The notes under the pieces are model-generated. The model saw only the letters and a list, made by a program, of their open reading frames with translations. It was not told the DNA's origin and did no database searches. From positions 1 through 39,771 of the IMG/VR virus record IMGVR_UViG_3300034107_001095: DNA of 39,771 bases, one strand, 5' to 3'. Source of the stretch: a virus. This document shows, piece by piece, positions 1 through 39,771 of the stretch. Position numbers and translations under genes: made by a program. The first letter of the stretch is position 1; every line of letters begins with the position of its first letter.

Positions 1-1
1 C

Positions 2-337
2 CAAGGGTGGCAGGTAGAGATCAGGGTTAGGCCAGGTCAGGTCAAGGCTCACAGAGAGCGCAACTACTTCATGAATGAAGTATTTGCTGAGACTAACCCA
101 TTACTGCCAATACTTCGGTTTAACGATGAGAACTGTAAGGATGCCATAATATCCATGCAGGTTACTGGGGTGCGTGATGACTACAAAAAAGATAAGTCCA
201 AGGAAAGTGATCGTGCGTTCCCTCAAGAGCATGCGCCGCACTTTACAGATACGTGTGACTATTATATCATGCAGAAGCATGGTCACCGTGTTGGCATGAG
301 AGCATCAAGACCTGCGCTGTCGGCTACGATGGGATAG
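2..337 (+). CDS. Large terminase, C-terminal fragment (duplicate of the gene end at 39625)
   Basis: This frame is open from the window edge and repeats the last 111 residues of the large terminase ending at 39625. It runs through the nuclease-domain tail (GVRDDY, HAPHFTDTCDYY) to the same stop. Differences from the other copy are two K to R, L to F, Q to K and A to I, plus silent changes. It is not a separate gene: it is the same locus seen again where the circular contig overlaps itself. The in-frame ATG at 71 is internal to the full gene. Confidence 0.9.
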   Translation, partial: QGWQVEIRVRPGQVKAHRERNYFMNEVFAETNPLLPILRFNDENCKDAIISMQVTGVRDDYKKDKSKESDRAFPQEHAPHFTDTCDYYIMQKHGHRVGMRASRPALSATMG

Positions 338-348
338 CCAATCCATAT

Positions 349-372
349 AACCGCCAAAAACAGGCGGTTTTT
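349..372 (+). terminator. Terminator after terminase (left copy)
   Basis: AACCGCC pairs with GGCGGTT and is followed by five T. It is the same hairpin as at 39637-39660. Downstream, 373-549 holds no gene but has two small inverted repeats, CGCCC/GGGCG (394-398, 409-413) and CTATATG/CATATAG (424-430, 445-451). They could be a second terminator or an operator. Confidence 0.75.
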
Positions 373-549
373 AATTAAGAAAAAGCAAAACCGCGCCCGC
401 AGTTGTTTGGGCGTAATTACAGGCTATATGTGTGTTTTGTAACCCATATAGTTTGATTATTACGGGTTTATATATGTATTGCTGTCGGGGTAAAAACGTC
501 CTATTTTGCTCAATTCAAGTGTAATAACCTTGCATCAAATATAAAAATC

Positions 550-1596
550 ATGGATCTCGTTTTCAAAGTCATCACCGCCCCTACTCCAACGGTACCACAG
601 GTACAGGACACTACATTTCAGGAGCACTACTCCGGCGTTAACCGATCCATGGCATGGGATGAAATCACGCCTGGGATCAGGCAGGCCACCGAGCAGTATG
701 TGTTGGATTTCATTGGGGAAGATTTCTACAATGACCTGGCAGCGATGTACCAGGCTGGCACCACGCTGTCTGATGAGCAGAAAAAAACGCTCGAACTGCT
801 GCAAGACTGCATCGCAAACTATGCCATTTACCACATTTTGCCCGAGAAACGCAGCATATTGGAGAGTCTTGGAGTCGTTGAGAATACTCCGCAGGGTGGT
901 TCAAGCCCCGCAGCGTACCCGATTTACAAGGAAAAACGGAGGGCAGCCCTTGAAAATGGAGACAAGTTTCTGGATCGGCTGCTCAGTTATATGGAAAAAC
1001 AGGTAACCGCAGGGGATACGGGGTTTGATATGTGGAAGGAATCCAGCGCATACACCTTGAAAACCTGTGATTTTTTCAGACACACAACCGAACTGGATGA
1101 GTTTTTAAATATTCAGAACAGCCGCAGATCCTTCATCTCGCTGACTCGATACATGAAGCAAATCGAGGAAGATGTGATCCGGCCAATCATTTGCGACGAC
1201 CTGTATGCGCTCGCCGTGGCGACTACTCCACTGGAAGCAGAGGCCAAACTTTTGCCGATGATCAAAAAAGCAGTGGCCTATTTGGGTGCAGCTGAGGCAA
1301 TTCCGCACCACCGAATTGTGATCGATGGCGATGGTTTTCGGGTCGTAAGCCAGACGGATGGCTGGGATGATCGTCGAAATATGACCAACAATGTCCACGA
1401 AACAGCGATTCAAGCACTTGCCACACGGTGCCAGGAGCAAGGCCGGAGGGCTGTAGCGAAGCTGGTGCAATTCCTTGAGGATAATATTGCTGACTATCCG
1501 GACTATGAAAACTCAACTTGCCGGACAAAGCCTGTGGAGAAGGCACACAGCATCCGGCAGGCATCGGACGGGATTGGTGCGGTGGGTTTTTTCTAA
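550..1596 (+). CDS. DUF6712-like phage protein, probable virion component
   Basis: A 348-residue soluble protein with no signal peptide or membrane segment. The N-terminal third (WDEITPGIRQATEQYVLDFIGEDFYNDL) and the helical body resemble the DUF6712 family of Bacteroidetes phages and prophages, which is usually encoded among head and tail genes. The recall is from general family appearance, not a search. The ATG follows an A-rich leader (ATATAAAAATC), typical of Bacteroidetes. On the circular genome it is the first gene after the terminase, separated from it by a terminator and about 200 bp, so it may have its own promoter. It converges with the integrase gene and their stop codons overlap by 4 nt. 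Role inferred: head completion or connector protein. Confidence 0.65.
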   Translation: MDLVFKVITAPTPTVPQVQDTTFQEHYSGVNRSMAWDEITPGIRQATEQYVLDFIGEDFYNDLAAMYQAGTTLSDEQKKTLELLQDCIANYAIYHILPEKRSILESLGVVENTPQGGSSPAAYPIYKEKRRAALENGDKFLDRLLSYMEKQVTAGDTGFDMWKESSAYTLKTCDFFRHTTELDEFLNIQNSRRSFISLTRYMKQIEEDVIRPIICDDLYALAVATTPLEAEAKLLPMIKKAVAYLGAAEAIPHHRIVIDGDGFRVVSQTDGWDDRRNMTNNVHETAIQALATRCQEQGRRAVAKLVQFLEDNIADYPDYENSTCRTKPVEKAHSIRQASDGIGAVGFF

Positions 1597-2795
1597 AATT
1601 CCCCAGGCAAAGCGAATATCACTCCGGAGAAATCCCTCACATCCTTGTTCACCACACCCAGCGATTGCAAATACCGCTGCGTGGTGGACAAGGATTTATG
1701 CCGCAAATGCTTCTGGATCGCCACAATGTCCATTCCAGACTTCACCATGGCGATGGCACCAGTATCCTTCCAGCTGTAAGCCGAATACCCTTCAATGGTG
1801 GCCAGCATTCCAGCCTTCAACATCACATGTAGCATCTCCCTGAATCGATCACTGATTGTGTTCCTGCCAACGCACTGTTTAGGGTGCGGCTTTAACCCCA
1901 GTCCAAACACCAGGTAAGAGGCCGGGACCTTATCCAGTGCAAACGCCCGGAGCGTCGGCACCACACTGGTGGGAATGGTGATGAATGCCCTATCCTTGTT
2001 CTTCGTCTGGTCTCCACCCATGATGATCAGTCCACGATCCAGGTCAATGTCCCGAATCCGCAACCTACGCAGCTCACTCAGCCGCAATCCACAGTGACTG
2101 ATCAGCACTATTGCCAGATAAACCATCCGGTTATGGTGGTACACATACCTGGCAATGGTAGTAGAGTCTCCTTGCTCGAATGGGTGCCGTAGTTTTTCTT
2201 CCTCTTTTCGCGGTTTGTGGTTGGCGAAAGGGTTGTCTTTGATGTACTCCCGCTCATGCAATTCATAGAACAACGACCGCATGTTTATGATGTAGTTGTT
2301 ATAGGTCCGGTTTGACACCGGCTTACCCTTCCGGTTCTTTTTTGTCAGCAACACATCATCCAAAAAAAGCTTCGCCTTTGGCCGATCAAATGCAGAAATG
2401 CATAGGCCTTCCCATTTCTGGCCGCGTATCCACTCCGTAAATATGTTGTTGAATGAATTGTAAGTGATCCGGGTATGCTCCCGGTCAGATTGAAGCTTGA
2501 ACTTAAGCGCCACCTGCATAGCATCAATTATGTTGGTGCTACCCAGCACGGATACTACCTGCTCCTTTTTTCTGGAGACATCCGACCACTGCTTCATTTT
2601 CTCCTGAAGGATGAACTGCGCACGCTCTTCCCGGCGCACTGGATCGGTAATGAAGGCAGCCCTATTCAGGTCGAATGTTTTCCGGACCCGGATCCGGTCA
2701 GTAGTACCTGGTAGAAACTCCTCCCATTCTATGAGCCATTTCCAACCCTTTAGAATTCGTGGAGGCTTGAGGTAAGCGAACTGAGGTATGGCCAT
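1593..2795 (-). CDS. int: Tyrosine recombinase (phage integrase)
   Basis: A 400-residue tyrosine recombinase from the ATG at 2795; the frame is open further upstream but that stretch lies in the putative attP. The N-terminal part has an arm-binding-like domain (AYLKPPRILKGWKWLIEWEEFLPG) and a helical core-binding domain (YNSFNNIFTEWIRGQ). The catalytic domain shows box I Arg (HCGLRLSELRRL), box III HLRHKSLSTTQ, and the nucleophile Tyr in QRYL. Box II, usually H-x-x-R, reads Y-S-W-K, a variant I recall from Bacteroidetes phage and transposon integrases. It would join attP with a host attB. It is transcribed leftwards after the repressor and lipoprotein genes and is followed by the convergent DUF6712-like gene. 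The start is preceded by a run of A on the coding strand. Confidence 0.93.
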   Translation of the reverse strand: MAIPQFAYLKPPRILKGWKWLIEWEEFLPGTTDRIRVRKTFDLNRAAFITDPVRREERAQFILQEKMKQWSDVSRKKEQVVSVLGSTNIIDAMQVALKFKLQSDREHTRITYNSFNNIFTEWIRGQKWEGLCISAFDRPKAKLFLDDVLLTKKNRKGKPVSNRTYNNYIINMRSLFYELHEREYIKDNPFANHKPRKEEEKLRHPFEQGDSTTIARYVYHHNRMVYLAIVLISHCGLRLSELRRLRIRDIDLDRGLIIMGGDQTKNKDRAFITIPTSVVPTLRAFALDKVPASYLVFGLGLKPHPKQCVGRNTISDRFREMLHVMLKAGMLATIEGYSAYSWKDTGAIAMVKSGMDIVAIQKHLRHKSLSTTQRYLQSLGVVNKDVRDFSGVIFALPGEF

Positions 2796-2822
2796 TTTTT
2801 TTTTGGACAAGCTGTGTACAAC

Positions 2823-3023
2823 TTGCCAAAACATTGCCAATGTGCTTAAAGCTAAAATGCCGCGCAACTCTTTGTAAATCAAAGAATTAACGCGGCATTT
2901 AGTGCGGGAAGCGAGAAGGCGCACCCCTCTCCACAACCCAATTAACCGCATTTAAAACCCGAAAAACCCCGAAAAAACACCATTCAAAGGTCTTCCAGCA
3001 ACTTACTGGCAACGTTTTGGCAA
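2823..3023. other. attP: Putative attP region with inverted arm-type sites
   Basis: Directly upstream of the integrase lie two 17-bp sites in opposite orientation, 2823-2839 and 3007-3023, identical except for one base. Each holds two TTGCCA units 11 bp apart (TTGCCA-AAACR-TTGCCA). Paired direct repeats flanking a core next to int are the usual arrangement of arm-type binding sites in tyrosine-recombinase attachment regions. The crossover core is not identifiable without the host site; candidates are the hairpin at 2855-2900 or the stretch 2901-3000. Assignment is inferred from layout. Confidence 0.5.
2855..2900. repeat. Long interrupted palindrome in the attP region
   Basis: AAATGCCGCG (2855-2864) pairs perfectly with 2891-2900, and inside it TCTTTG (2869-2874) pairs with CAAAGA (2880-2885). 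No T tract follows on either strand, so a terminator is unlikely. It may be the recombination core, an integrase or excisionase site, or an mRNA structure in the integrase leader. Confidence 0.6.
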
Positions 3024-3040
3024 TCTTAGTTAATTCATTA

Positions 3041-3793
3041 TCAATACTTAGGAGGCTTTAGACCCATCGCAGAATACAACTCAAGCATGTTATTTAAAGC
3101 CTTTATTTCAGCAGCAGGGATAACCTTGTCTTTATAATACTGCCTACCACTAAACCTAATTTTAGTACTCTTTGCCTGCGCTATTTTCAAAAGATTAGAG
3201 TAAATATCCTCATTGACAGTTATCGTACACGATTCCCAAATCATACCATCTCCATTGTCCGTACTCATCTTGATGGGTACAATTTCAAATACTTCTTCAT
3301 CGGCTTTTACCATGTATTTTTGAATAAAAAGCCAATCGTCAGCATAATACTGTATTTTTAAAAACATCGAAGCCCCTCCTTTATTATCTTCAACAATCCT
3401 TAAATAGAAGCCGTTTCGATTAACATACTTTGGTGAAGTAATGTCCTCATATTGTGTAATACCGGTCATTTCATCGGTCTCTTTTCTGATTTTACGCATC
3501 AATTTTGCCACCTTATCTTTTTTTCTCAAATCACTGATGGAATCCAAGACACCCGATAATCGGCTAATTTCAGCATCCTTTTCTAAACTTGGAGATCCAG
3601 AAATTGCAGAGTCTAGTTTGGCCTTTGCGCCCTCTATATCCCCTTTTTCAAATAAGACTTTTGAGGCAGCTGCCATCCCTGCATAATCGGTTTGTTGACC
3701 TAAACCATGAAACTTTAAAGCCTCCTCAGAGGGAGGCGCCCCACTACACGACATGAACCAGGTTGTGAGTGATATTAACAAAAAGTGTTTCAT
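3041..3793 (-). CDS. Predicted lipoprotein in the lysogeny operon
   Basis: A 250-residue protein starting with a short hydrophobic leader (MKHFLLISLTTWFMSC) and a Cys at residue 16 followed by SGAPPSEE. This is a plausible but imperfect lipobox, so it is likely exported and lipidated. The body has a helical, charged region around residues 40-105 (AKAKLDSAIS, KLMRKIRKETDE) and then a beta-rich part (YLRIVEDNKGGASMFLKIQYYADDW) with no family I recognise. Its ATG lies 1 nt beyond the repressor stop, so the two genes are translationally close and should be co-transcribed in the prophage. That position is typical of lysogenic-conversion genes such as superinfection-exclusion lipoproteins; this role is inferred. 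The gene is AT-rich compared with the structural region. Confidence 0.7.
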   Translation of the reverse strand: MKHFLLISLTTWFMSCSGAPPSEEALKFHGLGQQTDYAGMAAASKVLFEKGDIEGAKAKLDSAISGSPSLEKDAEISRLSGVLDSISDLRKKDKVAKLMRKIRKETDEMTGITQYEDITSPKYVNRNGFYLRIVEDNKGGASMFLKIQYYADDWLFIQKYMVKADEEVFEIVPIKMSTDNGDGMIWESCTITVNEDIYSNLLKIAQAKSTKIRFSGRQYYKDKVIPAAEIKALNNMLELYSAMGLKPPKY

Positions 3794-3794
3794 A

Positions 3795-4208
3795 TTATTC
3801 CTCTTTTTTAGGTGACATCATTAACCGGGAATCCCAATCAGCCTTCCAGCGCTCCAACTCCTCCACCCTAGCAATCAAATCCCGAAGCCCAGCCAGTGGG
3901 TCATTTTTATATCCAGCCTCTAAATCCTCAAGGGTCCGGATTTCTGCATTCTCAATTTGAGACATTTTTACTACATAATTATCCAGCATGGGTTCTCCCT
4001 TGCCAGACATTAGCCAGTGAATGTTTACTCGGGGAAAACATTTTAGTATCTCATTCAAAACTTGTTGACTAATTGGTTTTTTACCTCTAGTCAACAGGGA
4101 TATATACCCTCTTGTAAATCCAAGTCGTTCGGAAAGAGCACTTTGTGTAATTGGGATTAAGGGAAGCAATGCTTTGAGACGTTCACTTTGTAGTTGTTGA
4201 TCCGTCAC
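3795..4208 (-). CDS. XRE-family phage repressor (CI-like, short)
   Basis: A 137-residue DNA-binding protein. Residues about 8-60 form an XRE helix-turn-helix (LIPITQSALSERLGFTRGYISLLTRGKKPIS), followed by the motif NIHWLMSGKGEPM that commonly follows such domains in Bacteroidetes regulators. The C-terminal half is charged and helical (LEDLEAGYKNDPLAGLRDLIARVEELERWK), probably for oligomerisation. There is no LexA-type peptidase domain, so induction by RecA-mediated self-cleavage is not expected. It is transcribed away from the Cro-like gene at 4314; the 105-bp gap holds a palindrome and a promoter. The lipoprotein gene follows 1 nt after the stop. It is the likely keeper of lysogeny. Confidence 0.88.
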   Translation of the reverse strand: MTDQQLQSERLKALLPLIPITQSALSERLGFTRGYISLLTRGKKPISQQVLNEILKCFPRVNIHWLMSGKGEPMLDNYVVKMSQIENAEIRTLEDLEAGYKNDPLAGLRDLIARVEELERWKADWDSRLMMSPKKEE

Positions 4209-4222
4209 TTTTGATAGTTTTG

Positions 4223-4237
4223 TTTACTAAAAGTAAA
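4223..4237. promoter_or_regulatory. Candidate repressor operator
   Basis: TTTACT-AAA-AGTAAA is a perfect 6+6 palindrome 15 bp upstream of the repressor start. On the minus strand it includes TACTTTTA, a 7/8 match to the Bacteroidetes -7 box TAnnTTTG, so binding here would block repressor transcription. A weaker inverted repeat, TTTGT-N9-ACAAA, lies at 4283-4301 over the rightward promoter. Confidence 0.55.
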
Positions 4238-4254
4238 TTTATTTTACCGGCCGC

Positions 4255-4286
4255 TTGCATTTGTGGTTTCCATGAGTATACATTTG
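4255..4286 (+). promoter_or_regulatory. Rightward early promoter (Bacteroidetes type)
   Basis: TTG at 4255-4257, 21 nt, then TACATTTG at 4279-4286, a full match to TAnnTTTG. Transcription would begin near 4293, about 20 nt before the Cro-like ATG. With the operator at 4223 it forms a divergent lysis-lysogeny switch. Confidence 0.65.
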
Positions 4287-4313
4287 TCCTAAATTTACAA
4301 ACTGTACTAACAC

Positions 4314-4526
4314 ATGCAAGCACTTTTTGATAAAATATCAGTCAGCGGATTAACTAACCAGGTCCTGGATAAGGTAGAAGAGGTAAGACCTGGTGTGAGC
4401 CGCAACACCGTGCATTTAGCACTAAAGGATGAGCGAGATGAAGAAGAGCTCACCCCACTACGCAAATACATTAGAGAAGTAGCTGAGAACATACTGAGTC
4501 AGCCAGAATCAGCGCAAAATGTATAA
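4314..4526 (+). CDS. Small Cro-like or excisionase-like DNA-binding protein
   Basis: A 70-residue protein. The segment VEEVRPGVSRNTVHLALKD looks like a short helix-turn-helix, followed by a charged helix (TPLRKYIREVAENIL). It is the first rightward gene opposite the repressor, with a good promoter 28 nt upstream, which is the classical position of Cro. Small proteins in this place in Bacteroidetes phages often have this make-up. Excisionase is an alternative because the integrase is nearby. No terminator follows immediately; the hairpins from 4561 onward may act as one. Confidence 0.65.
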   Translation: MQALFDKISVSGLTNQVLDKVEEVRPGVSRNTVHLALKDERDEEELTPLRKYIREVAENILSQPESAQNV

Positions 4527-4560
4527 CGGGAGGAGGCAAAAGAGCCTTATCAAACCGACC

Positions 4561-4820
4561 GAGGGGGACTACTTGAAGGCGGGACCCCTCATTTTAGCAA
4601 ACCATGACTAGTTCATATCGACAGTAGAGGATGCACTTGATCAGAGGGGAGGAGATGAAGGATGGTCTTCTCCCCTATTTAAAACGGTAAATCGGTAAAC
4701 GAGCTCGCATTTTATGCTTTATGCTTGAGCTCTAATACTAAGCCGGGGGTCAAAGGATTCCCGGTAAAAAATCTCCACTCAGGGCTCTCATTTCTTGAAT
4801 GAAAGTTCACCCCTGGGTGG
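4561..4820 (+). other. Hairpin-rich non-coding region upstream of the tRNA
   Basis: No plausible gene lies between 4527 and the tRNA. In this stretch I can pair GAGGGG/CCCCTC (4561-4566, 4585-4590); an 11-bp stem at 4645-4655 with 4666-4676 (one G-T pair); GAGCTC repeats (4701-4706, 4727-4732); CCGGG/CCCGG (4743-4747, 4760-4764); and CAGGG/CCCTG (4780-4784, 4811-4815). The density of stems suggests a structured transcript, either a leader for the tRNA or a separate small RNA. The second hairpin may instead terminate the Cro-like transcript. No known RNA family was recognised. Confidence 0.4.
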
Positions 4821-4827
4821 TGCAGTT

Positions 4828-4900
4828 AGCGATGTAGAGCAGTTGGTAGCTCGTTGGGCTCATAACCCAGAGGTCGCAGGTTCGAGTCCTGTCATCGCCA
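4828..4900 (+). tRNA. tRNA with CAT anticodon, initiator-type (fMet-like)
   Basis: A full 73-nt cloverleaf without encoded CCA. Acceptor strand is 4828-4834 with 4893-4899, D-stem GAGC/GCTC, anticodon stem TTGGG/CCCAG around loop CTCATAA (anticodon 4861-4863), T-arm GCAGG-TTCGAGT-CCTGT, discriminator A. Three initiator marks are present: the 1-72 pair is a mismatch (A-C), pair 11-24 is A-T, and the anticodon stem has three successive G-C pairs (GGG/CCC). It is followed by two terminators. Initiator tRNAs are rare among phage-borne tRNAs. The alternative is a host-derived sequence kept at an attachment site, but a complete tRNA 1.8 kb from the putative attP makes that less likely. Confidence 0.88.
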
Positions 4901-4924
4901 CTCTGTTTTTCGTTTGGTAGGTAC

Positions 4925-4956
4925 CCTCCCGGTCAGCAATGCCCGAGAGGTTTTTT
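4925..4956 (+). terminator. Terminator behind the tRNA
   Basis: CCTCCCGG (4925-4932) pairs with CCGAGAGG (4943-4950), one mismatch, then six T. It ends the tRNA transcript 25 nt after its 3' end. Confidence 0.75.
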
Positions 4957-4992
4957 AGGGATCTTTTCATGAGATTATATACGGGAATCCAG

Positions 4993-5022
4993 CGCCTTGG
5001 TAAAAGTACCAGGGCGTTTTTT
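4993..5022 (+). terminator. Second tandem terminator
   Basis: CGCCTTGGTA (4993-5002) pairs with TACCAGGGCG (5007-5016), loop AAAG, one G-T pair, followed by six T. It is a strong factor-independent terminator that backs up the one at 4925 and isolates the tRNA from the replication genes. Confidence 0.85.
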
Positions 5023-5068
5023 CCCGGAAGCGATCTCACTCATTTCTTAACCAGCATACTGCACACTT

Positions 5069-5302
5069 ATGCTATTCAACATCGAACTCAGTATCAGCGG
5101 GACGATCCAGGGAGAAGGCTTTTACTCAAACAGCTCTAACCCTAGGGTGCCTGTCCAAAAACACAGATCAGACGGCATTTCAATTCATGGTAAATGGATC
5201 TCGAGGCCGCTCATTACGAACTGGCATACCGCCCAGGTCACTACCCTGCCAAAAGCAGGCACCAAAGAAAAAAGCGTAAACCCTGCACAGGCTTACGCTT
5301 AG
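5069..5302 (+). CDS. Small hypothetical protein (doubtful)
   Basis: A possible 77-residue protein (MLFNIELSISGTIQGEGFY...) with no recognised domain, signal peptide or membrane segment. It starts 47 nt after a strong terminator and its last third overlaps hairpin-forming DNA (5245-5300). No clear promoter is visible. The frame may be chance, with the region serving instead as a structured leader for the gene at 5389. Confidence 0.3.
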   Translation: MLFNIELSISGTIQGEGFYSNSSNPRVPVQKHRSDGISIHGKWISRPLITNWHTAQVTTLPKAGTKEKSVNPAQAYA

Positions 5303-5370
5303 TATTAAAAGCACTCTTAACAAACCGGGAGCGGGGCTTTGCTCGCGAAAGTTTCAGCCCTGCTACCCGG
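5245..5370 (+). promoter_or_regulatory. Structured leader before the gene at 5389
   Basis: Three stems follow one another: CCTGC/GCAGG (5245-5249, 5255-5259), AAGCGTAA/TTACGCTT (5272-5279, 5293-5300), and a longer fold from CCGGG (5325-5329) to CCCGG (5366-5370) with inner AGC/GCT and GGGGC/GCCCT pairing. The last ends 18 nt before the ATG at 5389. This could control translation or attenuate transcription. It is not followed by a T tract. Confidence 0.4.
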
Positions 5371-5388
5371 CAAAAACTGTACAAAAGT

Positions 5389-7392
5389 ATGCACAATCAA
5401 CCTGATTTGCAACAATCCGGCCAAGAAAGCACAACCGTGTGGTCAAGACCTGAAACCCCTGCGCAAATATCCTACTACAGCAAGCATGCCGCAGAGCGGC
5501 GTGTGTTTGGCTGGATCTCTGCCCTGTTACAGTCCACCCATGGCCTTTTGGCTTTTGCATCCTTCAGTGCCATCTTCGGATGGATCCTGACTGCAGTACC
5601 AGCGGTACACTTTATCATCCCATTTGCCAGTGCCGCAACGCTTATTGCGTTGCACCTGTTGTTCAGGACTACCTGGACAACATACTGGTATGATCGTCTT
5701 GATAAGGACGATAAAACCGACAGCCCATTAGCCGTTCCGTTGGCCATCATCGTACTACTGCTCATCATTGAAGTGAACGGAGCTTCCATGTTCCTGGAAG
5801 GCCAGGTAAAACCACCATCAATCACCGGCACAGAAACCGTTGAAAAAGGTTACGCCTCCATAACAAGCGCTATAGACGCTTCATACCGGACGGAAATCGC
5901 GGACATTAAATCGGTGTATGCCGACAAAGAGAAAGCCGCCGCTGCTGGATACGAGCGTCAGATACGCCAGTTAAAGCGCAGATCTGCCGGTTCAGATGCC
6001 GAAGCTCGAAGCATTCGCAACTCAATAGCTGCGCTCCAGTCTCAGCGGGATAAAGCGTTGGAGCCAATCATCTCAGCAAAGGCCGCGGATCTGGCCAGTG
6101 CTTTGACCAAATCAAATGCCCGGAAAGAATCCGAAGGATCGCGGCGACAAGCCGCCATTGCCTTGATTGATAACGGGAATGGGACCGAAATAGTCAGGCA
6201 CCGTACCCAAATGGGACGCATTGATACCTACGCCTGGCTTATTTCGCTTTGCCTGTTGACCTTGATCTCGGCCCTACTCTACCGGATGGTCAAGATCAAT
6301 GTAAAGAGCGGAATACTCCCGCTTAGAAATTATACCATTCTGGATGCCCACGGTTCTGTGGCTGAACGCCTATGGACTGCGTTTTCAGACGCTTTCAACA
6401 GGCGTGGATTACAGGCGGCAGTGGGGATCCACAGGCTCCTGTCACCCAATACAGCCATCACAAGCTTTGACGGGACGGTAGTGGCCATGCCAGGCACCTA
6501 CAATACACCTGCAGGTTTCTTCAAGGATCCGGAAGTCCCGAATCCTACACCAACTCCAGCACCACCAGCGGCTGAAACGCAGGATGAAGACCAGTTAAAA
6601 GCAAAGGTTTTCAGGAAAGTAATGGAAGAGGCCGCAAAAGGTCAACTACTCGTTACTCCTGAGATGCTTGATCTCGAGCTGAAAAAGGCAAGATCAATGA
6701 ACGGATCTTACATGGCCAGCGACCTGGGAAAGCCTAGCCCTTCGGTTACATCCGGCGGCACCGAAGGGCCCCACCCTACTTCAGAAATGTCGGAGGATAA
6801 ATATTTGCAGAATTTGGCCCATCGGATTGAAGGAGCTGTAGGAATCTATGATATGGCCATGGCTCGAGGAGAGAAAACCGCAGCCGACGAGGCCATGAAG
6901 TATATGAATAACCCGGATGGACCTATCATGAAGGAGGCAAAACGCCTGGGAATCCAGTTCGGTACCATCGGAGAGGATGATGAAGTAGTATGCTGGAGGC
7001 CAGAAAACCCCACGCACAAAGTGCCCCTATCCTTGCTTTCTGAGGCAGCTTTGTCCGCATCTGTTGAAACGCCTCCTGGAGAAGGACAAATCAGATTTAA
7101 ATCTGATTTAAATCAATTTAGTGGCGAAATAAAGCTCATTAAAAACGGCGATCTGACTGGTATCTCATACAAAAAAGAGGATGGCCGATGGAGCCCGCTA
7201 GGAATTGCAGCCGTTAGATCCAGGCTTCGTATTGCTCAAAAGAATGCATCGGATCCAGAGGCATCTCCGAAAGTGCTACGGGCTCTTCAGAAATGGACCT
7301 ATGCAATGGACCTGCTAGACAATGATAAGATTCAAAACATCATTTCTGATCAGCATGAGGATGTTTTGGCACTAGAAGTGCCTTTATTATAG
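5389..7392 (+). CDS. Multi-spanning membrane protein with coiled coil, unknown function
   Basis: A 667-residue protein that I do not recognise. From the ATG at 5389: hydrophilic residues 1-35, hydrophobic segments near 45-95 (LLAFASFSAIFGWILTAV, FIIPFASAATLIALHLLF) and 110-135 (LAVPLAIIVLLLIIEV), a long charged helical stretch near 150-275 (KEKAAAAGYERQIRQLKRR, IRNSIAALQSQRDKAL), a further membrane segment near 285-305 (YAWLISLCLLTLISALLY), then a long soluble C-terminal half with a proline-rich linker (PNPTPTPAPPAAE). The extended frame upstream to 5194 crosses the leader hairpins and is less likely to be used. It ends at a clear terminator. Its place before the replication gene suggests an early role, perhaps membrane anchoring of replication or host takeover (inference). 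Confidence 0.75.
   Translation: MHNQPDLQQSGQESTTVWSRPETPAQISYYSKHAAERRVFGWISALLQSTHGLLAFASFSAIFGWILTAVPAVHFIIPFASAATLIALHLLFRTTWTTYWYDRLDKDDKTDSPLAVPLAIIVLLLIIEVNGASMFLEGQVKPPSITGTETVEKGYASITSAIDASYRTEIADIKSVYADKEKAAAAGYERQIRQLKRRSAGSDAEARSIRNSIAALQSQRDKALEPIISAKAADLASALTKSNARKESEGSRRQAAIALIDNGNGTEIVRHRTQMGRIDTYAWLISLCLLTLISALLYRMVKINVKSGILPLRNYTILDAHGSVAERLWTAFSDAFNRRGLQAAVGIHRLLSPNTAITSFDGTVVAMPGTYNTPAGFFKDPEVPNPTPTPAPPAAETQDEDQLKAKVFRKVMEEAAKGQLLVTPEMLDLELKKARSMNGSYMASDLGKPSPSVTSGGTEGPHPTSEMSEDKYLQNLAHRIEGAVGIYDMAMARGEKTAADEAMKYMNNPDGPIMKEAKRLGIQFGTIGEDDEVVCWRPENPTHKVPLSLLSEAALSASVETPPGEGQIRFKSDLNQFSGEIKLIKNGDLTGISYKKEDGRWSPLGIAAVRSRLRIAQKNASDPEASPKVLRALQKWTYAMDLLDNDKIQNIISDQHEDVLALEVPLL
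7088..7109. repeat. 22-bp perfect palindrome inside a gene
   Basis: AAATCAGATTT and its exact reverse complement meet at 7098/7099. The inner palindrome GATTTAAATC occurs at 7094-7103 and again at 7105-7114. It lies in the coding region for the C-terminal part of the membrane protein and could be a protein binding site. Confidence 0.7.
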
Positions 7393-7400
7393 CTAGTAAT

Positions 7401-7443
7401 CCCCCACCTAAGCTAATTACAACAGCAGGGTGGGGGCCTTTAA
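7401..7443 (+). terminator. Terminator after the membrane protein gene
   Basis: CCCCCACC (7401-7408) pairs with GGTGGGGG (7429-7436), followed by CCTTTAA. The T tract is short, so termination may be partial. Confidence 0.6.
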
Positions 7444-7564
7444 TCCCCCCTCCAAACAAACACACGCTAACGCCTCCCCCCAGGCTTTTCACCCAACATT
7501 AACAGCAGATAGATCACACGGCGTCATCGTCGTGGCTGAATCCTTTTGCCAAAATACATTCATC

Positions 7565-7849
7565 ATGTGTACCGTAGACAACTGGGCACTGGCTGTCCTT
7601 CTTATACCACCTGCCGTGGAGTTGAACCTGATAGGCACTTTCCAACAACTTCCAGACTACGAACTCGCCTGGATGCGCGAGTATCACTTCCATCAGAGGT
7701 CCAGAGTATCTGGCAATATGCAGCAGCTGGAATCATTCCCGGAGTACCGATCAGTGTTGTTCAACGAAAACCTACTGCAGGTGGATTTCATGTACCACTG
7801 TGACCAGATCGAGCAGATCAATACCGAGATCCAGCGGCGTATCATCTAG
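7565..7849 (+). CDS. Small hypothetical protein
   Basis: A 94-residue protein from the ATG at 7565 (MCTVDNWALAVLLIPPAVELNLIGTF...). A GTG start further up at 7430 would fall inside the preceding terminator and is rejected. It has a mildly hydrophobic N-terminal part and a charged C-terminus (HCDQIEQINTEIQRRII), with no recognised family. It sits between a terminator and the replication gene, 65 nt upstream of the latter. Confidence 0.5.
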   Translation: MCTVDNWALAVLLIPPAVELNLIGTFQQLPDYELAWMREYHFHQRSRVSGNMQQLESFPEYRSVLFNENLLQVDFMYHCDQIEQINTEIQRRII

Positions 7850-7914
7850 GTCCTTCCTCACTAATTGAGAATCTTACACATTCGCTTCCCCATTCACATT
7901 CTACGCTGCCACGC

Positions 7915-10371
7915 ATGAAAGTTTCAACACCAGAGCCATCCTTCTTCGAAACAAGGATGCAACTCCTCAGCATCACACCCGAACTCAACCAGGTTGCCGT
8001 CTGGGATCCAGAAGCAGAGTTCCCACAGCCAGCTGAATATACCATGCCCATCTTCTGTGAAGAAAAGAGCACTGGGAATATCGAAATCTACTACTACGGC
8101 ATTGATGGAGAGGTGGCCAGATACCTGCAAATGGGGGATGGTAAATCATCCCACATCAACGCAAAGGAGAAATTCTACAAAACCGTCCGGCTGAAAGAGC
8201 CACAGGGTGACATGAAATACCGGATGCCATCCGGACAACCAACCAGACCGTGGTTTCCTCCCGCACTGGTAGATAAATTCAATAAGAAGCAGAAGATCCC
8301 AACGCTCATCCTTACCGAGGGAGCATTCAAAGCAATGCGTGGCAGCATCGCTGGTTTGGATGTCGTTGGGCTTCCTTCTATCACCTGCTACAAAGGCAAG
8401 GATGGTAAGCTATACCGTGATATCGTGCGGCTGATCGAGACCTGTCAGGTAGAAAACGTGGTGATCCTTTGGGATGGCGACTGCCTAAATTTTTCCAAAA
8501 AAGACTTTCAGGTAGGGGATGAAATCACCCAGCGCCCACGCACTTTTTTCAACTCAGCCAAGAAGATCGCAGAGCTGATCAAAGAAGCGGAGTACGACAA
8601 AACCAGAGATTGCCCAAGCATCTGGTTTTCACACGTCAAAAGCAACTCCATGCCAGGCACTCCCAAAGGCCTGGACGATCTGCTGATTGAAGCCAGTGCC
8701 GCTGGATCACAGGATAGGGTGGTGCATGAATGCTTGAATTTCCCTTCGGAGACCTTCTTTTTTTACCAAAAAAATATCACTACCGCCACCCCCTACCTGT
8801 ACAAGTATTTCCGATTGCATGATGCGGAGACCTTCTACAACGCCAACATCGAGGAAATTGGCCAGCGTGAATTCAAGTTCGACGGCTCCATCTACAAGTG
8901 GAGCGAGCTAAAAAACAAGCTGGAAATGGAGGTGCCATGGTGGGCAAAGGAGATCAAGTGGGTAGGGGATGAGTTCTTCATCGAGCAGAATGTACCCGGA
9001 GCCATGCGCGCGCGCAGGGTCCTTACCCACTGGAAGGAAACCAACTTCAAAAAGCTGTTCAACAAGGCTGATTTCCACAAAGACCTGCAGCATTACCGGG
9101 CATTCTGCAACATCCCCAACCACGACCACTACCAGCAGGTCATTGAGACCGCCGAAGGCTTGAAGTATTACAACCGATACTTCCCATTCCCCCACGTAGA
9201 GCAGGAAGGCAGCTGCGATACCATAATAGAGTTCTGTAAGCACATTTTTGGCGAAAAAGAGGTGCAGCATTCCCTATTCCCGGAAAAGAAATACCAGACC
9301 TGGGAATTGGGCCTGGACTACATCCAGCTGCTGCTCACCAAGCCAACGCAGATGCTGCCAATCCTGTGCCTGTACTCTCCGGAAAACAATACAGGAAAGT
9401 CCACCTTCGGCAAACTACTGATGTGGATGTTTGGAGACAACGCCATCCCGATCGGTAACGCCGACCTGTCCAACGACTTCAACGAAACCTACGTGGACAA
9501 GCTGCTCGCCATCTGTGATGAAACCCTATTGGAGCGGAAGAAGGATGCCGAGCGCGTAAAAGCAATGTCAACCAACGACCAGGTACTGGTCAATCCAAAG
9601 GGCCAGAAGCAATACACCATCGACTTCTTCTGCAAATTCATCTTCACCTCCAACAACCTGCGCATGATCTACGTGAACAAACACGATCAGCGCTACTGGA
9701 TCCACCGCGTGCCGGTGCTGTCCAAAGACGATCCATCGATCGTTGACAAGATGAAATCCGAAATCCCGGCACTGGTGCACATGCTTCGCCGGCGCAAAAT
9801 GGTCAGTGGAGAGCAGCCGGAAGGGCGCATGTGGTTTCACCCATCGTTGATAAAAACCTCTGTATTCGAGGATATGGTACGGGTCAATGAACCCACCGAC
9901 GCCACCAACCTCCGGGAGCAGATACGGGAATGGTTCATAGCGGATCCAGGCATTGAAGAAATCCGCATGACCTTGAAGGAGATCAAAGCAGAATTCTTTT
10001 CCGGATCTGCCTCCATCCCATGGCTACAGGAGATTATCAAGGATTACATCGGCGTCGATCTGGCCAGAGACCCAAACACCGGTGAAGCCATCTTTGAAAG
10101 GGGAACATATATAAAATATGAAACCTACCATCTACCCTCCGGAGATGAAGATACACGAGCTGTGAAGAAAGCCTACCGTGGCAGACCCTATGTGTTCCAG
10201 CGCAGTTTTTTCCTGCATGATAAAGAAGTGGCTTACCCCGTAGCCGATGGGGTAGAGGTAGCTGCTCCATCCGCTGCATTGGCACACCCTCCGGTCATTC
10301 AGACGGCCATGGATCTACAGGAAAAACCGGCTGCTACTGCCAGTGCAAGTGACGATGATCCTCCCTTCTGA
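7915..10371 (+). CDS. Replication protein: TOPRIM-like domain plus SF3 helicase (DUF3854/DUF5906-like)
   Basis: An 818-residue protein combining two replication modules. Residues about 130-190 carry a TOPRIM-like pattern (LILTEGAFKAMR, later VVILWDGDC), as in DUF3854-type primase domains. The helicase lies near 485-600: Walker A PENNTGKST (about 488-496), Walker B LLAICDET (about 530-537) and the sensor-like FIFTSNN (about 576-582), fitting the SF3 / DUF5906 group. It would unwind the origin and probably help prime synthesis. It ends 40 bp before the iteron cluster at 10412, the expected neighbour of an initiator or helicase gene. Whether it binds the iterons itself is not visible. The C-terminal 40 residues are low complexity (AAPSAALAHPPV, ATASASDDD). 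Confidence 0.9.
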   Translation: MKVSTPEPSFFETRMQLLSITPELNQVAVWDPEAEFPQPAEYTMPIFCEEKSTGNIEIYYYGIDGEVARYLQMGDGKSSHINAKEKFYKTVRLKEPQGDMKYRMPSGQPTRPWFPPALVDKFNKKQKIPTLILTEGAFKAMRGSIAGLDVVGLPSITCYKGKDGKLYRDIVRLIETCQVENVVILWDGDCLNFSKKDFQVGDEITQRPRTFFNSAKKIAELIKEAEYDKTRDCPSIWFSHVKSNSMPGTPKGLDDLLIEASAAGSQDRVVHECLNFPSETFFFYQKNITTATPYLYKYFRLHDAETFYNANIEEIGQREFKFDGSIYKWSELKNKLEMEVPWWAKEIKWVGDEFFIEQNVPGAMRARRVLTHWKETNFKKLFNKADFHKDLQHYRAFCNIPNHDHYQQVIETAEGLKYYNRYFPFPHVEQEGSCDTIIEFCKHIFGEKEVQHSLFPEKKYQTWELGLDYIQLLLTKPTQMLPILCLYSPENNTGKSTFGKLLMWMFGDNAIPIGNADLSNDFNETYVDKLLAICDETLLERKKDAERVKAMSTNDQVLVNPKGQKQYTIDFFCKFIFTSNNLRMIYVNKHDQRYWIHRVPVLSKDDPSIVDKMKSEIPALVHMLRRRKMVSGEQPEGRMWFHPSLIKTSVFEDMVRVNEPTDATNLREQIREWFIADPGIEEIRMTLKEIKAEFFSGSASIPWLQEIIKDYIGVDLARDPNTGEAIFERGTYIKYETYHLPSGDEDTRAVKKAYRGRPYVFQRSFFLHDKEVAYPVADGVEVAAPSAALAHPPVIQTAMDLQEKPAATASASDDDPPF

Positions 10372-10411
10372 ACGAACCGCCGAAGGGCTGAAAATTTAAA
10401 AAGTAAAAAAC

Positions 10412-10623
10412 ATGTTGACAATGTTGACATGTTGACAAATGGCACTTAACTAATTGATTAACAAAAGAAAAAAAGTGTCAACATGCTGTCAACATGCTGT
10501 CAACATCCAAAGCCCAAAAAAAGCGTCAACATAAAGGGCATGTTGACATGTTGACACTTTTTTTTACCGTTGACAATCAGCAAGTTACAAGGCTATTTTT
10601 GGCCAAATAAAATTTGTCAACAT
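10412..10623. other. ori: Iteron cluster, probable replication origin
   Basis: Nine perfect copies of ATGTTGACA occur in 212 bp. Forward copies: 10412-10420, 10421-10429, 10429-10437, 10540-10548, 10548-10556. Reverse copies (TGTCAACAT): 10476-10484, 10487-10495, 10498-10506, 10615-10623. Two near copies lie at 10524-10532 and 10568-10575. The three central reverse copies are spaced 11 bp apart, about one helix turn. A-rich stretches lie between (10441-10475, 10507-10523, 10557-10566). Position right after the replication helicase and lack of a gene from 10372 to 10733 support an origin. An operator array is the alternative, and both can be true. Confidence 0.8.
10570..10601 (+). promoter_or_regulatory. 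Promoter embedded in the iterons
   Basis: TTG at 10570-10572, 21 nt, then TATTTTTG at 10594-10601, a full match to TAnnTTTG. The TTG is part of a near-iteron (10568-10575), and a perfect iteron at 10615-10623 lies just past the expected start of transcription, so iteron-bound protein should repress it. It would serve the small genes from 10734. Confidence 0.6.
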
Positions 10624-10733
10624 GGTATATAAACTCGCACGCATCGTTTTTTAAAAACAGAAACTCCCCAAAACCTCCAAAAGGGTAGGGGAGCGAAGCC
10701 GCCAAAATCATTCACTTAAAATTCACTAAAACA

Positions 10734-11003
10734 ATGATCTTAATAATCTCCGGCGAGGAGACAGATAATAAGCTAGCCCTCGTAACGAACATCATGAATC
10801 ATGCGTACCCATCCAGGTTATATCTCGGATTTCCAGAGACAAGACCTCCGGATTTCCCAAAATCCAACAAAGTGCTGGTGATCATTTCAACAAAACTGGA
10901 TGCTGAATATCCTTCGTGGATCAAAGACCATCCATTCTTCGAGTTGCAAACGAAGCCTCCGCTTCATTCCATTCAATATTTCCAGAGTAGAATAATAGCA
11001 TGA
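10734..11003 (+). CDS. Small hypothetical early protein
   Basis: An 89-residue protein (MILIISGEETDNKLALVTN...) with no recognised domain. The start ILIISG followed by KLALVT and KVLVIIS suggests alternating beta strands and helices, somewhat like a small nucleotide-binding fold, but no P-loop is present. It is the first gene behind the iteron-overlapping promoter and overlaps the next gene by 4 nt (ATGA). Such clusters of small genes after an origin often encode host-takeover or anti-defence proteins (inference). Confidence 0.6.
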   Translation: MILIISGEETDNKLALVTNIMNHAYPSRLYLGFPETRPPDFPKSNKVLVIISTKLDAEYPSWIKDHPFFELQTKPPLHSIQYFQSRIIA

Positions 11004-11287
11004 CACACACCATCCACATAACCACCGCACAAGCCCAAAGCCTTAAAAATGTATTTTTAAGATACTTGTACATGGCCGAGAAATCTCAAAACCTCGCATT
11101 TCTGATAGGACTTGAATCAGCTGATCTAATCAGAGTTAAATCCATACTGGATTCACTCCCCAAAATTGTAGAAAATGGAAATGTACCAAGATTATCAAGC
11201 GATCTGCCACCTGCATACCCGGTATATCGAGCCAACGATCCCACTCCCACAGTCGCTGACCCCAGCGCCGCACATGGAGATCACTAA
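11000..11287 (+). CDS. Small hypothetical early protein
   Basis: A 95-residue protein with a helical N-terminal half (TTAQAQSLKNVFLRYLYMAEK) and a proline-rich C-terminus (LSSDLPPAYPVYRANDPTPT). No family recognised. The start codon overlaps the previous stop (ATGA), so translation is probably coupled, and its own end overlaps the next small gene by 14 nt. Confidence 0.6.
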   Translation: MTHTIHITTAQAQSLKNVFLRYLYMAEKSQNLAFLIGLESADLIRVKSILDSLPKIVENGNVPRLSSDLPPAYPVYRANDPTPTVADPSAAHGDH

Positions 11288-11402
11288 CCTACACACATTC
11301 ACATCCACCGCCCTCACCCGGCTTGAATCTGATAGCGCCCTGCTGAGGGGTATTGCGGATAGATCGCTGAGGGCAGTATTAAAGACACTTGATAAACTGT
11401 AA
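11274..11402 (+). CDS. Very small helical protein
   Basis: A 42-residue frame from the ATG at 11274 (MEITNLHTFTSTALTRLESD...), mostly helical, ending LRAVLKTLDKL. A longer form from 11175 would lie wholly over the preceding gene and is less likely. The 14-nt overlap with the previous gene and the short gap to the next support it being part of the operon. No function can be given. Confidence 0.45.
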   Translation: MEITNLHTFTSTALTRLESDSALLRGIADRSLRAVLKTLDKL

Positions 11403-11416
11403 AAACAAAAGACCCC

Positions 11417-11575
11417 ATGAATGATTTTTCAGAAGATAAAATAAGCGCTCTGATTCAAGAGCGCGATGAACTTGAGCTAGAGATCAATGCATTAGAACCG
11501 GATGATTCTAAGCTGCTTGAAATAAAGATTCGGTTTGAGGCACTTGATCTGCAGATTGCTCAATTATGGGAGTAA
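11417..11575 (+). CDS. 52-residue coiled-coil protein
   Basis: A short gene starting ATGAATGATTTT and ending at the TAA of 11573-11575. The product (MNDFSEDKISALIQERDELE..., ending IAQLWE) is acidic and almost entirely heptad-like, with leucine and isoleucine spaced for a coiled coil. It follows the 42-residue gene by 14 nt with an A-rich leader. Such small coiled coils may be adaptors or inhibitors of host proteins (inference). Confidence 0.55.
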   Translation: MNDFSEDKISALIQERDELELEINALEPDDSKLLEIKIRFEALDLQIAQLWE

Positions 11576-11651
11576 AATTCTAAACAATTCCCCGGACGCT
11601 GAACAACTCCATGTTGAATGCGCAACCGCCGACCTGAATCAACAGGTATCA

Positions 11652-11669
11652 CCGCAAAGACGTTTGCGG
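11652..11669. other. Hairpin in the intergenic gap
   Basis: CCGCAAA-GACG-TTTGCGG is a perfect 7-bp stem with a 4-nt loop, 38 nt before the next ATG. No T tract follows, so it is more likely an mRNA structure or protein site than a terminator. Confidence 0.5.
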
Positions 11670-11706
11670 AGTGGGGGCTACTTATTATTCACTTAAATCA
11701 AAAAAC

Positions 11707-12027
11707 ATGAATTTTAATATTGAAAAACTCCGCAAAACAGTTCTTCTTACAACAAGCAGAGAGGAGTGGGAATCTTGCTCAAAAGGTGCTGATAATTCTA
11801 TTGCCACATTTATGCAGTACAAAGGTGAGCCAAAACCCGGTGAATACTTCCTATGTGACTGCATAGGCAATACCATAGACCTATGCAAAAGCACTAAGCG
11901 GAAGTTCAGAAACTCAGATGGCAGGTTGGTAAATTGCAAGGTCATAGAAACCATAATACCAGACTGCCATGATAAATTCGGAACGGCACTAAACGGGTGC
12001 TGGGTTATACCTGCTATTTGCAAATAA
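11707..12027 (+). CDS. Hypothetical protein, cysteine-containing
   Basis: A 106-residue protein from ATG 11707 (MNFNIEKLRKTVLLTTSREEW...), chosen because it follows an A-rich leader (TCAAAAAAC); a GTG at 11671 gives 12 more residues. It has five cysteines (ESCSKG, YFLCDCIG, IDLCK, VNCK and others) that could bind a metal, and a beta-rich C-terminal half ending GCWVIPAICK. No family recognised. Confidence 0.55.
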   Translation: MNFNIEKLRKTVLLTTSREEWESCSKGADNSIATFMQYKGEPKPGEYFLCDCIGNTIDLCKSTKRKFRNSDGRLVNCKVIETIIPDCHDKFGTALNGCWVIPAICK

Positions 12028-12108
12028 CTCCAAGCTCCCAGAAGTCCACCCACCCAGGCTGGATTCTCGGGGGGCAACAGTGATCCACCCTCATAAAATC
12101 TACTATAT

Positions 12109-12624
12109 ATGAGCCAAATCATAATAACCGAGCAATACGGGCATAGAGCCGACACAAACGTAATCTCAATTGAACGGGCCAATATGCTTCGTGCAATGCG
12201 GCGAAGAAGAGTGGCCAAACGGATGTACAAGCGGTTCCCATTATTCGCTGTTGAAGAAATGCAAACTGAGTTTCCAAACTATGATTATGATGCTTTTGTG
12301 GCTGACATTACGCGTAAGACAAAGAAGGGCAAAACATTCAGAAGAGCCAAGCCAAAGGCATTCGATTGGGCATTGATCCAAAAGGAGATCCCGGACTTTT
12401 TTGCAAAGTGCATTGAGCGCACTAAAACAAAGGCAGTGCTCCGTGGTCGCATGAAAAACGGGGTTGACTTTACCGTTGTGATTAAATCCTACTGGCATGG
12501 AGATCAAGGAGAGTGTAGGTTTAGAACTGGTAAACTCATTGAACTATGGAAAGGGCCAATCAAAACCCTGCTTGAGCACCCAGCAGTAGGGTCATACATG
12601 CATGATAATGAATTATCCTTATAG
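12109..12624 (+). CDS. Hypothetical basic protein
   Basis: A 171-residue protein, strongly basic near residues 26-40 (MLRAMRRRRVAKRMYKRF) and again near 68-84 (TRKTKKGKTFRRAKPKA). This suggests nucleic-acid binding. The C-terminal half (RMKNGVDFTVVIKSYWHGDQGECRF) looks beta-rich. No family recognised. It stands alone between an 81-nt gap and the DUF5675-like gene. Confidence 0.6.
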   Translation: MSQIIITEQYGHRADTNVISIERANMLRAMRRRRVAKRMYKRFPLFAVEEMQTEFPNYDYDAFVADITRKTKKGKTFRRAKPKAFDWALIQKEIPDFFAKCIERTKTKAVLRGRMKNGVDFTVVIKSYWHGDQGECRFRTGKLIELWKGPIKTLLEHPAVGSYMHDNELSL

Positions 12625-12668
12625 CCCCAGTCCTATACCCCCCAATATAACCACCCGATAATTGCCCC

Positions 12669-13154
12669 ATGAAAAAGGCCCAACTCATCAGGCAATACTT
12701 CGAAACCCACACGCTAGGCATCCTAACAGCCCTGGACGACAACGGCAACGCCACCTTCCAATGCCAAATCCTAGAGCTACCCTGGAAGGACAATGAACGC
12801 CAAATCAGCTGCATTCCAGAAGGTATCTACCCCGTAAAAGAGCGCCGAACCGACAAGTTTGGCCGGCATTACCACATTCAAAACGTCCCGGATCGGGATT
12901 ACATCCTGCAGCATCCCGGGAATTATACCGCTCAGATCAGAGGCTGCCAGCTCACCGGATCCAAATTCACCAAACTCAATTTAGACGCCATTCCGGACAT
13001 CATGGCGTCCCGGAAAACGCTTGATGTACTGCTCAAATCTCTGGGCAAAGAATACACCCTCTACATCGGCAGCTTCGAAGCCCCCACCCATCCGCATACC
13101 ATTTCACCGGCCAAATACTGGGCAGATCAGCTTCAAAAACAAACCCCCGCTTAA
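12669..13154 (+). CDS. DUF5675-like protein
   Basis: A 161-residue protein whose central motif (QILELPWKDNERQISCIPEG followed by YPVKERRTDKFGRHYHIQNVPDRD) matches what I recall of the DUF5675 family of phage and prophage proteins. A conserved His/Cys-containing core (GRHYH, RGCQLTGSKF) is visible. Its function is not established to my knowledge. Since no endolysin is evident elsewhere and it sits at the edge of the late region, a role in cell-wall processing or lysis is possible but only inferred. It ends 4 nt before the next ATG. Confidence 0.75.
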   Translation: MKKAQLIRQYFETHTLGILTALDDNGNATFQCQILELPWKDNERQISCIPEGIYPVKERRTDKFGRHYHIQNVPDRDYILQHPGNYTAQIRGCQLTGSKFTKLNLDAIPDIMASRKTLDVLLKSLGKEYTLYIGSFEAPTHPHTISPAKYWADQLQKQTPA

Positions 13155-13158
13155 GAGT

Positions 13159-14721
13159 ATGGCAGCCACACTAAACACCGCACCCACCACGCCAATTCTA
13201 AGCGGCAACGACAACTGGATCGAACTTGAAACCGATCTCGTAAACACCGCAGCACAAGGCTACGTCAACATAGTCAGCCAATCACCCGGCGAACCAGCCA
13301 TAGGCCAGGAACTAACCATCGAATGGTCAGGCAAATCAGTAACATTCACCGTAGCTGCCACCACCAACAGCACCGCTACCGCCATTCCAGTCCGCAACAT
13401 CGGCGAAACCCTGGACGAATACGCCGAACGCATGGCCGAAGTATTCCACGAAAACGGAACCGTGGCAGAAGACTTCCACATCACAGTCCACGCCACTGGT
13501 CGTGTCACCCTGAAAGCCAAGACAGCCGGGATTTTCGACATAACCGTCACCGAAAACCTAACCAGCACCGCCCTCACCACAGTAGACGGCACAGATCCCA
13601 ACACAGAACCCAACCTCGCAGCACAGGTGCAACTCTGGAAGCCCAGCGGATTCCTGTCGCTTCCGGATACGCTGATCACCACTTTACACGCCACCTACGA
13701 TACCATTTCGGAACCCATCACCCAGATCAACCTGGTAGATCTGTTCCCCGTAAAGCCACACCTGCCCAACGCGGCCCACATTGATCCGGGCATTTTCCTA
13801 AGCTGGCTCCGTGGTGTTGCCACCGATTCATACTGCGAGTATTACCTCCGCTATGCCGACAAGTACGGCACCCCCGCCGTGCCCGAAGCACTGGTTAAAT
13901 CTGCTAACAACTACTTCGCCATACACGGAGCGCACTCTGCAGACCGCGAATCACTAACTGCAGCGCTATTCGCCGATGTGCTGCACAACTACCGCCGTGC
14001 TGATGGTGGCACATTCTGGAAGCCCTTGGGCGACGGCATGCCAGACTGGGTTTATATCTGGACCAAATCCTACATATCAGGCTGCAACGTAGAGTGGACC
14101 ATCCTTTGGGATGATGGCAGCTCCACCGTAGAGCTTTACGGCGGCAGCCCATTCGTTTTGGAGACTGACACGGCCTATTACATCCGTTCATCACCACTCA
14201 ACTTCGACTTCACACCCACCACTCCGGACGCCATACCTTGGTACATTACCTTCCGACTGTTCGGCACCATCGAAGGGGCAGAAGAAGACCTGGCCATTGT
14301 GAAATACAAAGCCGTAATAGGTACCAAATGGGAACGCTACCTGCTGTTCGACAATGGGGTAGGGGGCTGCGAGGCCGTTCTTTTCAACGGCAAGGGCAAG
14401 GAAGCTTTTTCAGGCAAACGCGAAGCGGCACGCCTCACTCGCACCTCCGATTTCAGCATTTCAGAAGGCGAGTTCACCAGCTTCAACCCCGAAGGCCAGA
14501 AGGTTTACGAACTCAATACCGGATGGATAGAGAAATGGTACGCAGAGCACCTGCGTCAGTTGCTCCTGGGCGACATCTGGATGATCGACGTAGACAACGA
14601 ACGATTCATCAAGATGATCTGCGAATCCGACTCCATTGAAACCTCCATCAACGACCAGCAATTGTTTGCTATCAGCATCAAGTTGCGGGTTGCCTGGGTG
14701 GATAAAGCTTCGAACGTATGA
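13159..14721 (+). CDS. Probable tail tip / baseplate protein
   Basis: A 520-residue protein from ATG 13159; the frame extends upstream over the previous gene but the ATG 4 nt after that stop is preferred. The first 200 residues are threonine-rich and beta-like (GQELTIEWSGKSVTFTVAATT). The middle has an Ig-like look (GCNVEWTILWDDGSSTVELYG) and the C-terminus shows TRTSDFSISEGEFTSFNPEGQKVYELNTG. No single family was recognised. Tight 4-nt overlap with the following large protein and repetitive beta content suggest a tail tip or baseplate component. It appears before the module of adhesion proteins. Confidence 0.6.
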   Translation: MAATLNTAPTTPILSGNDNWIELETDLVNTAAQGYVNIVSQSPGEPAIGQELTIEWSGKSVTFTVAATTNSTATAIPVRNIGETLDEYAERMAEVFHENGTVAEDFHITVHATGRVTLKAKTAGIFDITVTENLTSTALTTVDGTDPNTEPNLAAQVQLWKPSGFLSLPDTLITTLHATYDTISEPITQINLVDLFPVKPHLPNAAHIDPGIFLSWLRGVATDSYCEYYLRYADKYGTPAVPEALVKSANNYFAIHGAHSADRESLTAALFADVLHNYRRADGGTFWKPLGDGMPDWVYIWTKSYISGCNVEWTILWDDGSSTVELYGGSPFVLETDTAYYIRSSPLNFDFTPTTPDAIPWYITFRLFGTIEGAEEDLAIVKYKAVIGTKWERYLLFDNGVGGCEAVLFNGKGKEAFSGKREAARLTRTSDFSISEGEFTSFNPEGQKVYELNTGWIEKWYAEHLRQLLLGDIWMIDVDNERFIKMICESDSIETSINDQQLFAISIKLRVAWVDKASNV

Positions 14722-16427
14722 TCGGGATAAAATACGATGGTCAGCTATTCGAATTGAAGCCGGGCACCAACCTCACATTCGAACTTCAAAATCTGGTATT
14801 CACCAACGCCGATAGCAGCAAACTACCGGGCAGCTTTGCATTCCCATTCACATTGCCGCTTACCTACAAGAATCGGCAGATGTTAGGATTCCCCGATCGT
14901 ATAGACCGGGCAGCTGCGCTGCTCACCAAGATCGACATTCAGGTGCTGGCAGACGATGGCGTTGAAATATTCCCCGGAATCCTCACCGTCAGGGAGGTAA
15001 GTAGCGGCACAGGTGGCGAGATCCGTGTAGACATCGTGGTCAACCCGCTGTCAGCCATCAAACAAACCCCACTCAATGAGCTGGATCTCGGTGGAGACCG
15101 TGACTTTGCGGACGATGCTGCAGTACTGGCCGATGCGAAGGATACAACGACCTCACCGCTCGATTACGACTACATATATTTCCCGATCTGGAACCGCGAA
15201 TATTTAGAATCCGACTACAACGGCGTTCAAAAATCATGGTTCCAAAACTTTTTCAACGTCACTACCCAGGAGTTCAGCGTAGACGACGATCATCCGGCAC
15301 TGATGCCATTCATTCGGCTGGACTATTTGCTGGAGCGCATCTTCCTGAACGTAGACTACACATTCGAAAACGCATTCCAGGTCACGGACGAACTTCGGAA
15401 GATCGTCGTGTACAACAATCGATCGCTCTGGACTGATACAGGCCTGGAGAATACCATCAACCTGCAAAACCACGTAAGCAAAACCACTGCATCCGCATTC
15501 GTTCGCAAGATCATGGGGGCCTTTTGCCTCGGATTGTTTTACAACACATGGAGCCGCAAACTAAAGCTGCTGCCCATGCGGGATGTTATCAGCCGCTCGT
15601 ACAAATACGATTGGACAGACAAGGCAATTGTACCCTACACCATCGCAACCAATGTAGAGCAGCCGGAAATAATCTGTTGGAAGGAGGATGAACTGGATAC
15701 CACCTGGGAGCATTACCGGAAATATGCAAAACCGGAGACCTTCATTGATTCCGTCACCTGGGACGACTTTGTAGCCGGACCACTCGGCAAGTTCTACATC
15801 ATAGACCGCCATGCTTACTACGAGAAATTCTCCGCCAGGCTAAAATTCCTGCATCAAACGCTCGGATGCGCACCACTCGAAACCGGCAAGCCCATTTTCG
15901 AGGCCGAATGCCCTGCGCTTTGGGATGCTTTTCGATACGGCGAAGGGCATGGCGCCATCACAGATGCCAACTACGACCTGATTCCGCATTGCCGCATACC
16001 TGGTACAGTATCCTACATGGAAGTGCCAGACGGTGGAGGAGACCCTGAAAGTGTAAGCCAGGACAACGAATCGCCTGACAGGATCACCATCTATCGAGGC
16101 ATTGCACCCAACTTCGACAGTAAAGATTACCCCCTTGCTTCTGGCTTGCCATGGGATGGAGAAGGTACCCTGCTTGGAGAATACAGCCTGCGCTGGGATG
16201 GACAATACGGCATGTACGAATCCTGGTGGATAGGCTGGCATACCATGCTCAAGCAAGGCAAACGGGTCAGCATGCGGCTGGCACTCACCATTCCGGATAT
16301 TATCAACTTCAATTTTGAGGATAAGATCAGGATTGGAAACATGGATTTCTTTGTCGAAAAACTGCGCATCACCTTCACAGATTCCGGCCTTGCTCCGGCA
16401 GATGCCACCCTGATCAGCGTAATCTAA
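14718..16427 (+). CDS. Probable tail hub / baseplate structural protein
   Basis: A 569-residue protein, start overlapping the previous stop by 4 nt (ATGA). The N-terminus (MIGIKYDGQLFELKPGTNLT, then KLPGSFAFPFTLPLTYKN) and C-terminus (FNFEDKIRIGNMDFFVEKLR) resemble large tail proteins of Bacteroidetes phages that sit after the tape measure or at the tip. No signal peptide or membrane segment is present. The KIRIGNMDFFVEK ending recalls hub domains, but this is a weak resemblance. It is followed 12 nt later by a 66-residue protein and then a strong terminator. Confidence 0.6.
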   Translation: MIGIKYDGQLFELKPGTNLTFELQNLVFTNADSSKLPGSFAFPFTLPLTYKNRQMLGFPDRIDRAAALLTKIDIQVLADDGVEIFPGILTVREVSSGTGGEIRVDIVVNPLSAIKQTPLNELDLGGDRDFADDAAVLADAKDTTTSPLDYDYIYFPIWNREYLESDYNGVQKSWFQNFFNVTTQEFSVDDDHPALMPFIRLDYLLERIFLNVDYTFENAFQVTDELRKIVVYNNRSLWTDTGLENTINLQNHVSKTTASAFVRKIMGAFCLGLFYNTWSRKLKLLPMRDVISRSYKYDWTDKAIVPYTIATNVEQPEIICWKEDELDTTWEHYRKYAKPETFIDSVTWDDFVAGPLGKFYIIDRHAYYEKFSARLKFLHQTLGCAPLETGKPIFEAECPALWDAFRYGEGHGAITDANYDLIPHCRIPGTVSYMEVPDGGGDPESVSQDNESPDRITIYRGIAPNFDSKDYPLASGLPWDGEGTLLGEYSLRWDGQYGMYESWWIGWHTMLKQGKRVSMRLALTIPDIINFNFEDKIRIGNMDFFVEKLRITFTDSGLAPADATLISVI

Positions 16428-16439
16428 ACACCACAAAAT

Positions 16440-16640
16440 ATGTTCAAAAACCTAACCGCAGGGGCCACGCTCAGTGAGCTCACATTTCCGTATGCCGTTC
16501 GTGATAGCATTGTCATCATTGGCGGCGATACTACCAACCCATCCCGCACCTGGCAGCTCTACTTCGAGTGCCATGATGTGGTACGGGTCACACACTCTGC
16601 CACTATGATTGGTCAGCGTTTCTGGCTAAAGCGAGAATAG
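16440..16640 (+). CDS. Small hypothetical protein in the tail operon
   Basis: A 66-residue protein (MFKNLTAGATLSELTFPYAV...), beta-rich with no recognised domain. It is 12 nt behind the hub-like gene, has an A-rich leader (CACCACAAAAT), and is the last gene before the terminator at 16675. It may be a small tail protein. Confidence 0.6.
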   Translation: MFKNLTAGATLSELTFPYAVRDSIVIIGGDTTNPSRTWQLYFECHDVVRVTHSATMIGQRFWLKRE

Positions 16641-16674
16641 AATACCAGTTTGCCCAACACACATACTGACGGAT

Positions 16675-16709
16675 CCTCCTGCGCTCACGTGCGCGGGAGG
16701 GTTTTTTTT
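16675..16709 (+). terminator. Strong terminator ending the first tail operon
   Basis: CCTCCTGCGC (16675-16684) pairs with GCGCGGGAGG (16691-16700), one G-T pair, loop TCACGT, then eight T. It separates the tail-tip genes from the module that begins at 16819. Confidence 0.92.
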
Positions 16710-16743
16710 ATTTTGTACAATAGGAGCTTCGTATCAAAAAGTT

Positions 16744-16774
16744 CTCTGAATTTCAGAGTTAGGCTTTATTTTTG
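16744..16774 (+). promoter_or_regulatory. Promoter with palindromic operator
   Basis: TATTTTTG at 16767-16774 is a full match to TAnnTTTG. Immediately upstream, 16744-16758 is a perfect palindrome CTCTGAA-T-TTCAGAG, in the place where the -33 element should be; no good TTG is at the right spacing. This suggests an activated or repressed promoter rather than a constitutive one. Transcription would start near 16780, 40 nt before the HTH gene. Confidence 0.6.
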
Positions 16775-16818
16775 CCATACCCCAGGCGTTCATTCACACA
16801 GCTTCCTTTTCGCCGCAC

Positions 16819-17715
16819 ATGATTCAAGTCAGCATTCCTGTTCACCCGCTTACCCTGCGCGTGCTACGTGCCGAGTATGGTCCCGGGCCCATCGTGATGT
16901 CTAATCACGATCCATTATTCACCTTCATTACTTGCTCACCACTTCGACACAGACAGACCAAGAGTTCCGACGTGCTCAGCACCGAGGTCACCTTCCAAGT
17001 CGACGACCGGCTGGCCATGCACCTGCAGCAATACGACTGGCAGGTAGGGTCGGCACTGCTCAAGCTCCACAAGATGGAGCTGTGCAAATTCGCTGCATCG
17101 GCGGTTATGCTCGGCCACAAGGGCGGAGCCAAAGCAGGCCTCTACGCATGGCTAATGCGCATGGAAATTACCGAAGACGAATACAGTCTCGAAACGGCTT
17201 ATAAGCTGTGGCAGAGATTTGGCTGGAAGTTTTATTCAGCAAAAAGCAGCACATTTTTGGCCCAAATGCGTGGCAAGACGGCGGATTTGTTGGGCCAGAA
17301 AAGGGGGCGCATGCCAAAACCCAACCGGCATATCTGCCGGCGCACATTCACTCTATCTGAGATAGAGATAGAGCTGGCTGCACACAGGTTTAGTAAACAA
17401 GTAGAGCAATGTTTTTCCAGATCGCCTAAAAAGCTGGAAGGGCAAGCCCGCATATACTATTACGTTACATACACGAAGCTTACGCACAAAGAGGTTGGGG
17501 ATCGATTGGGCATTCCGCGTAGAAGCATAAGCAATGCGGCCAAGAGCATCCGAATGAAGGCCGAGAAGAATATAACCCTACATCGCATGCTCGCAGCCGC
17601 CCTACCTGATGTGGCCACTCCGCCCACACCTTCGGGACATGGTACCAGTATTACACGTAATAGAGCGCAAGTGCATCCGGATTCCCGGGTCGCTCAAGCG
17701 GCTGGTCTTAATTGA
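16819..17715 (+). CDS. HTH protein with DnaA-domain-IV-like C-terminus
   Basis: A 298-residue protein. The C-terminal segment near residues 205-255 (YYYVTYTKLTHKEVGDRLG, then RRSISNAAKSIRMKAEKN) aligns by eye with DnaA domain IV, the origin-recognising helix-turn-helix. The rest (MIQVSIPVHPLTLRVLRAEY...) has no recognised domain and no AAA+ motor. Proteins of this kind occur in Bacteroidetes phages. It is the first gene after a strong terminator and a promoter with a palindrome, so it could regulate that promoter and the adhesion genes behind it. A role in replication is the alternative. Its end overlaps the next gene by 77 nt. Confidence 0.65.
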   Translation: MIQVSIPVHPLTLRVLRAEYGPGPIVMSNHDPLFTFITCSPLRHRQTKSSDVLSTEVTFQVDDRLAMHLQQYDWQVGSALLKLHKMELCKFAASAVMLGHKGGAKAGLYAWLMRMEITEDEYSLETAYKLWQRFGWKFYSAKSSTFLAQMRGKTADLLGQKRGRMPKPNRHICRRTFTLSEIEIELAAHRFSKQVEQCFSRSPKKLEGQARIYYYVTYTKLTHKEVGDRLGIPRRSISNAAKSIRMKAEKNITLHRMLAAALPDVATPPTPSGHGTSITRNRAQVHPDSRVAQAAGLN

Positions 17716-18448
17716 CCCGGAAGATCTGGCCACCCAGCCAGACTGGCATCTGGTACCCAATGTAGCAGCCCTAGATTTCAAGCCGGGCAAAGGAGCCTAC
17801 GAATTCGAACTGAACAGGCTCACCGGCAGACTATCCGACAATACGAACACCGGCAATGATGCTGGTGATTTCTTTGAATACACCCTCGAAGCTAAGGTCC
17901 GCAAGGTGTCAATTGAATTTGAATACCTGCGGGCCAAGCTTCGTAATCGTAGGCTGCATGTCATTGGCACTTATTACGACGGCACCCAACGCCTGGTACC
18001 CAACATGCGCCTCACCGCCCGGGGCGATTCTGCCGAAAAACCATCCGGCACCAACGGCTACACCATCTCCGGAGTTGGCCAACTGGTATTCCCGGCTCCG
18101 TACCTGGACGAAACTCCGGTAGTAATAGGTGGCCCATACAACCCACCCACGCCGGAAGATCTGGGCAGCGGCGTTCAGATCGTAGCCATTACAGCAACTG
18201 GATCATCTTATACCTACGCCATCCCTGCAGGCAAGTGGCTGGTGGGTTGGGAAGTCCGTAGCACAGCCGCCCAAACTCCCGTACTTGGTACCACCCCAGG
18301 CGGCAGCGAGCTTGGCGAAAGCCTGCCATTGCTTGCGCTCGAAACGTGGGTAGGGCAGGGGAACATGCTGCCTACCTGGAGCGGAATGAATATTTATTTC
18401 TCTGGATTGGCGGGCACTAACGAGATCAAACTTTGGCTTTTGGGCTGA
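17639..18448 (+). CDS. Hypothetical virion protein
   Basis: A 269-residue protein from ATG 17639, which lies inside the end of the preceding gene in another frame. The sequence is beta-rich with no signal peptide (RRLHVIGTYYDGTQRLVPNM, SGVGQLVFPAPYLDETP, and a C-terminal LAGTNEIKLWLLG). It looks like a structural or adhesion protein but no family is recognised. A later in-frame start would avoid the overlap but would remove a plausible N-terminal region. The next gene starts 13 nt downstream. Confidence 0.6.
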   Translation: MVPVLHVIERKCIRIPGSLKRLVLIDPEDLATQPDWHLVPNVAALDFKPGKGAYEFELNRLTGRLSDNTNTGNDAGDFFEYTLEAKVRKVSIEFEYLRAKLRNRRLHVIGTYYDGTQRLVPNMRLTARGDSAEKPSGTNGYTISGVGQLVFPAPYLDETPVVIGGPYNPPTPEDLGSGVQIVAITATGSSYTYAIPAGKWLVGWEVRSTAAQTPVLGTTPGGSELGESLPLLALETWVGQGNMLPTWSGMNIYFSGLAGTNEIKLWLLG

Positions 18449-18461
18449 TAAAAAACAAAAT

Positions 18462-18812
18462 ATGCTTCCTGAATTAAAACTTCCGACTGATGCCACCAGA
18501 CCAATTCTCCACGGAGACACCTGGCATGGCGTAGGCTTCAAGATGGATCAGGATGCAGTGGACATTGATCTCACCGGCTGCACGATCCGTATCAAATTCA
18601 AAAGCAGAAATGAGACATTCACCCTGGCCACAGGTGGCAACGGCATTACACTGACCACGCCTACACAAGGCGAGTTTGTTTTTGATGAGATCCAGCAGTT
18701 GGACTATGCGCCTGGGGTATATACCGGAGATTTGGAGATTACCTATCCAACAGGCCGGATCAAGACTTATATCCAGATAGCGCTCACGATTTCAGACGAC
18801 ATTACGAAATGA
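18462..18812 (+). CDS. Baseplate-type Ig-like protein (BppU N-terminal-like)
   Basis: A 116-residue all-beta protein. The pattern DTWHGVGFKM, DLTGCTIRIKFKS, ITLTTPTQGEFVFDE, GVYTGDLEITYPTGRIKTY recalls the BppU N-terminal domain found at the base of receptor-binding complexes of siphoviruses. It would anchor the following fibre proteins to the tail tip. It overlaps the next gene by 4 nt and precedes the large fibre by two genes, which fits that role. The family match is from pattern only. Confidence 0.6.
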   Translation: MLPELKLPTDATRPILHGDTWHGVGFKMDQDAVDIDLTGCTIRIKFKSRNETFTLATGGNGITLTTPTQGEFVFDEIQQLDYAPGVYTGDLEITYPTGRIKTYIQIALTISDDITK

Positions 18813-19081
18813 CGACCACCATTGAAGTCACTATACTTGAACCGAATGTGACAATTGGCAGTGCGCCAATTGAAAACATTGTGACCATTGTCGTCAACGA
18901 AGCAGGCTCAATCAATACCAGCATTTTCGCCGGATTGATGCAATACTACAATGAAAATCTGTTGCCCTTCCTAACCAACGAAGAAGCATTCAACGAGCTT
19001 GGATCCGGCAAAGAATATATCCTGGCGCAAGGAAGTCCGGAGGGACAACAAGGCGCGAAAATGATCACATACACACCGTAA
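18809..19081 (+). CDS. Small hypothetical protein before the fibre gene
   Basis: A 90-residue protein ([20 protein letters not shown]...) with a beta-rich N-terminal half and a helical part near the end ([16 protein letters not shown]). The start overlaps the BppU-like stop (ATGA) and the stop is 2 nt before the fibre start, so it is translated in the same run. It may be an adaptor between baseplate and fibre. Confidence 0.6.
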
Positions 19082-19083
19082 GA

Positions 19084-22000
19084 ATGAAAAAGCTACTCAT
19101 CCTCGTATCTATATGCTTCCTTTCAGGAGTTTCGATAGCACAAACAAACCTGTTTGCGCCACCCTGGTGCATCACAAACGGGCCTCCTGCCTTTAATCCC
19201 GGAGCAAAAGGCTGCCGGGTAACGCTGGACACATCAACCATGCATTATTGGGTTTGGCAAATTGGCACTACCTGGGTGAAGCAGGAAAAATCCTTTGACC
19301 AGATAGTGGGCTGCTCTGCACCATTATATACGCCTACTAAATGGCAGAGCGATAGAGTGATCAACGCATGCAGCCCTGTTCCAGAAATGTATAAGCACCT
19401 GGGCGCTGGAGTTTGGGATTGTATGAACTGTACTGCATCGGGCAGCACCAATTTATCATGGTCAGAAGTAAGCAGCACACTATACAAGCTAAATTCAAGC
19501 ACCGGAAATGATGTTTTGGTACGCGAAGGCACCGGCGCAACAGCGGCCTTGTCTGGCGATACATTAACCATTTCAGCATCAGGCGGCGGCGGCGGCACAG
19601 TAACCACGGATGCAACGCTTTCTGGCGATGGATCAGGCGGCACACCCTTGAAAATTGCCCAACAGTCCGCAACAAGCGGGCAGGTTTTGAAATGGAACGG
19701 AACAACCTGGGCACCCGCAGCTGATGGAGGAACGACCTATACGGCGGGATCTGGCATTGACGTGACGGGAACGGTAATCAGTAATACGGGGGACCTATCT
19801 ACCACCAACGAACTTCAAAATGTTGATGTGTTCAACATCGTATCCAATCAGCTAAGGTTATCGTTAAGTGATGACGGGGTAGCAATAAACACGGTAAGCC
19901 TTGCGCCTTACTTAGATAATACAGACAGCCAAAACCTAAGCCTATCCGGTCAAGCCCTAAGTATTTCAGGCGGCACAGGCGCAACCCTTCCAGTGGTAGG
20001 GGCAACAGCAGCCGACTTTGACCTTGCAATCGGGGTGCTTTCTTTGGATTATACCAACGCTCAAAAAGCGACAGGCTCAGTGCCGGGATTTTTAACGGCA
20101 GCCGATTGGACAACGTTTAACGGCAAGCAAGCCGCCGGGAGTTACATTACGGCCCTAACAGGCGACGTAACAGCAATCGGGCCAGGCAGTGCAGCGGCAA
20201 CGGTGACAAAGATTAACGGCACAAGCCTTGCAGGTCTTGGTACTGGTATCCTGAAAAACACAACAGGCACAGGCGTTCCAAGTATTGCGGTGGCGGGCGA
20301 TTTCCCGACGTTGAACCAAAACACCCTGGGCAATGCAGGAACGGCGACAGCATTACAGACAGGACGCACCATCGCAATGACGGGGGATGTTACATATACG
20401 TCCCCATCATTCGACGGAACTGGCAACGTGACAGCGGCGGCAACCATCGGGACGGGGGTAGTTGGCCCAACGCAGTTGGCAAGCACAGCGGTAGCGGCGG
20501 GTAGCTATACCCGTGCGGACATTACGGTGGATGCAGACGGGCGAATCACGGCGGCGGCAAATGGATCAGGCGGCGGAGGCGGTAGCGGTACAGTTACAAG
20601 CGTATCCGTGGTAAGTGCAAATGGATTTGCGGGAACCGTAGCAACACCAAACACAACCCCTGACATCACGCTAAGCACAACAATAACGGGCCTTATAAAG
20701 GGCGACGGAACTTCTATAAGTGCTGCCACAGCCGGAACCGACTACTTAACACCAACGGGGTCAGCCGCGGGGCTTACATCATTTCCGACCCTAAACCAAA
20801 ATACCACAGGCAGCGCAGCCACGCTAACAACGCCCCGGGCGATCTACGGTAACAACTTTAATGGCTCGGCAGCGCTTACCCAGGTGATCGGATCGGAATT
20901 TGGCGGCACTGGAAACGGATTCACAGCTTTTAGCGGCCCTACAACAGCCGCAAAGACCTTTACTTTGCCGGATGCAAGTGCTACAATCCTAACAAGCAAT
21001 GCAGCCGTAACCGTACCGCAAGGCGGTACGGGTCGAACAACTAGTACAACGGCTTACGGACTAATTGCAGCGGGAACGACCGCAACAGGTGCACATCAAA
21101 CCTTGCCAGCGGGCGCGACTACCGCCATACTCGTAGGGGGTGGGGCATCTGCATTACCAGCATGGACAACGGCCACAGGGTCGGGCGCACCGGTTCGCGC
21201 TACTTCTCCGACCCTTACAACCCCTGCACTTGGAACACCATCGGCAGCGGTACTTACAAATGCAACAGGGCTACCGTTAAGCACAGGCGTAACAGGTAAT
21301 TTGCCTGTAGCAAATCTCAATTCAGGTACCAGCGCATCGGCTTCTACATTTTGGCGGGGAGATGGTAGCTGGGCTACACCGGGCGCCCCTAGCAACGTCA
21401 TTTTGGACGGCGGAAACACGACGGGCGCTACCCTTGTGGTCGGCACAAATGACGCGCAAAGGCTTGATTTGGAGGCAAACGGGGCGGTTGCTTTGACGGT
21501 AGCGGACGGTGGTAATATTGGAATTGGAACTACTACTCCAACAACGGGAAAGCTGGAGGTTGTTGCGGGAGCTTTGGCAGATACCAAGAACGCTTTACGG
21601 GTTACGGCAACCGCGCCCACGGTGATTACAGCGACTAATAATGCGATTGATTATCAAATAACGGGAGCTGGAAGCTCATCATTTGCTCAAAGGGCACTTA
21701 ACTTAAATTTTGCAGCAGGTTACACAGGGAGCAATTCAACGATTTCAGCGCTTATATTTAATTCAAATGCGGGTACTGGATCACAAATGAACACCACAAC
21801 GATAGGCAACCAGGGGATAAGCGCTGTGGCAAACGCCACAACTACAGGGCTAAATGCAGGGGGGGTATATGCCGCATCAAATGCGGATAAAAATGTAGCA
21901 TTGCTGGGGAAAACATTTGTATCTAAAAATGGGGCCCTAAATGTAGCGATTGCTGGGTTCGCGCTAAATACAGGCACAACGCCAATACAAATAGGCGGTT

Positions 22001-22479
22001 ATTTTGGGCTACAAAACACAGACCCAACGTTCGAATCATCGGCATTAATCGCAGATAACGGAAGTCAAACAAGCCCGATATTTTTAGCCCGTGACAACGG
22101 CACCACAGTCTTCACCATACAAGACGGCGGCAACACCAAAATAAACGGCACGGCCAACAGAGCAACCACCGAAGGCACAGCCCAATTAGTAATCTTCAAC
22201 GGCACAGCTCCAGTCGGCACACTCACCAACGGCGTATCCCTTTACAGCGCATCCGGTGAACTTCGTGTAATGGATGCGGCGGGTAACAGCACCCTGCTTT
22301 CACCACACGACCACGAAACAAACGAGTGGGTTTATTACTCCAAAAATACGGTAACGGGTAAGGTTCTGCGCATCGACATGGAGCGCATGCTAAAGGCTAT
22401 TGACGAAAAATTGGGCGGTGGGTTTATCCACGAATACACCGAAGAAATACAAGGCAGCGACATTCAAAAAAAACAATAA
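19084..22479 (+). CDS. Large tail-fibre / adhesin protein with Sec signal peptide
   Basis: A 1131-residue repetitive protein. Residues 1-20 form a clear signal peptide ([20 protein letters not shown]). Then come low-complexity Gly/Ser linkers (near 166 and 495) and long stretches of Thr/Ala/Gly-rich repeats. The stretch near 690-750 ([36 protein letters not shown]) is a widespread tail-fibre repeat. Near 775 is [17 protein letters not shown], also found in the gene at 23115. The C-terminus ([28 protein letters not shown]) looks like a trimerisation end. Fibre content says receptor binding; the signal peptide says export, which is unusual for a virion part. It follows the baseplate-type genes without gap. 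Confidence 0.85.
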
Positions 22480-22480
22480 C

Positions 22481-23089
22481 ATGAAAAACACACTTTTACT
22501 TTTTATCCTATGCAGCCTATCTGCACAGGCGCAAACGATCACCAAAAACTTTGTACTTGCTCCTGACGGGATCAATTACTTTGAGGTGGTTCGTGAGACC
22601 AATGAGATCACGGGGACATACAGCGAGTCAGCGACTATTATTGGCAAGGTCGCAGATATTGCGTCGCTTGAGGCCGACAAGGTAGAGGCGCAGGTGAAAG
22701 TATTGTCAGAGCAAGCGTTTGCGGTATCAAGAACCATAGGCGTACTTAATAGGATTGCGTCTGTAGACGCATCTATTTTCACGCTTACGGCACTCAGCCC
22801 CCTCAAGACCATACAAGCAAAATATGCGTCAAGCCTAACGGCCAACGGCTGGGTTATTGATCAAGGCGCTGGGGCCGGATTTGTGCCCCTTGTATTCACC
22901 ATTAATGCATCGAACAACCTGCGCTACTCCATTGCGGGGGCGGCAACGAAAGCGGCGACCATCTATGGCGACGTTATTACTTTATCCGGCTACCCATCCA
23001 CCGGGATAAATACAGATTTCTATCTGTCAGAAAACGGACGAAACTATTTCAGCTTGCCCAATCGATCGGTCGTAATTAAGAAGCCGTAA
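22481..23089 (+). CDS. Exported protein of the fibre cluster
   Basis: A 202-residue protein from ATG 22481 with a signal peptide (MKNTLLLFILCSLSAQAQT, cut after AQA). A heptad-like segment follows (ATIIGKVADIASLEADKVEA), then a beta-rich C-terminus (YLSENGRNYFSLPNRSVVIKK). No family recognised. It begins 1 nt after the large fibre gene and 25 nt before the next fibre. Its place and coiled segment suggest a fibre accessory or chaperone-like part; the export signal would place it in the periplasm or outer membrane. Confidence 0.7.
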   Translation: MKNTLLLFILCSLSAQAQTITKNFVLAPDGINYFEVVRETNEITGTYSESATIIGKVADIASLEADKVEAQVKVLSEQAFAVSRTIGVLNRIASVDASIFTLTALSPLKTIQAKYASSLTANGWVIDQGAGAGFVPLVFTINASNNLRYSIAGAATKAATIYGDVITLSGYPSTGINTDFYLSENGRNYFSLPNRSVVIKKP

Positions 23090-23114
23090 TCCATATTTCA
23101 ACTCACACCACACC

Positions 23115-24584
23115 ATGAAAAAAATATTGGTATTCATTGCCGCCATCTTGATAATAGCTGGTCAGGGTTACGCGCAAACATCTGACACTAAGGACATCCA
23201 AATTGCAAAGCAAAAGCTTCGTGTTGGATTAGACACCGGCAAGTTCTTTACATCCACCACAGAGTCGATCAATAGCGGCAGCACCCACCGCCAACTGGCC
23301 ACTGCCAAAGCCATTTGGGATGCCATCGTAGCCGGTGGCGGTGGCGGGGGTGGGCACATCATACTGGACGATGATACCGTGATGGACCAACGCTCTGCAC
23401 TTAATTTCATAACTACGCCGACCATATCTATTACCGCTTCGGATGATTTGGCGAACGATGAGACCGAGATTCGCTTCATCGTGCCTAATGACGGGATCGG
23501 CGGGAATCAAATTGCCGCAGATGCAGTAGGCTCCTCTGAGATTACGGATGGATCTGTAGCATTGGCGGATATGGCCAACGTTGCGACAGGCACAGTTTTT
23601 TATAGAAAAACGGCGCTAACCGGGGCTCCAGAGGTTCAAACCCTCGCAACCCTAAAAAACGACCTGGGGATTACCGGCCAAGAAATCTTCAACGGCGGCA
23701 ACACCACCGGGGCTACGTTGATAATCGGGACCAATGACGCACAAAGCCTAATTTTCGAGACCAACAATACCGCCAGACTAACGCTCGCATCCGCTTCACT
23801 GACAACGGGCGGGAATTACACAATAGGAAATAGCGCAAATACCATTGCATTAAGTTCAACAGCGGCTTCCAACTCTGCAATAGGATTGAACGCAAGCAGT
23901 GTGTCGGGCAGCATAAAGGTGGGAGCATCCACCGCCTATACCCATACAACCGGAACCAAAACTAAAATGAACTTTAGCGGCGAGTCATATACAGCCGCAT
24001 CTGGTTCGGGGGTGTTTAAGGGCTTGTTATTCAATGACGCCTACGACCTGACAGGGACAGCTAACGGCTTGCAAAGCTCAATCGACATTAATCCCACGCT
24101 GACCAACCTCGTTAACGCCACTTATGTGGCGGTTCATATACAACCAGACAACGCCTCCGCTATAGGCGTAAATCAGACGGGTGTTAATACCCGTAATATT
24201 TTTCGCGGGAAAACGGCCATTGGATCTACAAGCGCACCCACGGAGCAATTGGAGGTCACGGGCAATGCGCGTGTTGCCGGCAAACTAGCATCTACTTCAA
24301 ATGCCACTACATTGGGTGCATCAGCTACAACGCTTGCGATCACGAGGAATGTGGTCAAACTAACGGGGAATGGGACCAATGTGCTCGCAACAATTACAGG
24401 GGGCATAGCTGGGCAAATTCTGACCATTATTTTCGTTGATGCGCTGGTAACCATTACAGACACAGGCACAGGCGCGGCAGATACCGTCAATCTATCCGCA
24501 CCATTTACCTCTACAGCAAACGATACGATTACGCTGGTATATGATGGAACCTCTTGGTTTGAAATTGTGCGCTCTGTAAACTAA
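23115..24584 (+). CDS. Second fibre-like protein with Sec signal peptide
   Basis: A 489-residue protein with signal peptide MKKILVFIAAILIIAGQGYAQ. It has a Gly linker near residue 75 (AGGGGGGGH), a fibre-type stretch (EITDGSVALADMANVATGT) and the module [17 protein letters not shown] near residue 200, shared with the large fibre at 19084. The later PTEQLEVTGNARVAGKL is another common fibre motif. The C-terminus (TANDTITLVYDGTSWFEIV) is a small beta domain seen at the end of many such fibres. It is probably a paralogue or alternative adhesin. Confidence 0.8.
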   Translation: MKKILVFIAAILIIAGQGYAQTSDTKDIQIAKQKLRVGLDTGKFFTSTTESINSGSTHRQLATAKAIWDAIVAGGGGGGGHIILDDDTVMDQRSALNFITTPTISITASDDLANDETEIRFIVPNDGIGGNQIAADAVGSSEITDGSVALADMANVATGTVFYRKTALTGAPEVQTLATLKNDLGITGQEIFNGGNTTGATLIIGTNDAQSLIFETNNTARLTLASASLTTGGNYTIGNSANTIALSSTAASNSAIGLNASSVSGSIKVGASTAYTHTTGTKTKMNFSGESYTAASGSGVFKGLLFNDAYDLTGTANGLQSSIDINPTLTNLVNATYVAVHIQPDNASAIGVNQTGVNTRNIFRGKTAIGSTSAPTEQLEVTGNARVAGKLASTSNATTLGASATTLAITRNVVKLTGNGTNVLATITGGIAGQILTIIFVDALVTITDTGTGAADTVNLSAPFTSTANDTITLVYDGTSWFEIVRSVN

Positions 24585-24590
24585 AAAACG

Positions 24591-24794
24591 ATGAACCCCA
24601 AAGCCCTGATCTTCGCCGTGATCTCTTGCGTGATCAAATCCCGGCAGCAGATATGGGAATACCTGAAACCATATCCCCGCTGGTGGAAGCTTCTGATAGC
24701 CGTGGCAACCGCTTGTTTTTTTACCCTGGCATTCATATACGCCACCAACATGGAGTGGATGCTGTATGAATTATTGGGCATTAAGAACCTATAG
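24591..24794 (+). CDS. Small single-span membrane protein
   Basis: A 67-residue protein with basic N-terminal residues (KSRQQIWEYLKPYPRW) and one membrane span near 33-52 (KLLIAVATACFFTLAFIYA). It begins 6 nt after the fibre gene and is the last gene of that module. A holin or spanin-like role is possible because no other lysis gene is evident. It could also be a membrane anchor for the exported fibre proteins. Confidence 0.6.
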   Translation: MNPKALIFAVISCVIKSRQQIWEYLKPYPRWWKLLIAVATACFFTLAFIYATNMEWMLYELLGIKNL

Positions 24795-24847
24795 CTGTTT
24801 TTGTGTCCTATAAGCCCACAAGAACCACCTCCAAATTTGCCACCAAT

Positions 24848-25993
24848 ATGGCGAACGAAAACTTACACAATACAAGATGGCTACGCAGCCGCCCGACACA
24901 GGGCGGATTCACCGCAGACAAGATCGATGCCGAGGCTGGTATCATCCGGGATGTGGTGATGGTGCAGGAGGGCCCTGCCAAAGGGCATGGGGTGCATCTC
25001 GAATCGGAGTTCATTGATTCGATTGTGGAGTACGATCAGAAGGTGTTTTCCAATCGTGGCCTAAAAGCCAGATTCGGCCATCCTTCCGCAAGCAGCGAGA
25101 CCATGGGTACGCAGTTGGGGATTTTCAAAAACTTCCGCAAGCGCACGGAGAATGGGTTGAGCGAATCCATTGCCGATCTTCATCTGCTCGAAGCAGCGAA
25201 TGAAAGCCCAACGCATCCAGGCATGCGAAACTGGGTTTTGAAAATGGCCCAGGAGAATCCGGAGTTCATCATGAGCTCCATTGTATTTGAAGCAAGCGGA
25301 TATTATCAGCGCAATCCGAATGGTGAAAAACACCCGCTAGAACTAAACCATGATTTTGATGGTGGAGACTTTACCAACTTCAGGGAAGAGTATGGAAATA
25401 TCTTCGTCGAGTTTCACCAGCATCTATACACAGACTTAGTGGAAGCCGGAGCGGCTACAGAATCGCTGTTCTCCAACCAGGTGAACCCCCACCTATTCGT
25501 CGCACAGGCAGATCAGTTCCTGTACGATCATCCAGAACTCAAGAAATTCATCCAATCTAATCCGGATAAGGTTACTGCCTTTTTCGGTAGCCTTGGAATA
25601 CAACTCACGGGTTCTGCAATAGAACCCAAACCCAAACCTAAAACAATGGCATTCAACTTATTTACTTGGCTATCTGGCGAGACGCCAGCCGAAGCCGAAG
25701 ACATTGAAACCATCCGTACCGAACTGACTACCGCTCAGACATCCGTGATGGAGCTCAAGGCCGAAAAATTAACTGCTGAGAATCGCGTAGCCGAACTCAA
25801 GCAAGGCAATGATGCGCTACAATCCGCTCTCGGAGAAATGGAAACTCAGCTTTCAAAAGCTACCGAACGCATTGCTGAACTGGAAGCAAAGCCAGCTGCA
25901 TTGCATACCGGAGGACCAACGGAGGCTTCGATTTCAAGCCCTGAGAAAGGCCAAAGAACCAACGAAGTTTACCAGCGCTACGGCATCAAGTAA
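24848..25993 (+). CDS. Capsid maturation protease fused to scaffold
   Basis: A 381-residue protein from ATG 24848 (a GTG at 24803 would add 15 residues). The N-terminal two thirds show the prohead-protease pattern: a His in LKARFGHPSA (about residue 77) and a Ser in PEFIMSSIVFEASG (about 142), with SIADLHLLEA between, as in serine proteases of phage heads. The last 115 residues are a charged coiled coil (IRTELTTAQTSVMELKAEK, METQLSKATERIAELEAK), typical of a scaffolding region. It should shape the procapsid and then cut head proteins. It is directly followed by the major capsid gene. Confidence 0.82.
   Translation: MANENLHNTRWLRSRPTQGGFTADKIDAEAGIIRDVVMVQEGPAKGHGVHLESEFIDSIVEYDQKVFSNRGLKARFGHPSASSETMGTQLGIFKNFRKRTENGLSESIADLHLLEAANESPTHPGMRNWVLKMAQENPEFIMSSIVFEASGYYQRNPNGEKHPLELNHDFDGGDFTNFREEYGNIFVEFHQHLYTDLVEAGAATESLFSNQVNPHLFVAQADQFLYDHPELKKFIQSNPDKVTAFFGSLGIQLTGSAIEPKPKPKTMAFNLFTWLSGETPAEAEDIETIRTELTTAQTSVMELKAEKLTAENRVAELKQGNDALQSALGEMETQLSKATERIAELEAKPAALHTGGPTEASISSPEKGQRTNEVYQRYGIK
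25646..25993 (+). CDS. Possible nested scaffold protein (internal start)
   Basis: An in-frame ATG at 25646, preceded by an A-rich stretch (CCCAAACCTAAAACA) that looks like a Bacteroidetes ribosome entry site, would yield just the 115-residue C-terminal coiled coil (MAFNLFTWLSGETPAEAED...). In phage lambda the scaffold Nu3 is made the same way inside the protease gene C. This is inferred by analogy. Confidence 0.45.
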   Translation: MAFNLFTWLSGETPAEAEDIETIRTELTTAQTSVMELKAEKLTAENRVAELKQGNDALQSALGEMETQLSKATERIAELEAKPAALHTGGPTEASISSPEKGQRTNEVYQRYGIK

Positions 25994-26044
25994 ACCCACC
26001 AACCAGACACGCTTTATTTTCAAACATTCAACACACGCAACACA

Positions 26045-27022
26045 ATGGCAGAAGCAGTAAGCATCCCCAGTGCCGACCTCGTTCAGGAGTTCCTGACAGA
26101 TAAAGGCCAAGAGGTGATCCGCCGGATGTTCATGGACTTCCGTAGCGCACGTATGGTGCGCAAATTCGCCGGGGTGACCGATAAGCTCATCCTTGCTCGT
26201 CAAGACGTAACGACGGCACTCATCAAAGAGTGGAACTCTACGCTCGCCTTCACCAACGACGCCATCGAAGTGACCTCGGTCAACCTCGAAGTGGCTCGCA
26301 TGAAGACCGAACTCAAATTCATCATCGGAGACGACACCCTTCACGCCTACAAAGCCTACCTGAAAGGTGCCGGCCTTGTGAGCGATGATATGGGCCTCGT
26401 GGAGTACCTGCTCCAGGATCCTATTTCGGTGCAGCAGGAGGAACTGGAAAACGCCATGTGGCAAGGCGTAGAGCTTGGTTCTGGTGTTGGCACACGCACG
26501 CTGACAGACCGTATCAATGGCTACCGCGAGATCGCTCGTTTGGCTGGTGTGGCTGGCAATGCTACCGTGGTGGCTACCGGCGCAATCACCTCGGCCAATG
26601 CCGTCGCAAAGGTCGAGGAGGTTTACGCAGCAGCCGACAAGACCATGAAGGATCGTGGCTTCATGATTTTCTGCAGCTACAACCTGTTCGAAAATTATCA
26701 GCTGGACCTGCTCACTAAGCACAGCAATGCCGACATGATGCTCAAGACCGTCACTGGTCAAGGCTACACGCTGGAAGGAATGCCATTGCGTCTTGGCGCA
26801 GGTCGCTCGTTCCTTGTACCTGTGCCTGGCATGGGGGATGATGATGCACTGATCGGAACCCGCCCTGAATTCCTTGCCTACGGATTCGACTATGAATCCG
26901 AGTGGACCGATTGGAAGGTTCAGGAGTACGGCTGGGAAACCTGGGCACTCAACAAGTTCCCTGTAGGCGTACAGATCCTGCTCCAGAAACAAGGATTCCT
27001 GGTTATCAACAACCAACTGTAA
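26045..27022 (+). CDS. Major capsid protein
   Basis: A 325-residue protein in the position and size of an HK97-fold major capsid protein. Its start (MAEAVSIPSADLVQEFL) leads to an N-terminal arm-like helix. The body has a glutamate- and arginine-rich region (ARMKTELKFIIGDDTLHAY) and the C-terminal part (ALIGTRPEFLAYGFDYESEW, NKFPVGVQILLQKQGFL) resembles capsid proteins of Bacteroidetes phages. It follows the protease-scaffold gene by 51 nt with an A-rich leader. A hairpin lies behind it at 27046. Confidence 0.85.
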   Translation: MAEAVSIPSADLVQEFLTDKGQEVIRRMFMDFRSARMVRKFAGVTDKLILARQDVTTALIKEWNSTLAFTNDAIEVTSVNLEVARMKTELKFIIGDDTLHAYKAYLKGAGLVSDDMGLVEYLLQDPISVQQEELENAMWQGVELGSGVGTRTLTDRINGYREIARLAGVAGNATVVATGAITSANAVAKVEEVYAAADKTMKDRGFMIFCSYNLFENYQLDLLTKHSNADMMLKTVTGQGYTLEGMPLRLGAGRSFLVPVPGMGDDDALIGTRPEFLAYGFDYESEWTDWKVQEYGWETWALNKFPVGVQILLQKQGFLVINNQL

Positions 27023-27045
27023 GCCAATCACCTAATTCAATCACC

Positions 27046-27068
27046 TGGGCGATCTTAGTGATCACCCA
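27046..27068 (+). other. Hairpin behind the capsid gene
   Basis: TGGGCGATC (27046-27054) pairs with GATCACCCA (27060-27068) with one mismatch, loop TTAGT, followed by AAAAAAAC. It is not a terminator in this direction. It might protect the highly expressed capsid mRNA from decay. Confidence 0.45.
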
Positions 27069-27086
27069 AAAAAACAATACTGCATT

Positions 27087-28196
27087 ATGGCAGACGAAAA
27101 AGACACCATCATCGCCGACCTTCAGGCTCGTATCTCGGCACTGGAGGAGCTGGCAGTGGCCTCTCCGGAGGGTTCCGGGCAGGCCATCACCACCGCCAAG
27201 AAAAAAGCCGTTCAGCTGAGCGGCGAGACCTTCTCGGTAGAAGGTAAAAAATATCAGGCTGCTTACCCACAATGGCAAGACGGGGGCAAAACCGTAACAG
27301 AAGAAAACCTGTTGGCTGACAAGACCATGCAAAAGGCCCTGGTATCCAGCGGCTCGAAGTTGGTCAAACTGGCCGGCATGTTGCTCCTGTTTCTCTTCGC
27401 CTTCTCCTTCACGGCAAAAGCAGGCATCGTAATCAATCCTTACGCAGTCGAAGTATACACCCCGACGAAAAAGGATTTCTTCGCCCTGCAGGATCTGATG
27501 ATCATCTACCGTGCATCTACGGACGCCTTTGAGGTCCAGACTGCATCCACCCGGACGAAGGTCTGGGGCGGGGATGTAGATTCAGTAGTCATTGCCGGAG
27601 CATCTACCACCGCGCTCAAGCTGGCGTACCTCCGAACCCTGATGCTGGAGACCAATACAACGGGCGGATACAGAGTATTTTTAGGCCGGAATAACCTGGA
27701 CTTCAACTACAACTCATCCACCAAGCGCCTGGACCTGAAATCTGGAAGCAATAAGCAACCGCTTTGGTTTGGAAGTATTGACTCATTACTCAGCGGCCCC
27801 ACGGGGACATCTGCCAAACTGGCCTATATCAGGCTGGTGAATCGCTGGCAAGCGCAGGACTGCCTACCTACCACCAGCGTAGCCACTATTGCAGCAGGCG
27901 CTGCGGCTGGATCCAGCCCTACCGTCACCGTCACAGGCGACGCTTTCTCCGGCAGCATCAGTGTTACCACAGGCGCATCCGGAGCAACTACCGGAACGCT
28001 GGCCACGGTGACAACCAAGATTACGGCTCCTACCGGAACGAGGGTTGTGCTTTGGCCTACGGGTGACAACTCTATTCTGCACAACGTAAGGGTAAAAGCA
28101 AGCGGGACAACGACTACGATCGTGCTCGCAGTCCCGGCAACGGCATTGGCCAGTGCCACGGCCTATACCTGGGATTACATGGTGGTGCCCTACTAA
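27087..28196 (+). CDS. Capsid-cluster protein with internal signal-like segment (possible fusion)
   Basis: A 369-residue protein. Residues 1-97 look like a small head-associated protein on their own: coiled coil (TIIADLQARISALEELA), then FSVEGKKYQAAYPQWQ and a helical end. At residue 98 an in-frame Met starts MLLLFLFAFSFTAKAGIV, a textbook signal peptide, followed by a beta-rich domain and a Ser/Thr/Gly-rich C-terminal region (SGSISVTTGASGATTGTLAT) like fibre or decoration proteins. It could be a fusion by loss of a stop codon, or the ATG at 27378 could be used as a second start. A terminator follows at 28215. Head decoration is the likeliest role. Confidence 0.65.
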   Translation: MADEKDTIIADLQARISALEELAVASPEGSGQAITTAKKKAVQLSGETFSVEGKKYQAAYPQWQDGGKTVTEENLLADKTMQKALVSSGSKLVKLAGMLLLFLFAFSFTAKAGIVINPYAVEVYTPTKKDFFALQDLMIIYRASTDAFEVQTASTRTKVWGGDVDSVVIAGASTTALKLAYLRTLMLETNTTGGYRVFLGRNNLDFNYNSSTKRLDLKSGSNKQPLWFGSIDSLLSGPTGTSAKLAYIRLVNRWQAQDCLPTTSVATIAAGAAAGSSPTVTVTGDAFSGSISVTTGASGATTGTLATVTTKITAPTGTRVVLWPTGDNSILHNVRVKASGTTTTIVLAVPATALASATAYTWDYMVVPY

Positions 28197-28214
28197 TCAA
28201 TTTTTTCAAATCAC

Positions 28215-28252
28215 ATCCGGTGCGCTTACCTATCTGAGTGCACCGGATTTTT
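28215..28252 (+). terminator. Terminator closing the capsid operon
   Basis: ATCCGGTGC (28215-28223) pairs perfectly with GCACCGGAT (28240-28248), followed by five T. It separates the head genes from the tail tube gene 16 nt further on. Confidence 0.85.
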
Positions 28253-28268
28253 AAAACGCATCGAAATC

Positions 28269-28814
28269 ATGGAAATCATTCATTTCATTCTGTTCGCACT
28301 AATCCCCATGCTGGGGCTTTGCACGTGTAACCTTGCCGCAGTGGACAAGGAATGTGGTCGTAATGCTCCCGGCCTTAAGACCATATTATACCTGGCTTGC
28401 GCCGACGATATTACCAGCATCGGTGCTGCTACTGCTCACGCAGTGAGTACCATCACGGAGGTGGCCACGCAGGGTTTTTTCCCGATCAATATTATCCGCA
28501 AGGACAATGATCTGAAATCAACCCCGGGTGAAGATGGCGGATTTACCACCGAGCTCAAGGGCTTCATCTCGAAGCAAACCGCAGCCAAATCTAATGTGCT
28601 GACGCAGTTTGCCACCGACGAGAACTACATCGCGATCGCGGTGGATCAGAACGGGGTACAGCATATCCTTGGAAGCATTGATCATCCGATCAGAGCCAAG
28701 GCGGAACCTGTCACCACGCCCAAAAACGGATACAACGTGACGCTTACCTGGGAAGGGCATTCGGATATTCCGTACATCTACACTGGGGCCATTGGCGACG
28801 TACTGCATCCGTAA
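28269..28814 (+). CDS. Probable major tail (tube) protein
   Basis: A 181-residue protein. From residue 18 on (CTCNLAAVDKECGRNAPGLK, TILYLACADDI, GFTTELKGFISKQTAAKSN, NGYNVTLTWEGHSDIPYIY) it resembles tail tube proteins of Bacteroidetes siphoviruses, which often begin with a Cys-rich N-terminus like this. Two starts are possible: ATG 28269, with an A-containing leader but a hydrophobic N-terminal extension, and ATG 28308, which gives MLGLCTCNL. I give the longer one. It is the first gene of the tail operon after a terminator. Confidence 0.65.
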   Translation: MEIIHFILFALIPMLGLCTCNLAAVDKECGRNAPGLKTILYLACADDITSIGAATAHAVSTITEVATQGFFPINIIRKDNDLKSTPGEDGGFTTELKGFISKQTAAKSNVLTQFATDENYIAIAVDQNGVQHILGSIDHPIRAKAEPVTTPKNGYNVTLTWEGHSDIPYIYTGAIGDVLHP

Positions 28815-28844
28815 TCTACTCACCATTTCACTACTATCTGACTT

Positions 28845-29090
28845 ATGGCAGACGAAAAAGCAGTACCAGTGCCATCAGAGGCCAAAGGCCCAAAAGAATG
28901 GCGCTACGTAGGTCCCGGCAGCGAATCCCGCCCGAAAGAACGGGTGCCGCTCATCTCCAACCTGCCGCTTGATTTCAAGCAGCCGCGTTTGGGCTTCGAC
29001 CAAAACAAGTATCCCGCCAACGAACTCCCGGCCAAGTTCGTGGAGTACGTGATGCGAACCAACACTACAGCGCGGGATTGGTGGAAGTGA
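28845..29090 (+). CDS. Small hypothetical protein in the tail operon
   Basis: An 81-residue, proline- and charge-rich protein (MADEKAVPVPSEAKGPKEWR...) with no recognised domain. Its first bases, TTATGGCAGACGAAAAAG, repeat exactly those at the start of the gene at 27087. It probably makes a small structural or assembly protein, followed by a strong terminator. Confidence 0.65.
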   Translation: MADEKAVPVPSEAKGPKEWRYVGPGSESRPKERVPLISNLPLDFKQPRLGFDQNKYPANELPAKFVEYVMRTNTTARDWWK

Positions 29091-29114
29091 ATGCCATCAA
29101 CACACGTTATTCAT

Positions 29115-29150
29115 GCCCCGTTTCCGCCCTAGGAGGCGGGGCTTTTTTTT
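29115..29150 (+). terminator. Strong terminator after the tail tube genes
   Basis: GCCCCGTTTCC (29115-29125) pairs with GGAGGCGGGGC (29132-29142), two G-T pairs, then eight T. It would limit readthrough from the abundant tube transcript into the tail assembly genes. Confidence 0.92.
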
Positions 29151-29178
29151 AATAATCCCCCCACAACATGCTTCAATT

Positions 29179-29421
29179 ATGGAACCTCACATTTACGAGC
29201 AGATCAACAATCAGATTTTGCGCCTGCTCCTCTACTTCGGAGGGGTTGTCATAACCACGCTGTCTGGCGCACTGGCCTACTTATGGAACCAGTGGCGTGC
29301 CGAGCAGCGGGAACGAATCGAACTGGACAAGGCCAATGCGCAGGCAATGACCGCAGTAGCCAACCAACTCGACAACGTGAAGGATGCTCTGGATGAACTT
29401 CGCCATTCAAAAAAACAATGA
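29179..29421 (+). CDS. Small membrane protein with coiled coil (holin candidate)
   Basis: An 80-residue protein from ATG 29179. One membrane span near residues 14-34 (LRLLLYFGGVVITTLSGALAYLW) is followed by a charged coiled coil (AEQRERIELDKANAQAMTAV, LDNVKDALDELRHS). The make-up is like small holin-type or haemolysin-XhlA-type phage proteins, though the order of span and coil is reversed compared with XhlA. It overlaps the next gene by 4 nt. With no other clear holin it is a lysis candidate; a tail assembly role is the alternative. Confidence 0.6.
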   Translation: MEPHIYEQINNQILRLLLYFGGVVITTLSGALAYLWNQWRAEQRERIELDKANAQAMTAVANQLDNVKDALDELRHSKKQ

Positions 29422-29603
29422 CCATGAGCATGAAACAGAAATACGCCAACGCCCGATCACAAAGACTAAGCGCTGCCCAGCGCCTCATTGAGACACATGG
29501 CCAGGAGCCGCCCCCAAAGGAGGAGATGAGACCGAAGCGGCAACACAGGGCAAAGACCAGGTACATGGTCGAGCCGCTTGAGCTCAAGGTGGCGCATGGG
29601 TAG
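29418..29603 (+). CDS. Small basic hypothetical protein
   Basis: A 61-residue protein rich in Lys, Arg and Gln (MTMSMKQKYANARSQRLSAA...), without a recognised domain. The start overlaps the preceding stop (ATGA); Met 3 or Met 5 would also work. The basic charge suggests nucleic-acid or membrane contact. Confidence 0.5.
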   Translation: MTMSMKQKYANARSQRLSAAQRLIETHGQEPPPKEEMRPKRQHRAKTRYMVEPLELKVAHG

Positions 29604-29673
29604 GTCCTATATCAGCCCATCGAATGAACTGACTTTTGAATTACAAATCACTACTCACTTAATTTTCATTGCA

Positions 29674-30081
29674 ATGATTGAAGTAAATGGAAACGCGCTG
29701 GGCTTCGATGAAGTCGTAGACACGCTGGACGACGCACTGATCGTCGTGGAGAAAGTATCGGAAGCAATTGCAGACGGTATCGGTCTCAGCGACATTGGCA
29801 CCCTGATCGACATCACGCCACGGCTCAACGAGATCCGCAAGGATGCTCCGGTTTTTGCCGCGCAGATTGCTGACCTTCAGGAGGAAGAATCCGAACTGGT
29901 GGCAGCGCAATTGGTGGCACGTCGCGGTGGATCCACAAGCAACATCATCCAGAAGTCTTTGGCAGCGCTCACGCTGGCCAGTCGCTGGCATGGCACGGTT
30001 GCCGAGGTGGTAGACCTGACGCAGGAAACCATTGCTTTTGCGAAAAGCTTCGGGAAACAAGCTGATCCAGCCGACGCATGA
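29674..30081 (+). CDS. Probable tail assembly protein (first chaperone position)
   Basis: A 135-residue acidic helical protein from ATG 29674 (MIEVNGNALGFDEVVDTLDD...), with AQIADLQEEESELVAAQLVA in the middle. It lies between the tube and the tape measure, where siphoviruses encode tail assembly chaperones. It overlaps the next gene by 4 nt (ATGA) rather than by a programmed frameshift. Role inferred from position. Confidence 0.55.
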   Translation: MIEVNGNALGFDEVVDTLDDALIVVEKVSEAIADGIGLSDIGTLIDITPRLNEIRKDAPVFAAQIADLQEEESELVAAQLVARRGGSTSNIIQKSLAALTLASRWHGTVAEVVDLTQETIAFAKSFGKQADPADA

Positions 30082-30959
30082 TCGAAGCGATCCTAACGAA
30101 CAACAAACGCCGACGCTGGAATCCGTTCCGGCGGCGGCGTTTTGTTTTGCGCATCCCGCAGCGCTGGGAGGAGGTGACTCCCTTGGCACGTCGTGAACGC
30201 TGGTGGCGATGGGTGGCCACGCTCACTCCCCCGGAAGCAAAGCGCCGGATCATGCGTGACATGATCCCGATGCCATGGCGCAGAAAGATGCTGGATGCCG
30301 AACAGGGTGCTATTGTGGCTCACCTGGAATGGGTAATGCCGGTGCCGGATGCTGAAATGATTCCGCTGGAGTCATTCTATCACCGGGACATTCGGTATGT
30401 ATTCCCCAAACCCAAAGGCCCCAACGTAAGCTGTGTAGAGTTTGCCCTGTGCGATGATTATTACAAGGAGTTTGTGGGCGGCGATGCAGAGGCCTTATTG
30501 CGTGTGTCGGCCTGTGTATGGCGCGAAGAAGACGAAGGCGAGCGGGAAATGCTCAAGCGGGGCGACGAACGGGTATTAATCCACAGCCAGGCAGAAGTGG
30601 AGGCCCGGGTGGTGAAGATGGCTGGTGCGCCGCAGGAAGTGCATATTCAGGCGCTGATGTGGTGGATGGGCATGAAGATGCTGGTGAATAAGATGTATGG
30701 ACGCTGGCTATTTGAAGAGGATGAGGAGGACGATGATGAGGAAGAACAAGACACCCAAAAGCCGGAAGTAGCAACCGGGCCAAACTTTGGATGGTGGGGT
30801 ATCTTTCTGGACGTAGCAGAGTCGGGCGTGTTCGGGCCGCTTGAAAAAGTGTACCAGGCATCGATCCACGACATCTGCATTTTTCTGGTAAAAAAACGGG
30901 CAGAGGCAAACCGAAGCCCAGAATCTCCAACACCTACAACGCCTCCTGACGAGGATTAA
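30078..30959 (+). CDS. Probable tail assembly protein (second chaperone position)
   Basis: A 293-residue protein: very basic start (NNKRRRWNPFRRRRFVLRI), a central region containing HIQALMWWMGMKMLVNKMYG, an acidic tract near residue 215 (FEEDEEDDDEEEQD), and a tryptophan-bearing C-terminal domain (FGWWGIFLDVAESGVFGPLE) like those of tail chaperones that read the tape measure. An A7 run near 30892 exists, but a slip there would only change the last 20 residues. Role is inferred. Confidence 0.55.
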   Translation: MIEAILTNNKRRRWNPFRRRRFVLRIPQRWEEVTPLARRERWWRWVATLTPPEAKRRIMRDMIPMPWRRKMLDAEQGAIVAHLEWVMPVPDAEMIPLESFYHRDIRYVFPKPKGPNVSCVEFALCDDYYKEFVGGDAEALLRVSACVWREEDEGEREMLKRGDERVLIHSQAEVEARVVKMAGAPQEVHIQALMWWMGMKMLVNKMYGRWLFEEDEEDDDEEEQDTQKPEVATGPNFGWWGIFLDVAESGVFGPLEKVYQASIHDICIFLVKKRAEANRSPESPTPTTPPDED

Positions 30960-30963
30960 ACCC

Positions 30964-31416
30964 ATGGCATATTTCAAGACATACCTGGAACTCTGTACCT
31001 ACTTTGAAGGCCTGACCACTACGGTCACCGACCTCAAGGGTGTGACCGTTGGAGCAGATGAAGAAATGCTCAACCAGCAGGCCACCCGCATCCAGTATCC
31101 GCACCTGCGGGTGGATACGCCGGAGTTTAGCCTCGTGGACGACGACGACACGCCACGCACCCGGTACAAATTCACCCTGTTTGTACTGACCAACGACCCA
31201 AAGAAAACCAACGCTGAGGCTAACATCAAACTGAGCACCATGGCCACGCTGTGTGAGAAGATCATCAAGCGGCTGTACACGGATGCGGATGCCGGCAAGT
31301 TCGATCTGGTGACCGGAGAGAAGCAGGGTGATGCTGTGCGCCAGTGGAGCGGCGACAACCTGTATGGGTGGTGGTTTAACATCATCATTGAGTTGTATTC
31401 AGACGAATGCGCTTAA
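30964..31416 (+). CDS. Probable tail completion / terminator protein
   Basis: A 150-residue protein (MAYFKTYLELCTYFEGLTTT...) with mixed helix and strand and a C-terminal GDNLYGWWFNIIIELYSDE. It is 4 nt behind the previous gene and next to a gp10-like gene, in the neighbourhood where head-tail and tail completion proteins are found. No firm family match. Confidence 0.55.
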   Translation: MAYFKTYLELCTYFEGLTTTVTDLKGVTVGADEEMLNQQATRIQYPHLRVDTPEFSLVDDDDTPRTRYKFTLFVLTNDPKKTNAEANIKLSTMATLCEKIIKRLYTDADAGKFDLVTGEKQGDAVRQWSGDNLYGWWFNIIIELYSDECA

Positions 31417-31419
31417 AAG

Positions 31420-31965
31420 ATGGCAGCACTATCCGACGATGCACTGAAGGAACTAACGGACTACATTGAAGTCCAGGGGCTCGCATGGGCAAAGGAGTTC
31501 ATTGCTTACCGGAAATCGTGGATGGAGAGCAAGGGCATCAAGGCCACCGGCGAACTGATCAACTCGCTGGAACTAGAAATTACCAGCATCTTAGATCAGG
31601 CAGCCAAAACAAAAATAGACATAGCCTTCAACGACTATGGCCGATTCATTGAGATCAAGAACCTGTACGTGCCCGGAGGTGGCACGGATTACATCGAAAG
31701 TCTGGAAAAGTGGATCGAGCAGAAAGGGTACCGGCAAAAAATGACTGCCAACTACCAGGCCACCAGAAAAGTCAAAACAGCCCCCGCCAACATCCTCAAT
31801 CAACTTGCCTGGGCCATTGCTATATCCAGAAAGAATCGAGTGGCCAGGCGACGCCAATGGTACAACAAGCCCAAGAGTGCCGCCATCACAGAACTATACA
31901 ACAAAGTAGCCGCCGGACTCCCGGAGCGGGTGGCTCAGGAACTTAAAAACGCTTTTAAATCCTAA
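31420..31965 (+). CDS. HK97 gp10-like tail/neck protein
   Basis: A 181-residue basic, helical protein (AKEFIAYRKSWMESKGIKAT, SLELEITSILDQAAKTKIDI, YGRFIEIKNLYVPGGG). The pattern of an early helix, a short beta unit and a basic C-terminus (SRKNRVARRRQWYNK, RVAQELKNAFKS) fits the HK97 gp10-like group of tail-end or neck proteins. It directly precedes the tape measure gene (2 nt). Confidence 0.6.
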   Translation: MAALSDDALKELTDYIEVQGLAWAKEFIAYRKSWMESKGIKATGELINSLELEITSILDQAAKTKIDIAFNDYGRFIEIKNLYVPGGGTDYIESLEKWIEQKGYRQKMTANYQATRKVKTAPANILNQLAWAIAISRKNRVARRRQWYNKPKSAAITELYNKVAAGLPERVAQELKNAFKS

Positions 31966-31967
31966 TC

Positions 31968-34900
31968 ATGGCAATTAGACAGGACCAGGTACAACTAAGC
32001 ATCGAATTCATCACGGATGAAAGTCGGGCACTCGCCAGGACACTCCTGACCACCAAGCAATACAATGCTGAACTGGCCAAGAGTACTGCCGTGATTGGCC
32101 AATACCAACGTGAACTGGCCAAGGTGGGAGCAGACGAAGCCAAACGAGCACCGATCCTGGCTAAGATCGCAGCTGAAGAAAAGAAGATAGCCGACAACCT
32201 GGGCAAGGTGGCCGAAGAAGGCAAGAAGGTAGAAGCCCTGGACCTGAGCAAGGTGGCTCCGGCACAACTGGTAGAGCGAGCCAAGCAGCTGCAACAGGCC
32301 ATGCGCCTTATCCCGCAGAGTGCTCCGCAGTTCCGGGAGCTACAGGGTGAACTCGGACGGGTGAACGCTCAACTGAAAAGTATCAACGACACCTCGAAGG
32401 GCATCAGTGCCGGGAGTGGTGGCGCTGGGGGTGGATTGTTTCAGCGCATTTTGGGTGTGGCTGGGGGGATTGGGGTGTTCCAGCTGGCACAACAGGCCAT
32501 AGGATCACTGATCAATTTTGGGCGCACGGCATTGCAGGAGCTGGATGGAGGCTTGAAAGCGGATGCCCAGGTAAAAGCCGCCATCGAGAGTACCAAGGGT
32601 GCCGCTGGACGAAGCTTCGAGGAATTGAAAACCCAGGCAGAGGAACTGGCTAAGGTTACGCTTTTCGGCGATGATGCAACCAAGGGTGCACAGGCACTGC
32701 TGCTGACCTTCAAAAACGTCAAAACAGAAATATTTGATCAGGCCATCCCGTTGGCTCAAGACCTGAGCACTGCATTTGGGCAAGACCTGAATGCATCCGC
32801 TATTCAACTGGGCAAGGCATTGGACAACCCAATCCAAGGGGTAACGGCATTGCGCCGGGTTGGGGTGAGCTTCACCGAGGATCAACAAACCCTAATCAAA
32901 AGCCTGGTAGAAACCGGAAGGACCGCCGAGGCTCAAACCCTCATCCTTGCAGAACTTGAAAGCCAGGTGGGCGGGTCTGCAAAAGCAGCTGCGGAGGCTG
33001 GATTGGGTCCGTATCAAATCCTTCAGAACAGACTGGGAGAGGTGCAAGAATCCATTGGGGGCCTGATTGCTAACGGGCTGCAGAAGCTTGCGCCATTCCT
33101 TTTGAAGGTCGTGGAGTTTGTGGAGCAACTGGTAGAGCGTTTCACATCAGGCAAACGGGCTACAGGCGAGTTTTCGACGGCGGTAGAATTGGTGGCCTTC
33201 AGCTTCAACGTAGTTGCCAAAATATGGCAACTGGCCGGAATTGCGCTCGAACAGGTGGTAAAAATCTTGCGCACTGCCGGGGAAAGGATCGGTGACTTTA
33301 TTGGATATGTGAGGGAGTTGCCTGTTGTGGGCGAATTGTTTGAGCAGTTTATTATTACTCCTATTCGTTTTATTGCCGATGCCATTGAAAACCTTCCCGC
33401 AGCATGGGCGGGGTTTGTAGCTGCCACCAAACAGGCGGCATTGAACGTGGTGGAGGATTTGAAGGGCCTTGTGCTGGATGCTAAGATTTTTGTAAAGAAC
33501 ATTGAATCAGCTTTGACATTCAGCGCTGCGGGTAAACTAAAGATTGGTGCAGAGTTAAGCAGCCTTGAAAGTCAAAAGGTGGCAGCGAAAGCGGGCAAGA
33601 CCATTGGCCAGGCATATATTGAGGCCAGAGATGCCGTGCTTGCAAATTCTGCAACGGGTACGGCAACGGATGGAACAGTGAAAAAACCAGGAGTGACCCC
33701 AACGGCTAATGCAACACCGGAGGAGATAGAGGCCGCAAGGAAACGCGTAGAAGATCGACTCAAAGTCGAACTGCAAGCTATTGAACTTGGCATACAGCGC
33801 AAAGAGCTGCTAATTGAAAACGAGCGCATCAAGGGGCTGGTAGATGAAGCCGGATATCAAGCCCAATTAGCTAAAATTACGGAGGATGGACTGCGTAAGA
33901 AGCTAGATGTATATAAGGTGTTTCATCGGGACCAGACCAATGAGGCACTGAAGCTGCAAAACGAACTGGCAGTCATCGAGCAGGGCAGTACCCTGGGCAA
34001 AGTGGCCATCAATACCATTTCCGGCAAACCGATTGGTGGGGTGAAATCACAGGCCACTGGAGGAGGGACGGAGCAAGCCCTTGGAGTGCAGGATCTGGGC
34101 GAGAATGCAAGGGAGCAGGCATTGGCGCAACGATTCCAGCGGATGCTGATCACTGAGCAGGACTATGAGTTGCAGCGGCTGGAATTGAAGAAGCAAGCAT
34201 TGGCCGAGGAGATCGCTATTTTGAAGGAAGGAGGGCCGGCTTATTCTGCGGCGGTTCGGAAGAAGGAGGAGGAAGCCCTAAAAATAGATGAAGAAATTAA
34301 AGATAAGAGAATTGACAACGCGCAGCGGTTGGAAGATGCGAAGATTAAAATCCAACAAGCGGGTTTTCAGGCCGCTGCTGGATTTTTCTCGTTGGCCGCA
34401 GATCTACTCAGTCAAGATGAAAAAGCGCGGAAGAAAAATGCGACCGCCATCAAAGCATTTCAGAGCGCGGAGGTAATAACCAATGGTATTTTGGAAGCCC
34501 AGCGCAGTTATGCAGAAGCTGTAAAGACTTTTGGCCTTCCAGCTGGGCCTGTTTTAGGAGCGATCTTCGCCGGGTTGGCAGTGGGGCGTTCAATTGTGGC
34601 GGTAAATAAGATCAACGCTACCAAATTTTTTGGCGGTGGATTCACTGGATCCGGGTTTGGTGCTCCGGATGAAAGCGGGTCACGAATTGCGGGGTATGTC
34701 CACGCCGGAGAGTATGTAGCGCCTGCCAAACAGGTAAATGATCCGGAGACCGGCCCAGTAGTGCGCTGGCTTAATGATCGCCGTTTACGTGGTTACGCCT
34801 CCGGGGGCTTCGTGGCTCCAAATACCACCCCAAGCAGCAGCATCTCTTTCGGATCATCGGCGGCGGCACCAGTGCAGAACCTTGATTCGTTCATGAATGC

Positions 34901-35024
34901 GGTGAGTAGATTTGAAGCGGTGGTGGCTCGATTCCCTACCGAGGTAAAGAGTCGGGTGGTGTATACGGAGTTGGAGACGGCGGGTAGTGAGTTGAATGCG
35001 GTTCGGGATGACGCTTCGCTTTAA
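31968..35024 (+). CDS. Tail tape measure protein
   Basis: A 1018-residue helical protein, the largest of the tail operon. Residues about 50-130 and 590-800 are coiled coil (KAEEKKIADNLGKVAEEGKK style; LEAIELGIQRKELL). Residues 205-360 hold the conserved tape-measure domain (EELAKVTLFGDDATKGAQAL, FKNVKTEIFDQAIPLAQDL, FGQDLNASAIQLGKALDNP, ALRRVGVSFTEDQQTLIKSL). Hydrophobic stretches occur near 145-175, 860 and 885. Its length sets the tail length, and about 1000 residues suggests roughly 150 nm by the usual ratio. It begins 2 nt after the previous gene and ends at a terminator. Confidence 0.93.
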   Translation: MAIRQDQVQLSIEFITDESRALARTLLTTKQYNAELAKSTAVIGQYQRELAKVGADEAKRAPILAKIAAEEKKIADNLGKVAEEGKKVEALDLSKVAPAQLVERAKQLQQAMRLIPQSAPQFRELQGELGRVNAQLKSINDTSKGISAGSGGAGGGLFQRILGVAGGIGVFQLAQQAIGSLINFGRTALQELDGGLKADAQVKAAIESTKGAAGRSFEELKTQAEELAKVTLFGDDATKGAQALLLTFKNVKTEIFDQAIPLAQDLSTAFGQDLNASAIQLGKALDNPIQGVTALRRVGVSFTEDQQTLIKSLVETGRTAEAQTLILAELESQVGGSAKAAAEAGLGPYQILQNRLGEVQESIGGLIANGLQKLAPFLLKVVEFVEQLVERFTSGKRATGEFSTAVELVAFSFNVVAKIWQLAGIALEQVVKILRTAGERIGDFIGYVRELPVVGELFEQFIITPIRFIADAIENLPAAWAGFVAATKQAALNVVEDLKGLVLDAKIFVKNIESALTFSAAGKLKIGAELSSLESQKVAAKAGKTIGQAYIEARDAVLANSATGTATDGTVKKPGVTPTANATPEEIEAARKRVEDRLKVELQAIELGIQRKELLIENERIKGLVDEAGYQAQLAKITEDGLRKKLDVYKVFHRDQTNEALKLQNELAVIEQGSTLGKVAINTISGKPIGGVKSQATGGGTEQALGVQDLGENAREQALAQRFQRMLITEQDYELQRLELKKQALAEEIAILKEGGPAYSAAVRKKEEEALKIDEEIKDKRIDNAQRLEDAKIKIQQAGFQAAAGFFSLAADLLSQDEKARKKNATAIKAFQSAEVITNGILEAQRSYAEAVKTFGLPAGPVLGAIFAGLAVGRSIVAVNKINATKFFGGGFTGSGFGAPDESGSRIAGYVHAGEYVAPAKQVNDPETGPVVRWLNDRRLRGYASGGFVAPNTTPSSSISFGSSAAAPVQNLDSFMNAVSRFEAVVARFPTEVKSRVVYTELETAGSELNAVRDDASL

Positions 35025-35027
35025 AAG

Positions 35028-35060
35028 AAAACCCGTGCTTGAAATCCAAGCGCGGGTTTT
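35028..35060 (+). terminator. Terminator after the tape measure gene
   Basis: AAAACCCG (35028-35035) and the following GCTTG pair with CAAGC and CGGGTTTT (35053-35060), a long stem ending in four T. It ends the tail operon. Confidence 0.88.
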
Positions 35061-35067
35061 ACATTTG
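35039..35067 (+). promoter_or_regulatory. Promoter for a micro transcription unit
   Basis: TTG at 35039-35041, 18 nt, then TACATTTG at 35060-35067, a full match to TAnnTTTG. The promoter overlaps the terminator at 35028. A transcript would start near 35074 and reach the terminator at 35203. Confidence 0.55.
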
Positions 35068-35094
35068 GGCGAACTTTTTTAACATCACAAATTT

Positions 35095-35202
35095 ATGGAA
35101 AACCAATTAATGCTACCGCCATCGGTTTTGAGCCAATTGATAAGAGATCGGAATCAGGATGCTGCCGTGGATGCTATGCGGAACCTAAAATCAATGATGT
35201 AG
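35095..35202 (+). CDS. 35-residue micro-protein
   Basis: ATG at 35095 to TAG at 35200-35202, product MENQLMLPPSVLSQLIRDRN followed by 15 residues rich in Ala, Asp and Met. It is predicted helical. The A/T-rich leader (AACATCACAAATTT) fits Bacteroidetes initiation. It is the only frame between two strong terminators and behind its own promoter, so the unit may make this peptide, a small RNA, or both. Confidence 0.5.
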   Translation: MENQLMLPPSVLSQLIRDRNQDAAVDAMRNLKSMM

Positions 35203-35240
35203 AAAAAAGCCCGATCGGATCACTCCGGTCGGGCTTTTTT
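35203..35240. terminator. Strong bidirectional terminator
   Basis: AGCCCGATCGGA pairs with TCCGGTCGGGCT (one G-T pair) with A6 before and T6 after, so it can end transcripts from both sides. It closes the micro-unit and precedes the packaging genes. Confidence 0.93.
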
Positions 35241-35282
35241 CTTGTCCTACCCACTTAATTAAGCCGCCCCAACCTTTGCTCC

Positions 35283-35588
35283 ATGCAAACCATCAGCAAA
35301 GCCGAAATGCTTTCCAAGATCGTGGAGAGCGGCGAGGTGCCTTTCCGGATCAAGTACGTTCGAGCCACTGGCAAGAACGCCGGGCAGATCGTTTTCAAGA
35401 ATGCCTACTACGGCGCTCCCAATCCGCATCCTCGGGGCGGGAAGCCGGCAAAGCCTCCAGAGCGAAAAAACCGCAGGAGCTACCTGGAATCCAATGCCAT
35501 TCCGATGACGGAATTCGGAACCGGCCAGATGCTTACACCCTTCATTAGTCATATAATTGAATTCAATGGCAAGCAAGTTATCCACTGA
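35283..35588 (+). CDS. Small hypothetical protein before portal
   Basis: A 101-residue basic protein (MQTISKAEMLSKIVESGEVP...), with a Gly/Pro/Lys-rich middle (PHPRGGKPAKPPERKNRR) and ending FNGKQVIH. No family recognised. It overlaps the portal start by 23 nt, so translation is coupled. It is the first gene of the packaging operon after the terminator; no clear promoter is seen in the 42 nt before it. Confidence 0.6.
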   Translation: MQTISKAEMLSKIVESGEVPFRIKYVRATGKNAGQIVFKNAYYGAPNPHPRGGKPAKPPERKNRRSYLESNAIPMTEFGTGQMLTPFISHIIEFNGKQVIH

Positions 35589-36945
35589 GCCCAAGCGGCT
35601 GGCACCCAATACATACCTGGTGGGCGGAGGCAAGGCTGTACTCCAATTCGCCGCTTTACCTGGTGAGGCCACCAATGATGTGGGCAAGATCACACCATTC
35701 ACCCCGCCCGATGGTGGCCAGTCGGTGGATGTAGCCTTTTGGGGTAAGCAGAATGATCTTCCTTTCTACAGAGAGGAGCTGATTGCCGGCAACAACATCG
35801 TGCCGGCACTCATTGAGCGCAAACGCAACATCCTGCTCGGTCAGGGCTGGTATGCTTACAAAGAACGCTACGAAGACGACGGATCCGGTATGATGAAGCG
35901 GGTCGTGGACGAAGTGCCGATGGATATGGAAATGGAGGCTTTTTTCAAGAAATTTAAGAAGGAAGCCCAACGATTGGTGGGTGACTGGTTGAAGCACTCC
36001 ATTTGCATGCCAGAGTATGTGCGTGGATTGGGTGACAAGATTGTCAGCGTGAAGGCCCTCGAAATGAAATACTGCAGGGCGGCGAAGAAAAACGCCATGG
36101 GCGACATTCCAAGCTGGTACTGGTCCAACTACTGGCAGCGTAAGAACTCCATCAAGGAGGCTGACCGCATACTCCAAACATTAACCCTATATGACCCTGC
36201 GTCCAAGAAAAAGCAGCCGAAATTCGTATTGCCGCTGATGGACGACCTGTTCAACGACTGCTACTACCCAATTCCGGCCTATTGGGGCGGTCGGCACTGG
36301 ATCACGCTGTCGAACATCATCCCGCTGTTTCATGAGGCCAATTTGAAGCATGGGAGCGCACCGCGTTTCCATATCATCATCCCGCATGACTACTTCTGGG
36401 ATTATGCGGCCATGAATGCGACCACCGAAGGCTCCGAGGAGTACCAAAAAGTCCTAAAGACCGGCGAAGAAAAAGAAAAGCAGTTTGTAATCGATTTCAA
36501 TTCCGTTTTGGTCGGCGTGGGAAACACTGGCCGCCCGATCGTAACGAAATCCGAGATCATTGAAGCCCTGGGCGGCAAGTACGAAAAGCGGATGCAGATC
36601 GAGAAGATCGATTACAACATCAACGATGAGGCCCTGCTCAAGCTATATGCCGCCTCCAACGTGGCCAATGTCAGCGCCCAGGCATTGCACCCTACCCTGG
36701 CCAGCATCGAAACAGGTGGCAAAGGCATTGGTAGTGGCACCGAGATCCGCAACGCCTTCCTGCTGTACCTGATCATCGCGGCTCCCGTCGTGCGTGATAT
36801 GCTGATGGAGGTCGTTGAAGTGGTAAAAACCGAAAACGGCTGGCCTGCAGATGTGAAATTCGGAATCCGTGATGCAGAAATGACCACGCTGGCCGAAAAC
36901 CCAACCGGCATGCAAGCCAAAGAACCAAACGACGCGGTACAATGA
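35566..36945 (+). CDS. Portal protein
   Basis: A 459-residue protein from ATG 35566. Portal features: the N-terminal wing region (GKQNDLPFYREELIAGNNIV, ALIERKRNILLGQGWYAY), a central part with SWYWSNYWQRKN and ITLSNIIPLFHEANLKHGSA, and a C-terminal crown/clip helix (EGSEEYQKVLKTGEEKEKQF; ALHPTLASIETGGKGIGSGT). It sits two genes before the small terminase, the normal packaging order. The first gene upstream overlaps it. It makes the dodecameric channel for DNA. Confidence 0.82.
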   Translation: MASKLSTEPKRLAPNTYLVGGGKAVLQFAALPGEATNDVGKITPFTPPDGGQSVDVAFWGKQNDLPFYREELIAGNNIVPALIERKRNILLGQGWYAYKERYEDDGSGMMKRVVDEVPMDMEMEAFFKKFKKEAQRLVGDWLKHSICMPEYVRGLGDKIVSVKALEMKYCRAAKKNAMGDIPSWYWSNYWQRKNSIKEADRILQTLTLYDPASKKKQPKFVLPLMDDLFNDCYYPIPAYWGGRHWITLSNIIPLFHEANLKHGSAPRFHIIIPHDYFWDYAAMNATTEGSEEYQKVLKTGEEKEKQFVIDFNSVLVGVGNTGRPIVTKSEIIEALGGKYEKRMQIEKIDYNINDEALLKLYAASNVANVSAQALHPTLASIETGGKGIGSGTEIRNAFLLYLIIAAPVVRDMLMEVVEVVKTENGWPADVKFGIRDAEMTTLAENPTGMQAKEPNDAVQ

Positions 36946-37616
36946 ACGAGCGGAAATACAATGCCCATCTGGCCGAACTGGAGTTGAATAACCCTGGAGA
37001 GCCGCTACTTCAAGCCCTGCGCGGTGGATGGAGTAAAATCAACGTGCTGTATATGGGTATTGCGCTCAAGCGGATGCCTACGGTGCTGGAATTGGATGAG
37101 GAGGAGATGATTGAGGTGAAAACTGGCACACGACCTGGTAAACCGATCGTGGCCAAAGTCACGTTCAAAAATGGCACTCCGGATGATACTTTGCGGCAAT
37201 TGTGGGCAGAGCGTGGTCGATTATTCGGCCAAATGAACCGGCAGAGCAATGAATTTCATAAATGCAAGACCGACGCGGATCGGGTCGGAAATAGTGCCAA
37301 GGTTCTGGGCTGGTGGAAGGATATTCTTAGAGTAAAGGGGAATATCCTGCATTATGAAGAGTATGGCGAGTTGCCAAAGGTTGCGCAGCAAGGAGATGAA
37401 CTTTCGGACAATGCGGTGGCATTGGGAAAGCAATTGGCGTCCATTCGGGCTAAGATTTCGCAGACAAAAGCCAAAATAACTGAATTGGCCGGTCTGGATC
37501 CGAACACACCGGGCAAGGAGGGGAAGATTCTGGAATATGAGCAGAAGCTTCGTGAGTTGATCCATAATCGGGGTTTGGCGGAGCAAAAACTGAAATCGCA
37601 TGAGCAAGAAGGATAG
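36942..37616 (+). CDS. Hypothetical protein between portal and terminase
   Basis: A 224-residue helical protein that starts inside the portal stop (ATGA, 4-nt overlap) and ends 17 nt inside the small terminase. The first 70 residues resemble a folded unit (NNPGEPLLQALRGGWSKINV, ALKRMPTVLELDEEEMIEV); the C-terminal half is coiled coil (GKQLASIRAKISQTKAKITE, YEQKLRELIHNRGLAEQKL). Not recognised; position suggests packaging or head assembly. Confidence 0.65.
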   Translation: MNERKYNAHLAELELNNPGEPLLQALRGGWSKINVLYMGIALKRMPTVLELDEEEMIEVKTGTRPGKPIVAKVTFKNGTPDDTLRQLWAERGRLFGQMNRQSNEFHKCKTDADRVGNSAKVLGWWKDILRVKGNILHYEEYGELPKVAQQGDELSDNAVALGKQLASIRAKISQTKAKITELAGLDPNTPGKEGKILEYEQKLRELIHNRGLAEQKLKSHEQEG

Positions 37617-38181
37617 AATTTACACTCAACGAGAATGGGATGATGCAGATCCATTAGATCGGTTATACATCCACCTGATGGAGCCTGATCGGTGGGTACT
37701 AAGCGCACCTGAGGAAGATAAAATGGATGCGCTTACAACTACGTGGAAAATCATAGTAAAAAAAGCAAGCCCAAGGGAAAGGATTCGGCTAATTACCAGA
37801 TCGTTAGATTGTACAGAACGCACCGCTTACCGTTACATCCAAGACGCAACCAAGCTTTTCATGGAAACCCTTGATCTGGACCATGAATTAGAATTAAGGC
37901 TTGCTTACCATCGTTTTTCACGGATCCATGATGAAGCTAGAACTGATAAAGATTGGGATGGTGCCAGGAGAGCATTGGATAGCGCCATGAATATTAGGGC
38001 GCAAATTGAATCAAGACAACCCGTCAAGGTTAAATCCTATGCTCGACTGATCGTGGTAGATGACCCAAAGGCTATCAGAGCAAGAAATCAAGACAATGAT
38101 GTATTAGAGTTTGAAATGCTTGGAAATGGACTACCCAATTTATCTGAACAAAAAACAGAAGTCATTTTACAGGGCGATTAA
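37600..38181 (+). CDS. terS: Terminase small subunit-like protein
   Basis: A 193-residue protein. A helix-turn-helix-like segment near residues 55-85 (ERIRLITRSLDCTERTAYRY) is followed by a helical oligomerisation part (LDHELELRLAYHRFSRIHDE) and a C-terminal tail (KVKSYARLIVVDDPKA). It ends inside the large terminase gene, overlapping by 56 nt, as small and large subunits often do. It would bind the packaging site. The gene is more AT-rich than those before it. Confidence 0.75.
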   Translation: MSKKDRIYTQREWDDADPLDRLYIHLMEPDRWVLSAPEEDKMDALTTTWKIIVKKASPRERIRLITRSLDCTERTAYRYIQDATKLFMETLDLDHELELRLAYHRFSRIHDEARTDKDWDGARRALDSAMNIRAQIESRQPVKVKSYARLIVVDDPKAIRARNQDNDVLEFEMLGNGLPNLSEQKTEVILQGD

Positions 38182-39625
38182 GCCTTATAAAATGTTTTTA
38201 GGTGGTCGTGGAAGTGGCAAAACGACTACCGAAGGGCCTGAACAATATCGTTCGATGGTAGAAATGCCCCGGAGCAAAGGTTTTTTAGCATCCAGCACTT
38301 ATGCCCAATTGCTCAACTCAACACTGCCATCCATAGAAATGATGTGGACGCAATTGGGTATGATCGAGGGCGAGGATTATGTTGTAGGTATAAAGCCGCC
38401 CAAAACTTTTGACAAATGCCTGGATGAGCCTCGGGAGTATAAAAATGTCATTAGCTGGGCTAACGGTCGTAGAATCCAATTAATGAGTATGGATCGCCCA
38501 GACTTGCAGCGTGGAGGCACGTTTGTAGACGGCGCCGCAGATGAAGCGGCTTTAATTCCACATATTCATATTACAAAAGTCATGATCCCAAGCTTAAGGG
38601 GTATGGTAAGGGAATTTAACACCCCTTTGCGGGGCGTTTTCCGAGCATATACATCTATACCATGGAAGCCATCGGGGTATTGGTCACTTGATTATGAATT
38701 AAAGGCCCAAAGCCTACCAGGAATGTACCATTGGGAAGAGGCAAACGCCTATGATAATATTGACATTTTGGGTCAGGACTATCTAACTCGGTTAGAGGCC
38801 GAATTACCTTATCTGGAGTTTCTTGTAGAGGTTATGAATGAGCGGGTTCGAAAAGTTTCTGATGCCTTTTACCACAAATTTGACGCTGAAAAGCATACTT
38901 ATAGCCCTGTATTTGACTATTCAGAAGGGGAACGAGGAATAATCATTGATAAGCGTAAGTATGCTGATGGCATGAAGGATAGTCATTATAAACGAGATAA
39001 GGTAATAGACCTATCGTTTGACTTCTCAGGGTTTTTCAACTGCTGTACCGTTTGGCAGGAAGGCGAGGAGACCGATGGCAGAACTAAAAGGCGAATAGAG
39101 TATTGCCTACGTCAGTTATTTGTCAAGAGCTCTGAGGGTAAGGTAGCAGAACTCGTGGACAAGTTCTGCGCTACTTATTCAAACCACGCATTCAAGGTAG
39201 TACGCCTATGGGGTGAGCCAAGGGGGCACGATGCCAAGGCAGACACCAGGCAGACCATGTTCGAACAGATAAAGGAGCGATTGGTACGCCAAGGGTGGCA
39301 GGTAGAGATCAGGGTGAAGCCCGGTCAGGTCAAGGCGCACAAGGAGCGCAACTACTTCATGAATGAAGTATTGGCTGAGACTAACCCATTGCTGCCAATA
39401 CTTCGGTTTAACGATGAGAACTGTAAGGATGCCATAATATCCATGCAGGTTACTGGGGTGCGTGATGACTACCAAAAAGATAAGTCCAAGGAAAGTGATC
39501 GTGCGTTCCCTCAAGAGCATGCGCCGCACTTTACAGATACGTGTGACTATTACGCCATGCAGAAGCATGGTCACCGTGTTGGCATGAGAGCATCAAGACC
39601 TGCGCTGTCGGCTACGATGGGATAG
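38126..39625 (+). CDS. terL: Terminase large subunit
   Basis: A 499-residue packaging motor. From ATG 38126 (a TTG further up is possible) it has Walker A FLGGRGSGKT at residues about 24-33, Walker B TFVDGAADEAAL near 133-144, and a C-terminal RNase H-like nuclease with DLSFDFSG near 295-302 and a late acidic part (TGVRDDYQKDKSKESD). The ATPase pumps DNA into the portal and the nuclease cuts the concatemer. The start lies 56 nt inside the small subunit gene. The end of this gene recurs at the left edge (2-337) because of the circular overlap. Confidence 0.95.
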   Translation: MDYPIYLNKKQKSFYRAIKPYKMFLGGRGSGKTTTEGPEQYRSMVEMPRSKGFLASSTYAQLLNSTLPSIEMMWTQLGMIEGEDYVVGIKPPKTFDKCLDEPREYKNVISWANGRRIQLMSMDRPDLQRGGTFVDGAADEAALIPHIHITKVMIPSLRGMVREFNTPLRGVFRAYTSIPWKPSGYWSLDYELKAQSLPGMYHWEEANAYDNIDILGQDYLTRLEAELPYLEFLVEVMNERVRKVSDAFYHKFDAEKHTYSPVFDYSEGERGIIIDKRKYADGMKDSHYKRDKVIDLSFDFSGFFNCCTVWQEGEETDGRTKRRIEYCLRQLFVKSSEGKVAELVDKFCATYSNHAFKVVRLWGEPRGHDAKADTRQTMFEQIKERLVRQGWQVEIRVKPGQVKAHKERNYFMNEVLAETNPLLPILRFNDENCKDAIISMQVTGVRDDYQKDKSKESDRAFPQEHAPHFTDTCDYYAMQKHGHRVGMRASRPALSATMG

Positions 39626-39771
39626 CCCATCCATATAACCGCCCAAAACAGGCGGTTTTTAATTAAGAAAAAGCAAAACCGCGCCCGCAGTTGTTTGGGC
39701 GTAATTACAGGCTATATGTGTGTTTTGTAACCCATATAGTTTGATTATTACGGGTTTATATATGTATTGCT
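39289..39771. repeat. Terminal overlap, right copy
   Basis: Matches 1-483 with 14 substitutions; see the left copy. This version is the better reading of the locus because the terminase frame runs through it continuously from 38126. Confidence 0.9.
39637..39660 (+). terminator. Terminator after large terminase
   Basis: AACCGCC (39637-39643) pairs with GGCGGTT (39651-39657), followed by TTT. It closes the packaging operon on the circular genome before the DUF6712-like gene. Confidence 0.75.

Follow-up and report, generated by a model that had tools for sequence, protein, structure and literature searches.

Why do fibre genes of a tailed phage encode signal peptides? In known tailed phages the virion fibres are put together in the cytoplasm, with N-termini that normally dock to the tail, and the tailed virion as a whole is assumed to be completed there. 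The window, a whole 39,771-base IMG/VR contig, raises this question with three consecutive genes, here named P1, P2 and P3. An earlier note on this DNA had described full signal peptides ending in an A-Q site in the products that start at 19084, 22481 and 23115. The ORFs, their starts and the signal peptides are as it described them, and two of the three products have fibre repeats, as it had also said (P1 and P3 do, P2 does not).

19084-22479, + strand: P1 ORF.
19084..19140, + strand: predicted P1 Sec/SPI leader, 19 residues, cut before Q20.
22481-23089, + strand: P2 ORF, 202 aa, its ATG one base past the P1 stop.
22481..22531, + strand: predicted P2 Sec/SPI leader MKNTLLLFILCSLSAQA, cut before Q18, then QTITK.
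23115-24584, + strand: P3 ORF.
23115..23174, + strand: predicted P3 Sec/SPI leader MKKILVFIAAILIIAGQGYA, cut before Q21, then QTSDT.

Each leader has a lysine in the n-region, a hydrophobic h-region and a small-x-A/Q boundary, which is the Bacteroidetes Q-rule site (PMC5837995). With a home-made Sec rule rather than SignalP, strict Sec/SPI leaders with Gln at +1 are called in 3 of the 41 window genes; these are P1–P3 only, and all are adjacent. The rule makes 9 calls in 20,500 whole-protein shuffles, and 905 calls in 60,000 when just the leaders' own first 25 residues are shuffled. In all three proteins a basic n-region and a hydrophobic h-region precede a small -1 residue and a +1 Gln, as in a Q-rule SPI substrate; their N-termini are predicted Bacteroidetes substrates of this type, and cleavage followed by pyroglutamate formation would be expected of them. 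Lipoprotein anchoring was considered and rejected, as +1 is Gln in all three and there is no lipobox Cys. T9SS cargo status was rejected as well, since the C-terminal sorting domain has no NCBIfam match in these proteins. Neither a T9SS domain, nor a lipobox, nor an anchor was found in P1–P3.

The three genes sit in a structural block, with a BppU_N-like gene upstream and head genes downstream:

18462..18812, + strand: leaderless BppU_N-like baseplate/fibre adaptor (PF10651, phrog_1084), which opens the fibre cluster.
18809..19081, + strand: leaderless 90-aa protein in the interval between adaptor and P1, defined by ORF and position, no family match.
24803..25993, + strand: start of the head-gene block, putative protease/scaffold, downstream edge of the fibre slot by gene order in Ingeline and L002.
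26045-27022: MCP, after the 24803 gene.

The adaptor product matches phrog_1084 with E=6e-12 and PF10651 with E=0.0019 (18.4 bits, under the 23.1 cut-off of Pfam). The putative function of the 24803 gene comes from its position, with no family match of weight. Besides a primase, a tape measure and a DUF6712 gene, the window has an HTH repressor and a tyrosine integrase. Its TerL is similar to the TerL proteins of Polaribacter phage Leef_1, of Bacteroides phage BT-TP2 and of Flavobacterium and Cellulophaga phages, and also matches two Microcystis phage records. Since the matches are mainly to Polaribacter, Flavobacterium, Cellulophaga and Bacteroides phages, the host can be predicted with good confidence to belong to the Bacteroidota. 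With the MCP and the 24803 product as queries, the searches returned one near relative only (L002/L084) or nothing, and they revealed no host genome that carries a close prophage.

The same pattern, which the earlier note had proposed looking for in related phages, occurs as runs of leader genes in Cellulophaga phages and viral contigs. Ingeline has four consecutive Q-rule genes, with replication genes on one side and the protease/capsid block on the other. The cassette has 3 genes in Nekkels and 5 in phi46:3, and Q-rule leader genes are also present in phi19:3 and phi13:2. Consecutive leader-bearing fibre genes thereby span cultivated Cellulophaga siphovirus and podovirus families. Among uncultivated contigs, L006 encodes a tape-measure homologue and a tail protein followed by three leader genes, and L057, L063 and L043 have such runs too. 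In another contig (L030, 7842-13625), a four-gene leader run has two A/D boundaries, no clear A/Q and one ambiguous call; the Asp at +1 perhaps points to a host of another phylum than Bacteroidota. Judged by their predicted leaders, these fibre genes are a recurring cassette and no single oddity. The cassette is lineage-dependent, since the fibre-region genes examined in eight Bacteroidota phages (Leef, 6H, laban6-1, BT-TP2, immuto, Panino, phi12:1 and phi17:2) have no leaders. A BppU_N-anchored control of 25 other contigs contained no run of leader-bearing fibre-size genes, the leader genes called there including small ones of up to 243 aa in five contigs; the runs are therefore not general to phages with this adaptor.

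The proteins phi19:1 gp103, phi18:3 gp087, phi10:1 gp094 and Ingeline 33 have a conserved leader and short mature stub in front of swapped distal parts, a pattern that a docking stub and a receptor-binding end would produce. Ingeline 33 has the same C-terminal domain as the leaderless phi12:1 gp50 and phi17:2 gp050. A near-identical leader-bearing family, of the phi19:1 gp102 type, is seen in L088, L091, L093, L095 and L174, in siphovirus and podovirus families. As this family is common to siphoviruses and podoviruses on Cellulophaga, the cassette appears to move between unrelated virions.

Three of these phages have virion annotations. In their GenBank records, phi19:1 gp101-104, phi10:1 gp091-094 and phi18:3 gp085-087 are annotated by the depositors as "structural protein" with experimental MS/MS proteomics. 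A leader is called on 11/11 MS/MS-supported fibre-slot proteins and on 0/27 other MS/MS-supported virion proteins (Fisher p 8e-10, descriptive only, as the genes are linked and homologous). Gln is at +1 in 10 of the 11, the exception being phi19:1 gp104 with a weaker non-Gln call. By record annotation, virion presence is shown for the slot equivalents in these phages; for P1–P3 it is a prediction. The earlier note had called the export of fibres paradoxical. The puzzle is real, but the eleven MS/MS proteins contradict the rule that a virion fibre has no leader.

We think it fairly likely that P1–P3 are a variable receptor-binding cassette whose products start as Sec/SPI preproteins, mature beyond the cytoplasm and dock on virions late. 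From the leader onward, we infer the path from cleavage to docking, as well as the same behaviour in the window phage as in its relatives. The leaders would take P1–P3 across the inner membrane by Sec, SPI would cut before Q, and a host cyclase would turn the new N-terminal Gln into pyroglutamate. The mature proteins would then fold outside the cytoplasm, P1 perhaps with disulfides, and the fibres would dock at or after lysis onto virions built in the cytoplasm. More tentatively, there could be a last extracytoplasmic assembly step in tailed phages: Sec export, maturation by periplasmic signal peptidase and glutaminyl cyclase, and attachment only once the envelope opens, with one cassette for host-sharing phages of different morphology. 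Of the three options that the earlier note had offered, the best fit is attachment to virions in the periplasm or beyond it.

The strongest rival places the action of P1–P3 on or around the infected cell, at its surface or after release, with the virion MS/MS signal coming from co-purified secreted protein. The proteins might block receptors (for superinfection exclusion, or so that progeny are kept off debris), digest capsule or bring about lysogenic conversion. Leaders are enough for export, and lambda Lom is a signal-peptide outer-membrane protein from a fibre region (PMC12309495). Annotated pectate lyases in the Ingeline, Nekkels and phi10:1 cassettes, the frequency of Q-rule leaders with fibre-like repeats in Bacteroidota chromosomes and the integrase of the window phage also fit this explanation. 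However, all eleven fibre-slot leader proteins of three phages are MS/MS-supported in virions. Two small leader-bearing non-fibre proteins (phi10:1 23531-23845 and phi19:1 22972-23331) carry no such flag, and this speaks against a bulk carry-over of exported proteins. P1–P3 also have none of the anchoring or sorting features sought above. No integrase is annotated in phi10:1, phi19:1 or Nekkels, which makes lysogenic conversion unlikely as a general purpose; display by the lysogen, another option of the earlier note, thus fails as a general explanation. Overall, we consider an action on or around the cell unlikely.

It is less probable still that the hydrophobic N-terminus only looks like a leader and stays uncleaved, as a peptide by which a cytoplasmically built fibre docks or seeds its trimer. 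Such a peptide would agree with the cytoplasmic assembly and tail-docking N-termini of known fibres, but it needs no Gln at the exact +1 position found in ten of the eleven MS/MS proteins. The nearest relative, L002, whose MCP is 95% identical, also argues against it. The leader of its P3 orthologue, MKFKFFLFLFFAFTWAAQA, is 7/20 identical to that of P3, with indels, whereas directly past the predicted cut the first 19 residues are identical, as are 22 of the first 25. In this single pair, a leader that has diverged yet is kept before a near-identical mature N-terminus looks functionally constrained. The N-termini of leaderless homologues are quite different. L002 carries leaderless genes at the P1 and P2 positions, so the same slot can take genes of either kind. 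The earlier note had named relatives without leaders as evidence against export: L002 keeps the leader on P3 but lacks it at the other two positions.

The mature proteins are made up as follows:

19141..22479, + strand: mature P1, fibre-like, Q20 to the end including the stop, with repeats as in many phage fibres.
19168..19431, + strand: P1 residues 29-116, which hold all 6 Cys of the mature protein.
21991..22476, + strand: P1 C-terminal module, residues 970-1131, 63% identity with the end of a leaderless L015 protein.
22532..23089, + strand: mature P2, 185 aa, no detectable relatives.
23175..24584, + strand: mature P3, fibre-like, including the stop, with an orthologue in L002.
24297..24581, + strand: P3 C-terminal module, residues 395-489, in phage contigs only (L002, L003 and a few others).

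P1 and P3 have fibre repeats and exchangeable C-terminal modules in common with other phage fibres; L015, whose leaderless protein ends like P1, is a phage contig. P1–P3 have no family match in Pfam, PHROGs or NCBIfam, and are therefore called fibre-like and placed in no named family. P2 has no fibre repeats, and no collection searched held a relative of it, so that there are no grounds to call it a fibre. Comparison with solved structures gave weak matches only, and the AlphaFold models (pLDDT 40 for the P1 Cys-rich domain, 35 for P3) are too poor to use. The six-Cys cluster of mature P1 would suit an oxidising compartment, and is not conserved in L006. This contig alone matches the P1 N-terminal domain (20-135), which found no relative as a lone query. 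The terminal modules of both proteins (P1 20-135 and 970-1131, P3 21-95 and 395-489) have matches in phage contigs only, a result that is weaker for P3 because the chromosomal loci were collected by P1 patterns only. The middle repeats are common to secreted Bacteroidota chromosomal proteins: the best matches of P1 135-310 are chromosomal (51%), and 52 of the 78 non-truncated chromosomal matches to P1/P3 repeats, mostly from Bacteroidota, have Q-rule leaders. These chromosomal matches would fit a capture of host secreted proteins, with leaders that are dispensable relics of host surface-protein genes, but this remaining option of the earlier note is weakened by the phage-only terminal modules, by leader features that outlast divergence between P3 and L002, and by the recurrence of the pattern in unrelated phage families, and we find it very doubtful.

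As a separate observation, the Bacteroidota chromosomes among our loci (L097-L170) encode many large secreted Q-rule proteins with fibre repeats, often starting AQ..PQGFNYQAV.

Export followed by late docking, the reading that we prefer, can be set beside known systems. In phi10:1, phi19:1 and phi18:3 (Assiduviridae, Pachyviridae), as in the window phage, consecutive Q-rule genes follow tail genes and encode fibre-like proteins with variable distal parts; these phages differ by their virion MS/MS support. P1–P3 and the Cellulophaga proteins are not direct sequence orthologues, and the link between them is slot, leader and general make-up. Ingeline (Duneviridae) shares the run of Q-rule genes before the protease/capsid block and a related TerL, but has a pectate lyase and other fibre sequences. 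The classic fibres or tailspikes phi12:1 gp50 and phi17:2 gp050 have their C-terminal domain in common with leader-bearing Ingeline and phi46:3 proteins, and no leader. The coat proteins of filamentous phages are virion proteins made as Sec preproteins, but their assembly occurs during extrusion through the membrane, in an unrelated virion. Lambda Lom, whose gene lies between the tail spike and tail fibre genes (PMC12309495), is likewise a signal-peptide protein, but it is a beta-barrel in the host outer membrane and no fibre. The Nixviridae phages of Porphyromonas gingivalis also have genes with Q-rule leaders; for these five genes, noted as of unknown function, a role in altering the outer membrane of the host was proposed, and they are not described as fibres (PMC10367356).

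The earlier note had seen here a candidate for an undescribed system. Signal peptides on single genes had been noted before, in one sentence on the lyase proteins of Ingeline and Nekkels (PMC8776804) and in the P. gingivalis phages (PMC10367356), but no description of the cassette was found. In a literature search that left many subscription papers outside its reach, nothing described Sec-exported tailed-phage fibres or a leader-bearing fibre cassette, or tied such a cassette to virion MS/MS annotation. Phage lyases are described as usually located on tails (PMC8776804), and phage DGR target proteins are reported without signal peptides (PMC6199706). If fibres are exported first, this changes how they fold and when they are attached, as well as readsorption to debris and the chemistry of the N-terminus (pyroglutamate), and engineered fibres of Bacteroidota phages would have to retain the leader. 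In uncharacterised phages of Bacteroidota, a Q-rule leader in the fibre slot would also be a simple rule by which to recognise receptor-binding genes.

Three other places in the window have leader-like or lipoprotein-like features. The gene at 3041-3793 (- strand) has a lipoprotein-like leader, MKHFLLISLTTWFMSC/SGAPP, adjoins the HTH repressor and integrase, and is a candidate lysogenic-conversion gene. The single frame at 27087-28196 begins like a head protein and then has an internal leader-like stretch, MLLLFLFAFSFTAKA/GIVINPYAVEVY; it is possibly a fusion or has a second start. Finally, the 66-aa ORF at 16440-16640 resembles an internally deleted form of the lipoprotein-like gene at 3778-4164 of L002 (MFKNLSRLLLLLIVILMLLPFFACNKD...): its MFKNL runs straight into TAGATLSELTFPYA, and the leader and lipobox are gone.
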